Origin: an uncultured Pseudacidovorax sp.
Lineage (GTDB): Bacteria > Pseudomonadota > Gammaproteobacteria > Burkholderiales > Burkholderiaceae_C
DNA length: 64,000 nucleotides
Direction: 5' to 3'
Assembly (NCBI RefSeq): GCF_913773995.1
Contig: NZ_CAJYES010000110.1
Coordinates: forward strand, 1-64,000
This document shows, piece by piece, positions 1-64,000 of this stretch (its first letter is position 1; each line of letters starts with the position of its first letter). The position numbers and the translations under genes are program-made. The notes below the pieces were generated by a model. The model searched no databases. It worked only from the letters and a program-made list of their open reading frames with translations, and had not been told where the DNA came from.

Positions 1-104
1 CTGCGGCTCTGGTGGTGCTGGCCCGCAAGCTCATGCGCGTGGCCTTCTCGCTGTTCAAGCAACAAGCGATGTTCGATGCCCGCCTGGCGGCCACTGTCGC
101 TTGA
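1..104 (+). CDS. IS110-family-like transposase, C-terminal end (cut by window edge)
   Basis: Frame 3 is open from the window edge to a TGA at 102-104 and reads ...LVVLARKLMRVAFSLFK...ATVA. The LARKLxRVAFxLxK pattern is what is usually seen at the extreme C terminus of IS110/IS116-family transposases (Transposase_20 domain). Only about 33 residues are present, so the catalytic DEDD part lies outside the window. The tail differs from that of the complete IS110-group transposase at 33127-34335, so it would be a different element. The identification rests on a short stretch and is moderate. Confidence 0.5.
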   Translation, partial: AALVVLARKLMRVAFSLFKQQAMFDARLAATVA

Positions 105-217
105 CGAGAACCATAGAACCTCAGGGCAGGCCAAGCTCAGTGCGAACGGTTCCACTGGCATTGCGCGAAGGGAGGACCCGCGCACAGCACGCATGCCGGC
201 CGATCAACCGCAACGCA

Positions 218-465
218 GGCCCTGGTGCCGGTGAGGGCGTGGCGGCGCGCCTGTGGGGTGCCGAGGAGCGCAGGGCGGACGGGCTGCGGGCCTGCCGAAG
301 GACAGGCCCGCTTCGTGGACTGACTCGCGGCAGTTGTTTGAGCGCAGCGCGAAGCGCGTAGCGAGTTCTGCCGCGGCCCGTCTGTCCGAGCACCGGAGGG
401 AAGTCGGCGCGCAGCGCCGACCGCCCCACTTGAAGCGCCGCCACGCCCTTACCGGCACCAGGGCC
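218..465. repeat. MITE-like element with 31-bp inverted ends
   Basis: Bases 218-248 and 435-465 are inverted copies of each other over 31 bp with one mismatch. The left arm begins ggccctggtgccggt and the right arm ends accggcaccagggcc. The 248-bp unit has a second hairpin at its centre, 326-375, with arms cgcggcag and ctgccgcg, and another at about 401-419 with arms gtcggcg and cgccgac. No protein-like frame is convincing. No target-site duplication is obvious. It could be a non-autonomous mobile element, a large REP/BIME-type repeat, or an expression-blocking hairpin between the transposase tail and tctA. Bases 105-217 and 466-500 show nothing recognisable. Confidence 0.6.
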
Positions 466-500
466 GGACCATCGCCCAACCAGCCCAAGGGCCGAAAACG

Positions 501-522
501 AAAAGGGGCCCATCAAGGCCCC
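501..522 (-). terminator. Intrinsic terminator of tctBA
   Basis: On the minus strand a ggggcc / ggcccc stem with a six-base loop is followed directly by TTTT. It lies 49 bases past the tctA stop codon and fits a rho-independent terminator for the tctB-tctA unit. Confidence 0.65.
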
Positions 523-570
523 CGGAGGACAGCAGGCATGGCAAGCACGCCCGCTCGAACCAACAGCGCG

Positions 571-2088
571 TCACTCCTCCACGAAGGCCTCTTCGCGCTT
601 GGACTTCACCGCCGGCAGCAGCACGATGGTCAGCAGCGCCAGGGCGGCGACCAGCAGGCCGGCCGAGATCGGACGCGTCACCAGCACGCTCCAGCTGCCG
701 CGCGACAGCAGCAGCGCGCGGCGCAGGTTCTCTTCCATCATCGGCCCCAGGATGAAGCCCAGCAGCAACGGCGCCGGCTCCACCCGCAGCTTGATGAACA
801 CATAGCCCACGAAGCCGAAGATCGCCACCATCCACACGTCGAAGGTGTTGTTGTTGGTCGAGTACACGCCGATGGCGCAGAACAGCACGATGGCCGGGAA
901 CAGCAGGCGGTACGGCACCTTCAGCAGCTTGATCCACATGCCGATCAGCGGCAGGTTCAGGATGATCAGCATCAGGTTGCCCAGCCACATGGATGCGATC
1001 AGGCCCCAGAACAGCTCGGGGTTGCTGGTCATCACCTGCGGGCCGGGCTGGATGTTGTGGATGGTCATGGCACCCACCATCAGCGCCATCACCGGGTTGG
1101 GCGGAATGCCCAGCGTCAGCAGCGGGATGAAGGAAGTCTGCGCGCCGGCGTTGTTGGCCGACTCGGGACCGGCCACACCGCGGATGTTGCCGCGGCCAAA
1201 GGCCACTTCGCCGGGCGACATCTTCAGCTTCTTCTCCAGCGCATAGGAGGCGAACGAAGCCAGCAGCGCACCGCCGCCCGGCAGGATGCCCAGCGCGGAG
1301 CCCAGCGTCGTGCCGCGCAGCACGGCCGGGGCCATGCGCTTGAAGTCGTCGCCGGTGGGCCACAGGCCGGTCACCTTGCTGGTGAAGACCTCGCGCTCCT
1401 CTTCGCCCTGCGACAGGTTGCCGATGATTTCGCCGTAGCCGAACACGCCCATCGACACCACGATGAAGCCGATGCCGTCGGTCAGTTCCGGGATGTCGAA
1501 GCTGAAGCGCGCCACGCCCGAGTTCACGTCCGTGCCGACCAGGCCCAGCAGCAGACCCAGCACCACCATGGCGATCGCCTTGAGCAGCGAGCCGGAAGCC
1601 AGCACCACGGCGCCGATCAGGCCCAGCACCATCAGGCTGAAGTACTCGGCCGGGCCGAACTTGAAGGCCAGCTCGGTCAGCGGCGGCGCGAAGGCGGCCA
1701 GGATGACCGTGCCCACGCAGCCGGCGAAGAAGGAGCCCAGGCCGGCCGCGGCGAGTGCCGGACCCGCCCGCCCCTGCCGCGCCATCTGGTAGCCGTCGAT
1801 ACAGGTCACCACCGAGGACGATTCGCCCGGCAGGTTCACCAGAATGGCCGTCGTCGAGCCGCCATACTGGGCGCCGTAGTAGATGCCCGCCAGCATGATC
1901 AGCGCCGACACCGGCGGCAGCGCATAAGTGGCCGGCAGCAGCATGGCGATGGTCGCGACCGGGCCGATGCCCGGCAGCACGCCAATCAGCGTGCCCAGAA
2001 TGCAGCCGATCAGGCAATAGAGCAGGTTGGTCCAGGTGACGGCGACGCCGAAGCCCGTGGCCAGGTTGGAGATCAGGTTGAAGTCCAT
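571..2088 (-). CDS. tctA: Tripartite tricarboxylate transporter large permease TctA
   Basis: 505-aa, very hydrophobic protein of the TctA family (PF01970), the roughly 12-helix permease of secondary tripartite tricarboxylate carriers that import citrate-like or other carboxylates with a periplasmic receptor. Family signatures visible are GVLPGIGPVATIAMLLP near residue 38, QYGGSTTAILVNLPGE near 75-90, and the second repeat GILPGGGALLASF near 260. Length is normal for the family (about 500). It starts 18 bases after the tctB stop, so the two form one operon. A terminator follows at 501-522. The substrate cannot be read from the sequence. Confidence 0.95.
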   Translation of the reverse strand: MDFNLISNLATGFGVAVTWTNLLYCLIGCILGTLIGVLPGIGPVATIAMLLPATYALPPVSALIMLAGIYYGAQYGGSTTAILVNLPGESSSVVTCIDGYQMARQGRAGPALAAAGLGSFFAGCVGTVILAAFAPPLTELAFKFGPAEYFSLMVLGLIGAVVLASGSLLKAIAMVVLGLLLGLVGTDVNSGVARFSFDIPELTDGIGFIVVSMGVFGYGEIIGNLSQGEEEREVFTSKVTGLWPTGDDFKRMAPAVLRGTTLGSALGILPGGGALLASFASYALEKKLKMSPGEVAFGRGNIRGVAGPESANNAGAQTSFIPLLTLGIPPNPVMALMVGAMTIHNIQPGPQVMTSNPELFWGLIASMWLGNLMLIILNLPLIGMWIKLLKVPYRLLFPAIVLFCAIGVYSTNNNTFDVWMVAIFGFVGYVFIKLRVEPAPLLLGFILGPMMEENLRRALLLSRGSWSVLVTRPISAGLLVAALALLTIVLLPAVKSKREEAFVEE

Positions 2089-2106
2089 GGTTGTCGTCTT
2101 TCCCGA

Positions 2107-2595
2107 TCAGCCCGAAATGAAGGTGGGCCACACCTGGATCTGCAGCTTGAGGGCCACGATGAAGGCCAGGTAGCTGCCCACGGCCAGCACCACCGCCAGG
2201 ATCAGCGAGTCGCGCAGATTGAACTGGTTGCCCGCCATGCTGGCGATGATGGTGAGCGCGAAGATGGCGATGATCAGCCCCATGGCCGGCAGCCCGATGC
2301 TGGGCAGGCCGCCCAGCAGCACGCCGAAGGCCAGGTTGGCGCCGAGCACGAAGGCCAGCGGCTTCCAGGCCCAGCGGCCGATCTTGCCGCCGTCGGCGGT
2401 TTCGACCACCATGGCCTGCAGCGAGATCACCGCACCGATGAGCGCGAGCAGCACCCCCAGCATGAGCGGAAAATAGCCCGGGCCCATGCGGGCCCCGTCT
2501 CCGACGGTGTAGTTGGTGGAGCCGACCGCGAACGTTGCGCCCACGGCCATGAACATCACACCGGAAAAAAAGTCAGCCTGGCTTTTGATGGCCAT
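2107..2595 (-). CDS. tctB: Tripartite tricarboxylate transporter small permease TctB
   Basis: 162-aa protein with four hydrophobic segments, matching the small membrane subunit TctB (PF07331). It starts MAIKSQADFFSGVMFMAVG; the pattern DFxxGxxFxxxG...F is typical of TctB N termini. The ATG at 2595 is chosen because GGAGAAG lies 8 bases upstream; an upstream in-frame ATG at 2703 would add 36 uncharacteristic residues. It forms an operon with tctA. The receptor gene tctC is divergent, whereas the classical order is tctC-tctB-tctA on one strand. Confidence 0.9.
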   Translation of the reverse strand: MAIKSQADFFSGVMFMAVGATFAVGSTNYTVGDGARMGPGYFPLMLGVLLALIGAVISLQAMVVETADGGKIGRWAWKPLAFVLGANLAFGVLLGGLPSIGLPAMGLIIAIFALTIIASMAGNQFNLRDSLILAVVLAVGSYLAFIVALKLQIQVWPTFISG

Positions 2596-2830
2596 TTCGT
2601 TGCTTCTCCACGAGTCCTTGTTGAAACGGGGGCGAGGGTCGTCGCCAGAGGCTGACCATTGGCTGACTTGATATGTAGGGATAAGCGCGTAAGCAGTCTC
2701 CACATCGAGTGGAGTCGAATGAGAGATAAGGCGTTGTTGAGATTGATCTTTTCGCTATGAAAGTCGTAGCGTTTTTTCTTGCGCCGAGCCGTCAGGTCGG
2801 CGTTTTTTTCCTGACTGGAGACAGACTGAG
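2596..2830. promoter_or_regulatory. Divergent control region between tctBA and tctC
   Basis: This 235-bp spacer must hold the promoters for both directions. A perfect inverted repeat with arms ctccac and gtggag and a 5-base loop sits at 2698-2714, near the middle, and is a candidate operator. A terminator-like hairpin lies close to tctC at 2783-2810 and is listed separately. No convincing -35/-10 pair was identified, and no regulator gene is adjacent. Confidence 0.5.
2783..2810 (+). terminator. Terminator-like hairpin in the tctC leader
   Basis: cgccga (2783-2788) and tcggcg (2798-2803) form a 6-bp GC-rich stem followed by seven T. It has the shape of an intrinsic terminator reading towards tctC, only 20 bases before its ATG, although no plus-strand gene lies upstream that would need terminating. 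It could be an attenuator. Confidence 0.5.
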
Positions 2831-3817
2831 ATGACTGCCACCCGCCGCGACTTCGTCGCTTCCACCCTCGCCGCCGGCCTTGCGCTGGCCGGGCCGAGCG
2901 CCTTTGCACAGTCCGATTGGCCGGCCAAGCCAATCCGGCTGATCGTGCCCTTTCCGCCCGGCGGCGGCACCGACATCCTGTCGCGCCTCGTCGCCAACAA
3001 GCTCACCGAAGTCAGCAAGTGGACCGTGGTGCCCGACAACCGCGGTGGTGCCGGCGGCACCATCGGCATCGCCGAGGCGGCGCGGGCCCAGCCCACGGGC
3101 TATGACCTGGTGATGGGCCAGAAGGACAACATGGTCGTCGCGCCCTGGCTCTACAAGAACCTGAGCTACGACCCGGTGAAGGACCTGACCGCCGTGGCCC
3201 ATGTGGCCTACACGCCCGTGGTGATCGTGGTGCGCACCGAATCGCGCTTCAAGACGCTCAAGGATGTGGTCGAGGCCGCGCGCGCCCAGCCGGATGCCGT
3301 GACCTTCGGCTCGCCGGGCAACGGCACCACCATCCACCTGGCCGGCGAGATCTTCAAGACCGCCGCCAAGATCCAGATCCGCCACGTGCCCTACAAGGGC
3401 AGCAACGCCGCCATGATGGACGTGCTGGCCGGCAACGTGGACCTGCTGGTCTCGTCGCTGCCCTCGGCCATCGCGCAGATCAAGGCCGGCAAGCTGCGTC
3501 CGCTGGCCGTGACCTCGGCCAAGCGCAGCACCTCGCTGCCCGACATCCCGACCGTGGCCGAACTGGGCTATGGCAAGGACTTCGACGTCAGCACCTGGTA
3601 TGGCATCTTCGCGCCGGCCGGCACGCCCAAGCCGGTGGTCGACAAGGTCAATGCCGAGGTCAACAAGCTGCTGGCCCGACCCGACGTGCAGGCCGCGATC
3701 CACGAGCAGGGCGCCGAGTACCAGGCCATGTCCACCACGGAATTCGCCACCCTGGTCAAGGACGATGTGGCCAAGTGGAAGGGCATCGTCCAGGCCTCCG
3801 GCGCGCGCATCGAGTAA
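2831..3817 (+). CDS. tctC: Tripartite tricarboxylate transporter substrate-binding protein (Bug/TctC family)
   Basis: 328-aa periplasmic solute receptor of the Bug family (PF03401). It has a twin-arginine-like start (TATRRDFVASTLAAGLALAG) with predicted cleavage after AFA near residue 26. The mature protein opens with DWPAKPIRLIVPFPPGGGTD, the hallmark of Bug proteins, including the VPFPPGGGTD loop that contacts carboxylate ligands. Length is typical (about 320). It would deliver its ligand to TctAB encoded divergently. GGAG lies upstream of the ATG. A strong terminator follows at 3879-3904. The ligand is unknown; Bug proteins bind di- and tricarboxylates, aromatic acids or nicotinate. Confidence 0.93.
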   Translation: MTATRRDFVASTLAAGLALAGPSAFAQSDWPAKPIRLIVPFPPGGGTDILSRLVANKLTEVSKWTVVPDNRGGAGGTIGIAEAARAQPTGYDLVMGQKDNMVVAPWLYKNLSYDPVKDLTAVAHVAYTPVVIVVRTESRFKTLKDVVEAARAQPDAVTFGSPGNGTTIHLAGEIFKTAAKIQIRHVPYKGSNAAMMDVLAGNVDLLVSSLPSAIAQIKAGKLRPLAVTSAKRSTSLPDIPTVAELGYGKDFDVSTWYGIFAPAGTPKPVVDKVNAEVNKLLARPDVQAAIHEQGAEYQAMSTTEFATLVKDDVAKWKGIVQASGARIE

Positions 3818-3878
3818 GCCCGGCGGGCCAGGCCGGACGACCGCGCTGCGGCCGCCAGTCGGTCAGGCGGAAGCAGAG

Positions 3879-3904
3879 GGGGTCGCACCCGTGCGGCCCC
3901 TTTT
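3879..3904 (+). terminator. Intrinsic terminator after tctC
   Basis: ggggtcgcac and gtgcggcccc form a 10-bp stem with one G-T pair and a 2-base loop, followed by TTTT. It lies about 60 bases past the tctC stop, between convergent genes. Confidence 0.75.
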
Positions 3905-3938
3905 CTTTCGTCGGCGGGGTCGGCGAAGGGTTCGGTCC

Positions 3939-4409
3939 TCAGCGGCCAGGGCCATGCATGAAGAAGGGGTCGCGCGGGCCCGGGTGGGGGCCGTGCCAGC
4001 TGCCGCCGAGCACCAGCCCGACGCTCAGGGCGGTCAGGCCCACCCACCAGGGGTCCACCGCGTAGCCGCTGGCCACCACGACCGGTGCCGGCGCGGCGAC
4101 CAGGACCGGGGCTCCGCTCACCACCACGCCCGGCTCCACCGGGACCGTGGCTGGTACAGCGCCCGCCGTGGCGGCAGGCCCTGCCATCATCGGCACGCCG
4201 GTCGGCGGTTGGGCCATCCAGGTGCTGTAGTCGCGGCCGGCCAGGCGGTAGCTCACGCTGTAGCCGCCTTCGGCCAGGGCCACGCAGGCGGTCACCTGCG
4301 CCTGCGGCGGCAGGGCCTGCGCTTGTGCCTGGGCGCTTGCCGCCACGAGTGCGGCCAGGGTGGCGCCTGCGCCCAGGCGCCGCAAAGCAAGAAGTCTTGA
4401 ACGGGTCAT
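3939..4409 (-). CDS. Small exported Ala/Pro/Val-rich protein, unknown function
   Basis: 156-aa protein starting MTRSRLLALRRLGAGATLAA, with a clear signal peptide ending near AQAQA (residue 30). The mature part has a short conserved-looking segment with one Cys (ACVALAEGGYSVSYRLAGRDY), then a low-complexity stretch rich in Ala, Val and Pro, and a late hydrophobic segment (WWVGLTALSVGLVLGGSW) before a His/Pro/Gly tail. It starts 13 bases after the bamA stop and is probably cotranscribed with it. The function is not recognised; a cell-envelope role is inferred only from export and from the neighbour. The downstream start is preferred because the signal peptide begins there. Confidence 0.65.
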   Translation of the reverse strand: MTRSRLLALRRLGAGATLAALVAASAQAQAQALPPQAQVTACVALAEGGYSVSYRLAGRDYSTWMAQPPTGVPMMAGPAATAGAVPATVPVEPGVVVSGAPVLVAAPAPVVVASGYAVDPWWVGLTALSVGLVLGGSWHGPHPGPRDPFFMHGPGR

Positions 4410-4422
4410 CGGATTGCTCCTT

Positions 4423-6837
4423 TCAGAACGAGGTGCCGATCTGGAACTGGAAGCGCTGCGTGCGGTCGGCTGTGATGCCGAGCGCGGTGTCTTCCTTCTG
4501 GTAGAGCACGGGCACCGCATAGGCCAGGCTCAGCGGCCCCAGCGGCGAGAGCCAGCTCACCCCCAGGCCCACCGAGGCGCGCAGCTTCTGCTGCGCCTTC
4601 CATTGCGCGTCGGTCAGCGAAGAGGTGCGGTCGGCGAACACGTTGCCCGCATCGAAGAAGCCGAAGAGCCGCAGCGTGCGGTCGTTGCCGGCGCCGGGGA
4701 AGGGCGTGCTCAGCTCGGCATTGAAGACGGCCTTGCGCAGGCCGCCCAGCGCGCCCGCCGTCACGCTGTCGCGCGGGCCGAGCGAGTTGCTCTCGAAGCC
4801 CCGCACCGAGCCCAGGCCGCCGGCATAGAAATTCTTGAACACCGGATAGGTGTCGCCGCCCAGGGCGCGCGCCCAGCCCAGCTCGCCGTTGAGCGCGAAG
4901 GTGTACTGCTTGCTGATCGGGAAGTAGCGCTGGTACTGGTAGCTGGTCTTGAGGTAGCGCGCGCCCGACGCCAGACCCCACTCGGCACTGGCGTTCTGCT
5001 GCGTTCCGCGCGTGGGGACCAGCGCGCTGTCGCGGGTGTCGCGCGACCACCCGATGGTCAGCGGCACGCCGGTGATGGCGTCGCGTGCGCACACCACGCT
5101 GGGCGCGGTGCCCGAGCATTCGAAGTAGTTCAGGTAGGCCTGCGGCGTCGCCGTGTAGACGTAGCTGCCGTCGACCAGGGTGTAGTCGCCGTTGGTGCCG
5201 GGCTTGAAGGAATAGCGCTCCAGCCCCAGCCCGAAATACACCCGGTTGAGCTCGTCGAAGGGCACGCCGAACTTCAGCGACACGCCTTGCGTGGTGAGCT
5301 TGTAGTTGCCGTCCGCGGCATACGAAGGCCGCGAGGTGTTCTGGTAGACGCTGATGATGCGCGAGATGCCGTCCGCCGTGAAATAGGGATCGATGGCCGA
5401 GACCGACACCGAGGTGCTGTACGAGCCGATGCTCGCGCTCAGCCCCAGGGAGTTGCCCGAGCCGAACACGTTCTCCTGCGTGATGCCGAAGGTCAGCGTC
5501 ACCTTGTCGGTGCTGGAGTAGCCCGCGCCCAGGTTCAGCGAGCCGGTAGGCTTTTCCTTGACGTCGACCATCAGGTCCACGGTGTCGGGCGAGCCGGCGA
5601 CCTCCTGCGTCTGGATGTCCACCTCGCTGAAGTAGCCCAGCCGGTCCAGCCGGTCGCGCGAGAGCTTGATCTTGTCGCCCTCGTACCAGGCCGACTCGTA
5701 CTGCCGCATCTCGCGGCGGATCACCTCGTCGCGGGTGCGCGCGTTGCCGCCCACCAGGATGCGGCGCACGAACACGCGCTGGCGCGGCAGGCCCTTGAAC
5801 ACCATCGTCACGCGGTTGTTGGTGCGGTCGGAATCCGGCAGGGCCTCCACCTTGGCGAAGGCGAAGCCGAAGCGCGCGTAGTGCTCGGTGAAGGCCCGCG
5901 TGGTGTCGGTCACGTCGTTGCCGTTGTAGTAGTCGCCGGGGCGCACCGTCACCAGCGACTTGAAGTCGTCGTCGCGGCCCAGGTAGTCGCCCTCCAGCTT
6001 CACGCCCGCCACCACGAAGCGCTCGCCTTCCGTGATGTTGACCGTCAGGGTGATCGACCGGCGGTCGGGCGACAGCGCCACCTGCGTGGAGTCGATGCGG
6101 AAGTCCATGTACCCGCGCGTGAGGTAGTACTGGCGCAGCGTTTCCAGGTCGGCGTCGAACTTGGCGCGTGAGTACTGGTTGGACTTGGTGTACCAGCTCA
6201 TCCAGTTGCCGGCATCCAGGTCGAACAGGCCCAGCAGCGTCTTCTCGCTGAAGGCCTTGGCCCCCACCACCCGCACATCGGTGATGCGGGCCGCCTCGCC
6301 CTCGTCTACCGTGAAGCTGATGTTGACGCGGTTGTGCTCCAGCGGCGTGGCGGTGGTCTGCACGCTGGCACTGTAGAAGCCCTTGCCGATGTACTGGCGC
6401 TTGAGTTCCTGCTCGGCGCGGTCGGCCAGGGCCTTGTCGTAGGGCCGGCCCTCGGCCAGGCCGACCTCGCGCAGGGCCTTGGTCATGGCCTGCTTGTCGA
6501 ACTCCTTGGCGCCTTCGAAGTCCACGCCGGCAATGGTGGGGCGCTCCTCCACGATCACCACCAGCACGTTGCCGGAGATGTCCAGGCGCACGTCCTTGAA
6601 CAGGCCCAGGTCGTACAGCGCGCGGATGGCGGCCGAGCCGCGGTCGTCGGTGTAGGTGTCGCCCACATGCAGGGGCAGGGCATGGAAGATGGTGCCGGGC
6701 TCCACGCGCTGCAGGCCCTCCACCCGCAGGTCGCGGATGGTGAAGGGCTCGGCGGCCCAGGCGGCATGACTGCCGGCAAACAGCACGAGGGCGCCAAGGG
6801 CGGCTTGCAGCCGTCGGCCGCGGAACAGGAAGCGCAT
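4423..6837 (-). CDS. bamA: Outer-membrane assembly factor BamA (extra-locus copy)
   Basis: 804-aa Omp85-family protein. It has a signal peptide ending AWAAEP (about residue 29), five POTRA domains (about 30-430), starting [17 protein letters not shown], and a 16-strand barrel with the diagnostic [14 protein letters not shown] segment on the lid-lock loop. It ends in Phe, as outer-membrane barrels do. BamA folds and inserts outer-membrane proteins. Length fits BamA (about 780-810) rather than TamA (about 580). The usual Burkholderiales neighbours (rseP upstream, ompH/skp and lpxD downstream) are missing; here it sits between a small exported protein and nadE, so it may be a second, accessory copy. 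Confidence 0.88.
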
Positions 6838-7112
6838 GGAGTGGTGAGGGGCGTCGGCGCACGGGGCGCAGATCGCTTAGTGGCTTGGCGCGGATCATGG
6901 GCGGCCACTTGGGAGGAATCGTGGATCGCCCCCGACAGCCAGGCTTCCGCCTTTGTCCGACAGGAGGCGCGCGGCCTGCGCAGCGTCGGCCCCGGGGTGT
7001 TGTCGTAGAGTGCTCGCCATGCCGCCCCGCGCCGACCTGCGCGTTGCACACCGCGCGGGTCCGGCGTCCTTCTCTGTCGCGCCCCCTCACCGCCTGCCCT
7101 GCTGCCCCTGCC

Positions 7113-9182
7113 ATGAAGCACGACCTGCCCTTCCTCAACCCCTACCGCCACGGCTTCGCGCGCGTGGCCGTGGCCATGCCGCGCAACCGCGTGGCCGACC
7201 CGCTCTCCAATGCCGCCGAGACCATCCGCCTCTACCGCGAAGCCGAGGCCCAGGGCGCGGCAGTGGTGGCCTTTCCGGAGCTGGGCCTGTCGGCCTACAC
7301 CTGCGACGACCTGTTCCACCAGTCCGCGCTGCTCGAGGGCTGCGAAGAGGCGCTGGCCCAGGTGGTCGAGGCCTCGCGCGACCTGAACGCGGTGGCCGTG
7401 GTCGGCGCGCCGCTGCGGGTGGAGCACCGCCTCTTCAACTGCGCGGTGGTGGTGGCACGCGGTCGCGTGCTGGCCGTGCTGCCCAAGACCTATCTGCCCA
7501 ACTACGGCGAGTTCTACGAGGCGCGGCAGTTCAATGCCGCCGGCAGCGCCGTGACCGACCATGTGCAGCTCTTCGGCCACCGCGTGCCCTTCGGCACCGA
7601 CATCGTGGTTCGCGCGCGCGAGCTGCCGCTGCTGGCGCTGCATGTGGAGATCTGCGAGGACCTGTGGACGCCCATCCCGCCGTCGAGCTTCGCGGCGCTG
7701 GCGGGCGCGACGGTGCTGGTCAACCTGTCGGCCTCCAACATCATCATCGGCAAGGCGGCCTTCCGGCATCAGCTGGTGGGCCAGCAGTCGGCGCGCTGCA
7801 TCGCGGCCTACGTCTACACCTCGGCCGGCATCGGCGAGTCGACCACCGACCTGGCCTGGGATGGCCAGTCGCTGATCTACGAATGCGGCGATCTGGTGGC
7901 CGAAGGCGCTCGCTTCGCCAATCAGGCGCAGCTTGTGATGGCCGACGTGGACCTGGAGCGCCTGGCCCATGAGCGCATGCGCCTGACCAGCTTCGGCGAG
8001 AGCGCGCGCCGCCACAAGGCCGAGCTCGCGACCTGGCGCACGGTGGAGTTCGACCTGGCCCCGCCCGCGCAGGTGCCTGGCGGCCTGATGCGCACGGTGG
8101 AGCGCTTTCCCTACGTGCCGGCCGACGCGCGCTCCCTGGACGAGCGCTGCTACGAGGTCTTCAACATCCAGGTGCAGTCGCTGGTGCAGCGGCTCGAGGC
8201 CTCGCGCATCGGCAAGGTGGTGATCGGCATCTCGGGCGGACTCGACTCCACGCATGCGCTGCTGGTGGTGGCGCAGGCCATGGACCGGCTGGGCCGCCCG
8301 CGCAGCGACATCCTGGCCTACACCATGCCCGGCTTCGCGACCAGCACGCGCACGCTGCAGCAGGCCCATGCACTGATGCGCGTGGTGGGCTGCACCGCGC
8401 AGGAGATCGACATCCGCCCCAGCTGTCGCCAGATGCTGGCCGACCTGGGCCATCCCTTCGGCCGCGGCGAGCCGGTGTACGACGTCACCTTCGAGAACGT
8501 GCAGGCCGGCGAGCGCACCAGCCACCTGTTCCGCCTGGCCAACCACCACGGCGGCATCGTGGCCGGCACCGGCGATCTGAGCGAACTGGCGCTGGGCTGG
8601 TGCACCTACGGCGTGGGCGACCACATGTCGCACTACAACGTCAATGCCAGCGTGCCCAAGACGCTGATCAAGCACCTGGTCCACTGGGTGGCGGGCAAGG
8701 GCCTGCTGGGTGAGGAGGGCAGCCAGGTGCTGCAGGCCATTCTCTCCACCGAGATCAGCCCCGAGCTGGTGCCGGCCGATGCGGAGAGCCAGGGCGCCGA
8801 GCCCGCACAGAGCACCGAGAGCGTGGTCGGCCCCTACGAGCTGCAGGACTTCCATCTGTACCACACGGTGCGTCACGGCATGCGCCCCTCGAAGGTGGCC
8901 TACCTGGCCTGGTGCGCCTGGCACGACCGCGAGCACGGCCCCTGGCCCGACACCCTGCATGGCGAGCGCCACCAGTACACCCTGGCCGAGATCAAGAAGC
9001 ACCTGGGCACCTTCCTGTTCCGCTTCTTCCAGATCAGCCAGTTCAAGCGCAGCTGCGTGCCGAATGCGCCCAAGGTCGGCTCTGGTGGATCGCTCTCGCC
9101 CCGGGGCGACTGGCGCGCGCCCAGCGACTCGGAATCGCGGGTGTGGCTGGACGAGCTGAAGACGGTGCCGGACGAGGTGTGA
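7113..9182 (+). CDS. nadE: Glutamine-dependent NAD+ synthetase
   Basis: 689-aa two-domain enzyme that makes NAD+ from deamido-NAD+, ATP and glutamine in the cytoplasm. The N-terminal nitrilase-type amidase shows the catalytic triad: Glu56 in [15 protein letters not shown], Lys125 in [14 protein letters not shown], and Cys181 in HVEICEDLW. The C-terminal synthetase has the ATP-pyrophosphatase loop SGGLDST at about 374-380 and the later [15 protein letters not shown] segment. Length matches the long glutamine-dependent form (about 650-690). The ATG at 7113 is chosen because it directly precedes the conserved [16 protein letters not shown] start. It diverges from bamA; bases 6838-7112 hold no gene. 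Confidence 0.96.
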
Positions 9183-9198
9183 GGGCCGCCAGACTCTC

Positions 9199-9228
9199 TT
9201 GGGCTGTCCGTATTCGATTGGATACAAT
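9199..9228 (+). promoter_or_regulatory. Probable promoter of toxin-antitoxin pair
   Basis: TTGGGC (9199-9204), an 18-base spacer and TACAAT (9223-9228) sit just upstream of the toxin ATG at 9235. A small inverted GTAT...ATAC repeat overlaps the -10 region and could bind the antitoxin. The sequence is locally AT-rich compared with the surroundings. Confidence 0.45.
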
Positions 9229-9234
9229 TCCACG

Positions 9235-9525
9235 ATGCTGGACATCCAGCTCACCACCACCTTTCAACGCTGGCTTGCTGGCCTCACCGACCTGCGCGCC
9301 CGCATCGCCATTGCGCGCAGGCTCGAGCGGTTGGCGGCGGGCAATGCGGGCGACAGCAAGTCCGTTGGCGAGGGGGTTACCGAGATGCGCGTCGCCGTCG
9401 GGCCCGGCTATCGCGTGTACTACACGCGGCGCGGGCAGCAGATCGTGATCGTGCTCGCGGGCGGCGACAAGTCATCGCAGCAGCGCGACATCCAGCGCGC
9501 ACAGACCATGGCCAAGGAGTATTGA
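9235..9525 (+). CDS. RelE/HigB-type toxin (PF05973 family)
   Basis: 96-aa protein of the addiction-module killer group. Typical features are the N-terminal TTTFQRWLAGLTDLRARIAIARRL helix pair, the central G(V)TEMRVAVGPGYRVYY strand, with the arginine and tyrosines that act in mRNA cleavage in relatives, and the C-terminal LAGGDKSSQQRDI...A motif, which is highly characteristic. Toxin precedes antitoxin, with only one base between the stop and the next ATG (9527). An ATG at 9199 would also be in frame, but 9235 gives the normal length. Predicted role: ribosome-dependent mRNA endonuclease held inactive by the partner. Confidence 0.88.
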   Translation: MLDIQLTTTFQRWLAGLTDLRARIAIARRLERLAAGNAGDSKSVGEGVTEMRVAVGPGYRVYYTRRGQQIVIVLAGGDKSSQQRDIQRAQTMAKEY

Positions 9526-9526
9526 G

Positions 9527-9814
9527 ATGCCCGACACCCTTCACGCTTTCGACATGTCCGAGATGCTCGACAGCGACGAGGCCATTGCCGAGTACCTGTC
9601 GCAGGTGATGGCGGACGGCGATGCCGATGAGCTGGTGGCGGCGCTCGGCCACATCGCACGCGCCCGGGGCATGGCGCAGATCGCGCGCGATGCCGGCCTG
9701 GGCCGCGAGTCGCTCTACAAGGCGCTTGCGCCCGGGGCCAAGCCCCGCTTCGACACCGTGCTGCGTGTGGTCAGGGCGCTGGGCGTGCGGCTGGAGGCCC
9801 GTCCTGCCGGTTGA
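9527..9814 (+). CDS. Antitoxin of the RelE/HigB pair (HTH addiction-module antidote)
   Basis: 95-aa protein of the putative addiction module antidote family (TIGR02684, HigA-like). It has a helix-turn-helix in MAQIARDAGLGRESLYKAL (about residues 47-65), followed by the family signature APGAKPRFDTVLRVVRALGVRL. The N-terminal DMSEMLDSDEAIAEYLSQ segment is also typical. It lies one base after the toxin stop, so expression is coupled. It should neutralise the toxin and repress the common promoter. Confidence 0.9.
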   Translation: MPDTLHAFDMSEMLDSDEAIAEYLSQVMADGDADELVAALGHIARARGMAQIARDAGLGRESLYKALAPGAKPRFDTVLRVVRALGVRLEARPAG

Positions 9815-9825
9815 CCTGGCGCGGG

Positions 9826-10062
9826 TCAACCGCCTGGCGCGCGCCGGCCGGGCGCCCGCTTGAGCGGCGCCAGCAGTGGCCGCAGGCCGTTGTGGTCGAT
9901 CTCCAGCATCAGCGCCAGCAGCCGGCCGATCTCGCCCTTGGGGAAGCCTTCGCGCGCGAACCACGCCAGGTAGTTGCCGGGCAGGTCGGCGATGAGGGTG
10001 CCTTTGTGCTTGCCGAAGGGCATGGGCAGTGTGGCCAGGCGTTCGAGGTCTTCGGGCTTCAT
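9826..10062 (-). CDS. DUF3820 family small protein
   Basis: 78-aa protein starting MKPEDLERLATLPMPFGKHKG and continuing LIADLPGNYLAWFAREGFPKGEIGRLLALM. The MPFGKxKGxxLxDLPxxYLxWF pattern is the DUF3820 signature, which is structurally close to a fold seen in exonuclease-associated modules; the biochemical role is unknown. The ATG overlaps the stop codon of the upstream lipoprotein gene by four bases (ATGA), so translation is probably coupled. Length is normal for the family. Confidence 0.8.
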   Translation of the reverse strand: MKPEDLERLATLPMPFGKHKGTLIADLPGNYLAWFAREGFPKGEIGRLLALMLEIDHNGLRPLLAPLKRAPGRRAPGG

Positions 10063-10475
10063 TCGGTCTTGGTCCAGTTCAGGCCATCCTTCGAGCGGTA
10101 GGTGCCGCCCGTGGCGCAGCACCCGCCTGCGCCGAAGGCCATGCGGCCCAGCTCGGCCGTCACGCCCTGCGCGTCGGCCGTCAGCGAATGACGCTCGCAG
10201 CTGGTGAGGATGTTGCCGGGGAAGTAGGGCTTCGGCGCCAGCACCTGCTCCCATTGCACCTGCGTGCCCTGCACCGACACGATGCGGTAGACCGCACAGT
10301 CGTGGATCACGAGGTGGACGCGCTGGCTGTTCAGCACGCCCGCGAATACGTCGTCGGTCCCCGCAGCCTTCAGCGCGAGCGCGGCTTCGGTGGGCTGGGG
10401 CGGCGGTTCCTTGCAGCCCATGGCCAAGCTGGCGGCCATCAGTGCTGCGAGAGCCGGGCGAATGGACAAAGGCAT
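10059..10475 (-). CDS. Putative small lipoprotein
   Basis: 138-aa protein with an N-terminal MPLSIRPALAALMAASLAMGC sequence, a short lipoprotein-type signal with Cys21 as the likely lipidated residue; the -2 Met is not canonical. The mature part contains several cysteines (VIHDCAVYRI, LTSCERHS, GGCC) and the ending TYRSKDGLNWTK. No named family is recognised. It precedes and overlaps the DUF3820 gene by four bases. The start is chosen for the lipobox; the longer upstream frame is rich in Trp/Arg and unlikely. Confidence 0.65.
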   Translation of the reverse strand: MPLSIRPALAALMAASLAMGCKEPPPQPTEAALALKAAGTDDVFAGVLNSQRVHLVIHDCAVYRIVSVQGTQVQWEQVLAPKPYFPGNILTSCERHSLTADAQGVTAELGRMAFGAGGCCATGGTYRSKDGLNWTKTE

Positions 10476-10515
10476 CCGGCCATTGTGCGATCGGACCGCC
10501 GACCGCCCGACCCAC

Positions 10516-10622
10516 CACCGTTCGACCCACAACGGATCGACCCAGAACCGTTCGACCCAGAACCGTTCGGGCTGAGCTTGTCGAAGCCGGGCGCGGCGCT
10601 TCGACAGGCTCAGCGTGAACGG
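10516..10622. repeat. REP-like repeat: short tandem units plus large inverted repeat
   Basis: Three imperfect 15-bp units containing ccgttcgaccca / cggatcgaccca run from about 10516 to 10565. They merge into an inverted repeat in which ccgttcgggctgagcttg...cgaag (from 10563) faces cttcgacaggctcagcgtg...cgg (to 10622). The same core recurs at 62583-62677. This is the intergenic repeat common in Burkholderiales genomes. It lies between the lipoprotein gene start and the acyl-CoA dehydrogenase stop. Confidence 0.75.
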
Positions 10623-10675
10623 TCACTGGAGATCGGCCGCGGGGCGCCATCGTCCCGCGCAGTTCCCAACCACGT

Positions 10676-11833
10676 TCAGCGCGGCGGGCGCTTCGCGATC
10701 CCCAGCGTCTTCGCCAGGATGCCCAGCATCACCTCGTCCGCCCCGCCGCCGATCGACGCCAGCCGCCCGTCGCGGTAAAGGCGTGAGACGCGGTTCTCCA
10801 GCGTGAAGCCCATGCCGCCCCAGAACTGCAGGCAGGTGTCGGCCACCTCGCGCGTCAGGCGGCCCGCCTTGAGCTTGGCCATGGAGGCGAGCGTGAGCAC
10901 ATCCTCGCCCTGCACGTGCAGGGCGCAGGCGCGGTAGGTGAGGGCGCGCAGGGCCTCCACCTCGGTCTGCAGTTCGGCCAGCTTGAACTGCACCCACTGC
11001 TGGTCGGCCAGCGTGGCGCCGAACATGCGGCGCTCCTGCGCCCACTGCACCGTCTCGGCGATGCACTCCTCCATCGGCAGCAGCGAGCTGGCGGCGCACC
11101 ACAGCCGTTCCTCCTGGAACTGCTGCATCTGGTAGATGAAGCCCTGCCCCTCCTCGCCGATGCGAAATCGTTGCGGCACCCGCACCTCGTCGAAGTAGAT
11201 GAGCCCGGTGTCGCTGCTGTGCATGCCGATCTTGCGGATCTTCTTCGCGCGCTCGATGCCGGGCAGGTCCATGGGCACCATCACCAGCGACTTGTTGCGG
11301 TGCGCGGGGCCGTCGCTGGTGTTGACCAGCATGCACATCCAGTCGGCCTGCAGGCTGTTGGTGATCCACATCTTCTGGCCGGAGATGACGTAGTCGTCGC
11401 CGTCCTTGCGTGCGGTGCTACGGATGGCCGCCACGTCGCTGCCGGCGCCCGGCTCGCTCACGCCGATGCAGCCCACCTGCTCGCCCGCGATGGCCGGCGC
11501 CAGGAATTCGCGCTTGAGTTCCTCGCTGCCGAAGCGCGCCAGCGCCGGCGTGCACATGTCGGTCTGCACGCCGATGGCCATGGGAATGCCGCCGCAGCGC
11601 ACATGGCCCAGCTCTTCGGCCATAGCCATGGCGTAGCTGTAGTCGAGCCCACCGCCGCCGTATTCCTCGGGCTTGCTCAGGCCCAGCAGGCCCAGGGCGC
11701 CCAGGCCCTTGAAGATCTCGTGCAGCGGGGCGATCTCGGCCTCTTCCCAGGCATCGACCTGCGGATTGATGGATTCGTCGATGTAGCGGCGCAGGGTCTT
11801 GCGAATCTCCTGGTGTTCGTGCGTGTACTGCAT
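10676..11833 (-). CDS. Acyl-CoA dehydrogenase
   Basis: 385-aa FAD enzyme oxidising an acyl-CoA to the 2,3-enoyl-CoA. The family signatures are present: [17 protein letters not shown] (first signature, about residues 130-146), [12 protein letters not shown], and [23 protein letters not shown] near the C terminus with the second signature. The alignment by eye is closest to citronellyl-CoA dehydrogenase-type (AtuD-like) proteins ([26 protein letters not shown]), but the acyl substrate cannot be assigned firmly. The ATG at 11833 is used because GGAGACA lies upstream; an earlier ATG would add a basic 19-residue extension. It stands alone and diverges from purT. Confidence 0.9.
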
Positions 11834-12009
11834 GGCGCGGGTGTCTCCTGTCGGCCTTCGGGCGCGCGCACGGTGGTGCGCGGCGGGCATCGCGCCACTC
11901 TAGAAGCGGGCCGCCCGGGAGGCTTGTGCCAAGTGGCTGCCCGGGCCGCGCCGACGGGGCCGTGGCTACCATTGCGGCCTTCTCCGTTTCCGCCCCCGAA
12001 AGCACGCCC

Positions 12010-13230
12010 ATGACCCGCCTCGGCACCCCCCTGTCCCCCTCCGCCACCCGTGTGATGCTCCTGGGCTCCGGCGAGCTCGGCAAGGAAGTGCTGATCGCAC
12101 TGCAGCGCCTGGGCGTGGAAACCATCGCCGTCGATCGCTACGAGAACGCCCCCGGCCAGCAGGTGGCGCACCGCGCCCGCACCATCACCATGAGCGACCC
12201 CGACCAGCTCGAAGCACTGCTGTCGGCCGAGCGGCCGCATCTGGTGGTGCCCGAGATCGAGGCCATCGCCACCGCCAAGCTCGAAGAGCTGGAAGAAGCC
12301 GGCCTGGTGCGCGTGATCCCCACCGCCCGCGCCGCGCGCCTGACCATGGACCGCGAAGGCATCCGCCGCCTTGCCGCCGAGACGCTGGGCCTGCCCACCA
12401 GCCCTTACCGTTTCTGCGACTCGCTGGCCGAGCTGCAGGCCGCCATCGACGGCAAGGACGGCGGCCAGGGCATCGGCTACCCCTGCATCGTCAAGCCCGT
12501 GATGAGCAGCTCCGGCAAGGGCCAGAGCAAGATCGACGGCCCCGCCGACGTGCAGAAGGCCTGGGACTACGCGATGGCCGGCGGCCGCGTGAGCAAGGGC
12601 CGCGTGATCGTCGAAGGCTTCATCGACTTCGACTACGAGATCACGCTGCTCACCGTGCGCGCGCTGGGCACCGACGGCCAGGTGCAGACGCATTTCTGCG
12701 CACCCATCGGCCACCTGCAGGTCAGCGGCGACTATGTGGAAAGCTGGCAGCCGCATCCCATGCACCCGGAGGCGCTGCGCAAGGCGCAGGACATCGCCGA
12801 GCGCGTGACGGCGGACCTGGGTGGCCAGGGCCTCTTCGGCGTGGAGCTGTTCGTCAAGGGCGAGCAGGTGTGGTTCAGCGAGGTGAGCCCGCGGCCGCAC
12901 GACACCGGCCTGGTCACGCTGGCCACGCAGTGGCAGAGCGAATTCGAGCTGCATGCCCGCGCCATCCTTGGGCTGCCGGTGGACACGACGCTCAAGAGCC
13001 CGGGCGCCAGCGCCGTCATCTACGGCGGCGTGGATGCCAGCGGCATCGTCTTCGACGGCGTGGCCGAGGCCCTGGCTGTGCCGGGCACCGACCTGCGCCT
13101 GTTCGGCAAGCCCGAGAGCTTCGTCAAGCGCCGCATGGGCGTGGCGCTGGCTCATGCGGAGGATGTGGACACGGCCCGCACGCGGGCCAAGGACGCGGCC
13201 TCCAAGGTCAAGCCGCGGGCGGCGGACTGA
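12010..13230 (+). CDS. purT: Formate-dependent GAR transformylase PurT
   Basis: 406-aa ATP-grasp enzyme that makes formyl-GAR from GAR, formate and ATP in purine synthesis. It begins with the PreATP-grasp Rossmann part [30 protein letters not shown]. The ATP-grasp domain follows with [15 protein letters not shown] and the metal-binding segment [17 protein letters not shown]. Length matches PurT (about 390-400). The ATG at 12010 is the one nearest the conserved start. It diverges from the acyl-CoA dehydrogenase and converges on the hydratase at 13274. Confidence 0.96.
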
Positions 13231-13273
13231 TCGCGCGCGGCGCGCGGCTCATGCCGGGCCGCAGCTTCGTGTG

Positions 13274-14029
13274 TCAGGCCGCGTAGCGCAGCCGCACCTC
13301 GCCCAGCCCTTCGATAGCGCCCACCACGTCGGTGTCCACGGGCGCCGCCAGCAGCCCCGTGCACGAACCCGTGGTGACGATCTGCCCCGGCGACAGCGGC
13401 ACGCCGCGCTCCGTGCAGTGACGGGCCAGCCAGCCGACCAGGCGCCACACATCCTGCGCGGGATTGCCGCCGGTGGTGCGCGCCGCCTCGGCCTCGCCGA
13501 ACATCAGCGTGGCCTTCAGCGTGCGCAGGTCCAGCGCCTCGGCGGCGAGCGGCGCCGGCGCCCCGACGACCAGGGCGCCATGGCTCTGCAGGTCGGCCAG
13601 CCGCAGCGGCACCGGCGCGTCGCGGCCGGCGGCCAGGCGGCTTTCCACGCACTCGATAAGGGGCACGACGGCGTCGAAGAAGCTGGCGAGTTCGGTGGGG
13701 GTGGGCATGTCCTGCCGAACCTCCAGCAGACTGCCCACACGCAGGGCGGCCTCCAGTTCGACCCAGCGCGCCGGGAAGCGCGCGGCGGGCAGCGCGGCGC
13801 CGGAGGCGTGCATGCCGGACGCAGGCAGCGGTGCGCAGTTGGGCTCGGCCTCGGCATTGGGCGCGCCGACCTTCCAGCCACCGATGCCGCTGCCCAGGTG
13901 GGCGAGGATGGCGTCCTGCACCGCGTAGGCCTCGGCGGCATCGGTCGGTAGCCAGCCGGTCGGCGCAATGCGGCGGGCAGCGGTGAAGGCGGTGGCCAGT
14001 TGCTGGCCGAGGTCGGTGATGGCGGTCAT
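13274..14029 (-). CDS. 2-keto-4-pentenoate hydratase / FAH-family protein
   Basis: 251-aa protein of the hydratase branch of the fumarylacetoacetate hydrolase family (MhpD/DmpE-like), which adds water to 2-hydroxypenta-2,4-dienoates at the end of aromatic meta-cleavage. Support: YAVQDAI near residue 37, GGWKVGAPN near 52, the strand-rich VELEAALRVG segment, GALVVG, and the ending LSPGQIVTTGSCTGLLAAP, typical of the fold. Its start lies 112 bases after the stop of an AraC regulator on the same strand, so they may be cotranscribed. The exact substrate is unknown. Confidence 0.82.
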   Translation of the reverse strand: MTAITDLGQQLATAFTAARRIAPTGWLPTDAAEAYAVQDAILAHLGSGIGGWKVGAPNAEAEPNCAPLPASGMHASGAALPAARFPARWVELEAALRVGSLLEVRQDMPTPTELASFFDAVVPLIECVESRLAAGRDAPVPLRLADLQSHGALVVGAPAPLAAEALDLRTLKATLMFGEAEAARTTGGNPAQDVWRLVGWLARHCTERGVPLSPGQIVTTGSCTGLLAAPVDTDVVGAIEGLGEVRLRYAA

Positions 14030-14141
14030 GGAAGCAGCGGTGCGATGAATGAACAGGGCAGCCGGCGAGTATGCCGGCCTCTGCAAGCCCAGCCACGCGG
14101 GATGGCCGCGCGGGAAAGCCACGTTGCGGCCGCGCTCGACC

Positions 14142-15041
14142 TCAGCCGGCTGCGTCCTCGGACCATTCGGCCAGCGCCTGGGCCCGGTACTCGCGCGGCG
14201 TCACCCCCTTGTGCTTGCGGAAGAAGCGGCCGAAGTAGGCCTCGTCGCCAAAGCCCAGGCTCACGGCGATCTGCTTGATGCTGTTGGGGGTGTAGATCAA
14301 TTCGCGCTGCGCCTCGTGCAGCAGGCGCGCGTTGATCACGTCCAGGCTCGACAGTCCCAGCACCTCGCGGCACAGCCGCGTGAGCTGTCCGGCCGTGATG
14401 CCCAGCAGCTCGGCATAGGCGGGCACCGGCAGGTGCTCGCGGTAGCGCGCGTCGACCAGGCGGCGGAAGGTCTCGATCTGCTCGGCGCGGCGCGAGCGCG
14501 GCCGGGCCAGGTGCTCCTTCTTCAGCCGGTGCAGCCGCGCCACCTGCACCAGCAGGGCCGTCAGCAGCGACATGCCGGCCGCGGTGTGGCCCGTGTCGGC
14601 CAGCCGGTGCTCGGCCTCGATGGCGTGGAAGAGCGGCATCAGCCGTGCCAGTTCGTCGGCGGTCAGCGGCATCAGCTGCGGCGTGCGCAGCGTCTCGCGC
14701 AGGGCCGGCATCACCAGGTCGGCCAGCGACTCCAGAGGCCGCTGCGCCGCCGTCACCACCGGGCCGTCGGTGTCCTCGGAGAAGCGGAAGCTGTGCACGG
14801 TTTGTGCGGGAACGAGGATGAGGCAGGGCGCCTCGGCCTCCAGCCGTTCGTGGTCCACCAGCACCCGCACGCGGCCCTGTTGCAGCACCAGCAGCTGAAG
14901 GAAGGCATCGTGCGTATGCGGCTGGATGTCCCAGTTGTAGGGCTTCGAGCGTTGCGGGATCCACTCGAAGTCGAAGCTCGCGAGCCAGCCCGGGCTGGCC
15001 TGGTCGCCGTAGAGCGAGTAGTTGGGAATCGCACGCGCCAT
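14142..15041 (-). CDS. AraC-family transcriptional regulator
   Basis: 299-aa regulator. The N-terminal cupin/AraC ligand part has the HTHDAFLQLLVLQQG motif (about residues 42-56), and a C-terminal double HTH spans about 200-290. The second HTH reads IKQIAVSLGFGDEAYFGRFFRKHKGVTPREYR, the AraC/XylS signature. It resembles PobR-type activators of aromatic acid catabolism. It diverges from the SDR gene at 15140 and precedes the hydratase gene, so both are candidate targets. A small inverted repeat (ccgga/tccgg) sits at 15045-15058 in the shared spacer. Confidence 0.92.
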   Translation of the reverse strand: MARAIPNYSLYGDQASPGWLASFDFEWIPQRSKPYNWDIQPHTHDAFLQLLVLQQGRVRVLVDHERLEAEAPCLILVPAQTVHSFRFSEDTDGPVVTAAQRPLESLADLVMPALRETLRTPQLMPLTADELARLMPLFHAIEAEHRLADTGHTAAGMSLLTALLVQVARLHRLKKEHLARPRSRRAEQIETFRRLVDARYREHLPVPAYAELLGITAGQLTRLCREVLGLSSLDVINARLLHEAQRELIYTPNSIKQIAVSLGFGDEAYFGRFFRKHKGVTPREYRAQALAEWSEDAAG

Positions 15042-15139
15042 GCGCCGGAATTGTCCGGGTCTTGGCTGGAATCGTCAAAGCGATGGCCGGCGGCGACGCC
15101 CAGAATTCCCTCGGCATCACGACAACAGGAGACATCGCC

Positions 15140-15997
15140 ATGACGGCCCTTTCCCCGGCCCATCCGTCCACCGCCTCGCCCGCTGCGGCCGGCGCATCCG
15201 CCCACTGGCTGGGACTCGCGCAGCAGGTCTGCGTGGTCAGCGGTGCGGCCAGCGGCATCGGCGCCGCCATCGCCCGTGCGCTGGCCCAGGCCGGTGCGCG
15301 CGTGGCCCTGCTGGACCGCGATGCCGACGGTTGCGCGGCCATGGCGCAGCGGCTGCAGCAGGACTTCGATGCGCAGGCGCTGGCCATCGCCTGCGACATC
15401 GCCGACGAAGCGGCCGTCGGTGACGCGGCGGCACAGGTGCGCGAGGTGCTCGGCCCCTGCAATGTGCTCGTCAACAACGCCGGCCTGCTGCGTGCCGGCG
15501 GCCTGGCCGATGTGGCCCTGGCGCAATGGAACGAGGTGCTGGGCATCAACCTGGGCGGCTATCTGCTGTGCGCACGGGCCTTCGGTGCGGACATGCGCGC
15601 AGCCGGCCGCGGCAGCATCGTGAATGTGGCGTCAATCTCGGGCCGCTTTCCGCAGAGCGGCAGCGGCGCCTACAGCGCCAGTAAGGCCGGCGTGCTGCTG
15701 ATGTCGCGCCAACTGGCTGTGGAGTGGGGTCCGCAAGGCGTGCGCAGCAATGCGGTGCTGCCCGGGATGATCCGCACGGCCCTGTCCGCCAAGTTCTACG
15801 AGGAACCCGGCTTCGAGGCCCGGCGCGCCGCCATGACGGCCAGCCGCCGCATCGGCGAGCCCGAGGACATCGCCGACGTCGCGCTCTTCCTGGCCAGCCC
15901 GCGCTCGGCCTATGTCAACGGCGCGGAGATCCTCGTCGACGGCGGCATGGCCAACATGCTGATGGACATGGTCCCTCGCCCTGGTTTCAATGGCTGA
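15140..15997 (+). CDS. Short-chain dehydrogenase/reductase
   Basis: 285-aa classical SDR. NAD(P)-binding motif SGAASGIG follows an N-terminal extension of about 30 residues; NNAG is at about residue 115, and the catalytic Tyr-Lys pair is in YSASKAG. The C terminus has the usual NGAEILVDGG. A basic or acidic cofactor-specificity call is possible from ALLDRDADG: the Asp after the second strand favours NAD. Start ATG 15140 has AGGAGAC upstream. It is followed after 184 bases by a flavoprotein gene and likely belongs to the same catabolic set controlled by the divergent AraC protein. Confidence 0.9.
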   Translation: MTALSPAHPSTASPAAAGASAHWLGLAQQVCVVSGAASGIGAAIARALAQAGARVALLDRDADGCAAMAQRLQQDFDAQALAIACDIADEAAVGDAAAQVREVLGPCNVLVNNAGLLRAGGLADVALAQWNEVLGINLGGYLLCARAFGADMRAAGRGSIVNVASISGRFPQSGSGAYSASKAGVLLMSRQLAVEWGPQGVRSNAVLPGMIRTALSAKFYEEPGFEARRAAMTASRRIGEPEDIADVALFLASPRSAYVNGAEILVDGGMANMLMDMVPRPGFNG

Positions 15998-16033
15998 GAC
16001 CACCCCCAGGCTGCGCGCTGCGCGCTCCGCCAA

Positions 16034-16048
16034 CCCCCTTCCAGGGGG
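16034..16048. repeat. Short C-rich/G-rich hairpin in the SDR-flavoprotein spacer
   Basis: cccccttccaggggg forms a 6-bp hairpin, 37 bases past the SDR stop, within a sequence (aggctgcgcgctgcgcgctcc) that looks like a dispersed intergenic repeat. No T-run follows, so termination is doubtful. Confidence 0.35.
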
Positions 16049-16181
16049 CACATCCTGCGGCCCGGCGAAGCCGGTTCCGCGGATGTTCCCGCATGGCCCG
16101 CTCCGCGGCCATTCGATGTCGTGCGTATGGGGTCGCCTTGGCCGATCGCAACGCTGTGCCTGATTTCTGAGGAGACATTCC

Positions 16182-17927
16182 ATGACCCACGATTTCGACC
16201 TGCTGGTCGTCGGCTCCGGCGCTGCCGGCCTGACCTGCGCCATCACCGCGAAGAAGCGCGGCCTCACGGTCGCTGTGCTGGAGAAGGAGCCAGTCTTCGG
16301 CGGCACGACGGCGCTGTCGGGCGGCGTGCTGTGGATTCCGCTGGGCCCGCATGGCCGGCAGCAGAATCCGGCCGACACGCGCGAGGCCGTACGCACCTAC
16401 CTGATGCAGGAGAGCGGGCGCTTCTACGACGAGGCCACCGCCCAGGCCTTCATCGAGCATGGTCCGGCCATGGTCGACTTCCTGCAGCGCGAGACGCAGA
16501 TGCAGTTCGTGCCCACGCTCTATCCCGACTACCACTGCGACGCCCCCGGCGGTGCGCAGGTGGGACGATCCATTCTGGCCGCGCCCTACGACATCCGCGG
16601 CCTGGGCGAGGACATGGCGCGGCTCAAGCCGCCGCTGGAGACCATCACCTTCATCGGCATGATGTTCAACTCGTCCAACGCGGACCTGAAGCACTTCTTC
16701 CGCGCCACCAAGTCGCTGACTTCCGCGCTCTACGTTGCGCGACGCCTGGCCACGCACCTCAAGGAGCTGGCCCTGTACCGCCGCGGTGTGCAGGTCACCA
16801 GCGGCAATGCGCTGGCTGCACGGCTGGCGCGCTCGGCGCTGGACCTGGGCATTCCCATCCTCACCCGCACACCGGTGCGTGGCCTGCTCGAAGAGGGCGG
16901 CCGCGTCACCGGCGTGCGCGTGGAGGGGGAGGGCGGCCCGCGCGAGATGCGGGCGCGCCACGGCGTGGTGCTGGCCTGCGGCGGCTTTCCGCATGACGCC
17001 AAACGCATCGCTCAGGCCTATCCGCATGTGCGTCGCGGGGGCGAACACCTGTCGCCCACGCCCGAGAGCAACACGGGCGACGGCGTCAACATGGCCGAGG
17101 CCGCTGGCGGCGTGGCTGACATCCGCTATGCCGACAGCGCGGCGTGGATGCCCGTCTCGCGCGTGCCGCTGGGTGGTGGCCGCTTCGGCGTCTTTCCGCA
17201 CCTGCTCGACCGCTACAAGCCCGGCGTGATCGCGGTGCTGAAGAACGGCCGGCGCTTCTGCAATGAATCGGAGTCGTACCACGACGTGGGCGCGGCACTC
17301 ACCCGCGCCTGCGAGGGCCAGACGGAAACGGTCATGTGGCTGGTCTGCGACAAGGCCTGCCTGGCCAAGTACGGCCTGGGCTACGTCAAGCCCGCGCCCA
17401 TGCCCATCGGCCCGCACCTGCGCAGCGGCTACCTGCTGCAGGGCCGCACGCTGGCCGAACTGGCCGCCCAGGCCGGCATCGACCCGCAAGGCCTGGAGGC
17501 CACGGTGCGCGCCTACAACCCGCCGGCCGAGCGCGGCGAGGATCCGGCCTTCGGCCGCGGCAAGACGGCCTTCAACCGCTACCTGGCCGATCCCGAACAC
17601 CGGCCCAACCCCTGTGTCGCGCCGGTGGCGCAGGGCCCCTTCTATGCCGTGCGCGTGGTGATGGGCGACCTCGGCACCTTCGATGGCCTGCAGACCAGCC
17701 TGGTGGGCGAGGTGCTTCGCCGCGATGGTCAGCCGATCCCGGGCCGGTACGCCACCGGCAACGACCGGGCCAGCATGATGGGCGGCGCCTACCCGGGGGC
17801 AGGCATCACGCACGGGCCCAACATGGTCTTCGCGTACCTTACCGCGCACCACATCGCCGACCGCGCCGAGGTGCCGCAGGCGGTGCCGGCCGTGCGCGTG
17901 CAGGCGCAAGAAGAGGTGGTGGCATGA
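16182..17927 (+). CDS. FAD-dependent oxidoreductase, FAD_binding_2 family (copy 1)
   Basis: 581-aa flavoprotein of the fumarate reductase/3-ketosteroid dehydrogenase superfamily (PF00890). The dinucleotide-binding motif LLVVGSGAAGLTCAITAKKRG is at residues 7-27, GGTTALSGGVLWIPLGP near 40-56, the second FAD segment GVVLACGGFPHDAKR near 265-280, and a C-terminal YATGNDRASMMGGAYPGAGITHGPNMVFAY block typical of this family. Such enzymes dehydrogenate ring ketones or reduce enones. GGAGACATTCC precedes the ATG. The last codons overlap the ATG of a NIPSNAP protein gene (17924) by four bases. Two paralogues occur at 23614 and 28335. The substrate is not known. Confidence 0.9.
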   Translation: MTHDFDLLVVGSGAAGLTCAITAKKRGLTVAVLEKEPVFGGTTALSGGVLWIPLGPHGRQQNPADTREAVRTYLMQESGRFYDEATAQAFIEHGPAMVDFLQRETQMQFVPTLYPDYHCDAPGGAQVGRSILAAPYDIRGLGEDMARLKPPLETITFIGMMFNSSNADLKHFFRATKSLTSALYVARRLATHLKELALYRRGVQVTSGNALAARLARSALDLGIPILTRTPVRGLLEEGGRVTGVRVEGEGGPREMRARHGVVLACGGFPHDAKRIAQAYPHVRRGGEHLSPTPESNTGDGVNMAEAAGGVADIRYADSAAWMPVSRVPLGGGRFGVFPHLLDRYKPGVIAVLKNGRRFCNESESYHDVGAALTRACEGQTETVMWLVCDKACLAKYGLGYVKPAPMPIGPHLRSGYLLQGRTLAELAAQAGIDPQGLEATVRAYNPPAERGEDPAFGRGKTAFNRYLADPEHRPNPCVAPVAQGPFYAVRVVMGDLGTFDGLQTSLVGEVLRRDGQPIPGRYATGNDRASMMGGAYPGAGITHGPNMVFAYLTAHHIADRAEVPQAVPAVRVQAQEEVVA

Positions 17928-18367
17928 GTGCCCGGCCGACCGCGTCGAAGGGCACGCGCGCTGCGCGAAAGGCGGCGGCAGTGGGCTCCGCGCCCGGCCC
18001 GCTGGCCATCGTGGCGCCCCCCGGCAAGCCGCTGGTGGACCACCGCATCTACACCATCGCGCTGCGCAAGATGCCCGAGTTCCTGCAGGTCTTCAACGAG
18101 CTGGCCATGCCGGTGCTCATGCAGACCCTCGGCCATCCTCTGGGCTTCTGGACCAGCATGGTGGGCCCGCAGAACCAGTTCGTGCATCTCTGGGCCTACG
18201 AAGACCTGGCCGACTACGAACGCCGCAGCGCCGCACGCGACGCGCATCCCGACTTCGCCCGCTACCTGGCCGCCTCGGGCCACCTGATCACGGCGCAGGA
18301 GACACGCCTGATCCGGGCGGTGGCGATGCCGGGATGGGTCGCTCCGCCGCTCGACACCGCGCGCTGA
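17924..18367 (+). CDS. NIPSNAP family protein (single domain)
   Basis: 147-aa protein with a low-complexity Arg/Ala N-terminal tail of about 35 residues, then one NIPSNAP dimeric alpha-beta-barrel domain (PF07978). The domain reads VDHRIYTIALRKMPEFLQVFNELAMPVLMQTLGHPLGFWTSMVGPQNQFVHLWAYEDLADYERR, with the typical R-x-Y-T start and HLWAYxDLxxYExR end. The ATG overlaps the flavoprotein stop (ATGA). The biochemical role of bacterial NIPSNAP proteins is unsettled; tight coupling to the flavoprotein suggests a joint step. A two-domain relative lies at 23012-23641 beside another flavoprotein. Confidence 0.85.
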   Translation: MSARPTASKGTRAARKAAAVGSAPGPLAIVAPPGKPLVDHRIYTIALRKMPEFLQVFNELAMPVLMQTLGHPLGFWTSMVGPQNQFVHLWAYEDLADYERRSAARDAHPDFARYLAASGHLITAQETRLIRAVAMPGWVAPPLDTAR

Positions 18368-18377
18368 CGCCGCTGCG

Positions 18378-18689
18378 TCACGAGGCCTCTTCGAACGGGT
18401 GCACCTGGATGTCCCCGTCGGGGAAGGACGCCACCAGCTTCAGTTCGCCTCCCAGGGCCTGGACATAGGCGCGCAAGGTGCTGACGTACATGTCCTCGCG
18501 GCGCTCCAGCTTCGACACCGCCGCCTGCTCCACATTCATGGCCTGTGCGAGCTCGACCTGGGTCACATTGCGGGACTTGCGCAGCTCCTGAAGCTGCATC
18601 TCCACGAGCAGCGCTTCGGCCCGCGCGGCAGCGCGTGCCTGGGATGCGGGGGACATCCCGGCCCGCAGTTCGCCGAATTTCCTAGCCAT
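18378..18689 (-). CDS. XRE-type antitoxin (HigA-like)
   Basis: 103-aa protein with a central helix-turn-helix: LQELRKSRNVTQVELAQAMNVEQAAVSKLERREDMYVSTLRAYVQALGGEL (about residues 33-83). The last part, LxxYVxALGGxLxLxAxFPDGD, is typical of antitoxins paired with PF05973 toxins. Its start overlaps the toxin gene by eight bases. It should repress the operon and neutralise the toxin. Confidence 0.9.
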   Translation of the reverse strand: MARKFGELRAGMSPASQARAAARAEALLVEMQLQELRKSRNVTQVELAQAMNVEQAAVSKLERREDMYVSTLRAYVQALGGELKLVASFPDGDIQVHPFEEAS

Positions 18690-19053
18690 GGGTCTGCCCT
18701 TCCTTTCTCAAGGTCTCGAGGTGGATGTCGTACAGACGGTCGGCCAGCGGCACCTGCACCTCATACCAGCGGCCGTCGCCAGTCTTGTCCCCGCCCAGCA
18801 GCAGGATGGCGCAGCGCCGCGGGTCGAAGGCGTAGAGGATCCGGTAGGGCCGGCCCTCATGCTGGATCCGGAGTTCGCGCATGTGCGGATGCCGTGAGCC
18901 GTGAATGCCGGAACTGTGAGGAAAACCGAGATTCGGTCCTCGCGCTTCGAGCAGCCGGACCGACGCATCGATGGATTCCTGCTCCGCCTCATCCAGCGTC
19001 GCCCACCAGATGCCCAGCTCGTCGGCGTACTCGACGTCCCACTGCTTCGGCAT
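18682..19053 (-). CDS. RelE/HigB-type toxin (PF05973)
   Basis: 123-aa toxin of the phage-derived Gp49-like/HigB family. Signatures are WDVEYADELGIWWATLDEAEQESIDASVRLLEARGPNLG, HMRELRIQHEGRPYRILYAFDPRRCAILLLGGDKTGDGRWYE, which holds the catalytic strand and the LLxGGDKTG motif, and a C-terminal helix ADRLYDIHLETLRKEG. Toxin precedes antitoxin (18378-18689). The upstream spacer 19054-19133 is locally AT-rich (gaatattc palindrome) and probably holds the autoregulated promoter. Confidence 0.9.
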   Translation of the reverse strand: MPKQWDVEYADELGIWWATLDEAEQESIDASVRLLEARGPNLGFPHSSGIHGSRHPHMRELRIQHEGRPYRILYAFDPRRCAILLLGGDKTGDGRWYEVQVPLADRLYDIHLETLRKEGQTHG

Positions 19054-19133
19054 TATTCCCTCTGAAATCTATTCCTTCAAGAGAATATTCTGCACCTCAA
19101 GTGTGTACGGTTGGGTGATGGAGTGCCGCATCT

Positions 19134-20726
19134 TCAATGCGCAGCAAGGGCGGCCGTGAAATACACCGCATCCATCACCCCGATCTCCGCCGCGAGCCGG
19201 GGCATGAAGTCCATCTGGTCCAGCACATCGCGCTGCAGGTCCACGCCGGGTGCGATCTCGAACAGCTCCACGCCCTCGGGCGTCAGGCGGAAGCTGGCGC
19301 GCTCGGTCAGGTACAGCACCTGCTGGCCGCGCACCCGGCCCTGCGGGCCGCTGAAGGTGATCTGGTCCACGCGCTTGACCAGCTTCTTCACGGCGCCCTG
19401 CTGCAGCACGCGCAGCCGGCCGTCGCCGGTGGCCAGCTTCACGCCCTTGGCCGCCAGCGTGCCGCAGAACACCACCTTGCGTGCGTTCTGCGCGATGTCG
19501 ATGAAGCCGCCCGGCCCCACGGTCACGCCGCCCAGGCGCGACACGTTCACGCTGCCTTCCTCGTCGAACTCGCCGAAGCCCAGGAAGGCCACGTCCAGGC
19601 CACCCCCGCCGTAGAAGTCGAACTGCGTGGCCGCGTCCAGCATGGCCGTGGCATTGCGTGCATAGCCGAAGAGCACGCCGTCCATCAGCGTGCCGCCATA
19701 GGTGCCGTGCTCGATGGTCTGGTAGATGCGGTGCTGCTCGTCGCGCGCCGCGATCAGCTTGGCCACCGCATCGGGCACGCCCACGCCGTAGTTGATGACG
19801 GGCCGCGCCTTGCCGGTGTCGAACAGCTCCACGGCGGCGCGGCGCGCCACCGCCTGGCGCTCGCCGAAGGCCTCCTGCGCCGCGGCCAGCTCCCGCGCAT
19901 GGTCGGCGGCCTCGCTCTCGGCGCGGGCGGCGCCGGTGAGCTCGCCGCTGAAGGCCGGGTCGAAGGGAATGTCGTAGCTGGTGCGCTGCGCCGGGTCGAC
20001 CACGATGGCGTCGACCCAGGCCGAGGGAATGCGCACCTCGCGTGCCTTGAGCGCGCCGCGCGGCAGCCGCTCGGCCACCTGCACGATCACGCGGCCGCCG
20101 CTGTTGCGCGCCGCCAGCGCCAGCGAAGGCGCATCCAGATTTGCGGCTTCGTGCTCGAAGCTGATGTTGCCATCCTCGTCGGCCGCGCTGGCGCGCACCA
20201 GCGCCACGTGGATGGGGAAGGGCTTGTAGCGCAGCCACTCGCGCCCATCGAGGGTCAGCACCTCCGCCAGGTCGTCCTTGGCCGCGGCGTTCATGCGACC
20301 GCCGCCGTGGCGCGGATCGCAGACGGTGCCCAGGCCCACGTGGCTGATCAGGCCGGGCCGGCCGGCGCCGATCTCGCGCATCAACTGGCTGCTCACGCCG
20401 CCAGGAAGGATGTAGGCCTCGATGCGGTTCTCCAGGGCCAGCTGCTGCATGGCCGGCGACCACACCCAGTGGCCACCGATCACGCGCTTGACCAGCCCTT
20501 CGTGCGCGAAGCAGCTCATGCCCTTGGTCTTCTTGTCGCCGATGCCCAGCGCATGCACCACCGTCAGGTTGCGCGGCGCCCGCGTGGCCAGGAAGCGCGC
20601 CTGCACGGCCTCGAACAGGTGCGTGGCCTCCATCAGCCCGCCGCCGCCACCCATCAGGCCCACGGTGTCGCCATCGCGGATCAGGGCCACCGCCTCGGCG
20701 GCCGTCATGAATTTGCCGTCTGCCAT
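19134..20726 (-). CDS. Acyl-CoA:carboxylate CoA-transferase (fused alpha and beta)
   Basis: 530-aa CoA-transferase of family I (PF01144), with both halves in one chain, as in propionate CoA-transferases and acyl-CoA:acetate/3-ketoacid CoA-transferases. The first half begins TAAEAVALIRDGDTVGLMGGGGGLMEATHLFEAV. The second half has the YQTIEHGTYGGTLMDG segment, where the catalytic Glu is expected (about residue 350), and GGVTVGPGGFIDI. Start ATG at 20726. It follows the acyl-CoA dehydrogenase gene by eight bases, so the two are one operon: CoA transfer on to, then desaturation of, a carboxylic acid. The acid is unknown. Confidence 0.9.
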   Translation of the reverse strand: MADGKFMTAAEAVALIRDGDTVGLMGGGGGLMEATHLFEAVQARFLATRAPRNLTVVHALGIGDKKTKGMSCFAHEGLVKRVIGGHWVWSPAMQQLALENRIEAYILPGGVSSQLMREIGAGRPGLISHVGLGTVCDPRHGGGRMNAAAKDDLAEVLTLDGREWLRYKPFPIHVALVRASAADEDGNISFEHEAANLDAPSLALAARNSGGRVIVQVAERLPRGALKAREVRIPSAWVDAIVVDPAQRTSYDIPFDPAFSGELTGAARAESEAADHARELAAAQEAFGERQAVARRAAVELFDTGKARPVINYGVGVPDAVAKLIAARDEQHRIYQTIEHGTYGGTLMDGVLFGYARNATAMLDAATQFDFYGGGGLDVAFLGFGEFDEEGSVNVSRLGGVTVGPGGFIDIAQNARKVVFCGTLAAKGVKLATGDGRLRVLQQGAVKKLVKRVDQITFSGPQGRVRGQQVLYLTERASFRLTPEGVELFEIAPGVDLQRDVLDQMDFMPRLAAEIGVMDAVYFTAALAAH

Positions 20727-20734
20727 GGCGGGCC

Positions 20735-21895
20735 TCAGCGGTGGATGTCGAACAGGGCCGCGCCCTTGCGCAATGCCGACTTGGCGATCACACCGCGATG
20801 GATCTCGCTGGTGCCGTCGAAGATGCGGTAGATGCGCGCATCGCGGTAGTAGCGCTCGATGGGCAGCTCCTTGCAGAAGCCCATGCCGCCGAAGACCTGC
20901 ACCGCGCGGTCCACCACGCGGCCCAGCGTCTCGGCCGCATGCACCTTGACCATGGCGATCTGCTCGCGCGCATCGAAGCCCTGGTCCAGCATCCAGGCGG
21001 CCTGGTAGACCATCCAGCGCGCGGCGTTGATCTCGATGACGCTGTCGGCCAGCATCTGCTGCACCATCTGGAAGTCGCCGATGCGGGTGTCGAACTGCCG
21101 GCGCTCGCCGGCGTACTGCAGCATCAGCTCGCACACATGGCTGGCCTTGCCCACCGCGCGCGCGCCCACCTGCGCCAGACGCACCACGTTGAGGGCCCCC
21201 ATCGCCAGCTTGAAGCCCTGGCCCTGCGCGCCCAGCAGGGCGGCGTCTTCCAGCGCCACGTTGTCGAAGAACAGCTCCACGTGCGGCGTGCCGCGCAGGC
21301 CCATCATTTGCTGGTCCTTGCCGACGGTGAAGCCGGGCAGGCCCTTGTCGACCATGAACATGCTGATCTCCTTCTCGCCGGTGCGGGCCGAGACGAGGAA
21401 GAAGTCGCTCCATTCGCCATCGCTGATGAAGTGCTTGCCGCCGTTGAGCACCCAGCCGCTGTCGGTCTTCTTCGCATGGGTCTTGATGCCCGCGGCGTCG
21501 GAGCCGGCACCCGGCTCGGTGATGGCGATGGCGCAGGTGCGCGTGCCTTCCACCGAGGGCTTGAGCCAGCGCTCGACCTGGTCGCCGCGGCAATGCAGCA
21601 GCGGCTCGTAGACGTTGCCGAAGGCGCGGCGGATCAGCTGGTCGCTGGTGTGGCCGAACTGCTCCTCGCAGAGCACGCGGTCCAGGTTGGAGAGCCCGCC
21701 GCCGCCCAGCTCGGCCGGCATGTTGAGGGCATACAGGCCCAGCGAGCGGGCCTTGTCGTGAATGGCCTGGGCCTGCGCGCGGGGCAGGGCGCCGTGCTCT
21801 TCGAGCGTCTGCTCCAGCGGATGCAGTTCCTCGGCGATGAATCGACGGACGGTGTCGATCATCATCTTCTGTTCGTCGTTGAGGGCGAAGTCCAT
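20735..21895 (-). CDS. Acyl-CoA dehydrogenase
   Basis: 386-aa FAD-dependent dehydrogenase. Motifs are CAIAITEPGAGSDAAGI (first signature), HFISDGEWSDFFLV, and the C-terminal QVFGGMGFCKELPIERYYRDARIYRIFDGTSEIHR. The last of these carries the second signature, with the Glu (SEIH) used as base position in many family members. Length is standard (about 380). It starts the operon with the CoA-transferase. It is clearly distinct from the dehydrogenase at 10676-11833. Confidence 0.92.
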   Translation of the reverse strand: MDFALNDEQKMMIDTVRRFIAEELHPLEQTLEEHGALPRAQAQAIHDKARSLGLYALNMPAELGGGGLSNLDRVLCEEQFGHTSDQLIRRAFGNVYEPLLHCRGDQVERWLKPSVEGTRTCAIAITEPGAGSDAAGIKTHAKKTDSGWVLNGGKHFISDGEWSDFFLVSARTGEKEISMFMVDKGLPGFTVGKDQQMMGLRGTPHVELFFDNVALEDAALLGAQGQGFKLAMGALNVVRLAQVGARAVGKASHVCELMLQYAGERRQFDTRIGDFQMVQQMLADSVIEINAARWMVYQAAWMLDQGFDAREQIAMVKVHAAETLGRVVDRAVQVFGGMGFCKELPIERYYRDARIYRIFDGTSEIHRGVIAKSALRKGAALFDIHR

Positions 21896-22194
21896 GGTGT
21901 CTGGCGATGAATGAATGGGCGAAGGAAGGGCGATGGCCGCTGAAGGAGGCCATGCGCGATGTGTCGGGTTTGTGCCTCTCCCCTCTGGGGAGCGGTGGAG
22001 TGAGGGGCCTGGGCGGTGGATGGGCTGCGGGGCAGATAAAAGCCGCGGCCCTCACCCCAACCCTCTCCCAAAGGGAGAGGGAGCCAGGCCACGCTCAAGG
22101 CTAGGCACTGCTGAACCAGCGGGCGCCGAAGAAGAAGGGCAGGCGCGAAATGCGGTTGGCGGGGATCAGCATGGCGAGATGTGCAGCGCTGCGG
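21896..22194. repeat. Intergenic stretch with repeat-type hairpin
   Basis: No gene is seen in these 299 bases. ccctctccca and aagggagaggg form a strong hairpin at 22061-22081, preceded by ccctcaccccaac. A related, oppositely oriented copy (cctctcccctctggggag) lies at about 21976-21993. The ctcaccccaaccctctccc phrase is typical of a widespread bacterial intergenic repeat. Without a T-run it is a weak terminator candidate. Confidence 0.5.
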
Positions 22195-23001
22195 TCAACC
22201 CACGAACGGCATCGACGCCCGCAGGCACTGCGCCGCCCACTCGGCCGGCGGCTCCTGCGCCTCGCGCGCATGGTTCGTCACCTCCACGCTCACGGGCAGG
22301 TCGGCCGGCAGGGCGGCGAACAGGCCGTGCAGGTCGATGCTGCCTTCACCGGGCAGCAGCCGGGCGCAGCGCGCGGTGTGGATCAATTCGTCGTTGCTGA
22401 AGTGCGTGCCGGCCTCGGCATCGCAGATCTGCGCGTAGTGCAGCAGTTCGCGCGGAATGGCGCGGACGTCCGCCAGCGTGCTGCTGCTGCGGCCGAAGTG
22501 CAGGGCGTCGACCAGGATGCCCGCGTTGCCCGGCGATCCGGCGTTGCGCACCACGCGCAGCGCGGCGGCCGCATCGCGCACGCCGGTCCAGGGCATGAAC
22601 TCCAGGTCGGCCGTCATGCCGAAGGGCTTCATCACCTCGCACAGGCGCGCGTAGCTCTGCGTCAGCCGGGCCTCGTTGCCGTCGTCGCCTGCCACCAGGA
22701 TGGCGCGGGCGCCCAGCGCGGCGCCGATGTCGTAGAGCGCGTCCCAGCGGTGCGGGTCGAAGTCGGCATCGATGCGGATGATCTCGAGGTCGAACACGCC
22801 CACGCCGGTGTCGCGCAGGGCGGCCTGCGTCTCGCGCAGTGCAGCCGGCTGGCCGATCAGCTGCTGCTGCGGCGCGCCCGGTGCATTGGGCCAGAGGCGC
22901 AGGCCGACGAAGCCGTAGCCGGTCTGCGCCGCCAGGCGCACTGCCTCGGCGGGGGTGCAGCGGTGGCTGCTCAGGTAGGCAAGGGAAAGCGGACGGGCCA
23001 T
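22195..23001 (-). CDS. Sugar-phosphate isomerase/epimerase-like TIM-barrel protein
   Basis: 268-aa protein of the xylose-isomerase-like TIM-barrel family (AP_endonuc_2, PF01261). It starts LSLAYLSSHRCTPAEAVRLAAQTGYGFVGLRLWP. Candidate metal ligands are the Glu in FDLEIIRID, the Glu in ADLEFMPW, the Asp/His in ILVDALHFGR, and the late Glu in VSVEVTNH. Family members act as sugar epimerases, hydroxypyruvate isomerases or 3-dehydroshikimate dehydratases. The shikimate-dehydrogenase-like gene at 27535 makes a hydroaromatic substrate possible, but this is inference. It follows the NIPSNAP gene by 10 bases. Confidence 0.85.
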   Translation of the reverse strand: MARPLSLAYLSSHRCTPAEAVRLAAQTGYGFVGLRLWPNAPGAPQQQLIGQPAALRETQAALRDTGVGVFDLEIIRIDADFDPHRWDALYDIGAALGARAILVAGDDGNEARLTQSYARLCEVMKPFGMTADLEFMPWTGVRDAAAALRVVRNAGSPGNAGILVDALHFGRSSSTLADVRAIPRELLHYAQICDAEAGTHFSNDELIHTARCARLLPGEGSIDLHGLFAALPADLPVSVEVTNHAREAQEPPAEWAAQCLRASMPFVG

Positions 23002-23011
23002 GGTCGCTGTG

Positions 23012-23641
23012 TCACTTCATCGGCGAGACGGCCGTGGGCATCGCGATGGTCGAGACCATCTCGGTCGTCAGATGCGCCGGCCCGCCCTTGGGCGGCCAGA
23101 TGCCCTGGGCCACGGCGTCGGCGCGGGCGCGGCTGCGCGCGTCCAGCGTCGGGTAGGCCCAGATGTTGGTGAAGCGCGCGGCGCCGTCCAGCGCCACCAT
23201 GGCCACCACGCAGGGCGAGAGCTTCTCGCGCGGCGGCAGGTATTCCTGCCAGAGGTCGATGGTGGGCTGCGTGCCGCCGGGCTTGATGCCATAGGTGCGG
23301 ATCTCGTAGACCGGCCCCTGGATGCCCGACTCGGCACTGGGCCGCGCGGGCTTCATCCAGTCGAAGCCGCGGTAGCTGTGCTGCTCCAGCCGCTGGTAGA
23401 TCTCGCCGCAGCCGAAGGGGCTGGCGCTGGCCTGCGTGCGGGCGCGCTCGGCCTCCAGCGCGCCCAGGCTGTCGAAGCCGCGCAGCACCAGCATCTGGTT
23501 GAGCACGCCGATGTCGGTGAACCAGCAGCCCAGCAGTTGGCCCTGCGCCTCGGGTGCGGTGGCGAAGGCCTGGACGGCGGTGGCGGCCGTGCCGGCGGTG
23601 CCCATGGGCAGGGTCAGCGTGGCGAGTTCGTAGTAGTGCAT
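23012..23641 (-). CDS. NIPSNAP family protein (two domains)
   Basis: 209-aa protein made of two NIPSNAP-like alpha-beta domains. The first spans about residues 1-98, starts MHYYELATLTLPMG and contains LLGCWFTDIGVLNQMLVLRGFDSL. The second spans about 110-205, starts VYEIRTYGIKPGG and contains FTNIWAYPTLDARSRARADA. Its start overlaps the 3' end of flavoprotein copy 2 by 28 bases, so the pair is tightly coupled, as at 16182-18367. Function unknown; related folds bind small hydrophobic molecules or act as cyclases and monooxygenases. Confidence 0.85.
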   Translation of the reverse strand: MHYYELATLTLPMGTAGTAATAVQAFATAPEAQGQLLGCWFTDIGVLNQMLVLRGFDSLGALEAERARTQASASPFGCGEIYQRLEQHSYRGFDWMKPARPSAESGIQGPVYEIRTYGIKPGGTQPTIDLWQEYLPPREKLSPCVVAMVALDGAARFTNIWAYPTLDARSRARADAVAQGIWPPKGGPAHLTTEMVSTIAMPTAVSPMK

Positions 23642-25449
23642 ACGAGGGGTTCCTGGTGAAGGGGTTGCGGCGCCGCGGCGGCAGGGGCATGCGCGGGCGC
23701 CGAAGGCGGCTCCAGCGGCACGCCGGCTGCGTGGTGCGCGGCGATGAAGCCGAAGGTCATGGCCGGGCCCAGCGTGATGCCGCCGCTGGGGTAGTGGCCG
23801 CCCATCAGGCTGGCCATGTCGTTGCCGGCGGCGTAGAGGCCGGGCACGGGCCGGTCGTGTTCATCGAGCACTCGGGCCTGCGTGTCCACGCGCAGGCCGG
23901 CAAAGGTGCCCAGGCTGCCGGCGACCACGCGCACGGCGTAGAACGGGCCGCGCTGCAGCGGGGCCATGCAGGCATTGGGCTGGCCGGGGCGGGCCTCGCC
24001 CTGCACGCGGTTGTAGGGCGTCTCGCCCTTGCCGAAGTCCAGGTCATGGCCGTCGGCGGCCATGGCGTTGTAGCGCGCGACGGTGGCGGCGAGGCCGGCC
24101 ACGTCGATGCCGCAGGCCGCCGCCAGCTCGGCCAGCGTGCGGCCGCGGCGCAGGTAGCCGCGCTTGCGCCAGCCGCGCGTGGGCATCGGCCAGGGCTTCG
24201 CCGCGCCCAGACCGAAGCGGCGGAAGAAGTCGCGGTCGCACACCAGCCAGGCCTGCACCGGCTCGCCGGGCGGCGTGGCTGCCAGCAGGCCATGCATGAA
24301 GTCGTGGTACGAGTCGGCCTCGTTGACGAAGCGCCGGCCGTCGGCGCGCACGGCGATCAGGCCGGGCTTGGCACGTTCGATCAGGTGCGGGAAGCGGCCG
24401 GTGCTGCCGTTCTTGCGCGGCACCAGCGACACGGGCGCCAGCGCGGCTGCCTGCACCAGCCCGGTGGCCACGCGCCCGCCCGCCGCCTCGCCCAGGCGCA
24501 GCCCATCGCCGGTGTTGCCCAGGCTGGCCGCTGAATGGTGGTCACGGCCTTTGGGGCCCGCATGCGGCAGCAGACGGGCCTTGCGCCCCGCATCGTGCGG
24601 AAAGCCGCCGCAGGCCAGCACCACGCCGCGCGCGGCCTCGATCGCGAGCGGGCCGTCGGCCGACATCACTTCGGCGCCGGCAATGCGCCCATCCCGTTGC
24701 AGCAGCCGCCACGCCGGGTGGGCGGTGAGGATCTGCACGCCCGCCTCCAGCGCCGAGGCGGCCAGCGCGGCCACCAGCGCATTGCCGTTGACCAGGCGCC
24801 GACCGTGCCCATGCAGCAACCGGTCGCGTGCATGGGCCAGCACACGCCGCGCCACGTAGGCGAAGGAGGCCGGCGAGGTCGTCGCGTCCAGAAAGTGCCG
24901 CAGCTCCCGGCCCGAGGCGATGCCCATGCCCCACAGCGTGGTCTCGGGCAGCGGCGGCTTCAGGTCGCGAAGCCGCGCACCCAGGCGCCGGCCGTCGAAG
25001 GGTGCGGCGCAGACCGAGCGCCCGCCCGTGCCCGCATGCGGGCTGCGACCATGGAAGTCGGGGATCGCATTGCCGTCGACGAACTGCAGGGCCGTGCGGC
25101 GGCGCAAGAACTCCACCATGCGCGGCGCCTGCGTGAGGAAGGTGCGGGCGCGCGCCTCGTCGAACTGCGCGCCCAGCTCGTGGCGCAGATAGGCCAGCGG
25201 TTCTTCCAGGGGCTCGTCGATGCCCGCCGCGCGCGCCAGCGGGTTGCGCGGCACCCACATCCAGCCGCCGCTCCAGGCCGTGGTGCCGCCGAACTGCGGC
25301 TCCTTCTCGACCACCACCACCTTCAGCCCCAGCTGCGCCGCCGTCACCGCGGTGGCCAGGCCGCCCGCGCCCGAGCCGATGACCAGCAGGTCGCAGGTCA
25401 GGGTGCGTGGAGAGGTGGCGGCGGGGGCGTCGGTCGTGCGGGCAGGCAT
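23614..25449 (-). CDS. FAD-dependent oxidoreductase, FAD_binding_2 family (copy 2)
   Basis: 611-aa flavoprotein paralogous to those at 16182 and 28335. Nucleotide-binding motif LLVIGSGAGGLATAVTAAQLG at about residues 21-41, GGTTAWSGGWMWVPRNP near 55-70, GVVLACGGFPHDAGRKARLLPHAG mid-protein, and the C-terminal YAAGNDMASLMGGHYPSGGITLGPAMTFGF block. The C-terminal tail (about 25 residues, Ala/Pro-rich) overlaps the NIPSNAP start. The ATG at 25449 lies 12 bases past the IclR regulator stop, so regulator, flavoprotein, NIPSNAP and TIM-barrel genes form one minus-strand unit. Predicted ring dehydrogenase; substrate unknown. Confidence 0.9.
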   Translation of the reverse strand: MPARTTDAPAATSPRTLTCDLLVIGSGAGGLATAVTAAQLGLKVVVVEKEPQFGGTTAWSGGWMWVPRNPLARAAGIDEPLEEPLAYLRHELGAQFDEARARTFLTQAPRMVEFLRRRTALQFVDGNAIPDFHGRSPHAGTGGRSVCAAPFDGRRLGARLRDLKPPLPETTLWGMGIASGRELRHFLDATTSPASFAYVARRVLAHARDRLLHGHGRRLVNGNALVAALAASALEAGVQILTAHPAWRLLQRDGRIAGAEVMSADGPLAIEAARGVVLACGGFPHDAGRKARLLPHAGPKGRDHHSAASLGNTGDGLRLGEAAGGRVATGLVQAAALAPVSLVPRKNGSTGRFPHLIERAKPGLIAVRADGRRFVNEADSYHDFMHGLLAATPPGEPVQAWLVCDRDFFRRFGLGAAKPWPMPTRGWRKRGYLRRGRTLAELAAACGIDVAGLAATVARYNAMAADGHDLDFGKGETPYNRVQGEARPGQPNACMAPLQRGPFYAVRVVAGSLGTFAGLRVDTQARVLDEHDRPVPGLYAAGNDMASLMGGHYPSGGITLGPAMTFGFIAAHHAAGVPLEPPSAPAHAPAAAAPQPLHQEPLVCTTTNSPR

Positions 25450-25460
25450 GAAGGGCGCCG

Positions 25461-26282
25461 TCAGGCGGCGTAGATGGGCACGCGTCCGGGAGGCGCTGCC
25501 GGTGCCGTCTTCTGGAAGAAGGGCGAGGTGCCGCTGGCGGCCGCCATCTGCGCGGCCGTTTCCAGCAGTTCGGGGGCGAGGGCGCGCATGCGCTCCTCGG
25601 TGAAGCGCACGGTAGGTCCGGCGACGGTGATGGCGCCGATGGGCGGCCGGCCGACGGGCTGCACCACGGCGCCGATGGTGCTCAGGCCCGGCGTGTAGGT
25701 GTCGATGGTGAGGGCATAGCCCCGCTCGCGCGTGGCGTGCACCATGGCCATCATCTCCTGCACCGTGCGCGGCGCATTGGGGCCGTACTCTTCGGGCTGG
25801 CCCAGGCCCTGCCGGGTGGCCAGGGCGATGGCCTCGTCGTCGCTCAGCGCCGCCATCCAGGCCAGGCCGGAGGACGAGCACGACAGCCGCGCATCGCTGC
25901 CCATGTCGGGGTCGTAGCGCAGACCCTGGCGGGCGCCCTGGGCGCGCGCCACCCAGGTCAGCCGCTCGCCGTCGATCACCGACAGCCGCGCCAGCTCGCC
26001 CGACAGCTGCGCCAGCCGGTCCAGCAGCGGCTGCGAGAAGTCGACGATGCCGCTGTGGCTGAGGAATGAGAGGCCCAGCGACGACAGCTTGGTGGTCAGC
26101 ATGTACGAGCCCAGCTCGCGCGTCTGGCGCACGTAGCCCGTGCGCGTCAGGTCGGCCAGCAGGCGGTGGGCGGCGCTGCGCGGCATGTTCAGCGTGTCGG
26201 CGATGGCGGCCAGCTCCAGCCCCTCGCCATGGCGCGCCAGCAGTTCGAGGATGCCCAGGGTTCGATCGAGTACGCCGCTCAT
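25461..26282 (-). CDS. IclR-family transcriptional regulator
   Basis: 273-aa regulator. The N-terminal winged HTH (about residues 1-65) reads LDRTLGILELLARHGEGLELAAIADTLNMPRSAAHRLLADLTRTGYV. The C-terminal IclR effector domain (about 80-250) includes GLAWMAALSD and RERGYALTIDTYTPGLSTIGAVV. The last 20 residues (PFFQKTAPAAPP...) extend past the domain. It heads the operon with flavoprotein copy 2, and is 69 bases from the Gfo/Idh gene end. The likely operator region is 27418-27478, between the divergent Gfo/Idh and shikimate-dehydrogenase-like genes, and/or its own promoter. Confidence 0.92.
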   Translation of the reverse strand: MSGVLDRTLGILELLARHGEGLELAAIADTLNMPRSAAHRLLADLTRTGYVRQTRELGSYMLTTKLSSLGLSFLSHSGIVDFSQPLLDRLAQLSGELARLSVIDGERLTWVARAQGARQGLRYDPDMGSDARLSCSSSGLAWMAALSDDEAIALATRQGLGQPEEYGPNAPRTVQEMMAMVHATRERGYALTIDTYTPGLSTIGAVVQPVGRPPIGAITVAGPTVRFTEERMRALAPELLETAAQMAAASGTSPFFQKTAPAAPPGRVPIYAA

Positions 26283-26351
26283 CGGGGATGTCCTTCTCGT
26301 GGTCTTGGAATGAGGCGGGCAGCGTACAGGATGAGGATGCGCACGGCGGGC

Positions 26352-27392
26352 TCAGCCCAGCGCCACGGTGGCGCCGCGCACGGCGGCGTCATGGATGGCC
26401 AGCGTGGCGGCCAGGGTGCGCAGGCCGTCGGCGGCGCTGCACAGCGGCACCGTGGCATGGCCTTCGATCAGGTCGACGAAGTGGTCGAGCTGGCGGGTGT
26501 AGGGGTCGGCGGCATGCACGGCGGTCTGGCTGCGCGTCATCTCGGCATGCCAGCTGCGCTCGCCGGCGTAATGCCACAGCGACAGATCGGGCAGCGACAG
26601 CGAGCCGTGCGTGCCGGCGATGAAGTGCGAGTTGACGGCCTGCCTCGGGTACTGCGGCTGCTCGCCGGCGCAGAAGTCCCAGCACCAGGGCGCGGTGGCG
26701 GTGTCCGACACCATCACCGTGCCCAGCGCGCCGCTGGCGAACTGCAGGCTGGCCACGGCCGTGTCCTCCACCTCGAAGCCGCGCGTCGCGCTGCTGGCGA
26801 AGGCCTGCACGGCGCGCACCTCGCCGAGCAGGAAGCACAGCATGTCGATGTCGTGGATCAGGTTGATCAGCACCGGGCCGCCGCCGGCCTGGCGCCGCCA
26901 GGCGGCCTTGAAGTACGAATCAGGCTTGAGGAAGGTGGCCATGGCCTGCGCGGCCACCACGCGGCCCAGCCGGCCCTCCTGCAGCAACTGGCGGGCGCGC
27001 TGCAGGATGGGGTTGTGTCGGCGGTGGTGGCCCACCAGTACGGGCACACCGCGGGCGGCCTGGGCCTCGGCCAGGCAACGGGCGTCGTCCACCGTGCCGG
27101 CCACGGGTTTTTCGACCAGCACCGGCACGCCCCTGTCCAGAAAGTCCAACGCCACCGGCACATGCGTGGCATTGGGCGTGGCCACGATGGCGCCCGCGGG
27201 CCGCTGGGCCGCCAGCAACTCGGCATGGCTGGGGTAGCAGGGCACGCCCGCGTCGTCGGCCAGCGCGCGTCCGGCCTCGGTGGGATCGGCAATGGCGCAC
27301 AGCCGCGCCCGGCTGCTCTGCTGCAGGCGGTCGATGTGCGTGCGGCCGATGACGCCGGCGCCGATGAGCGCGATGGGGGCCTTCTGGGGCAT
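26352..27392 (-). CDS. Gfo/Idh/MocA-family oxidoreductase
   Basis: 346-aa NAD(P)-dependent oxidoreductase. The Rossmann motif IALIGAGVIGRTHIDRLQ is at residues 7-24, the family EKP motif is in VPVLVEKPVAGT (about residue 95), and GHHRRHNPILQRAR follows. The C-terminal domain has GGPVLINLIHDIDMLCFLLGEV, with the His-Asp pair used in catalysis in relatives. It would oxidise a polyol or hydroxy ring compound. Start ATG 27392 has AAGGAGA upstream. It diverges from the shikimate-dehydrogenase-like gene with paired promoters in between. Confidence 0.9.
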   Translation of the reverse strand: MPQKAPIALIGAGVIGRTHIDRLQQSSRARLCAIADPTEAGRALADDAGVPCYPSHAELLAAQRPAGAIVATPNATHVPVALDFLDRGVPVLVEKPVAGTVDDARCLAEAQAARGVPVLVGHHRRHNPILQRARQLLQEGRLGRVVAAQAMATFLKPDSYFKAAWRRQAGGGPVLINLIHDIDMLCFLLGEVRAVQAFASSATRGFEVEDTAVASLQFASGALGTVMVSDTATAPWCWDFCAGEQPQYPRQAVNSHFIAGTHGSLSLPDLSLWHYAGERSWHAEMTRSQTAVHAADPYTRQLDHFVDLIEGHATVPLCSAADGLRTLAATLAIHDAAVRGATVALG

Positions 27393-27417
27393 GGGCTGGG
27401 ATGTCTCCTTGGCCGTG

Positions 27418-27478
27418 ACTGTAGGCTGAATTGAAATGAAATTCAATAGTTGAACATCGTTCCAGTATTCGATAGGAT
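27418..27478. promoter_or_regulatory. Back-to-back promoters with central inverted repeat
   Basis: Plus strand: TTGAAC (27450-27455), 17 bases, TAGGAT (27473-27478). Minus strand: TTGAAT (plus 27441-27446), 17 bases, TACAGT (plus 27418-27423). The two -35 boxes are only three bases apart, and an inverted repeat with arms attgaa/ttcaat spans 27430-27447 over the minus promoter. One bound protein could control both directions; the IclR product of 25461-26282 is the nearest candidate. Confidence 0.6.
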
Positions 27479-27534
27479 CGCCGCCAACGCTGCCGCAGAA
27501 GTTGCGGCCGCGCATGCACATCCAGGAGACAGCC

Positions 27535-28338
27535 ATGTCCGAGCCCCAGCTCAGCGGCGCCACGCGCGTCCACTTCATCGTGGGAGATCCCATCGCGCAG
27601 GTGAAATCGCCCGCGGGCGTCACGCAGGCCTTTGCCGAGCGCGGCATGGACGCCATGGTCATGCCCGCCCATGTGTCACCGGCCGACCTGGCCACCTGGC
27701 TGACCGGCGTGTCGGCGGCAAAGAACGTGGACGGCGTCATCGTCACCGTGCCCCACAAATTCGCCTGCGCGGCGCTGTGCGCCACGCTGTCGGAGCGGGC
27801 TGCCTTCCTGGGTGCCACCAACACGATGCGCCGCAATGCGGATGGCCGCTGGCATGGCGACATGTTCGACGGCCTGGCCATGGTGGCCGCCCTGCGCGAC
27901 CGCGGCGGCGAGCCCGAGGGCCGCCGCGCGCTGCTGGTGGGCGCAGGCGGCGCCGGCTCGGCCATCGCCCATGCGCTGGTGATGGCTGGTGTCGCGTCGC
28001 TGGACATCCACGATGGCGACATCGCCCGCCGCGACGCGCTGGTGGCACGCCTGGCCGGGCTGGGCCGCTGCCCCGTCGGCGTCGGCTCGGCCGATCCGGC
28101 CGGCTACCAGCTGGTGGTCAACGCCTCGCCCGCCGGTATGCGCGCGGACGATCCGCTGCCCGTGGACGTGCAGCGCCTGGCGCCCGATGCCTTTGTCGGC
28201 TGCGTGATCACCCAGCCGGCCGTCACGCCCCTGATCGCCGCCGCCCGTGCGCGCGGGCTGGGCACCGCCACCGGCTCCGACATGTTCGCCCGCGTCCGCG
28301 ACCTGATGGTCGAGTTCCTGGCGGAGCCCCAGCCGTGA
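27535..28338 (+). CDS. Shikimate dehydrogenase-like protein
   Basis: 267-aa member of the shikimate/quinate dehydrogenase family. Substrate domain: HFIVGDPIAQVKSPAGVTQAFAERG, in which the second S of the usual SxSP motif is replaced (VKSP), then VDGVIVTVPHKFACAALC with the catalytic Lys, and LGATNTMRR. Cofactor domain: RALLVGAGGAGSAIAHAL and VVNASPAGM. The altered SxSP and the catabolic neighbours argue against the biosynthetic AroE role. AGGAGACAG precedes the ATG at 27535. It overlaps the next flavoprotein gene (GTG start at 28335). Confidence 0.88.
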   Translation: MSEPQLSGATRVHFIVGDPIAQVKSPAGVTQAFAERGMDAMVMPAHVSPADLATWLTGVSAAKNVDGVIVTVPHKFACAALCATLSERAAFLGATNTMRRNADGRWHGDMFDGLAMVAALRDRGGEPEGRRALLVGAGGAGSAIAHALVMAGVASLDIHDGDIARRDALVARLAGLGRCPVGVGSADPAGYQLVVNASPAGMRADDPLPVDVQRLAPDAFVGCVITQPAVTPLIAAARARGLGTATGSDMFARVRDLMVEFLAEPQP

Positions 28339-30077
28339 AGCGCCTGCAGACGCTGGCCGATCTGCCCGAAGGCGCGGCCTTCGACCTCGTGGTCGTCGGC
28401 GCGGGTGGCGCCGGCATGGCGGCTGCCCTGTTCGCGGCCCTGGAGGGCCAGCAGGTGCTGCTGGTGGAGCGCACCGCCCACGTGGGCGGCACCACCGCAT
28501 GGTCGGCCGGCACCTGCTGGGTGCCCGGCACGCGCGAGGGCGCTGCGGTCAACCCGGCCGACACGCTGGCCGAGGCTGCGCGCTACCTCGACAACGCCAT
28601 CGGCGACCGCACGCCCGCCGCCCTGCGCCAGGCCTTCCTGGACCATGGCGCCGAGGCCATCGCCCAGCTGGCCGCGCGCACCGAGGTCAAGCTCCGCGCC
28701 TATCCCAGGCACCCCGACTACATCTCCGACCTCGAGGGCTCGACCGTCGCCGGTCGCGCACTGGAGCCGCTGCCCTTCGACGGCCGGCTGCTGGGCGAGT
28801 GGTTCGCGCTGCTGCGCCCGCCCATCCCCGAGTTCACCGTGCTGGGCGGCATGATGGTCGACCGCACCGACATCAACCACCTGCTGGGCATGACGAAGTC
28901 GCTGGCCTCGCTGCGGCATTCGGTGCGCATCCTGGCGCGCCATGGCCGCGACCGCCTGCGCCATGCGCGCGGCACGCGGCTGGTGATGGGCAATGCGCTG
29001 GTGGGGCGGCTGCTGTATTCGCTCTCGCGCCTGCCCAACGTCACGCTCGCCATGGAGACCGAGCTGATGCGCCTGCAGCGCAACGACGCCGGCATCGACG
29101 GCGTGGTGCTGGCCCAGCGCGGCCAGCGCCGCAGCGTGGCCGCACGCGCTGGCGTGGTGCTGGCCAGCGGCGGCTTCAACCGCCACCCCGAGCGACGGCA
29201 GGCCCTGCTGCCCGGTGCCGACATCGGCTGGTGCCCCGGCGCGCCCGGCCACACCGGCGAGGCGCATGCGCTGGCGGAAGCCGTGGGCGCGCGCTACGGC
29301 AGCGGTTCGATGAGCCCGGCCTTCTGGGCGCCCGTCTCGCGCCGCACGCGCGCCGATGGCAGCACCGCCCTGTTCCCGCACTTCGTCATGGACCGCGCCA
29401 AGCCGGGCGTGCTCGCCGTCAATGCGGCGGGCGAGCGCTTCGTCAACGAAAGCACCTCGTACCACCTCTTCGGCCTGGCCATGCAGCAGCCGGGCGCCGA
29501 TGGCCAGCCCTCCGTCCCCGCCTTCCTCATCTGCGATGCCGCGGCCCTGCGCAAGTACGGCCTGGGCATGGTGCGCCCGGGTGGCAAGGGCCTCGCGCCC
29601 TTCCTCGCCGACGGCTACCTCACGCAGGCTGACACGCTGGCAGGTCTGGCCCAGGCCCTGGGCATCGATGCGCAGCGTCTGCAGGCCACGGTCGAGCGCT
29701 TCAACACCCTGGCGCGCAGCGGCGCGGACAGCGACTTCCACCGCGGCGAGACGGCCTACCAGCGCAACCTGGGCGACCCGGCATGGCCCGGACCCAACCC
29801 CTGCCTCGGTCCGCTGGAGGAAGGCCCCTTCTATGCCGTGCGCCTCTATCCCGGCGACATCGGCGCGGCCCAGGGCTTCGCCACCGATACCGATGCGCGC
29901 GTGCTCGACGCGCAGGGCCAGCCCATCGCGGGCCTCTATGCGGTGGGCAACGACATGCACTCGATCATGGGTGGCGTCTACACGGCGCCGGGCATCACGC
30001 TCGGCCCCGGCATCGTCTTCGCGCACCTGGCGGCGCGGCATGCGGCCTCGCGCCTGCGCAAGGCCGTCGCCACCTAG
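28335..30077 (+). CDS. FAD-dependent oxidoreductase, FAD_binding_2 family (copy 3)
   Basis: 580-aa flavoprotein paralogous to the two others in this region. FAD motif LVVVGAGGAGMAAALFAALEG at about residues 18-38, GGTTAWSAGTCWVPGT near 53-68, GVVLASGGFNRHPERR mid-protein, and the C-terminal YAVGNDMHSIMGGVYTAPGITLGPGIVFAH block. The GTG at 28335 is chosen because it overlaps the preceding TGA (GTGA) and falls right before the conserved start. It is presumably translated by coupling to the shikimate-dehydrogenase-like gene. Probably acts on a hydroaromatic or ring ketone. Confidence 0.9.
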   Translation: MKRLQTLADLPEGAAFDLVVVGAGGAGMAAALFAALEGQQVLLVERTAHVGGTTAWSAGTCWVPGTREGAAVNPADTLAEAARYLDNAIGDRTPAALRQAFLDHGAEAIAQLAARTEVKLRAYPRHPDYISDLEGSTVAGRALEPLPFDGRLLGEWFALLRPPIPEFTVLGGMMVDRTDINHLLGMTKSLASLRHSVRILARHGRDRLRHARGTRLVMGNALVGRLLYSLSRLPNVTLAMETELMRLQRNDAGIDGVVLAQRGQRRSVAARAGVVLASGGFNRHPERRQALLPGADIGWCPGAPGHTGEAHALAEAVGARYGSGSMSPAFWAPVSRRTRADGSTALFPHFVMDRAKPGVLAVNAAGERFVNESTSYHLFGLAMQQPGADGQPSVPAFLICDAAALRKYGLGMVRPGGKGLAPFLADGYLTQADTLAGLAQALGIDAQRLQATVERFNTLARSGADSDFHRGETAYQRNLGDPAWPGPNPCLGPLEEGPFYAVRLYPGDIGAAQGFATDTDARVLDAQGQPIAGLYAVGNDMHSIMGGVYTAPGITLGPGIVFAHLAARHAASRLRKAVAT

Positions 30078-30293
30078 TCGCGCAGCGCGCCGCACATGCA
30101 TGACAGGCCGGGCAAACCCCAGTCCCTCATGCACGAAAAGTCCGGCGAATGGCCGGAAATGTCGAAGCAGCCCCAGGGCAGGGATCGAAGAATCCACCCC
30201 CACACGCAGCCATGACCGGCGGCCTCGAAAGTCCGGTTGGCGCGGGCCACGCCCGCAGCCTTGCCACCAGAGCAACGACGACAGGAGACAGAC

Positions 30294-31106
30294 TTGCCGA
30301 CCCTCGGCCAACCCCATTCAACAGCCGCCACGGCGCTGATCACCGGCGCCGCGGACGGCATCGGCTGGGCCACCGCGCAGTGCCTGGCACAGCGGGGCTG
30401 GCGCGTGGCCCTGCTGGACCTGCGCGCCGAGGCCGCGCAGGCCCGCGCCGTCGAGCTGGGCCCGCAACACATCGGTCTGGGCTGCGACGTGAGCGATGCC
30501 GGTTCCGTCCAGGTGGCGGTGGCCGCTGCGCAGACCGCGCTCGGCCGCATCGACGCCCTCGTCAACAACGCCGGCATCGGCGAGCAGGCCGCACCCACGC
30601 TGGCGCAGACGGCTGAGGGCTTCGACCGCGTGCTGGCCGTGCACCTGCGCGGCAGCTTCCTCATGACGCAGGCCGTGCTGGGCTTCATGCGCGAGCAGCC
30701 GCGCGATGCCCGTGGCAACCGCGGCGCCATCGTCAACATCGGCTCCATCGCCAGCTTCGGCGGCATCCCGGGCCGCAATGCCTACAGCGCCGCCAAGGCC
30801 GGCGTGCTGGGCATGACGCGCGCACTGGCTTGCGAGTGGGCCCGCCAGGGCATCCGCGTGAACGCGGTGGCCCCGGGCTATGTGCGCACTGCGCTGGTCG
30901 CGGCCCTGGCCGAACGCGGCGATGTGGATGCCCGCGCCGTGGCCGAGCGCACGCCGCTGGGCCGCATGGCCGAGCCCGAAGAGATCGCCGAAGCCATCGC
31001 CTTTCTGGTCTCGCCTGCCGCCAGCTACGTGACCGGCGCCACGCTCAGCGCCGACGGCGGCTGGAGCGTGCTGGGCGCACCGGCCCATGCCCTGGCGCCG
31101 CTTTAA
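30294..31106 (+). CDS. Short-chain dehydrogenase/reductase (likely TTG start)
   Basis: 270-aa classical SDR. Motifs are TALITGAADGIG (cofactor loop), LLDLRAEA (acidic residue after strand 2, favouring NAD), NNAG, YSAAKAG (catalytic Tyr and Lys) and ATLSADGGWSVLG at the end. The TTG at 30294 is preferred because ACAGGAGACAG lies directly upstream, matching the ribosome sites of its neighbours; an ATG at 30237 would add 19 residues without a ribosome site. Bases 30078-30293 hold no gene. It is followed by the livH gene 46 bases on, so it probably leads the importer operon. Confidence 0.88.
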   Translation: MPTLGQPHSTAATALITGAADGIGWATAQCLAQRGWRVALLDLRAEAAQARAVELGPQHIGLGCDVSDAGSVQVAVAAAQTALGRIDALVNNAGIGEQAAPTLAQTAEGFDRVLAVHLRGSFLMTQAVLGFMREQPRDARGNRGAIVNIGSIASFGGIPGRNAYSAAKAGVLGMTRALACEWARQGIRVNAVAPGYVRTALVAALAERGDVDARAVAERTPLGRMAEPEEIAEAIAFLVSPAASYVTGATLSADGGWSVLGAPAHALAPL

Positions 31107-31152
31107 GCGGCCCCGCATCCCCGACCGCACACACGACACGGAGACGACCTTC

Positions 31153-32004
31153 ATGCTGACCATCAACCTCTTCAACGGGCTGGTCTACGGCGCCCTGCTG
31201 ATCATCATGTGCTCGGGCCTGGCGCTCATCTACGGCTTGCGCCGGGTGGTGAACTTCGCGCACGGCTCGCTGTACATGCTGGGCGCGTACATCGGCTACT
31301 CGGTGGCGCTGCGCTACAACTTCTGGGCCGCGCTGGTGGCGGCGCCGGCCATCATGGCGCTGCTGGGCGTGCTGCTCGACCGCTACGGCTTTCGCCTGCT
31401 GCAGGACCGCGATCCGCTCACCGTGGTGCTGGTCACCTTCGGCCTGCTGCTGGTGATCGAGGACTTCGTGCAGACCACCTGGGGCAAGAGCAACCTGTCG
31501 GTGGAAGCGCCCGCCGTGCTGGCCACCTCCATCGACTTCTTCGGCACGCCGCTGCCGGCCTACCGCGTGGCGGTGATCGGCGTCGGCGCGCTGGTGGCGC
31601 TGGGCCTCACGGGCTGGCTGCGCTTCTCGAAGGCGGGGCTGTTCGTGCGGGCCGCCAGCACCGACCCGACCACCACCGCCATGCAGGGCGTGAACACCGA
31701 TGCGCTGTCGGCCGGCGTGGTGGGCCTGGGCACCGCCCTCGCGGGCCTGGCCGGCGTGGTGGCGGCGCCCTTCCTGTCGTTGTCGCCGTCGATGAGCAGC
31801 GACGTGATCATCGATTCCTTCGTGGTGGTGGTCGTGGGCGGCCTGGGCTCGCTGGCCGGCGCCTTCGTCGCCGCCATGGTGCTGGGCATGGTGCAGTCGC
31901 TGGGCGCGGTGTACCTGCCCGACCTCTCGGCCATCCTGCCCTTCGTGATCATGGTCGCGGTGCTCATCTGGCGCCCGGCAGGGTTTGCTGGAAGCCGGAC
32001 GTGA
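31153..32004 (+). CDS. livH: Branched-chain amino-acid-type ABC transporter permease (LivH family)
   Basis: 283-aa inner-membrane permease (PF02653) with about eight hydrophobic segments. It opens LTINLFNGLVYGALLIIMCSGLALIYGLRRVVNFAHGSLYMLGAYIGY, containing the family phrase VVNFAHGxLYMLGAY. VGGLGSLAGAFVAAMVLGMVQ near the end is also typical. It pairs with LivM (32046) in an importer for amino acids or aromatic/carboxylic acids. Start ATG 31153 with GGAGACGACCTTC upstream. First transport gene of a livHM-[IS]-livGF-binding-protein cluster. Confidence 0.93.
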   Translation: MLTINLFNGLVYGALLIIMCSGLALIYGLRRVVNFAHGSLYMLGAYIGYSVALRYNFWAALVAAPAIMALLGVLLDRYGFRLLQDRDPLTVVLVTFGLLLVIEDFVQTTWGKSNLSVEAPAVLATSIDFFGTPLPAYRVAVIGVGALVALGLTGWLRFSKAGLFVRAASTDPTTTAMQGVNTDALSAGVVGLGTALAGLAGVVAAPFLSLSPSMSSDVIIDSFVVVVVGGLGSLAGAFVAAMVLGMVQSLGAVYLPDLSAILPFVIMVAVLIWRPAGFAGSRT

Positions 32005-32045
32005 ACGCCACGCAGAAGACATCAGGGAACGAGAGGAGCGCATTC

Positions 32046-33083
32046 ATGACAAGCAATGTTCGTATCGGCCTGACCGGCGCCGCGGCGCTGGCGGTGGGGG
32101 GCGCGGTGGCGCTGGGCGTGGGCTCGGGCACGCTGCTGTCGCTGTTCACGCAGGCGGTGATCTACGGTGTCTTCGCCTCGGGCGTGGGCCTGCTGCTGCG
32201 GCAGAACGGCATGGTCAGCTTCGGCCATGCGGTGTTCTTCGGGCTCTCGGGCTACACCGTGGGCATCGTGATGGAGCTGGGCTGGATGCCGGCCGAGCTG
32301 GCCATCGTGGCCACGCTGGCGGCGCTGATGCTCTTCGCGCTGCTGGTGGGCCTGGTGATCGTGCGCGTGCCCGGGGTGGCCTTCAGCATGATGACGCTGG
32401 CCATCGGGCAGATGTTCTTCCTCACCGCCTCGCGCTCGCGCGGGCTCACCGGCGGCGCCGACGGCATGAACATCAACTGGCCCTCCACGCTCTTCGGCGT
32501 GCCGCAGTCGCAACTTCTGCAGCCGGCCGTGCTCTTCATGGTGTGCTGGACGGTGCTGGTGCTCACGCTGCTGGTCCTGGCGCTGCTGCTGCGCGGACGC
32601 TTCGGCAGCGTGACCGAGGCGGTGCGCGACAACGAGGAGCGCGCCCGCTTCATCGGCCTGCGCACGCTGCTGCCGCGTGCCGCCATCTATGCGCTGTCGG
32701 CCGGCGTGGTGGCGGTGGCGGGGCTGCTGTCGGCACTGAACACCGGCTTCGTCTCGCCCGAGGCGCTGCACTGGAGCGTCTCCGGTGTGGCGCTGATGAT
32801 GGTCGTGGTCGGCGGCTACAAGGCGCTGTGGGGCCCGCCGCTGGGCGCCATCGTGTACTTCATGTTCAAGGACGTGCTGGGCGACTGGGCCACGCACTGG
32901 ATGGCCATCTTCGGCGTGGCGCTGATCACCGTGATCGTGTTCTCGCCCACCGGCATCGCCGGAGCGCTGCAGAAGCTGTGGAACCCCAGGCGGCGCGATG
33001 CGGCATCGCCCGCCGCCGCGAGTGCCGGCCACACGGCCGCACCCGCCACGCCCGTGGCGCGCCCCGCCACCTCGGCCCGCTGA
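32046..33083 (+). CDS. livM: Branched-chain amino-acid-type ABC transporter permease (LivM family)
   Basis: 345-aa permease of the same family. It includes LLLRQNGMVSFGHAVFFGLSGYTVGIV, where GxxSFGHAxFFGxGAY is the LivM hallmark, and IGLRTLLPRAAIYALSAGVVAVAGLLSALNTGFVSPEALHWSVSGVALMMVVVGG. The C-terminal 30 residues are an Ala/Pro/Arg cytoplasmic tail. It begins 41 bases after livH. Its natural partner ATPase gene livG would start at 33112 but is displaced by an insertion sequence. Confidence 0.93.
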   Translation: MTSNVRIGLTGAAALAVGGAVALGVGSGTLLSLFTQAVIYGVFASGVGLLLRQNGMVSFGHAVFFGLSGYTVGIVMELGWMPAELAIVATLAALMLFALLVGLVIVRVPGVAFSMMTLAIGQMFFLTASRSRGLTGGADGMNINWPSTLFGVPQSQLLQPAVLFMVCWTVLVLTLLVLALLLRGRFGSVTEAVRDNEERARFIGLRTLLPRAAIYALSAGVVAVAGLLSALNTGFVSPEALHWSVSGVALMMVVVGGYKALWGPPLGAIVYFMFKDVLGDWATHWMAIFGVALITVIVFSPTGIAGALQKLWNPRRRDAASPAAASAGHTAAPATPVARPATSAR

Positions 33084-33126
33084 GCCGCATCGCAAGCAGG
33101 AGACAACAGGCATGAGACATCCGGTG

Positions 33127-34335
33127 TCAACCCTCTTGAGAAATTTCGATGCGACAAGCGCTGGAATGGACAGCGGGGTCGTAGGCGCAGCCATCGGTCC
33201 AGATACGCCAGAGCACACGAGTCCAGGCGCGAGCCAATATGCGCACTGCGTGCGGATGATCGCAGCCGCGCTTGCGCGCGGCGTGGTAGACGCTGGCGGC
33301 CCAAGGGCTGGCATGGCGGGAGTTATCAGCCAGGCAAGTGATGGCGCGGCGCAAGCGGTGGTTACAAGCCCATCGGAAGGTGACGGCGCGGCTCTTGCCG
33401 GACTGGTAGGTGACGGGCACGACGCCGGCCTCGGAGCACAACTGCTCGGCACTGGCGAAGCGCTGGGGCACATCGCCCAGTTCGGCCAGGATCTGCGCGG
33501 CGCAGATGCAGCCGGCGCGCGGCAGCGACATGACCGAGACGGCCTGTGGCAACTGCCCCATGGCTTGAGCGATGTGGCCGTCCAGGGACTTGATCTGAGC
33601 TGCGAGCGGCTTGAGCAGGGCCACCAGGGCCAAGGCAGCCGTGGCCTGGGCCTGGGCGAGCGCAGGTTCGCAAAAGCTGGGCGCAGCGGCTTGCAGGCGT
33701 TCGAGCAGCGCGTCGGGAGAACGCCGGCCGCTGTAGCCATGGCGTTTGCAGAAGGCGGCGATCTGGCGGGCTGTGAGTTTGCGCGCGGTGGGCCACTGCT
33801 CGATGAAGGCCAGGGCGATGGGCGAATCGAGGGCGGCGAAGATGCCTGTGGCGCCAGGCCAGTAGGCATCGAGCAGCGCGGTGAGCTGGTTGGCCAGGCG
33901 AATGCGCGTGCTCACCAGGTCGTCGCGTGTGCGCACCAGGGCGCGCAAGGCGCGGATGGCTGCAGACTGCGGCTGCACAGCGCGCCAGCGATGGCCGTCG
34001 GTACGCAGCAAGTCAGCCAGCATGAAGGCATCGCCCGCGTCGCTCTTGGCATTGCTGCTGCGGTAGCGCGGGCGGCTGGCCTTGACGGCGTTGGGATGGA
34101 TCGCAAAGACCTGATGGCCGGCGTCGAGCAGGGCGTCCACGATCAGGCCCGAGGGCCGCTCGATGGCGATGGGCAAGGCTTTGCCAAAGGCAGCGAGTGC
34201 ACGTTGCAGCTCACCGAGTCCTTGGCGATCGTGGTTGATGGTCAAGTGCTTGAGCACGCTGCCCTGGGCGTCGATCACGCACACCGCGTGCGAACGGTAG
34301 GCCCAATCCAGGCCGACAAAGACACTGAGAGTCAT
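33127..34335 (-). CDS. IS110-family transposase (DEDD recombinase)
   Basis: 402-aa transposase. The N-terminal DEDD_Tnp_IS110 domain starts LSVFVGLDWAYRSHAVCVIDAQG, with the first catalytic Asp in GLDWA. It continues with PIAIERPSGLIVDALLDAGHQVFAIHP, which carries the Glu, and SSNAKSDAGDAFMLADLLRTD with the Asp pair (KSDAGDA). The C-terminal Transposase_20 domain has VSVMSLPRAGCICAAQILAELGD, with the conserved Ser expected in SEAGVVPVTYQSGKS. Complete and intact. The ATG at 34335 is preferred over one 48 bases upstream because the conserved core begins there. Confidence 0.93.
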   Translation of the reverse strand: MTLSVFVGLDWAYRSHAVCVIDAQGSVLKHLTINHDRQGLGELQRALAAFGKALPIAIERPSGLIVDALLDAGHQVFAIHPNAVKASRPRYRSSNAKSDAGDAFMLADLLRTDGHRWRAVQPQSAAIRALRALVRTRDDLVSTRIRLANQLTALLDAYWPGATGIFAALDSPIALAFIEQWPTARKLTARQIAAFCKRHGYSGRRSPDALLERLQAAAPSFCEPALAQAQATAALALVALLKPLAAQIKSLDGHIAQAMGQLPQAVSVMSLPRAGCICAAQILAELGDVPQRFASAEQLCSEAGVVPVTYQSGKSRAVTFRWACNHRLRRAITCLADNSRHASPWAASVYHAARKRGCDHPHAVRILARAWTRVLWRIWTDGCAYDPAVHSSACRIEISQEG

Positions 34336-34384
34336 GGACAACCTCCATGGGTTTGGGTTAAGACTGTCCGTGTCGGAAGGCATG

Positions 34385-34570
34385 GCGGGACGCTCATAAA
34401 TTGGCGCTCCAGCTGGGTAGGCGTGGCGCTACATCCGGTGGCCCGTCGTGGCCTTCCGGCACCTCGGGTGCTGCAGGTCTCATGCGGGCTGTCGAACAGC
34501 CAGCGCCACGGGCAGTCACCACGAGGGCACGGAAGTCGGTTCGCCACCTCAGCACCTGTCCGGGGCAGCG
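34385..34570 (-). ncRNA. Candidate bridge (seek) RNA of the IS110 element
   Basis: IS110-group elements carry, upstream of the recombinase, an RNA with a target loop and a donor loop. Here, in transposase orientation, a stem GGTGCTG / CAGCACC (plus 34550-34556 and 34467-34473) encloses GTGGCGCT (34502-34509), an apical hairpin GGCTGT-TCG-ACAGCC (34487-34501) and GCATGAG (34479-34485). GCATGAG is complementary to the core plus right target flank CTCATGC; GCGCT approximates the left flank ending TCGCT. A second region has CACCGGATGT (34431-34440), identical to the element's right terminus, then TTATGAG (34393-34399), complementary to the left-terminal CTCATAA. Order and strand logic match IS621. 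Confidence 0.6.
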
Positions 34571-34589
34571 TCAAGATGGAGGTTGCCTT

Positions 34590-35309
34590 ATGAGCGACTA
34601 CGTGCTGCAGGCCCGCGACGTGGCCATCCACTACGGCGGCGTGAAGGCGGTGGACGGCGTGGAGCTGACGCTGGAACGCGGCCAGATCCGCGGCCTGATC
34701 GGCCCCAACGGCGCCGGCAAGTCCACCGTCATCGACGCCATCACCGGCCGGCGCAAGCTCACCCGCGGCCAGGTCTTCCTGCGCGGCGAGGACGTGAGTG
34801 CGCTCGGCCCCGTGCAGCGGCGCCAGCGGGGGCTGTCGCGCAGCTTCCAGCGCACCAGCGTCTTTGGTCAGATGCGCGTGCGCCGGCAGGTGGCGCTGGC
34901 CTCGCACTGCATGAACCCCAAGGACAGCGAGGCCGATGCGCAGGCCGTGCTCGAAGAGCTGAACCTGGCCCACCGTGCCGACGACGTCGCCGAAGACCTG
35001 GGCTACGGCGAGCAGCGCCGTCTCGACCTGGCCCTGGCCCTGGTCGGTCGGCCCACCGTGCTGCTGCTGGACGAGCCCATGGCCGGCCTCTCGGTGCAGG
35101 AATCGCACGACCTGGCGCGCCACCTCAAGGCGCTGACCTCGCGCTGGAACGTGTCGGTGCTGCTGGTGGAGCACGACATGGACGTGGTGTTCGGCATCAG
35201 CGACGCCGTCACCGTCTTCGAACTCGGCCGCGTGATCGCCAGCGGCGAGCCTGCCGCCGTGCGCGCCAATCCGCGCGTGCGCGAGGCCTACCTGGGGAGC
35301 GCCGCATGA
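34590..35309 (+). CDS. livG: Liv-type ABC transporter ATPase LivG
   Basis: 239-aa ABC ATPase. Walker A GPNGAGKST at about residues 38-46, the Q-loop region RSFQRTSVF, the signature as LGYGEQRRLDLALAL (a LivG-type variant of LSGGQ), Walker B VLLLDEPMAGL, and the H-loop VEHDMD. Length is slightly shorter than usual LivG (about 250) but all motifs are present. Its native ribosome site was separated by the IS; the IS end now places GGAGG 7 bases upstream of the ATG at 34590. The stop overlaps the livF ATG. Confidence 0.93.
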   Translation: MSDYVLQARDVAIHYGGVKAVDGVELTLERGQIRGLIGPNGAGKSTVIDAITGRRKLTRGQVFLRGEDVSALGPVQRRQRGLSRSFQRTSVFGQMRVRRQVALASHCMNPKDSEADAQAVLEELNLAHRADDVAEDLGYGEQRRLDLALALVGRPTVLLLDEPMAGLSVQESHDLARHLKALTSRWNVSVLLVEHDMDVVFGISDAVTVFELGRVIASGEPAAVRANPRVREAYLGSAA

Positions 35310-36043
35310 GCACGACCAAACACCGCAACGCGATGAACGACGGCATCCTGCTCGAACTCGACCGCGTCGATGCCTTCTATGGCGCAGCGCACATCCTGCA
35401 CGGCCTGTCGCTGCAGGTGCGCGCGGGCGAGCGCGTGGCCCTGGTGGGCCGCAACGGCGTGGGCAAGACCACGGTGGTCAACACCATCCTGGGCCTGGCC
35501 AGCCTGCGCGGCGGCCAGGTGCGCGTGGGCAGCCAGATCCTGCTGCGCCCGCGGCCTTACAACGCGGCGCAGAACGGCGTGGTGGTGGTGCCGCAGGGCC
35601 GGCGCATCGTGGCCAACCTCAGCGTCGAAGAGAACCTGCTGCTGGGCGCCGCCACCGGCCGGCCCGGCCACTGGACGGTGCCGCGCATCTACGAGCTCTT
35701 TCCCATCCTGCAGGAGCGCGCCCACACGCCGGGCACCGCGCTCTCGGGCGGACAGCAGCAGATGCTGGCGGTGGGCCGCGCCCTCATGGCCAACCCCTCG
35801 CTCATCCTGCTGGACGAGCCCACCGAAGGGCTGGCGCCCGTCATCGTCGACCAGCTCGCGGTCATCTTCAACCAGGTGGCGGCGCAGGGCACGGCGCTGC
35901 TGCTCATCGAGCAGAACATGAGCCTGGTGGTGCGCGTGGCCGAGCGCTACTACGCCATGGCCAAGGGCGCCGTCATCGCGCAGGGCGCGGTGCACGACAG
36001 CCGCGAAAGCCTGCATGACCTGGAGGCGCATGTGATGGTCTAG
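35306..36043 (+). CDS. livF: Liv-type ABC transporter ATPase LivF
   Basis: 245-aa ABC ATPase. Walker A GRNGVGKTT near residue 45, VVPQGRRIVANLSVEENLLLGA (LivF-type Q-loop region), ABC signature LSGGQQQMLAVGRAL, Walker B LILLDEPTEGLAP, and LLIEQNM at the switch, where LivF proteins carry EQN. ATG overlaps the livG stop by four bases; a second ATG nine codons on is possible. Together with LivG it powers the LivHM permease. Confidence 0.93.
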   Translation: MSTTKHRNAMNDGILLELDRVDAFYGAAHILHGLSLQVRAGERVALVGRNGVGKTTVVNTILGLASLRGGQVRVGSQILLRPRPYNAAQNGVVVVPQGRRIVANLSVEENLLLGAATGRPGHWTVPRIYELFPILQERAHTPGTALSGGQQQMLAVGRALMANPSLILLDEPTEGLAPVIVDQLAVIFNQVAAQGTALLLIEQNMSLVVRVAERYYAMAKGAVIAQGAVHDSRESLHDLEAHVMV

Positions 36044-36200
36044 CGCCATCGCCGGCCTCATCGAACACCGCCTGCACGCCACGCACACGCCACTCGCGCA
36101 TCCCCGACGCACGAGCCGGCCGCATCCGCAGCAACCCCGCAAACACGGCTGCCGGACCGCCTTCCGGCGCACATCTTCATCCACCCGAGGAGACACAACC

Positions 36201-37412
36201 ATGCACAGCACCACCCCAATCATCTCGCGCCGCGCCGCCACTGCCGTGGCCGCCGCCCTCGTCGCCACCGGCGCCGCCATGCCCCTGGCCGCCTGGGCCC
36301 AGGGCAAGGAGCCGGTCAAGGTCGGCCTGGTGTCCTCCAAGTCCGGCGTGTTCGCGCAGCAGGGCGAGGAGGTGATGCGCGCCGTCAAGTTCGCCGCCGA
36401 CGAGGCCAATGCCAAGGGCGGCGTGGACGGCCGCAAGGTCGAGGTGGCCGAGGCCGACGACGAGGGCACGCCCGACGCCGGCCGCCGCGTGGCCGAGAAG
36501 CTGGCGCGCGAGGGCAACAACCTGCTCATCGGCTCCATCCCCTCGTCCATCTCGCTGGCCATCGCGCAGAACCTGGACCGCTGGGACGCCGCCTACTTCG
36601 TGGTGGCCAGCAAGTCCGACAAGCTCACCGGCGACACCTGCAAGCCGCGCAGCTTCCGCACCAACCACTCGGACGCGATGGACATCGCCATGATCAACGA
36701 GTGGGCCAAGGACCTGAAGGAGAACACCTTCGCCGTGCTGGCCGCCGACTATGTGTGGGGCCGCGACTCGGGCGAATCGTTCAAGAAGGCCGTGGAGGCC
36801 AACGGCAAGAAGGTGCCGCTGTCGCTGTACGTGCCGCTGGGCACCAAGGACTTCTCGCCCTACATCGCCCAGCTCAAGAGCAGCGGTGTCGAGGCCATCT
36901 GGGTGGCCGAGACCGGCCGCGATGCCATCGCCTTCGTCAAGCAGGCCGAGGAGTTCGGGCTCATCCCCAAGACCAAGCTCATCGGCCACGCGCTGATCCA
37001 GAACTTCATGATCAACGCCACCGGCAAGGCGCTGGAAGGCACGCCCGGCAACACGGCCTACACCGCCACCATCGACAACCCGCGCAACAAGGCCTTCGTG
37101 ACCGCGTGGAAGGCCAAGTTCAACCGCGTGCCCACCGACAACGAAGGCCAGGCCTACAACGGCATGCAGGTGATGTTCGACGGCGTGAAGAAGGCCGGCA
37201 GCGTCAAGCCCGCCGATGTGTCGAAGGCGCTGCGCGGCGCGCAGCTCGACACCATCTACGGCACCGTGACCATGCGCGCCGCCGACAACCAGCTGCTGCT
37301 GCCCAACTACGTGGCCCGCGCCAAGACGGTGGACGGCGCCATCGTGCCGGTGATCGAGCACGTCTTCCCGCCGTCGATCGTTCCCGCACCGTCGCCCGCC
37401 TGCAAGATGTGA
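36201..37412 (+). CDS. Periplasmic ligand-binding protein of the Liv importer
   Basis: 403-aa Leu/Ile/Val-binding-protein-like receptor (Peripla_BP_6, PF13458). A long signal peptide (residues 1-34) ends in WAQG, with a twin-arginine-like SRRAATAVAAAL start. The mature part reads VKVGLVSSKSGVFAQQGEEVMRAVKFAADEANAKGGVDGRKVEVAEADDEGTPDAGRRVAEKL, as in the family. It lies 157 bases after livF and ahead of an epimerase gene; the operon's catabolic enzymes suggest a non-amino-acid ligand such as an aromatic or alicyclic acid. Bases 36044-36200 hold no gene. Confidence 0.92.
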   Translation: MHSTTPIISRRAATAVAAALVATGAAMPLAAWAQGKEPVKVGLVSSKSGVFAQQGEEVMRAVKFAADEANAKGGVDGRKVEVAEADDEGTPDAGRRVAEKLAREGNNLLIGSIPSSISLAIAQNLDRWDAAYFVVASKSDKLTGDTCKPRSFRTNHSDAMDIAMINEWAKDLKENTFAVLAADYVWGRDSGESFKKAVEANGKKVPLSLYVPLGTKDFSPYIAQLKSSGVEAIWVAETGRDAIAFVKQAEEFGLIPKTKLIGHALIQNFMINATGKALEGTPGNTAYTATIDNPRNKAFVTAWKAKFNRVPTDNEGQAYNGMQVMFDGVKKAGSVKPADVSKALRGAQLDTIYGTVTMRAADNQLLLPNYVARAKTVDGAIVPVIEHVFPPSIVPAPSPACKM

Positions 37413-37423
37413 GCGGGCGGCCC

Positions 37424-38380
37424 ATGCCGCCCGTCGCTTCCCAACCGGGTGCGGGGGTGAAGGGGCCCGTCCTCGTGACCGGCGCCGCCGGCTTCCTGGG
37501 CCGGCGCATCGCCGCGCTGCTGCATGCGCGCGGCGTGGCGCCGCGCCTGTTCGACGTGCCGGCCGCGCTGCCCGCCTTGCAGCAGCTGGCCGCCACGCTG
37601 GGCCCGGCCGAGGCGCTGGCCGGGGACATCCGCGAGCGTGCCGACGTGCACCGCGCCCTGGCCGGCTGCGGCGGCGTGCTGCACCTGGCCGGCGTGCTCA
37701 CGCCCACCTGCAGCGCCGATCCGGTGCTGGGTGCGCAGGTCAACCTGATCGGCCCGCTGCATGTCTTCGAGGCCGCCCGCGCGCAGGGGCTGGACCGCGT
37801 GGTGTACGCCAGCACCGCCGGCGTGTACGGCCCGCACGACGGTCGCCAGCCCGCGCCGGCCACGCACTACGGTGCCTTCAAGCTGGCGGTGGAGGGCGCG
37901 GCCCGTGCCTGCTGGCACGAGCACGGCCTGGCCAGCGTGGGCCTGCGGCCCTTCGTGGTCTATGGCCCGGGCCGCGAAAGCGGTGCCAGCGCCGGCCCCA
38001 GCCTGGCCTGCCGCGCCGCCGCCCGCGGCGAGCCTTTCACGGTGGGCTACACCGGCGCCGCCGGCCTGGTCTTCGTCGACGACGTGGCCGCGGCCTTCGT
38101 GCATGCGCTGCTGCAGCCCCGGGCCGAAGGCGCCCAGGTCTTCAACCTGGTGGGCGAGGTGCACACGGTCGATGCCGTGCTGGACGAGATCCGCCGCCAG
38201 GTGCCGGGCGCCCAACTGGCCGCCGATGGGCCGCCGCTGACCATCGCGGCCGATGCGGACGAGGCCGGGCTCGACGACTGGTTTGCCGACCGGCCGCGCA
38301 CCGCGCTGCGTGATGGCATTGCGGCCACACTGGCGCATTACCGCGCGCTGCGGCCCGGCTCCGCGCCTGTCGGATCGTGA
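37424..38380 (+). CDS. NAD-dependent epimerase/dehydratase family protein
   Basis: 318-aa extended SDR. Motifs: VLVTGAAGFLGRRIAALLHARG, VLHLAGVLTP, YASTAGVYGPHDG, and the catalytic Tyr/Lys in HYGAFKLAVEG; later GLVFVDDVAAAFVHAL. This matches the epimerase PF01370 group that often acts on lactone or sugar-acid intermediates. The start is uncertain: ATG 37424 was chosen; a GTG at 37409 would overlap the previous stop as other genes here do. Neighbours are a binding protein and an SDR. Confidence 0.88.
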   Translation: MPPVASQPGAGVKGPVLVTGAAGFLGRRIAALLHARGVAPRLFDVPAALPALQQLAATLGPAEALAGDIRERADVHRALAGCGGVLHLAGVLTPTCSADPVLGAQVNLIGPLHVFEAARAQGLDRVVYASTAGVYGPHDGRQPAPATHYGAFKLAVEGAARACWHEHGLASVGLRPFVVYGPGRESGASAGPSLACRAAARGEPFTVGYTGAAGLVFVDDVAAAFVHALLQPRAEGAQVFNLVGEVHTVDAVLDEIRRQVPGAQLAADGPPLTIAADADEAGLDDWFADRPRTALRDGIAATLAHYRALRPGSAPVGS

Positions 38381-38504
38381 CGTGGTGGGACGGGGGGCCG
38401 TGCCGTCGGCCTGGTCGTCCCCTGCATGCATTGGGCGGCAGTGCGTCATTCGGGCCGTCAGCGCCCGCCATTCCTCGTTGCCTTTCCTTGCCTTTCCATC
38501 ACCC

Positions 38505-39386
38505 ATGACCGCACCTCGCTCCGATGCTTCCGTAGTCACTTCCAACGCTGACGATGCCGCTGTCGCTGCTGCGCCCGTCATGCCCACCTTGCCCGCGCAT
38601 GTGCTGGTCACCGGCGCGGCCGGCGGCATCGGCTGGGGCATCTGCCTGGCGCTGGCCCGCCAGGCGCGGCGTGCCGGCAGCGTGCTGCACATCAGCGCGG
38701 CGGCCAGCCAGCCCGGCGACAAGCTGGAGCGGCTGCTCGACGAGCTGCGCACCGAGGGCGTCACGGCCGGCGGCGTCACCGGCGACCTGACCCAGCCCGA
38801 GGCCTGCCGCGCCATCGTGGCCCAGGCCCAGGAAGCGGCCGGCGACCTGGGTGCGCTGGTGTGCAACGCCGGCGCCTCCGGCCCCGGCCGCCTGGCCGAT
38901 CTCACGGTCGAGCAGTGGGACCACACCTTCCACCTCAACACCCGCAGCGCCTGGCTGCTGGCCCAGGCCGCGCGGCCTCAACTGGCGCGCACCCGCGGCA
39001 GCATCACCGCCATCGCCTCCATGTCGGGGCTGATGCCGCACCCGGGCTACGGCGCGTACTCACCGGCCAAGGCCGCGCTCGTCATGCTGTGCCGCCAGCT
39101 GGCGCAGGAATGGGCGGCCGACGGCATCCGCGTCAATGCCGTCTGCCCCGGCATGATCCGCACGCCGCTGACCGAAGCCGTCTACCAGGACGACGCCATC
39201 CACCAGGCCCGCCGCGCCCTGGTGCCCCTAGGCCGCATCGGCACCGCCGACGACGTGGGCGAGGTGGTGGCCTTCCTCACCAGCCCCGGCGCCGCCTATG
39301 TGACCGGGCAGGCGCTGACGGTGGACGGGGGCGTGGCGGAGCACATGCTGGGGATGATTCCGGGGAGGCCGGGGAAGGGGGCCTGA
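38505..39386 (+). CDS. Short-chain dehydrogenase/reductase
   Basis: 293-aa SDR. VLVTGAAGGIGWGICLALARQ (cofactor loop), VCNAGASG (NAG motif), IASMSGLMPHPGYGAYSPAKAALVML (Ser, Tyr, Lys catalytic set), and ALTVDGG at the end. The first 26 residues are low-complexity Ala/Ser/Asp; a second ATG at 38580 may be the true start. It is the last gene of the catabolic cluster before a sharp fall in G+C. A mutated partial copy of its 3' half lies 190 bases downstream. Confidence 0.88.
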   Translation: MTAPRSDASVVTSNADDAAVAAAPVMPTLPAHVLVTGAAGGIGWGICLALARQARRAGSVLHISAAASQPGDKLERLLDELRTEGVTAGGVTGDLTQPEACRAIVAQAQEAAGDLGALVCNAGASGPGRLADLTVEQWDHTFHLNTRSAWLLAQAARPQLARTRGSITAIASMSGLMPHPGYGAYSPAKAALVMLCRQLAQEWAADGIRVNAVCPGMIRTPLTEAVYQDDAIHQARRALVPLGRIGTADDVGEVVAFLTSPGAAYVTGQALTVDGGVAEHMLGMIPGRPGKGA

Positions 39387-39455
39387 GGGGCTTGAGCGCC
39401 CGCGCCGTTCTGCGGATCAGCGTGAGGCAGAAGCTAGGTTCCGAATGTGATGCCA

Positions 39456-39509
39456 GCTATAGCTTGCAAACGAAGGCGTTGGCGAACCATTTGCAAGTTA
39501 TAGCTTGCA
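39456..39509. repeat. Paired TATAGCTTGCA repeats
   Basis: TATAGCTTGCA occurs at 39458-39468 and again at 39499-39509, 41 bases apart. The first is part of the palindrome agctatagct, and the second follows ttgcaagt so that gcaag/cttgc face each other. ttgcaaa / tttgcaa also form an inverted pair between them. They lie just where G+C drops and could be a protein-binding site or a trace of an insertion boundary. Confidence 0.4.
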
Positions 39510-39576
39510 CTGAGGCGCCTTCCCTACCGCGCTTAGCTGATGACCCGAGGCCGCCGGGCCAGAACCGGCGCGCGTT

Positions 39577-39830
39577 CGCAGCAACATCACTGGCGTTGCC
39601 TCCACGTGGGACTGATGCCGCACCCGGGCTACGGCCCGTAATTCACCGGCCGGGGATCGCCCGCCATGCTGCTGCCAACTGCCGCAGGAATGGGCGGCCG
39701 ATGGCACGCGCCTCAACGTCGTCTGCCTCGGCAATGTTCGCGCCCAGCGGACAGAAGCTGGGCGCCTAGACGACGCCATCCGCTCGGTTCTGCGTGCCCA
39801 GGTGCTCCTCGGGCTCATCGGCACCGCCGC
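39577..39830 (+). pseudogene. Decayed fragment of an SDR gene
   Basis: This stretch can be aligned by eye with bases 38996-39250 of the preceding SDR gene. Shared runs include ctgatgccgcacccgggcta, gcaggaatgggcggccgatgg/acgg, gacgacgccatcc, and catcggcaccgccg. The copy carries substitutions, small indels and stop codons (for example the TAA in gcccgtaattcac), so it is not translated. It looks like an old partial duplication, or the remains of a related gene, cut off at 39830 where the low-G+C island begins. The rest of 39387-39889 holds no gene. Confidence 0.7.
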
Positions 39831-39889
39831 CGCCGTACCAGTTTCGTGAGGATGCCGCCACTGCGGGTCGACAGAAAAAGTTGGTGCAC

Positions 39890-40633
39890 ATGCGTGACAC
39901 GAAACTTTTTGGTGGTAGATTCGCGTCTGGCGCAACAGATGGAAGCGATCAGCGTATGGGCCTGCATCACACGAAGAGCCAGAAAGCTCTGGAAGAACTC
40001 ATCGCACGACATGTACCGCGAGATGCATTCATGGCGTTTGAGGACGCTTACTTCGACGGAGACAAAAAGGCTCGCCTTCGGGCGAGTGAGTTTGATCGGG
40101 GGCACAGGCGGTCGGCCATCGGGTCAATTAAACATTTTTGCAACAACGAGACCTTCCATGAGGCGTTAGAAGCCCATGGAGCAAAACCAGCACCCCTCCG
40201 CAGCACTGGCTTGGTCGTCGGGCGCCTCGGTATTTTCAATATCATCCGGTTGAACGTTCCTGCGCATAAATGGACTAATTTGCGGCGTAGTTCTACCCGT
40301 GCGTCTTTGGCGGAGCTCAACGATCAAATTCAGCGTAAATATGTCCAAGCTGATTTTTTCATGGAGCCCTGCCATATTGGTGCGGCAACTTTGTTTGTCT
40401 TGGGCGTAATGGACGGTCAGGATGAGAACGGTTTGGCTCAACTGACGCAATGCATGGTTGCGCTGCCATCGCCGAGTTTGGATTCTTGGTTATATCTAAA
40501 ACCCATGAAGGAATTTCTCAAAGTGTACGACCGTGGCTCGCCTGGCGGGCAAGCTGATAAGGCAATGCCAAAACTCAAAACAACGACGCGAAAGAGGAAA
40601 ACGGGTACCGAAGATGACAACGGGAATCCGTGA
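39890..40633 (+). CDS. Unrecognised protein, partner of HTH-ImmA protease
   Basis: 247-aa soluble protein, starting MRDTKLFGGRFASGATDG, with no family recognised. Seen in it: no signal peptide or membrane segment; a middle part RLRASEFDRGHRRSAIGSIKHFCNN; a hydrophobic stretch LVVGRLGIFNIIRLNV; and a Lys/Arg/Asp-rich tail (KLKTTTRKRKTGTEDD). The end overlaps the next gene by 20 bases in another frame, so they are co-translated as a two-gene unit. G+C is about 50 %, far below the region. The start is uncertain (no good ribosome site; Met at 39956 is an alternative). Inference: the antitoxin or effector half of an ImmA/IrrE-linked module. Confidence 0.65.
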   Translation: MRDTKLFGGRFASGATDGSDQRMGLHHTKSQKALEELIARHVPRDAFMAFEDAYFDGDKKARLRASEFDRGHRRSAIGSIKHFCNNETFHEALEAHGAKPAPLRSTGLVVGRLGIFNIIRLNVPAHKWTNLRRSSTRASLAELNDQIQRKYVQADFFMEPCHIGAATLFVLGVMDGQDENGLAQLTQCMVALPSPSLDSWLYLKPMKEFLKVYDRGSPGGQADKAMPKLKTTTRKRKTGTEDDNGNP

Positions 40634-41840
40634 TCTCCAGCCTGCAAGACTGGAGCAGGCTCTCTCTGCCCGAAATTTGACTAAGGGTCAATTGGCCAGT
40701 CTGGTAGGTGTAAGCGCGTCAACAGTCACGAAGTGGTGTAAAGGTGATCAGTCGCCCGAGGCTGAGACGTTTGAACGACTCGCTAGTGTGCTCAATCTGC
40801 ACCCCGAGTGGCTGACGCGCCCCATCTTAAATTCAATTACTAGCCCGCTCTATAGGAAAAATTCGGCAGCACTGAAGGCTGGTCTGGCGAAATTACGAGC
40901 GCGCACAGAATGGGGGCAGGAAATAGCAACGCTTTTGTCTGAGCACGTTGACTACCCTGAATTGAATCTGCCAGAGCGTAGCTTCACGGAGCCGGAGCAA
41001 ATTCGTAGTTCAGACATCGAGGCTGCCGCGGAAGAGTGCCGTGAGCTGTGGCAACTCGGACGCGCACCGATTCAGGATCTCATGCTTGCTGCAGAAGGCG
41101 CTGGAATCATCGTCTTTCGCGAGGAAACGGAAGTTGCTGTGGTAGAAGGTTTGTCTAGCTGGAGCGCAGAGCTAGAAGGACGGCCACTTGTTCATCTCGC
41201 CGCCGATAAAGCGAATGGATTTCGCAGCCGATTTGACTTGGCGCATGAAATTGGGCATCTTATCCTGCATAAGCAGATGGAGCAGAAACCCGAAGATAAA
41301 GTGCGCTATAACCTCATGGAGAGGCAAGCGCATCAATTTGCTGGTGCGCTTCTCCTCCCTGCCGAAACGTTTGCGAGCGACGTACGCATACCAATCAATC
41401 TCGATAATCTTTTGATTTTGAAGCAGCGCTGGGGTGTTTCAGTGGGTGCAATGGTGATGCGTTTGCACTTCCTCGGACTTCTTGATGACAATGAGAAACT
41501 TGCTCTTTTCAAGCGGCGCTCCGCCCGCTGGGGCGCCAAGGCAGAGCCAGGCGATGACGGCTGGGCGCCGGAGAAGCCTCGATTGTTGAAGAGGACAGTG
41601 GAATTGCTAGTACGGGAAGGTATTTTGCCTTTAGACCGAATTTCCCCGTATTTGGGCTTATCCGCTAACGATGTAATGCAGCTGTGTGGTCTCGACGCCA
41701 CTTATTTTTCCAGTCCGGCGCAAATTGTCGAGTTGGCAACTCTGAGGACCACTCGAACGACCTCATCGTCGACAGTTGAGTCCACGCCCTCAGTACGAGT
41801 GGCTGAAATTCTGACGTTCAAGCCAAGCCGGCGCGTGTAG
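40614..41840 (+). CDS. XRE HTH domain-ImmA/IrrE metallo-endopeptidase fusion
   Basis: 408-aa protein. Residues 10-60 form an XRE-type HTH (LEQALSARNLTKGQLASLVGVSASTVTKWCKGDQSP). Residues 130-250 form an ImmA/IrrE (COG2856) Zn-protease domain with HEIGH at 211-215 and the downstream MERQAHQFAGALLLP, where the third ligand Glu and the conserved Ala/Phe-Ala lie. A C-terminal part (about 300-408) has DRISPYLGLSANDVMQLCGL, perhaps a second helical binding module. Xre-COG2856 proteins form toxin-antitoxin or phage-repressor-cleaving systems. It overlaps the 247-aa gene by 20 bases. Low G+C (about 48 % in one 60-base line counted) marks recent transfer. Confidence 0.88.
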   Translation: MTTGIRDLQPARLEQALSARNLTKGQLASLVGVSASTVTKWCKGDQSPEAETFERLASVLNLHPEWLTRPILNSITSPLYRKNSAALKAGLAKLRARTEWGQEIATLLSEHVDYPELNLPERSFTEPEQIRSSDIEAAAEECRELWQLGRAPIQDLMLAAEGAGIIVFREETEVAVVEGLSSWSAELEGRPLVHLAADKANGFRSRFDLAHEIGHLILHKQMEQKPEDKVRYNLMERQAHQFAGALLLPAETFASDVRIPINLDNLLILKQRWGVSVGAMVMRLHFLGLLDDNEKLALFKRRSARWGAKAEPGDDGWAPEKPRLLKRTVELLVREGILPLDRISPYLGLSANDVMQLCGLDATYFSSPAQIVELATLRTTRTTSSSTVESTPSVRVAEILTFKPSRRV

Positions 41841-41881
41841 TGGACGTTGGGAATTGATGTAGCTTCAGTCGCCCGAGACAG

Positions 41882-41911
41882 AAAAAAGAGCGCCCAAGGC
41901 GCTCTTTTTTT
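41882..41911. terminator. Bidirectional intrinsic terminator
   Basis: A perfect stem gagcgcc-caa-ggcgctc is extended by A-T pairs (AAAAAA before, TTTTTTT after), so it terminates in both directions. It separates the convergent HTH-ImmA gene (plus) and htpG (minus). Confidence 0.9.
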
Positions 41912-41928
41912 AAACAGTGCAAGATGGC

Positions 41929-43923
41929 CTAAACCAACAACGCATTCACCCGCCGCACATAAGCCGCCGGATCCTCCGGCAACCCCCCCTCGGCCAGTAG
42001 CGCCTGATCGAACAGGATGTTCGCCAGGTCATCGAAGTGCGCCTCGTCGCGCTCCAGCTTCTTGACCAGCGGGTGCTCAGCGTTCACTTCCAGCACGGGC
42101 TTGACCTCGGGGGCCTTCTGGCCGGCCTGCTTGAGCATGCGGGCCAGTTGGGTGCTCATGCCGTGTTCCTGAACGACCAGGCAGGCGGGCGAGTCGACCA
42201 GGCGGGTGGTCACGCGCACGTCCTCGGCCTTGTCCTTGAGCGAGGCCTTCAGCTTTTCCAGCACCGGCTTGAAGGCTTCGGCGGCTTCTTCGGCGGCCTT
42301 CTTCTCGGTCTCGTCCTGCAGCTTGCCCAGATCCACCGCGCCCTTGGCCACGCTCTGCAGCGGCGTGCCGTCGAACTCGGTCAGATACGACAGCGCCCAT
42401 TCGTCCACGCGGTCGGTCATCAGCAGCACCTCGATGCCCTTCTTCTTGAAGACTTCGAGCTGCGGGCTGTTCTTGGCGGCGGCCAGGGTGTCGGCGGTGA
42501 TGTAGTAGATGGCCTCCTGGCCGTCCTTCATGCGCGCCTTGTAGTCGGCCAGCGAGACGGTGGCCGCGTCGCTGGTGGTCGAGGCAAAGCGCAGCAGCTT
42601 GGCGATGCGGTCGCGGTTGGCAAAGTCCTCGCCCAGGCCTTCCTTGAGCACCGAGCCGAACTCGGCATAGAACTTGGCGTACTTGCCGGCGTCCTCGCTG
42701 GCCTTGGCGGCATCAGCGTCGGTCGGCTCGCCTTCCTTCTTGTCGACCACGTCGGTCACGCCGTCGGCGGCCGGCGATTCAGCGGGCGCCGCAGCGGCAG
42801 CGGCCTTCTTGGCCAGGTCTTCCAGCATCGACAGCACGCGCTTGGTGCTGCCGTCGCGGATCGCCTTCACGTCGCGGCTTTCCTGCAGCAGCTCGCGGCT
42901 GACGTTCAGCGGCAGGTCGGCCGAATCGATCACGCCCTTCACGAAGCGCAGGTACGAGGGCAGCAGCGCCTCGGCCTCGTCCATGATGAACACGCGCTTG
43001 ACGTACAGCTTGAGGCCGCCCTTGTGGTCGCGGTTCCACAGGTCCACGGGCGCCTTGGCCGGGATGTACAGCAGCTGCGTGTACTCGGTGCTGCCTTCCA
43101 CGCGGTTGTGGCTCCATGCCAGCGGCGCGTCGTAGTCGTGGCTGATGCTCTTGTAGAACTCGACGTACTGCTCTTCGCTCACGTCCTTCTTGGCGCGGGT
43201 CCACAGGGCGCTGGCCTTGTTGACGGGCTCCCACTCGCCGGTGGCGACCATCTCGCCGCCCTTGTCGTCCTCGCCTTCCTTCCACTCTTCCTTCTCCATC
43301 AGGATGGGCAAGGAGATGTGGTCCGAGTACTTGCCGATGACCTGCTTGAGCTTCCAGCCGTTGAGGAACTCGTCGGCGTCCTCGCGCAGGTGCAGGATCA
43401 CGCTGGTGCCGCGCTTCTCGCGGGTGATGGTCTCGACCTCGAAGTCGCCGGTGCCGGTGCTGCTCCAGCGCACGCCCTGGTCGGCCGGCAGGCCGGCGCG
43501 GCGCGATTCGACCACGATGCGGTCGGCCACGATGAAGCCCGAGTAGAAGCCCACGCCGAACTGGCCGATCAGCTGCGCGTCGGCCTTCTGGTCGCCCGAC
43601 AGGCGGCTCATGAACTCGCGCGTGCCGCTCTTGGCGATGGTGCCCAGGTGGTCGATGGCCTCCTGCTGCGACAGGCCGATGCCGTTGTCGGTGATGCTCA
43701 GGGTGCGGGCCTTCTTGTCGAAGGCGACGCGCACTTCGACGTTGGGCGCGTCTTCGTACAGGGCCGCGTTGTCCAGGGCCTCGAAGCGCAGCTTGTCGCA
43801 GGCGTCGGAGGCGTTGGAGATCAGCTCGCGAAGAAAGATCTCCTTGTTGGAGTAGAGCGAGTGGGTGACCAGGTGCAGGAGCTGGGCCACTTCGGCCTGA
43901 AAGGAATGGGTGTTCTTGCTCAT
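41929..43923 (-). CDS. htpG: Hsp90-family chaperone HtpG
   Basis: 664-aa cytosolic ATP-dependent chaperone. N-terminal GHKL ATPase: [50 protein letters not shown], and [11 protein letters not shown], then [13 protein letters not shown]. Middle domain: [42 protein letters not shown], the Hsp90 signature. An insertion of about 35 residues rich in Ala, Asp and Glu (around residues 375-425) lengthens it slightly relative to E. coli HtpG (624). Start ATG 43923; the longer frame upstream lacks family similarity. Housekeeping gene bordering the low-G+C island. Confidence 0.97.
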
Positions 43924-44231
43924 GTCTTCTTCTCTGGCAGGTCGATGTTGGTGAGGAATGTCACTTGGAAATGCAAGCGCCCCGCAACTCGGGGCGGGCG
44001 CGGGATTATCAAGGGGGGCCGTCGCGGCCCCGCTCATGCGTTCGCTCACCCGCCTCGCCGGCCGTCAACCGGCGCCCATGCCCCCAACGGCCGGCTTCGA
44101 CCGTGAACTGTTCCGCGAAAGCGTCCTTTCCTTTGCAACGGGGCATTCCCTGCGACGGACTGCCCCGCCAGAATCCCGCCGGCTTTTCAATTGTTAACTT
44201 AACTACTACTTTGTTGAGGAAGGGATCTCCC

Positions 44232-44939
44232 ATGAACGACAGAAGTTTCGGCAAGGCCCTGGCGGCCGAATTCGTCGGCACCTTCTGGCTGGTGCTGGGT
44301 GGGTGCGGCAGTGCGGTGCTGGCGGCAGCGTTTCCGCAGCTGGGCATCGGCTTCGCGGGCGTGGCGCTGGCCTTCGGGCTGACGGTGCTGACCGGCGCCT
44401 ATGCGCTGGGCCCGATCTCGGGCGGGCATTTCAACCCGGCCGTGTCGCTGGGGCTGACGGTGGCGGGGCGCTTCTCGGCCAATCGCCTGCCGGGCTATGT
44501 GGTGGCGCAGGTGGTGGGGGCTGCGGCTGCCGCGGCAGTGCTCTACGCGATCGCGACCGGCAAGGCGGGCGCGCAGATCGGCGGCTTTGCCACCAACGGC
44601 TATGGCGAGCATTCGCCGGGCGGCTACTCGATGAATGCCGCGCTGGTCACCGAAGTGGTGATGACGGCGGTCTTCCTGCTGGTGATCCTGGGCGTCACGG
44701 CGCGTCGTGCGGCGGCCGGCTTCGGTGGGCTGGCCATCGGGCTCTGCCTGACGCTGATCCACCTCATCTCGATCCCGGTGGACAACACCTCGGTCAATCC
44801 GGCACGCAGCACGGGCGTGGCGCTGTTCGGGCCGGCCTATGCGGCCAGCGAGCTGTGGCTGTTCTGGACCGCGCCGCTGGTGGGCGCGGTGCTGGGCGCG
44901 CTGATCTGGCGCCTGGTGCTGGCCGGCCGGGACGACTGA
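44232..44939 (+). CDS. aqpZ: Aquaporin Z
   Basis: 235-aa inner-membrane water channel of the MIP family. Six hydrophobic segments and both NPA boxes: GHFNPAVSL (Asn68) and VNPARST (Asn189), with Arg192 of the selectivity filter right behind. The [21 protein letters not shown] start and SGGHFNPAV match AqpZ. Length as in E. coli AqpZ (231). GAGGAAGGGATCTCCC precedes the ATG. Stands alone. Confidence 0.96.
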
Positions 44940-45017
44940 AGGCACGAGGACCGCGTCGGCGCCCCCGTGTGCGGAGGAGCGCCACCCCGCGCAACAACGG
45001 GGCCGGCGCTCGGGGCC

Positions 45018-45380
45018 TTACATCCCGGGCATCGGCAGGGCGGTGGACTGGCCGATGGCCTCGCTGTTGCCACCGCTGTGCGCCGCGGCCAGCGCATCGG
45101 CCTGGGCGTGGCTGCCATCGCCCGGCTGCAGCAGGGCGGGCATCACGGTCGATTGGCCGATGGCCTCGGTGCTCACGGGACGGGCGGCGGCCATGGCGCC
45201 GGTGTTGACCTCGTCGCGCGACAGCGTCGAACTGAGCGGGGCCATCGCCGTGGACTGGCCGAGGACCTCGCTGCCGCCGCCGTTCCAGGCGGATTGGGCC
45301 CAGGCGCCCACGGTGCCGGTGGCCAGAAGGGTGCCCAGTGCCACGCCGGCGGCCAGGCGGAAGGTTGCAGGTGCGCGCAT
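45018..45380 (-). CDS. Small exported protein with three GQST repeats
   Basis: 120-aa protein with a signal peptide (MRAPATFRLAAGVALGTLLA, cleavage near AWAQS). The mature 90 residues contain three imperfect repeats: SEVLGQSTAMAPL, TEAIGQSTVMPAL and SEAIGQSTALPMPGM (C terminus), joined by Ala/Gly/Asp-rich linkers. No family recognised. It lies 82 bases downstream of the sensor-kinase gene on the same strand and could be a small periplasmic partner of that system, as is seen for some QseBC-like loci; this is inference. Confidence 0.65.
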   Translation of the reverse strand: MRAPATFRLAAGVALGTLLATGTVGAWAQSAWNGGGSEVLGQSTAMAPLSSTLSRDEVNTGAMAAARPVSTEAIGQSTVMPALLQPGDGSHAQADALAAAHSGGNSEAIGQSTALPMPGM

Positions 45381-45462
45381 GTCGATTTCCTTGTTCACAA
45401 CATCAGGGCAGGTCACGCGCCGGCTGCGCCATGCTGGCCGGCGGACCTGCCTGACGGCCACT

Positions 45463-46878
45463 CTAGGTGGCGTTTCTGAGCTGGAAATGAGTCGGAGCCG
45501 AGCCCAGGTGGACCCGCGCGCGCAGGCCACTGCGCTGTTCGGCCCGACGGCGGTTGATCAGCTCGATGCGCAGGCCATGTCGGCGCGCCACGCTGGCGGC
45601 GATGGCCAGGCCCAGCCCGCTGCCGCCGGCCGCCGCGCCGGGCGCGCGGTAGAAGCGGTCGAACACCCGGGGCAGCACGTCGTCGGCAATGCCGGGGCCC
45701 TCGTCCACCACGTCGACCACGGTGCCACCGCCGGGCAGCGCATGCACCAGCAGGTCGACGCAGCCAGCGGGCAGGCTGTGGCGCACGGCGTTGTCGAGCA
45801 GGTTGTCGAACAGGCTGCGCAGTTCCACCGGGGAGCCCTGCAGCTGCAGCGCCTGCAGATCAGGCGCGGCGCAGAAGCCCAGATCCACACGGCGCTGCTC
45901 GGCCACCTCGGCGAACTGGGCCACTGCCTCGCGCAACAGCGGCAGCAGCGGCACGGGTTCGGCCTGCAGCGGCTCGCCCGCCTCCTGCCGCGACAGGCGC
46001 AGCAGCTGGGCCTGCAGCCGCTGGGCGCGCGCGACACCGGTCTCCAGCCGGGCGAAGCTCTCCTGGGCAGGGCCGTCGGCGGGCATGTGCGGGCGCAGGT
46101 TGTCCAGTTGCAGGCCGATGGCGGTGAAGGGCGTGCGCAGCTCGTGCGCCGCATCGGCCACGAAGCGCTGCTGCGCCTGCAGTGCCGCCCGCAGCCGGCC
46201 GAGCAGGGCGTTGAAGGCCTGCACCAGTGGCCGGATCTCGGCCGGCACCCGCTCGGGCGCCATGCCGCGCGGGCTGCGCTCGTCCTGCGCAGCGACCTCG
46301 CGCGCCACGGCCCGCAGTGCCCGCGAGCCGCGCCACACCACCAGCCATTGCAGCAGCAGCGTGGCGGGCAGCAGCGCCAGGATCGGCAGGCCCTCGGCCA
46401 GGGCCCGCTTGAACGAGCGCTGCTGGCGGAAGGCGCGGCTTTGCAGCACCTGCACCCGCAGCCGCTCCGCGCCATCGGCGGGCGCGGTGTAGACGCGCCA
46501 GCGCTGGCTGGGCAGCGGGCCGGTGTGCAGTTCCGCAAAGCCGGGCTGGGCCTGCAGCGGCACGGCCAGCTCGGCCGAGGCGACTTCCTGCCGCTGGCCG
46601 TCCGGCGTCCACAGCTGCACCACCAGGGCGCCGCGGCGCTCGATGGCTTCGGCGTCGACGGCGGGCAGCTCGCGCACGTGCCGGCGACCGGCATAGGACT
46701 CGGCCATGGCGCGCATCTGATCGTCGCGCAGCCCTTCGATGATGCGTCCGTAGACCGCGTAGGCGCCCCAGGTCGTCAGCAGGCCGGCCACCAGGTGCAG
46801 CAGCACCAGCCAGCCAAGCAGGCGTCGGCCCAGCGAGGACGCGGGCCGCGCACGCGGCGCGGCTTCAGTCGCGGTCAT
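45463..46878 (-). CDS. Sensor histidine kinase (QseC-like)
   Basis: 471-aa membrane kinase. TM1 about residues 19-42, a periplasmic loop of about 120 residues, TM2 about 163-183, a HAMP region, HisKA with His245 in FVADAAHELRTPFTAI, and HATPase_c with DNLLDNAVRHS (N box), DEGPGI (G1) and GGSGLGLAIAASVARRHG (G2). It overlaps the response-regulator gene by 14 bases. The signal sensed is unknown. Confidence 0.93.
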   Translation of the reverse strand: MTATEAAPRARPASSLGRRLLGWLVLLHLVAGLLTTWGAYAVYGRIIEGLRDDQMRAMAESYAGRRHVRELPAVDAEAIERRGALVVQLWTPDGQRQEVASAELAVPLQAQPGFAELHTGPLPSQRWRVYTAPADGAERLRVQVLQSRAFRQQRSFKRALAEGLPILALLPATLLLQWLVVWRGSRALRAVAREVAAQDERSPRGMAPERVPAEIRPLVQAFNALLGRLRAALQAQQRFVADAAHELRTPFTAIGLQLDNLRPHMPADGPAQESFARLETGVARAQRLQAQLLRLSRQEAGEPLQAEPVPLLPLLREAVAQFAEVAEQRRVDLGFCAAPDLQALQLQGSPVELRSLFDNLLDNAVRHSLPAGCVDLLVHALPGGGTVVDVVDEGPGIADDVLPRVFDRFYRAPGAAAGGSGLGLAIAASVARRHGLRIELINRRRAEQRSGLRARVHLGSAPTHFQLRNAT

Positions 46879-47602
46879 GGCCGGGAAGAAGGGGCGCAGC
46901 GTCGGCCGGGCCGACAGGGCGGGCGCCCGGCGCTGCGGTCGCCGGATTGCTCACGCGCCAGCCCAGGCCGCGCATGTTGCGGATCACGTCCGCGCCCAGG
47001 CGGCGGCGCAGGCCGTAGATGAGCACGTCCAGCGCGTTGCTGTTGACCTCGTCGTCCCAGCCGTAGAGGCGCTGCTCCAGCTGGGCCCGCGAGAGCACCG
47101 CGCCGGGGCGCTCCAGCAGGGCGTGCATCAGCGCGAATTCGCGCGCGCTCAAGGGCTCGTGCCGGCCGTCCGGCAGATGCAGCTCGCGCGTGGCCAGGTC
47201 CAGCTGCAGCTGCGGCGTGCCGATGCGGGGCTGCGCAGCGCCGCCGTGGCGTCGCACCACGGCGCGCATGCGGGCGAGCAGCTCGCGCAGCGCGAAGGGC
47301 TTGGGCAGGTAGTCGTCGGCGCCCAGGTCCAGGCCGGCCACGCGGTCGTCCAGGCCGTCGCGGGCGGTGAGCACCACCACCGGCGTGCGGTCGCCGCGCG
47401 CGCGGGCACGGCGCAGCAGGGCGGTGCCTTCCTGTCCGGGCAGTCCCAGGTCGAGCAGCACGCAGGCATAGGCGCCGTCGGCCAGGGCACGCTCGCCGCT
47501 GAGCCCGTCGGCCGCCCAGTCCAGGGACCAGCCCTCGCGCGCTAGGCCCTGGCGCAGGCTGGCTGCGATCATCTCGTCGTCTTCCACCAGCAGGGCGCGC
47601 AT
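46865..47602 (-). CDS. OmpR-family response regulator (QseB-like)
   Basis: 245-aa regulator. Receiver domain (1-118): acidic pocket VEDDE (Glu7-Asp9), phosphoacceptor Asp51 in LLDLGLPG, Thr79 in VVVLTARD, and Lys101 in LPKPF. C-terminal winged helix (about 128-225): LSAREFALMHALLERPGAVLSRAQLEQRLYGWDDEVNSNALDVLIYGLRRRLG. The tail of about 20 residues is Ala/Pro-rich. First gene of the two-component operon. Confidence 0.95.
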   Translation of the reverse strand: MRALLVEDDEMIAASLRQGLAREGWSLDWAADGLSGERALADGAYACVLLDLGLPGQEGTALLRRARARGDRTPVVVLTARDGLDDRVAGLDLGADDYLPKPFALRELLARMRAVVRRHGGAAQPRIGTPQLQLDLATRELHLPDGRHEPLSAREFALMHALLERPGAVLSRAQLEQRLYGWDDEVNSNALDVLIYGLRRRLGADVIRNMRGLGWRVSNPATAAPGARPVGPADAAPLLPGHDRD

Positions 47603-47730
47603 GGGATGTCTCCGCCGTTGTCGTCGGGCGCGGATGCTGGGTGGAGCGACTTAAGGCAGGCTGATCAGCGGGTGCCCTGCCCCGAAGCCCAGCTGATCAG
47701 GGTGCGCAGATAAATACTGCAGAATGTGGC

Positions 47731-47753
47731 TTAAGCCGGAAAATCCGACTTAA
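47731..47753. promoter_or_regulatory. Inverted repeat upstream of hipBA
   Basis: ttaagccgga and tccgacttaa are 10-bp arms with one mismatch around aaa, ending 11 bases before the hipB ATG. Position and symmetry suit an HTH-antitoxin operator. Confidence 0.55.
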
Positions 47754-47764
47754 TACCTATCTGA

Positions 47765-48079
47765 ATGGAATTAGCGCTGAGTTCCCCCGCCGAGATCGCG
47801 AGCACTCTGTGCGCGCGGTTGCGCACCGAACGGCTCGCCCAGGGCATGACCCAGGCCGAGGTCGCGGCACGCGCCGGGGTGGCGGTCAACACCGTCTCCA
47901 ACCTGGAGGCGGGGCGAAGTACAGCCTTCGAGAACGTGGTGCGGGTTGCGGTGGTGCTGGGCCGACGCGACGAGCTGGTGGCGCTCTTCCAGCCGCGGCT
48001 GGAGAGCCTGCACGACATTGCCCGCTACGAGGGCAGCGCCAAGCGCCAGCGGGCGCGCAGGAAGGCAGGCGATGCCTGA
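47765..48079 (+). CDS. hipB: HipB-like HTH antitoxin
   Basis: 104-aa XRE protein: LCARLRTERLAQGMTQAEVAARAGVAVNTVSNLEAGRSTAFENVVRVAVVLGRRDELVALF covers an HTH of about residues 15-70, followed by a basic Arg/Lys C-terminal tail. No Shine-Dalgarno is visible before the ATG. It overlaps the HipA gene by eight bases. Should repress the operon and bind the HipA kinase. Confidence 0.85.
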   Translation: MELALSSPAEIASTLCARLRTERLAQGMTQAEVAARAGVAVNTVSNLEAGRSTAFENVVRVAVVLGRRDELVALFQPRLESLHDIARYEGSAKRQRARRKAGDA

Positions 48080-49334
48080 GCGGATCGACGTCTGGTACGA
48101 GGGCTGGGGCGAACGCTGGCACTGGGGCTCGCTGGTGTCGTCCACGGCCATCACGGGTCGGCCGCTGATCGCCTTCGAGTACAGCGACGAGGCCCTGCGC
48201 CGCGGGCTGGAGCTGTCGGCCCACACGCTGCCTCTCAAGGGGCCGCGGCTGCGCCACGGCTTTCCGGCGCATCAGATGGGCCTGCCCGGCCCGGTGTACG
48301 ACGCTTTGCCCGATGGCTGGGGTCTGCTGCTGATGGACCGGCTGTTCAAGCGCCGCGGCCTCAACCCGGCGCGCATCGGCCCGCTGGAGCGGTTGGCGTA
48401 CGTCGGCCGCAGCGCCATGGGTGCGCTTTCCTTCGAGCCGCCCGCGGCAGAGGGCGAGGCCCCGCCGGGGAAGGTCATGCTCGCCCAACTCGCGGCCGAG
48501 GTGCAGGAGGTGCAGCGTGGCCAAGGCGGCGCCTTCCTGCAGCGCCTGCTGCAGATGGGCGGCTCGCCACAGGGCGCGCGGCCCAAGGTGCTGCTCTACC
48601 GCGAGCCCGCCACAGGCATCTTCAGCACGGCCGACGGGCCAGGACTGGAGCCCTGGCTCATCAAGTTTCCCGCGCAGCACGAGCCGGCCGAGGTCTGCGC
48701 CGTCGAGGCGGCCTATGCCCAGGCCCTGCGCGACTGCGGCATCGACACGCCGGCCACCGAGCACTTCGCGCTGCCCGGCGGCCAGGCCGCCTTCGGCAGC
48801 CGGCGCTTCGACCGCGACGCCGGCAAGCGTGTGCCGATCCAGAGCCTGGCCGCCTTCATCGGTGCCGACTTCCGCACGCCCGGCGCGCTCGATGCCGCGA
48901 CCTTCCTGCGCGCCACGCTGCTGTGCACCAACGATGTCCGCGAGCGCACGCGGGCCTACGAGCGCGTGGTCTTCAACGTCGCCTTCCACAACCGGGACGA
49001 CCATCCGAAGAACTTCGCCTACCGCCTGTCGGCGCGCGGGCACTGGCAACTGGCGCCGGCCTTCGACGTCACCTTCTGCGAAGGCCCGGGCGGCTACCAC
49101 CAGATGGACGTGATGGGTGAGGCGCTGGACGTCGACCGTGCGGCGCTGCTGCGGCTGGGTGAGCAGGAGGCGGAGCTTTCGCGCGCGCAGGCCAGCGAAA
49201 CGATCGAGCGCATCGCTGCCGTGGCCAGCAGCTTCGTCCAGTCGGCGCGGCAGCGGTTCACGGGTCTGATCGCGCCGGACACCCTGGCGCTGATCCAGCG
49301 CCGCATCGACGACAACCTGCGGCAGTTGGGCTAG
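48072..49334 (+). CDS. hipA: HipA-family serine/threonine kinase toxin
   Basis: 420-aa HipA-type protein. N-terminal couple_HipA region (GPVYDALPDGWGLLLMDRLFKRRG), then HipA_C kinase core: EPWLIKFPAQ (ATP-binding Lys), AEVCAVEAAYAQALRDCGI, FGSRRFDRD, and the catalytic loop VVFNVAFHNRDDHPKNFAY with its Asp-x-x-x-x-Asn. The metal-binding Asp follows in LAPAFDVTFCEG. Length fits HipA (about 420-440). Antitoxin-first order and overlap with hipB fit the classical module. The target could be GltX, as for E. coli HipA, but this is not shown. Confidence 0.9.
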   Translation: MPERIDVWYEGWGERWHWGSLVSSTAITGRPLIAFEYSDEALRRGLELSAHTLPLKGPRLRHGFPAHQMGLPGPVYDALPDGWGLLLMDRLFKRRGLNPARIGPLERLAYVGRSAMGALSFEPPAAEGEAPPGKVMLAQLAAEVQEVQRGQGGAFLQRLLQMGGSPQGARPKVLLYREPATGIFSTADGPGLEPWLIKFPAQHEPAEVCAVEAAYAQALRDCGIDTPATEHFALPGGQAAFGSRRFDRDAGKRVPIQSLAAFIGADFRTPGALDAATFLRATLLCTNDVRERTRAYERVVFNVAFHNRDDHPKNFAYRLSARGHWQLAPAFDVTFCEGPGGYHQMDVMGEALDVDRAALLRLGEQEAELSRAQASETIERIAAVASSFVQSARQRFTGLIAPDTLALIQRRIDDNLRQLG

Positions 49335-49407
49335 CCGCAGCCGCCGCACACACGCCGGTCGCGGCGTGCGTGGCGCGGCGCAATGCAGGCTGGGTTCTGC
49401 TGGCCGC

Positions 49408-50187
49408 TCAGAACCGCTCGTCCGCCCCCAGGTAGCGCCACTGCCCCTGCGGCAGCTGCCCCAGCACCACATTGCCGATGCGGATGCGCTTGAGGCCCAC
49501 CACGCGCAGGCCCACGGCCTCGCACATGCGGCGGATCTGGCGCTTCTTGCCTTCCTTGAGCACGAAGCGCAGCTGCTCGGGGTTCTGCCAGTCCACGCGC
49601 GCCGGCTTCAGCGGCTGGCCGTCGAGCGACAGGCCTTGGCGCAGGCGCGCGATCTGCTCGCGCGGAAAAACCGACTGCACGTCGATCGTGCGCTCCTGGC
49701 CGCCCATGGGCCAGCTCACGCGCACGAGGTATTCCTTCTCGATGTCCGAGTCCTCGCCGATCAGCTGGCGGGCGACGCGGCCGTCCTGCGTCAGCACCAG
49801 CAGGCCGACGGAGTCGATGTCCAGCCGGCCGGCGGGCGCCAGACCGCGCAGCTGCTCGGGCGCGAAGCGCTGGCGGCTGCCGTCGCCGCGCCAGTGGTTG
49901 CGCGGCTGCACCAGGGTGACGGCGGGCTGGTGGCCGTCCTCGGCCTGACCGCTGACATAGCCCACGGGCTTGTGCAGCAGGATGGTCACGCGCTGCTCCT
50001 GCTGGCCCTGGGCGCGCTTGTCGACCTCGATGCGATCCGTCGGCCCCACCTTGACGCCCATGGCCGCGACCTGGCCGTTGACCTTGACCCAGCCGCGTTC
50101 GATCCACGCATCGGCCTCGCGCCGCGAGCACAGGCCCAGGTCGGCCATGCGCTTGTTGAGTCGGATCGGGTCGGGCTGGTCGGTCAT
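49408..50187 (-). CDS. rRNA pseudouridine synthase, RsuA/RluB/RluF family
   Basis: 259-aa enzyme. An N-terminal S4 RNA-binding domain ([34 protein letters not shown]) is followed by the RsuA-type catalytic domain, with the catalytic Asp in [19 protein letters not shown], then IEKEYLVRV and [29 protein letters not shown]. The pattern QWRYLGADE at the end, together with KEYLV and RRMCE, resembles RluF (23S rRNA U2604) most, but RluB/RsuA cannot be excluded. Start 50187 is right before the S4 domain. Confidence 0.9.
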
Positions 50188-50233
50188 CGGGCAGGCAGCG
50201 AAGGGCGGCGGTGGACGGGGCGCCATTGTCCCC

Positions 50234-50833
50234 TCACACCAGGCCCAGCACCCCCAGCACCGCGCCGGCCCCCAGCAGCCACAGCAGGTGGACCCGCGTG
50301 CGCCAGACGATCAGCCCGGCCACGCCGGCCAGCAGCCAGACCGGCCAGCGCGCATGGCCCGCGACCTCGTTGCTGCGCGCCAGAACCCAGCCTGTGGCCA
50401 CCAGCAGCCCGACGGCCACCGGCGCCAGGCCCTGCTTGAAGGCCCGCACGCCACGGTGCGTGCGATTGCGGTGCGCCCAGCGCGTGGCCAGCAGGGTGAG
50501 CACGCTGCTGGGCAGCATGATGCCGGTCATGGTGGTGGCCACGCCCAGCAGGCCGAGCAGCCAGGCATGCGGGCCGGCCCCGATGCCGCCGCCGGCGTTC
50601 AGGCCCACGTTCCAGCCCATCAGCGCCACGAACAGGATGTTGGGCCCAGGCGCGGCCTGGGCGATGGCGACCGAGGCGTTGAACTGCATCGGGTCCAGCC
50701 AGCCCTTCTGCGCCACCAGGTAGCGCTGCATGTCGGGCAGGGTGGTGATGGCGCCGCTCACCGCCATCAGCGACAGCAGCATGTATTGGCCGAGCAGGCT
50801 CAGCCAGTCGTGCCAGTGCAGGGTGATGCTCAT
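50234..50833 (-). CDS. Chromate transporter, short ChrA half (second)
   Basis: 199-aa membrane protein of the CHR family (PF02417), one half of a classical ChrA. It contains [47 protein letters not shown] (AQxxPGPN signature) and about six hydrophobic segments. It follows the other half-size CHR gene by 12 bases; such pairs act together as split chromate efflux pumps. Confidence 0.9.
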
Positions 50834-50845
50834 GGTCGCCTTGCC

Positions 50846-51448
50846 TCAGGGCCGCAGCCGCGTGAAGGTCCACACGCAGGCACCGCCGCCCACGATCAGC
50901 AGCACCCAGCCCAGCGGCACGCGCACCAGCGCGATCAGCACGAACACCAGCGCCGCGATGCCCACGCCGGCCGCGAAGCCAAGCGGATGCGCACGCAGCG
51001 AAGGAATCAGCTTGACGCCCGTGGCGGCGATGACGCCGCCGGCCACGCTGCTCATGCCGCGCAGCGCACCGGCCACGCGCGGGTCGTTGGCATAGTGGGC
51101 ATGCAGAACGGCCAGCACGAGGATCACCGCCAGCGGCAGCACCAGCATGCCGGCCAGCCCGGCCAGTGCGCCACGCAGGCCGAAGTGCCGGTCGCCCAGC
51201 ATCAGCGCCAGGTTAATGACGTTGGGACCGGGCAGCACCTGGGCCACGGCCCAGTCCTCGATGAACTGCTCCTTGGTGAGCCAGCGCTTGCGCTCCACCA
51301 GTTCGCGCTGCACCACGGCCAGCACGCCGCCGAAGCCCTGCAGCGCGAGGATGGTGAAGGAGAGGAAGAGGTCGGCGAGGGATTCGGGTCGTGCGGGCGC
51401 TTGGTGCGGGGCGGCGTCGGCATCGGCCACGGAGGGCGGCACTGGCAT
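50846..51448 (-). CDS. Chromate transporter, short ChrA half (first)
   Basis: 200-aa CHR-family membrane protein: LFLSFTILALQGFGGVLAVVQRELVERKRWLTKEQFIEDWAVAQVLPGPNVINLALMLG carries the GFGG and AQxLPGPN signatures. The N-terminal 25 residues are Pro/Ala-rich. Together with the downstream gene it forms a split ChrA pair exporting chromate (or handling sulfate-like anions) across the inner membrane. Bases 51449-51552 hold no gene. Confidence 0.9.
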   Translation of the reverse strand: MPVPPSVADADAAPHQAPARPESLADLFLSFTILALQGFGGVLAVVQRELVERKRWLTKEQFIEDWAVAQVLPGPNVINLALMLGDRHFGLRGALAGLAGMLVLPLAVILVLAVLHAHYANDPRVAGALRGMSSVAGGVIAATGVKLIPSLRAHPLGFAAGVGIAALVFVLIALVRVPLGWVLLIVGGGACVWTFTRLRP

Positions 51449-51552
51449 GGCGGCGGATTATGCGGGCGGTATTGCCGCGGGCCGGCCCTGTCGTCAGGCG
51501 CGGATCAGTCGCCGCCGTTTCTCCCTCTCCCGCAATGGTGGAGGACTCCTGC

Positions 51553-52035
51553 TCAGCGCCCCCTGCCGGCCAGCCTCAGGTGCAGCACACCCATGCCCAT
51601 CGCCAGCGCCGCGCCCCACCAGTAGTCCACCGGCAAGCCCAGCAGCCAGTGCGGATGCCAGTGCGCATGCACCGGGTCGAGCCTTGCCCAGCCATACGCC
51701 GGGTTGACCACGAACCACAGGCAGTCCTCGCTGACCCAGAAGGTGGCCAGGCCGCCCAGGGCCAGCACGAAGTCGCTCCAGCGCCAGCGGCCGTTGAAGG
51801 CCAGCGGCATGAAGAAGACCAGCAGCATGAAGCTGAACACCCAGGCGTGGTAGCCGGTCATGGCACGTCCGCCCCAGAAGATGTCGAGCAGCCAGTGGTG
51901 CTCGATGCGCCAGGTGGGCAGCGAGGTGGCCCAGCCCGCACCGCCTTCGATCTGGATCTCGGCATTGGCGAAGAAGAAGCCCATCAGCAGCGCCCAGGCG
52001 TAGTAGCCGAGCACGCGGCGCAGGCCCGCGCTCAT
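51553..52035 (-). CDS. Small multi-pass membrane protein, unknown function
   Basis: 160-aa hydrophobic protein with about four membrane segments and many Trp/His (WRIEHHWLLDIFWGGRAMTGYHAW, VHAHWHPHWLLGLPVDYWWG). No family recognised. Its ATG overlaps the stop of the glycosyltransferase gene by four bases, so it is the third cistron of the Crp-glycosyltransferase unit. A role in membrane-lipid chemistry or glycolipid handling is inference from that linkage. Confidence 0.7.
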   Translation of the reverse strand: MSAGLRRVLGYYAWALLMGFFFANAEIQIEGGAGWATSLPTWRIEHHWLLDIFWGGRAMTGYHAWVFSFMLLVFFMPLAFNGRWRWSDFVLALGGLATFWVSEDCLWFVVNPAYGWARLDPVHAHWHPHWLLGLPVDYWWGAALAMGMGVLHLRLAGRGR

Positions 52036-53180
52036 CGGCCGGCTCCTTCGATCACTTGCATCAGCACGGCGCGGGCGGCGCCCGGCTTGCCCAGCGCGCG
52101 GCTGCGTTCGGCCATGGCGCGCAGGCGGGGCGCATCGGCCATCAGGCGCGCGATCTTGTAGTCCAGCCCGATGGCGTCGTCGGTGAGCCAGGCGGCGCCT
52201 TCCTCCAGCAGGTGGATGGCGTTGTGCTCCTCCTGTCCCGGGATGGGCGAGGTCAGCAGCATCGGCCGGCCCAGCGCCATGCATTCGGAAATGGTGAGGC
52301 CGCCGGGCTTGGTGACCACCAGGTCAGCGGCGGTCATCAGCCGGTCCATCTCGGTGGTGAAGCCGATGGGCAGCAACCGGCCGGCGTGCTGCGCGGCCAG
52401 CGCCTGCAATTGCGCATGGGCCTCGGCATTGCGGCCGGCCACGGCGACAAGCTGGAAGTCCTGTCCCGGCAGCGCGAGCACGCGCCGCGCCATGCTGGGC
52501 AGGTCGCCCACGCCTGCGCCGCCCGAGACCATCAGCACCACGCCGCGCGCGGTGTCCAGGCCCAGGCTGCGCACGGCCGCGTCGCGCTCGGCCGTGGCCA
52601 CGTCGAAGGCGGGCATCACGGGGATGCCCGTGACATGGATGCGCGCCGCCGGCAGGCCGCGAGCGCGCATGCGGAAGGCCACCTCTTCATTGGCCGCGAA
52701 GTAGCCGGCCATGCCCGGCACGATCCACATGTTGTGCAGGTCGTAGTCGGTCACCTGCAGCCACAGCGAGGCCGGAAGGCGCGCGCGCTGCTGCTCGCGC
52801 GCCAGCAGCTCCGCCGGCAGGAAGTGGGTGCAGACGATGGCATCGGGCCGCTCGCGGGCGATCTGGCGCAGCAGCTCGCGCGCGCTCAGCCGCTCGATGC
52901 CGCGGCGCAGGCGCTGCGAGGCGGCGCTGTGCGGCGTGGCGTCGGCCTTGCCGTGCAGGTACGACCACACGTCGGGCGCGCGGTTGACGAGCTTGATGTA
53001 CCAGTCGGTGTAGACCTTGCGGAAGCCCGCTGCCACATGCGCCATCGCATCGATGTGCACGCATTGCCAGCCGGGCCAGTGCAGTTGCGCCGTGGCCGCG
53101 AGGGCCTGCGCGGCACGGACATGGCCGTTGCCTGCGCTGACGCTGAGGATGAGAAGCTTGCCGGGTTGCTGAGGAGTCAT
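52032..53180 (-). CDS. MGDG-synthase/MurG-like glycosyltransferase
   Basis: 382-aa GT28-type glycosyltransferase similar to monogalactosyldiacylglycerol synthases. N-terminal KLLILSVSAGNGHVRAAQALAATA (the SxGxGHxxAA motif of MGDG synthases) and WYIKLVNRAPDVWSYLHGK; C-terminal domain GVVLMVSGGAGVGDLPSMARRVL, ADLVVTKPGGLTISECMALGRPMLL (KPGGLTxxEC donor site) and PGQEEHNAIHLLEEGAA. Probable job: adding a sugar to diacylglycerol at the cytoplasmic membrane. It overlaps the Crp-like gene upstream and the membrane-protein gene downstream, each by four bases. Confidence 0.88.
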   Translation of the reverse strand: MTPQQPGKLLILSVSAGNGHVRAAQALAATAQLHWPGWQCVHIDAMAHVAAGFRKVYTDWYIKLVNRAPDVWSYLHGKADATPHSAASQRLRRGIERLSARELLRQIARERPDAIVCTHFLPAELLAREQQRARLPASLWLQVTDYDLHNMWIVPGMAGYFAANEEVAFRMRARGLPAARIHVTGIPVMPAFDVATAERDAAVRSLGLDTARGVVLMVSGGAGVGDLPSMARRVLALPGQDFQLVAVAGRNAEAHAQLQALAAQHAGRLLPIGFTTEMDRLMTAADLVVTKPGGLTISECMALGRPMLLTSPIPGQEEHNAIHLLEEGAAWLTDDAIGLDYKIARLMADAPRLRAMAERSRALGKPGAARAVLMQVIEGAGR

Positions 53181-53956
53181 GGTTCGGTGTTCTGGCGGCG
53201 CGCCGTGCGCCGTCCCTGGGGGGCGCGTCCGCCCTGCCGCAGCGCAGGCAGGTCGAGCACCCGCAGCCCACCGTACTCCACCTGTATGACACCTTGTGAG
53301 GAGAGCGCCATCAGCGACTCGTTGACTCGCTGGCGCGACAGACCCACTAGATAGGCCAGCTCCTGCTGCGTGATGCGCAGCATCTCGCCCACCCGCGGGA
53401 ACAGCACCGGGTTGAACAGCGCCGCCAGGTTGCGGGCCACGCGGGCATCGGTGTTGTTCAGGCGGTCGATCTCCACCGCCGCGATGAACTGGCCCAGCCG
53501 CTCGTTGAGTTGGTTCATGACGAAGCGGTTGAAGCCGATGGAGTGGTCCAGCAGCCAGTGGAAGCTGTCCAGCGGCAGCCCGGCCACCACGCTGCGCCGC
53601 AGCGCGCTCACGTTGTAGCGGTAGGGCTCGCGCTTGATGGCCGTGCCTTCGCCGAACCAGCCGCCCGGCGACAGGCCGCTGTAGGTGACCTGGCTGCCGT
53701 CTGCGCGGTCGTTGCTCATCTTGAGCAGGCCCTCGATCACGCCGAACCAGTAGGTGGGGGCGCGGCCCACGCGGCAGACTTGATCGCCGACCTCGGCCTC
53801 GCCCACCACCAGCGCGGCCTCGGCCCGGCGGCGCTCTGCGGGTGCCAGCGCGTCGAGCCAGGGAATCGCCTGCAGCTCGGCCTCGGTGGCGGGGCGCACA
53901 CGGTCGCGGATCCCACGGACAGTGGCCTTGGCGTTGCGTTGGCTTCGTTCGCCCAT
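53177..53956 (-). CDS. Crp/Fnr-family transcriptional regulator
   Basis: 259-aa regulator. A cyclic-nucleotide-type sensor domain at about residues 45-165 (VGDQVCRVGRAPTYWFGVIEGLLKMSNDRADGSQVTYSGLSPGGWFGEGTAIKREPYRYNVSAL) is followed by a Crp HTH at about 190-240 (LRITQQELAYLVGLSRQRVNESLMALSSQGVIQVEYGGLRVLDL). No Cys cluster for an FeS centre is seen, so it is not Fnr. Start 53956 is chosen over 54016. It diverges from the CoA-ligase operon, with an inverted repeat at 53989-54004 in between. Confidence 0.9.
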   Translation of the reverse strand: MGERSQRNAKATVRGIRDRVRPATEAELQAIPWLDALAPAERRRAEAALVVGEAEVGDQVCRVGRAPTYWFGVIEGLLKMSNDRADGSQVTYSGLSPGGWFGEGTAIKREPYRYNVSALRRSVVAGLPLDSFHWLLDHSIGFNRFVMNQLNERLGQFIAAVEIDRLNNTDARVARNLAALFNPVLFPRVGEMLRITQQELAYLVGLSRQRVNESLMALSSQGVIQVEYGGLRVLDLPALRQGGRAPQGRRTARRQNTEP

Positions 53957-53988
53957 GGGGAAAGTCCCGAGAGTGGAGTCCCTAGGAT

Positions 53989-54004
53989 TGTCGTCACAAC
54001 GACA
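53989..54004. promoter_or_regulatory. Inverted repeat between crp-like gene and CoA-ligase operon
   Basis: tgtcgt and acgaca surround caca in the 82-bp divergent spacer. It is a candidate site for the Crp-like protein; the arms resemble, but are not, the E. coli Crp half-site tgtga. Confidence 0.45.
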
Positions 54005-54038
54005 CCACGGCGTCAAAGTGGCGCCTAAATTGCGCGGC

Positions 54039-56003
54039 GTGGAACCTCAAGCCAACACCTTTCCCCGCCTGCTGACGGCGCATGCGCGCCAGCGTCCGGA
54101 TGCGCCCGCCGTGCGCGAGAAGGATCTGGGCATCTGGCAGACCTGGAACTGGTCGCAGGCCGCGACCGAAGTGCGCGAGCTGGCCTGCGGCCTGGCCAGC
54201 CTGGGCTTCGCGGCCGGGGCCAACCTGGCCATCGTGGGCGCCAACCGGCCGCACCTGTACTTCGCGGTGGTGGCGGCGCAGAGCGTGGGCGGCGTGCCGG
54301 TGCCGCTCTACCAGGACGCGGCTGCGGCCGAGATGGTGTTCATGCTGGACGACGCCGGTATCGAGTTCGTCTTTGCCGAGGACCAGGAACAGGTGGACAA
54401 GCTGCTCGAATGCCGCGAGTTGCAGCAGGCGGCCAACCCGGGCAGTGCCGGCCTGCGCACCATCGTCTACGACGACCCGCGTGGCCTGCGTCACTACGAC
54501 CAGCCCGGCCTGATGAGCTACGAGCAGCTGCGCGCGCTGGGCCGGGCCTTCGATGCCGCCACGCCCGGCTTCTTCGACCGGGCCGTGGCCGCCGGCCAGC
54601 CCGACGACGTGGCCGTGATCCTCTACACCTCGGGCACCACCGGCCGGCCCAAGGGCGTGTGCCAGACGCACGCCAGCTTCATGTCCGCGGGCCGCGGCGG
54701 CGTCGAGACCGACCGCCTGGGCCCGGGCGACGACATCATGAGCTACCTGCCCATGGCCTGGGTGGGCGACCACCTGTTCTCGGTGGCGCAGTGGCTGGTG
54801 GGTGGCTTCACGCTCAACTGCCCCGAGTCCGCCGCCACGGTGATGAACGACATGCGCGAGATCGGGCCGAGCTACTACTTCGGCCCGCCGCGCACCTTCG
54901 AAGGCCTGCTCACGGCGGTGTCGATCCGAATGGAAGATGCCGCAGCCCCCAAGCGCTGGATGTACGCGAAGTTCATGGCCCTGGCCCGCCGCGTGGGCGC
55001 CGACATCCTGGCCGGCCGGCCGGTGGGCTTTGCCGACCGGCTGATGTACGGCCTGGGCAACCTGATGGTCTACGGCCCGTTGCGCAATGTGCTGGGCATG
55101 AGCCGCATCCGCGTGGCCTACACCGCGGGCGCGGCCATCGGGCCCGACCTGTTCCGCTTCTACCGCTCCATCGGCGTCAACCTCAAGCAGTTCTATGGCC
55201 AGACCGAGACCTGCGCCTATGTGTGCCTGCAGCGCGACGGCGACGTCAAGCTCACCAGCGTGGGCACGGCCGCGCCGGGCATGGAGCTCAAGATCGCCGA
55301 CAGCGGCGAGGTGCTGGTGCGCGGCGTGTCGGTGCTCAAGGAGTACTACAAGCGCCCCGACGCCACCGCCGAGGTGCTGGACGCCGACGGCTACTTCCAC
55401 ACCGGCGACGCCGGCGTGATCGACCACGAGGGCCACCTGCGCATCATCGACCGCGCCAAGGACGTCGGGCGCATGGCAGCCGGCGCCATGTTTGCGCCCA
55501 ACTACATCGAGAACAAGCTCAAGTTCTTCCCGCAGATCAAGGAGGCCGTGTGCTTTGGCCATGCGCGCGAGGAGGTCTGCGCCTTCATCAACATCGACTA
55601 CGAGGCCGTGGGCAACTGGGCCGAGCGCCGCGCGCTGCCCTACGGCGGCTATGTGGACCTAGCGGGCAAGGCCGAGGTGCTGCAACTGGTGCGCGAGTGC
55701 ATCGAGCAGGTCAACGCGGACCTGGCCGCGGAAGAGGGCATGGAAGCCACGCAGATCGCCCGCTTCCTGGTGCTGCACAAGGAGCTGGATCCGGACGACG
55801 ACGAGCTCACCCGCACCCGCAAGGTCCGCCGCGGCTTCATCGCCGACAAGTACGCCGTGCTGGTCGAGGCGCTCTACGCCGGCAAGACCGAGCAGTTCAT
55901 CGAGACGCAGGTCAAGTTCGAGGACGGCCGCACCGGCAGCGTGAGCGCCACGCTCAAGATCGTGGAAGCGCGCTGCTTCCCGCCCGTGAAGGCTGCCGCA
56001 TGA
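54039..56003 (+). CDS. AMP-dependent acyl/aryl-CoA ligase
   Basis: 654-aa adenylate-forming enzyme, long-chain fatty-acid CoA-ligase type (PF00501). Motifs: VAVILYTSGTTGRPKGVCQTHAS (P-loop), YGQTETCAYVCLQ (A5), DGYFHTGDAGVIDHEGHLRIIDRAKD (hinge region), and a C-terminal lid. It activates a carboxylic acid to its CoA ester. The start is uncertain; GTG 54039 begins VEPQANTFPRLLTAHARQRPDAPAVRE, which matches the usual N terminus, but no strong ribosome site is present. First gene of the ligase-livGHM-binding protein-livF-ligase operon. Confidence 0.9.
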   Translation: MEPQANTFPRLLTAHARQRPDAPAVREKDLGIWQTWNWSQAATEVRELACGLASLGFAAGANLAIVGANRPHLYFAVVAAQSVGGVPVPLYQDAAAAEMVFMLDDAGIEFVFAEDQEQVDKLLECRELQQAANPGSAGLRTIVYDDPRGLRHYDQPGLMSYEQLRALGRAFDAATPGFFDRAVAAGQPDDVAVILYTSGTTGRPKGVCQTHASFMSAGRGGVETDRLGPGDDIMSYLPMAWVGDHLFSVAQWLVGGFTLNCPESAATVMNDMREIGPSYYFGPPRTFEGLLTAVSIRMEDAAAPKRWMYAKFMALARRVGADILAGRPVGFADRLMYGLGNLMVYGPLRNVLGMSRIRVAYTAGAAIGPDLFRFYRSIGVNLKQFYGQTETCAYVCLQRDGDVKLTSVGTAAPGMELKIADSGEVLVRGVSVLKEYYKRPDATAEVLDADGYFHTGDAGVIDHEGHLRIIDRAKDVGRMAAGAMFAPNYIENKLKFFPQIKEAVCFGHAREEVCAFINIDYEAVGNWAERRALPYGGYVDLAGKAEVLQLVRECIEQVNADLAAEEGMEATQIARFLVLHKELDPDDDELTRTRKVRRGFIADKYAVLVEALYAGKTEQFIETQVKFEDGRTGSVSATLKIVEARCFPPVKAAA

Positions 56004-56049
56004 ACGCCCGTGCCTCCGTCCGAAGCGGCGCTTGCACCGAAGGTCCTCT

Positions 56050-56883
56050 ATGAACGCCACCACCGCCCAGGAGCTGGCCATGGCCGCCAGCGCACCCGTC
56101 ACCGGGCGCCGCATCGGGGACGTGATCCTCGACGTGCAGAACATCACCCTGCGCTTCGGCGGCGTCAAGGCGCTCACCGACATCAGCTTCGACGTGCGCG
56201 AGCACGAGGTGCGCTCGATCATCGGGCCCAACGGTGCCGGCAAGAGCTCGATGCTCAACTGCATCAACGGCGTCTACCAGCCGCAGGAAGGGCAGATCAC
56301 CTTCCGCGGCCAGACCTTCCGTCACATGAACTCGCGCCAGGTGGCCGAGATGGGCGTGGCCCGCACCTTCCAGAACCTGGCCCTGTTCAAGGGCATGAGC
56401 GTGCTGGACAACATCATGACGGGCCGCAACCTCAAGATGAAGTGCGGCCTGCTGGCGCAGGCTTTCCGCCTCGGCCCCGCCGAGCGCGAGGAGATCCGCC
56501 ATCGCGAGTTCGTCGAACGCATCATCGACTTCCTGGAGATCCAGGCCTGGCGCAAGACACCGGTGGGCCGGCTGCCCTACGGCCTGCAGAAGCGCGTGGA
56601 CCTGGGCCGCGCCCTGGCCATGGAGCCGCAGGTGCTGCTGCTGGACGAGCCCATGGCCGGCATGAACGTCGAGGAGAAGCAGGACATGAGCCGCTTCATC
56701 CTGGACGTGAACGACGAGTTCGGCACCACCATCGTGCTGATCGAGCACGACATGGGCGTGGTGATGGACATCAGCGACCGCGTCGTGGTGCTGGACTACG
56801 GCAAGAAGATCGGCGACGGCACGCCCGACGAGGTGCGCAACAACCCGGAAGTGATCCGGGCCTACCTGGGTGCGGAGCACTGA
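56050..56883 (+). CDS. livG: Liv-type ABC transporter ATPase (LivG family)
   Basis: 277-aa ABC ATPase. An N-terminal extension of about 22 residues, then DVQNITLRFGGVKALTDISFDV, Walker A GPNGAGKSS, Q-loop RTFQNLALF, variant signature LPYGLQKRVDLGRAL, Walker B VLLLDEPMAGM, and IEHDMGVV. The YGLQKR variant is typical of LivG proteins in operons with CoA ligases. Next gene starts one base after its stop. Confidence 0.93.
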   Translation: MNATTAQELAMAASAPVTGRRIGDVILDVQNITLRFGGVKALTDISFDVREHEVRSIIGPNGAGKSSMLNCINGVYQPQEGQITFRGQTFRHMNSRQVAEMGVARTFQNLALFKGMSVLDNIMTGRNLKMKCGLLAQAFRLGPAEREEIRHREFVERIIDFLEIQAWRKTPVGRLPYGLQKRVDLGRALAMEPQVLLLDEPMAGMNVEEKQDMSRFILDVNDEFGTTIVLIEHDMGVVMDISDRVVVLDYGKKIGDGTPDEVRNNPEVIRAYLGAEH

Positions 56884-56884
56884 C

Positions 56885-57814
56885 ATGGGATTCTTCCTCG
56901 AAACCCTCTTCGGCGGCCTGATGGTGGGCATGCTGTATTCGCTGATCGCGCTGGGCTTCGTGCTCATCTACAAGGCCAGCGGCGTCTTCAACTTCGCGCA
57001 GGGCGCCATGGTGCTGTTCGCGGCGCTGGCCATGGCGCGCTTCGCGGAATGGTTCCCCAAGCTGCTGGGCTTCGAGAGCCTGCTGCTGGCCAACCTGCTG
57101 GCCTTCGTCGCCGCCATGGGCGTGATGGTGATCGTGGCCTGGCTGATCGAGCGGCTGGCACTGTCGAAGCTGGTCAACCAGGAGCACATCACGCTGCTCA
57201 TGGCCACGCTGGGCATCACCTACTTCCTCGACGGCCTGGGCCAGACCCTGTTCGGCAACGACATCTACAAGATCGACGTCGGCATGCCCAAGGACCCGAT
57301 GATGCTGTTCGAAGGCACCTTCGAAGGTGGCCTGCTGGTCAGCAAGGAAGACCTCATCGCCGCGGGGGTGGCGGCCGCCCTGGTGCTGGCGCTGAGCCTG
57401 TTCTTCCAGAAGACCTCCACCGGCCGCGCGCTGCGCGCCGTGGCCGACGACCACCAGGCCGCGCAGTCCATCGGCATCCCGCTCAACCGCATCTGGGTGA
57501 TCGTGTGGTCGGTGGCCGGCTTCGCGGCGCTGGTGGCAGGGATCATCTGGGGTTCCAAGCTGGGCGTGCAGTTCTCGCTGTCGCTGGTGGCGCTCAAGGC
57601 CTTGCCGGTGGTGATCCTGGGTGGCCTCACCTCGGTGCCCGGCGCCATCATCGGCGGCCTGCTCATCGGCGTGGGCGAGAAGCTGTCGGAGATCTACCTC
57701 GGGCCGCTGCTGGGCGGCGGCATCGAGATCTGGTTCGCCTATGTACTGGCCCTGGTCTTCCTCCTCGTTCGCCCGCAAGGACTCTTCGGCGAAAAGATCA
57801 TCGACCGCGTCTGA
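56885..57814 (+). CDS. livH: Liv-type ABC transporter permease (LivH family)
   Basis: 309-aa permease: LFGGLMVGMLYSLIALGFVLIYKASGVFNFAQGAMVLFAALAMAR carries the VFNFAQG motif of LivH; later DHQAAQSIGIPLNRIWVIVWSVAGFAALVAGIIWG and VILGGLTSVPGAIIGGLLIGVGE are standard. About eight to nine membrane segments. Starts one base after livG, ends 9 bases before livM. Confidence 0.94.
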   Translation: MGFFLETLFGGLMVGMLYSLIALGFVLIYKASGVFNFAQGAMVLFAALAMARFAEWFPKLLGFESLLLANLLAFVAAMGVMVIVAWLIERLALSKLVNQEHITLLMATLGITYFLDGLGQTLFGNDIYKIDVGMPKDPMMLFEGTFEGGLLVSKEDLIAAGVAAALVLALSLFFQKTSTGRALRAVADDHQAAQSIGIPLNRIWVIVWSVAGFAALVAGIIWGSKLGVQFSLSLVALKALPVVILGGLTSVPGAIIGGLLIGVGEKLSEIYLGPLLGGGIEIWFAYVLALVFLLVRPQGLFGEKIIDRV

Positions 57815-57823
57815 GGGACTGCC

Positions 57824-58888
57824 ATGCTGTACAGAGAGAACGGACAGTTCAAGTCGAGCTACAGAGCCGACCAGCAGATCTTTCCGATCCTGCAGGACCG
57901 CGTCGCCATCCTCGCGCTGCTGGTGGTCGCCTTCGCCGCGGTGCCGGCGCTGGCTTCGGAATACTGGCTGCGCGCCATCCTCACGCCCTTCCTCATCCTC
58001 TCGCTGGCTGCGCTGGGGCTGAACATCCTGGTGGGCTACTGCGGGCAGATCTCCCTGGGCACCGGGGCGTTCATGGCAGTGGGCGCCTATGCGGCCTACA
58101 ACTTCCATGTGCGCATCGAAGGCATGCCGCTGATCGCTTCGCTGCTGCTGGGCGGGCTGTGCGCCACCGGCGTGGGCGTGCTCTTCGGCATACCCAGCCT
58201 GCGCATCAAGGGCCTGTACCTGGCGGTGGCCACGCTGGCCGCGCAGTTCTTCACCGACTGGGCCTTCCTGCGCATCCAGTGGTTCACCAACAACTCGGCC
58301 TCGGGGTCGGTGAGCGTGGCGGGGCTCAACGTGTTCGGCCTGCCGGTGGAGACGCCGGCGCAGAAGTACCTGCTGTGCCTGGCCTTCGTCAGCGTGTTCG
58401 CGCTGCTGGCCAAGAACCTCACGCGCAGCAGCATCGGCCGCGAATGGATGGCCATGCGCGACATGGACGTGGCCGCCGCCGTCATCGGCATCCGCCCGGT
58501 GTACGCCAAGCTCACGGCCTTCGCGGTCAGCAGCTTCATCGTGGGCGTGGCGGGCGCGCTATGGGGCTTCGTGCATCTGGGCGCCTGGGAGCCGGCGGCC
58601 TTCAGCATCGACCGCTCCTTCCAGCTGCTGTTCATGGTGATCATCGGCGGCCTGGGCTCGATCATGGGCAGCTTCTTCGGCGCGGCCTTCATCGTGCTGC
58701 TGCCCATCTTCCTGAACCAGCTGCCGGGCTGGTTCGGCCTGTCGATGTCGACGGCGCTGGCCTCGCACCTCGAATTCATGATCTTCGGCGCGCTGATCGT
58801 GTTCTTCCTGATCGTGGAGCCGCATGGCCTGGCAAGGCTGTGGTCCACGTTCAAGGAAAAGCTGCGGCTCTGGCCTTTTCCCCACTGA
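57824..58888 (+). CDS. livM: Liv-type ABC transporter permease (LivM family)
   Basis: 354-aa permease. A hydrophilic N-terminal 35 residues is followed by GLNILVGYCGQISLGTGAFMAVGAYAAYN, where GYxGQxSLGxxAFMxxGAY is the LivM hallmark, IPSLRIKGLYLAVATLAAQF, and VIIGGLGSIMGSFFGAAFIVLLP. Middle of the transporter operon; the binding-protein gene starts 37 bases on. Confidence 0.94.
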   Translation: MLYRENGQFKSSYRADQQIFPILQDRVAILALLVVAFAAVPALASEYWLRAILTPFLILSLAALGLNILVGYCGQISLGTGAFMAVGAYAAYNFHVRIEGMPLIASLLLGGLCATGVGVLFGIPSLRIKGLYLAVATLAAQFFTDWAFLRIQWFTNNSASGSVSVAGLNVFGLPVETPAQKYLLCLAFVSVFALLAKNLTRSSIGREWMAMRDMDVAAAVIGIRPVYAKLTAFAVSSFIVGVAGALWGFVHLGAWEPAAFSIDRSFQLLFMVIIGGLGSIMGSFFGAAFIVLLPIFLNQLPGWFGLSMSTALASHLEFMIFGALIVFFLIVEPHGLARLWSTFKEKLRLWPFPH

Positions 58889-58925
58889 GTTCCCGTCGTT
58901 CATGCCCAACCAGAAGGAGACAACC

Positions 58926-60248
58926 ATGAAGCTGAAATCCCTCGTCCTGGCCGCCGCGGCCGTTGCCACCCTTGCGGGTACGGCCGGCCAGGCCCTGGCG
59001 CAGGCCAAGGAGCAGTTCTTCCCGCTGCTGGTCTATCGCACGGGGCCCTATGCGCCCAACGGCACGCCCTGGGCCAATGGCAAGCAGGACTACATCAAGC
59101 TGGTCAATGCCCAGGGCGGCATCAACGGCGTGAAGATCGCGTACGAGGAATGCGAGACGGGCTACGCGACCGACAAGGGCGTGGAATGCTACGAGCGCCT
59201 CAAGGGCCGTCCGGGCGTGGCGGTGTTCGATCCGCAGGCCACCGGCATCACCTTCGCGCTGACCGACAAGGTGCCGCAGGACAAGATCCCGCTCATCACG
59301 CTGGGCTACGGCCTGGGCGCGTCGCAGGACGGCAATGTCTTCAAGTGGAACTTCCCGCTCATGGGCAGCTACTGGACGGCGGCCGACGTCCTGATCCAGC
59401 ACCTGGGCAAGAAGGAAGGCGGGCTCGACAAGCTCAAGGGCAAGAAGATCGCGCTGGTCTACCACGACTCGCCCTTCGGCAAGGAGCCGATCCCGCTGCT
59501 GCAGGAGCGCGCCAAGCTGCATGGCTTCGACCTGTCGCTGATCCCGGTGACGGCGCCGGGCGTGGAGCAGAAGTCGGCCTGGTTGCAGGTGCGCCAGCAG
59601 CGGCCCGACTTCGTGCTGCTGTGGGGCTGGGGCGTGATGAACTCCACCGCGCTCAAGGAGGCCGTGGCCACTGGCTATCCGCGCGAGAAGATGTACGGCG
59701 TGTGGTGGGCCGGCGCCGAACCCGATGTGCGCGACGTGGGCGCCAATGCCAAGGGCTACAACGCGCTGGCGCTCAACACCTCTGGCACCGAGCCCAAGGT
59801 GATCCAGGACATCCTCAAGACCGTGCACGACAAGGGCCAGGGCACCGGTCCGCGCGACGAGGTGGGCTCGGTGCTCTACACCCGCGGCGTGATCATCCAG
59901 ATGCTGACCGTCGAGGCCGTCAAGCGCGCGCAGGAGCGCTTCGGCAAGGGCAAGGTCATGACCGGCGAGCAGGTGCGCTGGGGCCTGGAGAATCTGGCGC
60001 TCGACCAGAAGAAGCTGGACGCGCTGGGCTTCTCGGGCGTGATGCGGCCCATCAGCACCAGCTGCCAGGACCACATGGGTTCCAGCTGGGCCCGCGTGCA
60101 CACCTGGGACGGCGCCAAGTGGGGCGGCATGTCCGACTGGTACCAGGCGGACGAGGCCATCCTGAAGCCGCTGGTCAAGACGACGGCGGACAAGTACGCG
60201 GCGGAGAAGAAGCTGACGCGCCGGGACACCGCTGATTGTGGCGCCTGA
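58926..60248 (+). CDS. Periplasmic ligand-binding protein of the ligase-linked Liv importer
   Basis: 440-aa Peripla_BP_6-type receptor with a signal peptide (MKLKSLVLAAAAVATLAG, cleavage near ALAQA, residue 26). The mature part starts KEQFFPLLVYRTGPYAPNGTPWANGKQDYIKLVNAQGGINGVKI. Longer than LivK (about 370). Its operon position between two CoA ligases points to an aromatic or fatty acid ligand rather than amino acids. GAAGGAGACAACC precedes the ATG. A strong hairpin follows at 60306-60330. Confidence 0.92.
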   Translation: MKLKSLVLAAAAVATLAGTAGQALAQAKEQFFPLLVYRTGPYAPNGTPWANGKQDYIKLVNAQGGINGVKIAYEECETGYATDKGVECYERLKGRPGVAVFDPQATGITFALTDKVPQDKIPLITLGYGLGASQDGNVFKWNFPLMGSYWTAADVLIQHLGKKEGGLDKLKGKKIALVYHDSPFGKEPIPLLQERAKLHGFDLSLIPVTAPGVEQKSAWLQVRQQRPDFVLLWGWGVMNSTALKEAVATGYPREKMYGVWWAGAEPDVRDVGANAKGYNALALNTSGTEPKVIQDILKTVHDKGQGTGPRDEVGSVLYTRGVIIQMLTVEAVKRAQERFGKGKVMTGEQVRWGLENLALDQKKLDALGFSGVMRPISTSCQDHMGSSWARVHTWDGAKWGGMSDWYQADEAILKPLVKTTADKYAAEKKLTRRDTADCGA

Positions 60249-60305
60249 ACGGCGCCACAAACTGCGGTGCTCGTCGCACGCGCCGGCACTGAGGCACCCT
60301 CCCCA

Positions 60306-60330
60306 GCCCCTCCCGCCGGGCGGGAGGGGC
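60306..60330 (+). repeat. Strong hairpin inside the importer operon
   Basis: gcccctcccgcc and ggcgggaggggc are perfect 12-bp arms around one base, with no T-run. It lies 58 bases after the binding-protein stop. It could stabilise the upstream mRNA and so raise receptor over ATPase levels, or it could be a dispersed repeat. Confidence 0.55.
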
Positions 60331-60398
60331 GCCTGCCAACACGCGAGACGGCGCGGTCGCAGTGATCGCCGCCACGTCCCGATGCCCGAAGGAAGTTC

Positions 60399-61211
60399 AT
60401 GAGCCAAGGCAATCCTCTCCTCGACGTCAATGGCATCGAGGTCATCTACAACCACGTGATCCTGGTGCTCAAGGGCGTCTCGTTGCAGGTGCCGGAGGGC
60501 GGGATCGTGGCGCTGCTGGGCGGCAACGGCGCGGGCAAGACGACCACGCTGCGCGCCGTGTCCAACCTCTTGGCCGGCGAGCGCGGGGCGGTGACCAAGG
60601 GCAGCATCACGCTGCGCGGCGAGCGCATCGAGGCGCTGTCGCCGGCGGCGCTCGTCAAGCGCGGGCTGGTGCAGGTGATGGAGGGGCGCCACTGCTTCGC
60701 GCACCTGAGCATCGAGGACAACCTGATGACCGGCGCCTACACCCGCACCGACGGCAAGGCCGCGGTGGCCGAGACACTGGAGAAGGTCTATGCCTACTTT
60801 CCGCGGCTCAAGACACGGCGCACCAGCCAGGCGGCCTACACCTCCGGCGGCGAGCAGCAGATGTGCGCCATCGGTCGCGCGCTGATGGCCAACCCCAGCA
60901 TGGTGCTGCTGGACGAACCCTCGATGGGCCTGGCGCCGCAGATCGTGGAAGAGGTCTTCGCCATCGTGAAGGACCTCAACGAGAAGGAGCGCGTGACCTT
61001 CCTGCTGGCCGAGCAGAACACGCGCATGGCGCTGCGCTTCGCCAACTACGGCTACATCATGGAAAGCGGGCGCCTCGTGATGGACGGGCCCGCCGACAGC
61101 CTGCGCGAGAACGAGGACGTGAAGGAGTTCTACCTCGGCATGGGCGGCGCCGACCGCAAGAGCTTCCGCGACGTCAAGAGCTACAAGCGCCGCAAGCGCT
61201 GGCTGGCCTGA
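60399..61211 (+). CDS. livF: Liv-type ABC transporter ATPase (LivF family)
   Basis: 270-aa ABC ATPase. IEVIYNHVILVLKGVSLQVPEGGIVALLGGNGAGKTTTLRAVSNLLAG (Walker A), VMEGRHCFAHLSIEDNLMTGAY, signature TSGGEQQMCAIGRAL, Walker B MVLLDEPSMGLAP, and LLAEQNTRMAL. The C-terminal 20 residues are basic. Separated from livGHM by the binding-protein gene. GAAGGAAGTTC precedes the ATG. Confidence 0.93.
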   Translation: MSQGNPLLDVNGIEVIYNHVILVLKGVSLQVPEGGIVALLGGNGAGKTTTLRAVSNLLAGERGAVTKGSITLRGERIEALSPAALVKRGLVQVMEGRHCFAHLSIEDNLMTGAYTRTDGKAAVAETLEKVYAYFPRLKTRRTSQAAYTSGGEQQMCAIGRALMANPSMVLLDEPSMGLAPQIVEEVFAIVKDLNEKERVTFLLAEQNTRMALRFANYGYIMESGRLVMDGPADSLRENEDVKEFYLGMGGADRKSFRDVKSYKRRKRWLA

Positions 61212-61246
61212 GGAACCCCACGCCCATCGAACCCGCGCTGTTTGCC

Positions 61247-62494
61247 ATGACTGATTTCTACGACGACCTCGAGACCCGCTCGCCGCAGGCGCGCGAAGCC
61301 GCCCTGATGGCAGCGCTGCCCGCGCAGATCCGCCACGCGCAGCAAAAAGCGCCCGCCTTCGGTCGCATCCTGCAGGGCGTGGATGCCTCGGCGGTCGACA
61401 CGCGCGCGGCGCTGGCCAGGCTGCCGGTGACGCGCAAAAGCGAGTTGGTCGCGCTGCAACAGGCGGGGCGGGCGGAGGACGCCTTCGGCGGCTTTTCCGC
61501 CGTGGCGCGTGGCCCGGCCATGCCGCGCGTCTTTGCCAGTCCCGGGCCCATCTACGAGCCCCAGGGCGCGCACGGCGACCATTGGCGCGTGGGGCGGGCG
61601 CTCTTCGCGGCCGGCTTCCGTTCGGGCGAGCTGGTGCACAACAGCTTCAGCTACCACATGACGCCGGCAGGCGCCATGATGGAAAGCGGCGCCCATGCGC
61701 TGGGCTGCAGCGTCTTCCCCGGTGGCACCGGCCAGACCGAGCAGCAGCTTGAGGCGATGGCCGACCTGCGCCCGGATGGCTATGCGGGCACGCCCAGCTT
61801 TCTCAAGATCCTGCTGGAGAAGGCGGCCGAGAAGGGCCTGCGGCTGCCCTCGCTTACCAAGGCACTCGTTTCGGGCGAGGCCTTTCCGCCGAGTCTGCGC
61901 GCGCATCTCGCGGGCCTGGGGGTGCAGGGCCTGCAGTGCTACGCCACGGCAGATCTGGGCCTGATCGCCTACGAGACGCAGGCCCGCGAGGGCCTGGTGG
62001 TGGACGAGGGCGTGCTGGTCGAGATCGTCCGGCCGGGCACCGGCGACCCGGTGCCAGATGGGGAGGTGGGCGAGGTGGTGGTGACCACCTTCAATACCGA
62101 CTATCCGTTGGTGCGCTTCGGCACGGGCGATCTGTCGGCGGTCATGGCCGGACGCTGTCCGACGGGGCGAACCAATCGACGCATCAAAGGCTGGATGGGC
62201 CGGGCCGACCAGACCACCAAGATCCGCGGCATGTTCGTGCACCCGGGGCAGGTGGCCGAGATCGCGCGGCGCTTTCCCGAGATCGGTCGCGCACGGCTGG
62301 TGGTGGAGGGCGCCACGGGCGATGACCGCATGACGCTCAAGGTGGAATGCAACCAGGCGTCCGAAGGGCTGCAGGAGCGACTGGCGGCAGCCATCCGAGA
62401 GGTGACCAAGCTGCGCGGCGACATATTCGTTCAGCCGCCCGGCAGCCTGCCCAACGACGGCAAGGTCATCGAGGACGCGCGCAGCTACGAATGA
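61247..62494 (+). CDS. Phenylacetate-CoA-ligase-like adenylating enzyme
   Basis: 415-aa protein of the PaaK family. Signs: LPVTRKSELVALQQAG, GYAGTPSFLKILLEKAAEKGLRLPSL, YATADLGLIAYE (A5-like), GDPVPDGEVGEVVVTTFNTDYPLVRFGTGDLSAV, and KIRGMFVHPGQV (hinge), with a C-terminal PaaK-type lid. The usual glycine/serine-rich P-loop (SSGTTG) is replaced by FASPGPIYEPQG, a variant known in one subfamily. It would activate an aryl or alkyl acid delivered by the importer. Last gene of the operon, 35 bases after livF. Confidence 0.88.
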   Translation: MTDFYDDLETRSPQAREAALMAALPAQIRHAQQKAPAFGRILQGVDASAVDTRAALARLPVTRKSELVALQQAGRAEDAFGGFSAVARGPAMPRVFASPGPIYEPQGAHGDHWRVGRALFAAGFRSGELVHNSFSYHMTPAGAMMESGAHALGCSVFPGGTGQTEQQLEAMADLRPDGYAGTPSFLKILLEKAAEKGLRLPSLTKALVSGEAFPPSLRAHLAGLGVQGLQCYATADLGLIAYETQAREGLVVDEGVLVEIVRPGTGDPVPDGEVGEVVVTTFNTDYPLVRFGTGDLSAVMAGRCPTGRTNRRIKGWMGRADQTTKIRGMFVHPGQVAEIARRFPEIGRARLVVEGATGDDRMTLKVECNQASEGLQERLAAAIREVTKLRGDIFVQPPGSLPNDGKVIEDARSYE

Positions 62495-62501
62495 ATGCAC
62501 A

Positions 62502-62531
62502 AAGGCCGCCCGATGTTCGCCAGGCGGCCTT
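62502..62531. terminator. Hairpin after the PaaK-like gene
   Basis: aaggccgcc (62502-62510) and ggcggcctt (62523-62531) form a perfect 9-bp stem seven bases past the stop codon. The T-run is only two bases, so it is a weak intrinsic terminator, but the position fits. Confidence 0.6.
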
Positions 62532-62582
62532 GCTGAGGCCGGAGGGCGCCCGGAAACACCATCGTGCGCCGCTTGCCCCAGG

Positions 62583-62677
62583 CCGTTCGGGCTGAACCTG
62601 TCGAAGCGGGGGCGCGTGCGGACCCTAGCCCTTCGACAAGCTCAGGGCGAACGGGTGAGCTACTCAGGGCGAACGGG
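62583..62677. repeat. REP-like inverted repeat
   Basis: ccgttcgggctgaac...cgaag (62583-62606) faces cttcgacaagctcagg...cgg (62631-62654), and a third copy of ctcagggcgaacgg follows at about 62663-62676. Same family as 10516-10622. Confidence 0.75.
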
Positions 62678-62725
62678 GTGGAAATGATTCCCGTCGAACG
62701 GCAACCAGTCCTTTCCGCTTGGGCT

Positions 62726-63280
62726 TCAGGCGTGCGCCGTGGCGCCCGCGAACAGCTTCACCATCTCCCGGTTGAAGGCCGGAATGTCCTTGGGATTGCG
62801 GCTCGTGAGCAGTTGGCCGTCGACGACGGCCTCCTGGTCGACCCAGCGCGCGCCCGCATTGGACAGATCGTTCTTCAACGACGGCCAGGACGTCATCTGC
62901 TTGCCCTTCACGGCGCCAGCGTCGATCAGCGTCCAGGGGCCGTGGCAGATGGCGGCGATGGGCTTTCCTGCGTCGGCAAAGGCCTTGATCAGTGCGATGG
63001 CCTTCGGCTCGAGTCGCAGGGCGTCGGGGTTCACCACGCCCCCGGGCAGCAGCAGCGCGTCGAATTCATCGGCCTTGACGCCATCCAGCGCCACATCGAC
63101 CGGGAACTTGTCGGCCTTGTCGTGGTGATTCCAGCCCTGCACCTGGCCCTTCATGGGCGAGACGATCTGCGTCTTCGCGCCCGCCTGGTCCAGCGCCTTG
63201 CGAGGCTCTGTCATTTCCACCTGTTCGAAACCGTCGGCAACGAGGACGGCGACCTTGAGGTCCTTGAGCGAGTCGGTCAT
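62726..63280 (-). CDS. DJ-1/PfpI-family protein
   Basis: 184-aa protein of the type-1 glutamine-amidotransferase-like DJ-1/PfpI family. LKVAVLVADGFEQVEMTEPRKAL at the start, DEFDALLLPGG, and the nucleophile elbow PIAAICHGPWTLIDAG with the reactive Cys and the following His. Members are stress-related deglycases or proteases; activity is debated. Start ATG 63280, preceded by AAAGGAACACCC. Confidence 0.92.
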   Translation of the reverse strand: MTDSLKDLKVAVLVADGFEQVEMTEPRKALDQAGAKTQIVSPMKGQVQGWNHHDKADKFPVDVALDGVKADEFDALLLPGGVVNPDALRLEPKAIALIKAFADAGKPIAAICHGPWTLIDAGAVKGKQMTSWPSLKNDLSNAGARWVDQEAVVDGQLLTSRNPKDIPAFNREMVKLFAGATAHA

Positions 63281-63404
63281 GGGTGTTCCTTTCGTGTGTG
63301 GGTCGGAGTACGAAGGGTTCACCCTAGGTTCCTGCGCGCCGGGCCCCATCGGCCAGAGGCCGCAACCCGTGTCGGACAGGTCGACGGGTATCGGGGCCCG
63401 CGGA

Positions 63405-63836
63405 TCAATACCCCATGTCGATCAGCCGCTCGCGCATGGCCTGGAGCGCAGCGCGCATGCGCTCCACTTCGGCCGGCGCGCAGACCGAGAGGATCTCGTC
63501 GGTGAGGGCGCTCACCGCCTTCTCGGCCCGGGCGTAGAGGCGCCGGCCCTTTGCCGAGATATTGACCATCACCGCCCGGCCGTCGTGCTCGGCACCGCCC
63601 CGGGACACCAGCCCGCGTTCTTCGAGGCCATGCAGCATGCGCGTGAGCCGGGTTCGCTCGTAGGCCGTCCACTGCGCCAGTTCCTGCATGGCGATGGGGC
63701 CGCGGCTGTGCAGGGTGCCCAATGTTCTCCATTCGGTGGTCAGCAGGTCGTAGGGGCGCAGCACGTCCTGCAGGGCGCGGTCGCGCCGGTACACCACCTG
63801 GGTGCAGAGAAAGAAGATGTGGTCTTCGAGTTCCAT
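63405..63836 (-). CDS. MarR-family transcriptional regulator
   Basis: 143-aa winged-HTH regulator. PYDLLTTEWRTLGTLHSRGPIAMQELAQWTAYERTRLTRMLHGLEERGLVSRGGAEHDGRAVMVNISAKGRRLY covers the DNA-binding helix and the wing with the D-x-R motif (HDGRAV). Start ATG 63836 is used because the longer frame is Arg-rich. A perfect 22-bp palindrome 62 bases upstream (63898-63919) is its likely operator. The target gene would lie beyond the window's right edge. Confidence 0.92.
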   Translation of the reverse strand: MELEDHIFFLCTQVVYRRDRALQDVLRPYDLLTTEWRTLGTLHSRGPIAMQELAQWTAYERTRLTRMLHGLEERGLVSRGGAEHDGRAVMVNISAKGRRLYARAEKAVSALTDEILSVCAPAEVERMRAALQAMRERLIDMGY

Positions 63837-63897
63837 GGGGCCGCGCCTCCGGTCGCGGCCTCGCCAATGTAGCCGCGGTGCCCGTGTCTGCAAGCGG

Positions 63898-63919
63898 ACT
63901 GCGTGCATATGCACGCAGT
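63898..63919. promoter_or_regulatory. Perfect 22-bp palindrome, likely MarR operator
   Basis: Half-site actgcgtgcat followed by its exact complement. An imperfect second copy (ccgtgcatccgcacgcag) lies at 63981-63998. Both sit upstream of the MarR gene and of whatever lies to the right. Confidence 0.65.
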
Positions 63920-64000
63920 GGCACGCTCTTTGCTCGAATTGACCTGACGACGTGTCCAGCCCAGGGTCCGTGCGCCAGATCCGTGCATCCGCACGCAGAT

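What the first reader, a model, noticed from the sequence alone, without database searches (positions are those of the whole stretch)
34385..34594. IS110 element carries a readable bridge-RNA layout that matches its own insertion site
Seen: in the 250-bp non-coding end upstream of the transposase, transposase orientation, a GGTGCTG/CAGCACC stem encloses GTGGCGCT, a GGCTGT-TCG-ACAGCC apical hairpin and GCATGAG. GCATGAG is the complement of the core plus right target flank (CTCATGC). Further on come CACCGGATGT, identical to the last ten bases of the element's right end, and TTATGAG, the complement of core plus left end (CTCATAA). Known: IS110-group elements such as IS621 use an RNA with a target loop then a donor loop, and a CT core. 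Inference: this is a functional bridge RNA, caught with its target. The left-target guide match (only GCGCT vs TCGCT) is the weak point. A TTGACA box lies in the right end (plus 33125-33130), as expected if a circle-junction promoter forms.
Basis: partly seen in the sequence, partly recalled or inferred. Interest (0 to 1): 0.8.

Follow-up and report, generated by a model that had tools for sequence, protein, structure and literature searches.

The report
Jumping gene that preserves host translation
A small jumping gene carries an RNA that chooses where it lands, at a short sequence that holds both a stop and a start signal, and it appears built so that the neighbouring host gene can still be read after it has landed.

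Summary
The element (33117-34594, minus strand) is an IS110-group insertion sequence with a bridge RNA (about 34538-34368). In relatives the guides covary with what they should pair with (17 sites, 14 elements; left target 1/20000 permutations as good, right target 0/20000), and the two-loop fold shows compensatory changes.

The core CTCAT is the complement of ATGAG, which holds a start and a stop codon. In 24 of 24 elements with both ends, from two phyla, length is 2 mod 3, and in 23 of 24 one antisense frame is open across the element, bridge-RNA gene included, ending at the regenerated start codon. Substitutions outside the transposase do not favour third codon positions, so openness rather than a protein seems kept. 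Likely role: ribosomes cross the element and restart on the host gene. IS900's hed frame is the precedent.

The parts
33117..34594 (-). IS110-group insertion sequence, 1478 bp counted with one CTCAT core copy
   Evidence: Pfam DEDD_Tnp_IS110 E 1.9e-38 and Transposase_20 E 5.6e-15; NCBIfam transpos_IS110 202.9 bits, cut-off 140; ends conserved in relatives; empty site in a congener
33127..34383 (-). transposase CDS (longest ORF; the part used for searches starts at 34335)
34368..34538 (-). bridge RNA region
   Evidence: covariance model hit 195.6 bits (the window is a member of the model); fold and covariation
34453..34535 (-). target-binding loop: stem 34535-34512 / 34474-34453 and apical hairpin near 34500-34488
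   Evidence: helices 1 and 2
34502..34510 (-). left target guide CGTGGCGCT
   Evidence: covaries with left target across relatives; poor fit in this copy
34479..34485 (-). right target guide GCATGAG
   Evidence: 7 of 7 to CTCATGC; RTG-RT 0/20000 permutations
34431..34440 (-). left donor guide CACCGGATGT
   Evidence: 10 of 10 to right end
34393..34399 (-). right donor guide TTATGAG
   Evidence: 7 of 7 to core plus left end
34590..34594 (-). core CTCAT at left end; read on + strand it is ATGAG, the start of the LivG-like gene
33112..33116 (-). core CTCAT at right end; read on + strand it is the host ATGAG
33112..34593 (+). antisense frame, 493 codons plus stop, open across the whole element; TGA stop overlaps ATG of the host gene
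   Evidence: no Pfam or NCBIfam match up to E 1
34578..34582 (+). GGAGG Shine-Dalgarno-like sequence in the left end, 7 bases before the regenerated ATG
   Evidence: sequence
33098..33103 (+). host AGGAGA Shine-Dalgarno-like sequence, now upstream of the antisense frame
   Evidence: sequence
34569..34574 (-). TTGACG, possible -35 box of the bridge RNA
   Evidence: TTGAC or TTGAT 38-39 bases before the RNA motif in 14 of 15 proteobacterial elements, 0 of 6 Streptomyces-group elements; no promoter pair reaches the scan threshold
33125..33130 (-). TTGACA in the right end, possible half of a circle-junction promoter
   Evidence: TTGAC in the right ends of 21 of 21 elements, but the proteobacterial ends were found with a pattern that contains it; no full promoter by scan
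34590..35309 (+). host gene: branched-chain amino acid ABC transporter ATPase (LivG-like)
   Evidence: Pfam ABC_tran 1.1e-29, BCA_ABC_TP_C 3.7e-12

Best explanation
This is an IS110-group insertion sequence that encodes a bridge RNA upstream of its DEDD recombinase. The RNA has a target loop (left guide 34510-34502, right guide 34485-34479) and a donor loop (guides 34440-34431 and 34399-34393) and directs recombination between the circular element and a site built round CTCAT. Shown here by comparison: element, fold, guides, covariation with ends and targets. Inferred from IS621: circle intermediate, strand exchange, RNA-guided targeting. Because CTCAY is the complement of RTGAG, the target holds a start codon and a TGA stop; in the window the element sits on the start codon of a host gene with its transposase antisense to that gene. 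It brings its own Shine-Dalgarno-like sequence and start codon for that gene, plus an antisense frame open from end to end (shown). Inferred: host ribosomes enter that frame, cross the element, stop at the TGA that overlaps the regenerated start and re-initiate, so the operon keeps being translated and transcribed. The confidence given is for the bridge RNA and its guides; the ribosome passage is about even odds (see the section on the most novel reading).
For: Family: (ISCro4 9t56 E 1.2e-9, IS621 8wt6 E 5.7e-9). Guides, 17 sites from 14 elements: left target 69 of 119 positions against 50.1 +/- 4.4 permuted (1/20000); right target 105 of 136 against 85.0 +/- 3.4 (0/20000); right donor 85 of 119 against 61.6; left donor 163 of 170 against 140.0 (both 0/20000); four wrong pairings no better than permuted. 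Fold. Antisense frame: length 2 mod 3 in 24 of 24 elements with both ends, 15 distinct lengths; open in 23 of 24 (L081 has one internal stop; L043 stops one codon early and is counted open). In one search (21 of the 24) the region outside the transposase had 0 stops in this frame in 21 of 21, while each of the other two antisense frames is stop-free in 1 of 21, and its 11 distinct lengths are all 1 mod 3. Plasmid annotation puts a host start exactly on the left core in 5 of 5 annotated Streptomyces loci, and a host stop on the right core in 2 of these 5. Pfam finds domains in 9 of 11 upstream frames that end at the target TGA.
Against: No RNA or protein data. The window's left guide fits no better than chance. 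In GC-rich DNA the codon-aligned antisense frame is often open anyway: 10 of 19 automatically called genes of the window; dinucleotide shuffles leave the non-coding part open 7-21% of the time per element. Elements are related, some of the Streptomyces ones nearly identical, so counts are not independent. L081 breaks the open frame. GCATGAG lies at gene ends or starts in up to 16 of 40 background sites, so landing at gene boundaries (7 stop-type, 6 start-type of 18) need not exceed the motif's own bias. At 7 of 18 proteobacterial sites (L002, L009, L012, L038, L039, L069, L073) I found no gene start or stop at the target; at L038 the annotated amidohydrolase CDS beside the right end reads the same way as the transposase. 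The window's own upstream frame has no Pfam domain. The Shine-Dalgarno match is weaker in several relatives.
Confidence: 0.85

Rival explanations
1. The antisense frame is a real gene, as proposed for hed of IS900: a protein with its own function, made only when the host supplies a start.
For: IS900 has a frame spanning the whole element on the complementary strand that lacks its own RBS and start (PMC8141618). The frame is kept open in 23 of 24 elements here.
Against: In the part outside the transposase, substitutions between relatives fall about evenly on antisense codon positions 1, 2 and 3 and few differing codons are synonymous, e.g. L010-L011 29/28/28 with 6 of 47 synonymous (16 pairs). 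No Pfam or NCBIfam match for the window's frame. The part opposite the transposase could not be tested this way.
Confidence: 0.15
2. The open antisense frame is a by-product of GC-rich codon usage and shared ancestry, with no function.
For: The frame is codon-aligned with the transposase, so there only TTA, CTA and TCA codons close it; 10 of 19 window genes lack them too. L081 has an internal stop.
Against: Lengths of the region outside the transposase vary (244-415, 11 values) but stay 1 mod 3 in 21 of 21; in L010 a one-base gain in the RNA goes with a two-base gain before it. The frame stays open there in 21 of 21. The stop overlaps or abuts the regenerated start.
Confidence: 0.2
3. Ordinary IS110 element whose target merely happens to contain ATGAG; copies at gene boundaries are those that did least harm.
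For: Background GCATGAG sites are also rich in gene boundaries. Insertions without a boundary exist (7 of 18: L002, L009, L012, L038, L039, L069, L073).
Against: Does not explain the conserved reading frame, the overlapping stop, or the left-end Shine-Dalgarno-like sequence.
Confidence: 0.2
4. The matches are chance in a GC-rich non-coding stretch; no bridge RNA.
For: The single-sequence fold is only mildly more stable than shuffles (z -1.92, 8 of 200). No Rfam match. The left guide of this copy is at chance.
Against: Covariation of fold and guides across relatives and out-of-sample model hits.
Confidence: 0.02

Closest known systems
IS621 and ISCro4 (IS110 group, bridge RNA)
   Same: Recombinase of the same family. 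Passages of PMC11208160: IS110-group elements have a long left end with the bridge RNA in it, and internal loops that pair with target and donor. Recalled for IS621: target loop before donor loop, CT core
   Different: Only distant sequence similarity. Shared end repeat is CTCAY. The target holds a start and a stop codon (IS621 uses REP elements, recalled). A whole-element antisense frame is not mentioned in the passages I saw of PMC11208160 and PMC11187229 (term searches).
IS900 of Mycobacterium avium subsp. paratuberculosis with its hed frame
   Same: A frame on the complementary strand spans the whole element and lacks its own RBS and start; target motif CATGNNNNNNTCTCCTT (PMC8141618, passages), which I read as a start codon with a Shine-Dalgarno sequence on the other strand
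   Different: IS900 itself was not fetched or aligned. Here the frame is linked to guide matches, shown in 23 of 24 elements of two phyla, and shows no sign of protein-level selection outside the transposase.
IS110 elements of Variovorax plasmids (NZ_LR594673.1, NZ_LR594692.1)
   Same: About 89% identical DNA over the whole element, same left-end start and right-end bases, same donor guides
   Different: Different left-target guides; that of L039 matches its target 7 of 7, the window's 3 of 7

Membership tests
IS110 family, IS110 group | DEDD (RuvC-like) plus Transposase_20 recombinase | tested here: met
IS110 family, IS110 group | Long non-coding left end upstream of the recombinase, short right end | tested here: met
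   211 or 259 bp (by start codon chosen) against 10 bp from stop codon to right end
IS110 family, IS110 group | Catalytic residues in place | not tested
   the PDB alignment was not checked residue by residue
Bridge RNA | Conserved two-loop structure with covariation | tested here: met
   of the 10 two-sided pairs 8 lie in the target loop and 2 in the donor loop
Bridge RNA | Right-target and donor guides complementary to target and ends | tested here: met
   and exact over 7, 10 and 7 bases in the window
Bridge RNA | Left-target guide complementary to target | tested here: inconclusive
   met across relatives, not met in this copy
Bridge RNA | RNA is transcribed, binds the recombinase and is required | not testable with these tools
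   no expression data at hand
IS900-type element with hed | Antisense frame spanning the element, start supplied by host | tested here: met
IS900-type element with hed | Insertion at translation initiation signals | tested here: met
   window only: ATG of LivG-like gene with AGGAGA upstream; across the 18 sites 6 are start-type by rule
IS900-type element with hed | Clade membership of the recombinase with IS900 | not tested
   IS900 was not fetched and no tree was built; the two mycobacterial plasmid hits I fetched are 50-51% identical

The most novel reading that the evidence does not exclude
A branch of IS110 elements across at least two phyla is translation-transparent. The bridge RNA selects a site that holds a stop and a start codon, and the whole element, including the bridge-RNA gene itself, is kept free of stops in one antisense frame without selection on the protein made. 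The ends regenerate a stop overlapping a start, with a Shine-Dalgarno sequence, so ribosomes cross the element, Rho termination is avoided and downstream host genes stay on. One stretch of DNA is then constrained three ways: guide RNA, recombinase and ribosome corridor.
Probability: 0.5. Interest if true: 0.78.

Novelty: new variant of a known kind. Interest (0 to 1): 0.6.

Why it matters
It would join two subjects: bridge RNAs (2024) and the hed frame of IS900 (1997), whose function is given as unknown in PMC8141618. The two bridge-RNA papers whose text I searched by term do not mention IS900. If right, it explains how an insertion into an operon can be nearly harmless, why some IS110 elements prefer translation signals, and what hed is for. 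It also gives a set of natural guide-target pairs, useful for learning bridge RNA pairing rules and the tolerance of a poor left guide.

Tried and rejected
Rfam search of the window and of 34300-34650 at E up to 1: nothing. Viral contigs: no relative by protein, one right end by pattern (L063), no RNA by pattern. Genome searches in order (399 genomes, E up to 1e-120, up to 4 candidates scored each), class (369, 1e-90, up to 5) and genus (15, 1e-80) found only the window's own copy at those cut-offs. Bulged pairing for the left guide: it improves the window from 3 to 5 of 7, 9% of random sites do as well. Circle-junction promoter: the scan finds no promoter-like pair in 33050-34650 as it stands; the joined circle was not scanned. 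Gene-boundary enrichment beyond the motif itself: not shown. Synonymous shuffling of the transposase is uninformative because it keeps the codon counts. Left ends were chosen by match to the donor guide before the frame was looked at (for Streptomyces, where L067 and L078 had a second candidate without such a match). Left out of the guide test: L004 (left flank missing), L068 (two candidate left ends), L074, L047, L063 (partial), L065, L075, L076 (no left end found), and the Streptomyces-group, mycobacterial and Nonomuraea loci, which were read by eye. No right end was found for L083 and L085. One search gave wrong counts for the window element because its slice was one base short; corrected. 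Model R1 also gave weak reverse-strand matches in L078, L079 and L067 (E 0.0046, 0.061, 0.42) and one at window 4296 (E 0.99).

Full report
What is there. The minus strand of 33117-34594 is an IS110-group insertion sequence. The protein matches DEDD_Tnp_IS110 and Transposase_20, NCBIfam transpos_IS110 above its cut-off, and by sequence the solved ISCro4 and IS621 recombinases. One copy was found in its genome. A same-genus genome has the uninterrupted site with nearly identical flanks (L014), so insertion was clean and left CTCAT at both ends. The host gene, starting at 34590, is a LivG-like ABC ATPase.

Relatives. The closest are two Variovorax plasmid copies, about 89% identical over the full element. 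Others at about 66-72% DNA identity came from family and genus genome searches and one genome-contig scan. I fixed both ends in 18 insertions of 15 elements, nearly all from Burkholderiales-type hosts, with L004 titled Lysobacteraceae and L003 only Proteobacteria. L004 lacks its left flank, so 17 insertions of 14 elements enter the guide test. Four of the 18 are identical copies in one genome, G199.

Bridge RNA fold. On 15 elements (A1) the consensus fold has a target loop closed by 34535-34512 / 34474-34453, an apical hairpin, and a donor loop. Of 615 cells 98.0% pair, 10 of 41 pairs change on both sides, and none of 500 shuffles reaches either value. Eight of the ten lie in the target loop; the donor loop is mostly invariant. 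A model of this fold finds the RNA in 16 of 16 other IS110-related loci given to it, from Variovorax and Mesorhizobium to Streptomyces, Nonomuraea, Pseudonocardia and Mycobacterium, and in 0 of 7 control loci (24 sources including the window). Three of these loci also give weak matches on the other strand. Single-sequence folding is weak evidence.

Guides. As a set, the guides fit their own elements' sequences better than those of other elements. The target tests are the cleanest, because flanks are host DNA: left 1/20000, right 0/20000. Donor guides and ends share descent, so those permutation values overstate independence, but four states of the left end (CTCATAA, CTCATTG, CTCACTG, CTCATCA) are each mirrored in the RNA. 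Four wrong pairings were no better than permuted. Right guides follow the target where it changes from CAT to CAC: L009, L012, L013, L069. Against this: the window's left guide is at chance; L003, L012 and L053 also match poorly (2, 2 and 1 of 7 without a bulge); L038's right guide differs at the first core base; L043 and L011 have one right-guide mismatch next to the core.

A start and a stop codon in the core. CTCAT read on the other strand is ATGAG. In the window it is the start codon of the LivG-like gene. In L003 the site is the junction between a transketolase-domain frame ending at TGA and a lipoyl-domain frame starting at ATG. Pfam domains are found in 9 of 11 upstream frames that end at the target TGA (ten, the window's; the window and L073 have none) and in 5 of 9 downstream frames. 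Plasmid annotation places a host start exactly on the left core in 5 of 5 annotated Streptomyces loci (L079 has no annotation) and a host stop on the right core in L067 and L080. By an automatic rule 7 of 18 sites are stop-type and 6 of 18 start-type; GCATGAG elsewhere in the window and fetched loci gives 6 and 10 of 40, so the motif itself is boundary-rich and extra enrichment is not shown. At 7 of 18 sites neither Pfam nor the rule shows a boundary.

The antisense frame. Reading from the right-end core across the element, one frame is open to the left-end core, where its stop overlaps or abuts the regenerated start (TTATGAG in the window, TAATGAG in Streptomyces). This holds in 23 of 24 elements with both ends: 15, 6, 2; the 24th, L081, has one internal stop. 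L043 stops one codon early and is counted as open. Length is 2 mod 3 in 24 of 24, with 15 distinct lengths. The region outside the transposase (21 elements) has 11 distinct lengths, all 1 mod 3, and no stop in this frame in 21 of 21, while each of the other two antisense frames is stop-free in 1 of 21. The frame is codon-aligned with the transposase, so inside it only TTA, CTA and TCA would close it; none occurs in the 20 elements nor in the window. That part alone is weak, since 10 of 19 window genes lack them too. No IS110 elements of other branches were run as a control.

Protein or corridor? In 16 pairwise comparisons of the part outside the transposase, substitutions are spread about evenly over the three antisense codon positions and few differing codons are synonymous. 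That argues against a conserved protein. It fits selection for passage of ribosomes. Inside the transposase the two frames cannot be separated this way. The window's left end also carries GGAGG seven bases before the regenerated ATG, while the host's own AGGAGA now precedes the antisense frame. The left-end match to a Shine-Dalgarno sequence is clear in WIN, L038, L039, L010, L011 and weaker in L013, L073, L004 and the Streptomyces group (read by eye).

Prior knowledge. IS900 has a complementary-strand frame, hed, spanning the element without its own RBS or start, and a target motif CATGNNNNNNTCTCCTT (passages of PMC8141618; the 1997 paper itself seen only as a title in its references). Term searches of PMC11208160 and PMC11187229 show no mention of IS900 or antisense (passages only read). 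PMC11208158 was seen in a listing only. Searches of the open-licence library listed no paper whose title or abstract start links bridge RNA with such a frame; only part of each result list was shown, and subscription journals and preprints are not held.

Verdict. Bridge RNA: almost certain by comparison, untested by experiment. Translation-transparent design: the frame rule is well supported, the purpose is inference.

Noticed in passing
L009, L002, L012, L004, L013 left ends (e.g. L002 918-1000): These relatives carry an extra 100-150 bp in the left end with a large palindrome (GGTTGTCCACGGCGGCGGTCGG...CCGACCGCCGCGGTGGGCAACC), absent from the window element. The added lengths keep the antisense frame. 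Four others (L043, L069, L072, L073) have left ends of similar length whose sequence I did not inspect. Similar palindromes lie on 4 plasmid records of Variovorax and Achromobacter.
   Followed up: partly
L039 1177-1181 and 1242-1246: Two copies of the left-end start (CTCATAAGGCAACCTCC) 65 bp apart; the outer one is the annotated start codon of an alpha/beta hydrolase, like a scar of an earlier insertion.
   Followed up: no
L069 right flank: The element sits on a target CTCACTGGACTAC that looks like the left end of a related element, so one IS may have inserted into the end of another.
   Followed up: no
G199: L010, L053, L061, L062: Four identical copies whose left flanks share a GCGGCC motif about 6-14 bases from the core, as do several other sites; it lies mostly outside the guide and may mark a repeated intergenic sequence.
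   Followed up: no
L064 (Variovorax paradoxus VAI-C) 2506-2683: Bridge RNA and a left end present without a transposase in the (incomplete) gene table: perhaps a decayed or non-autonomous copy.
   Followed up: no
L081 (Nonomuraea): Right target guide and target read CTGAG instead of ATGAG; the TGA is kept, the ATG is not, and this is the one element of 24 whose antisense frame has an internal stop.
   Followed up: partly
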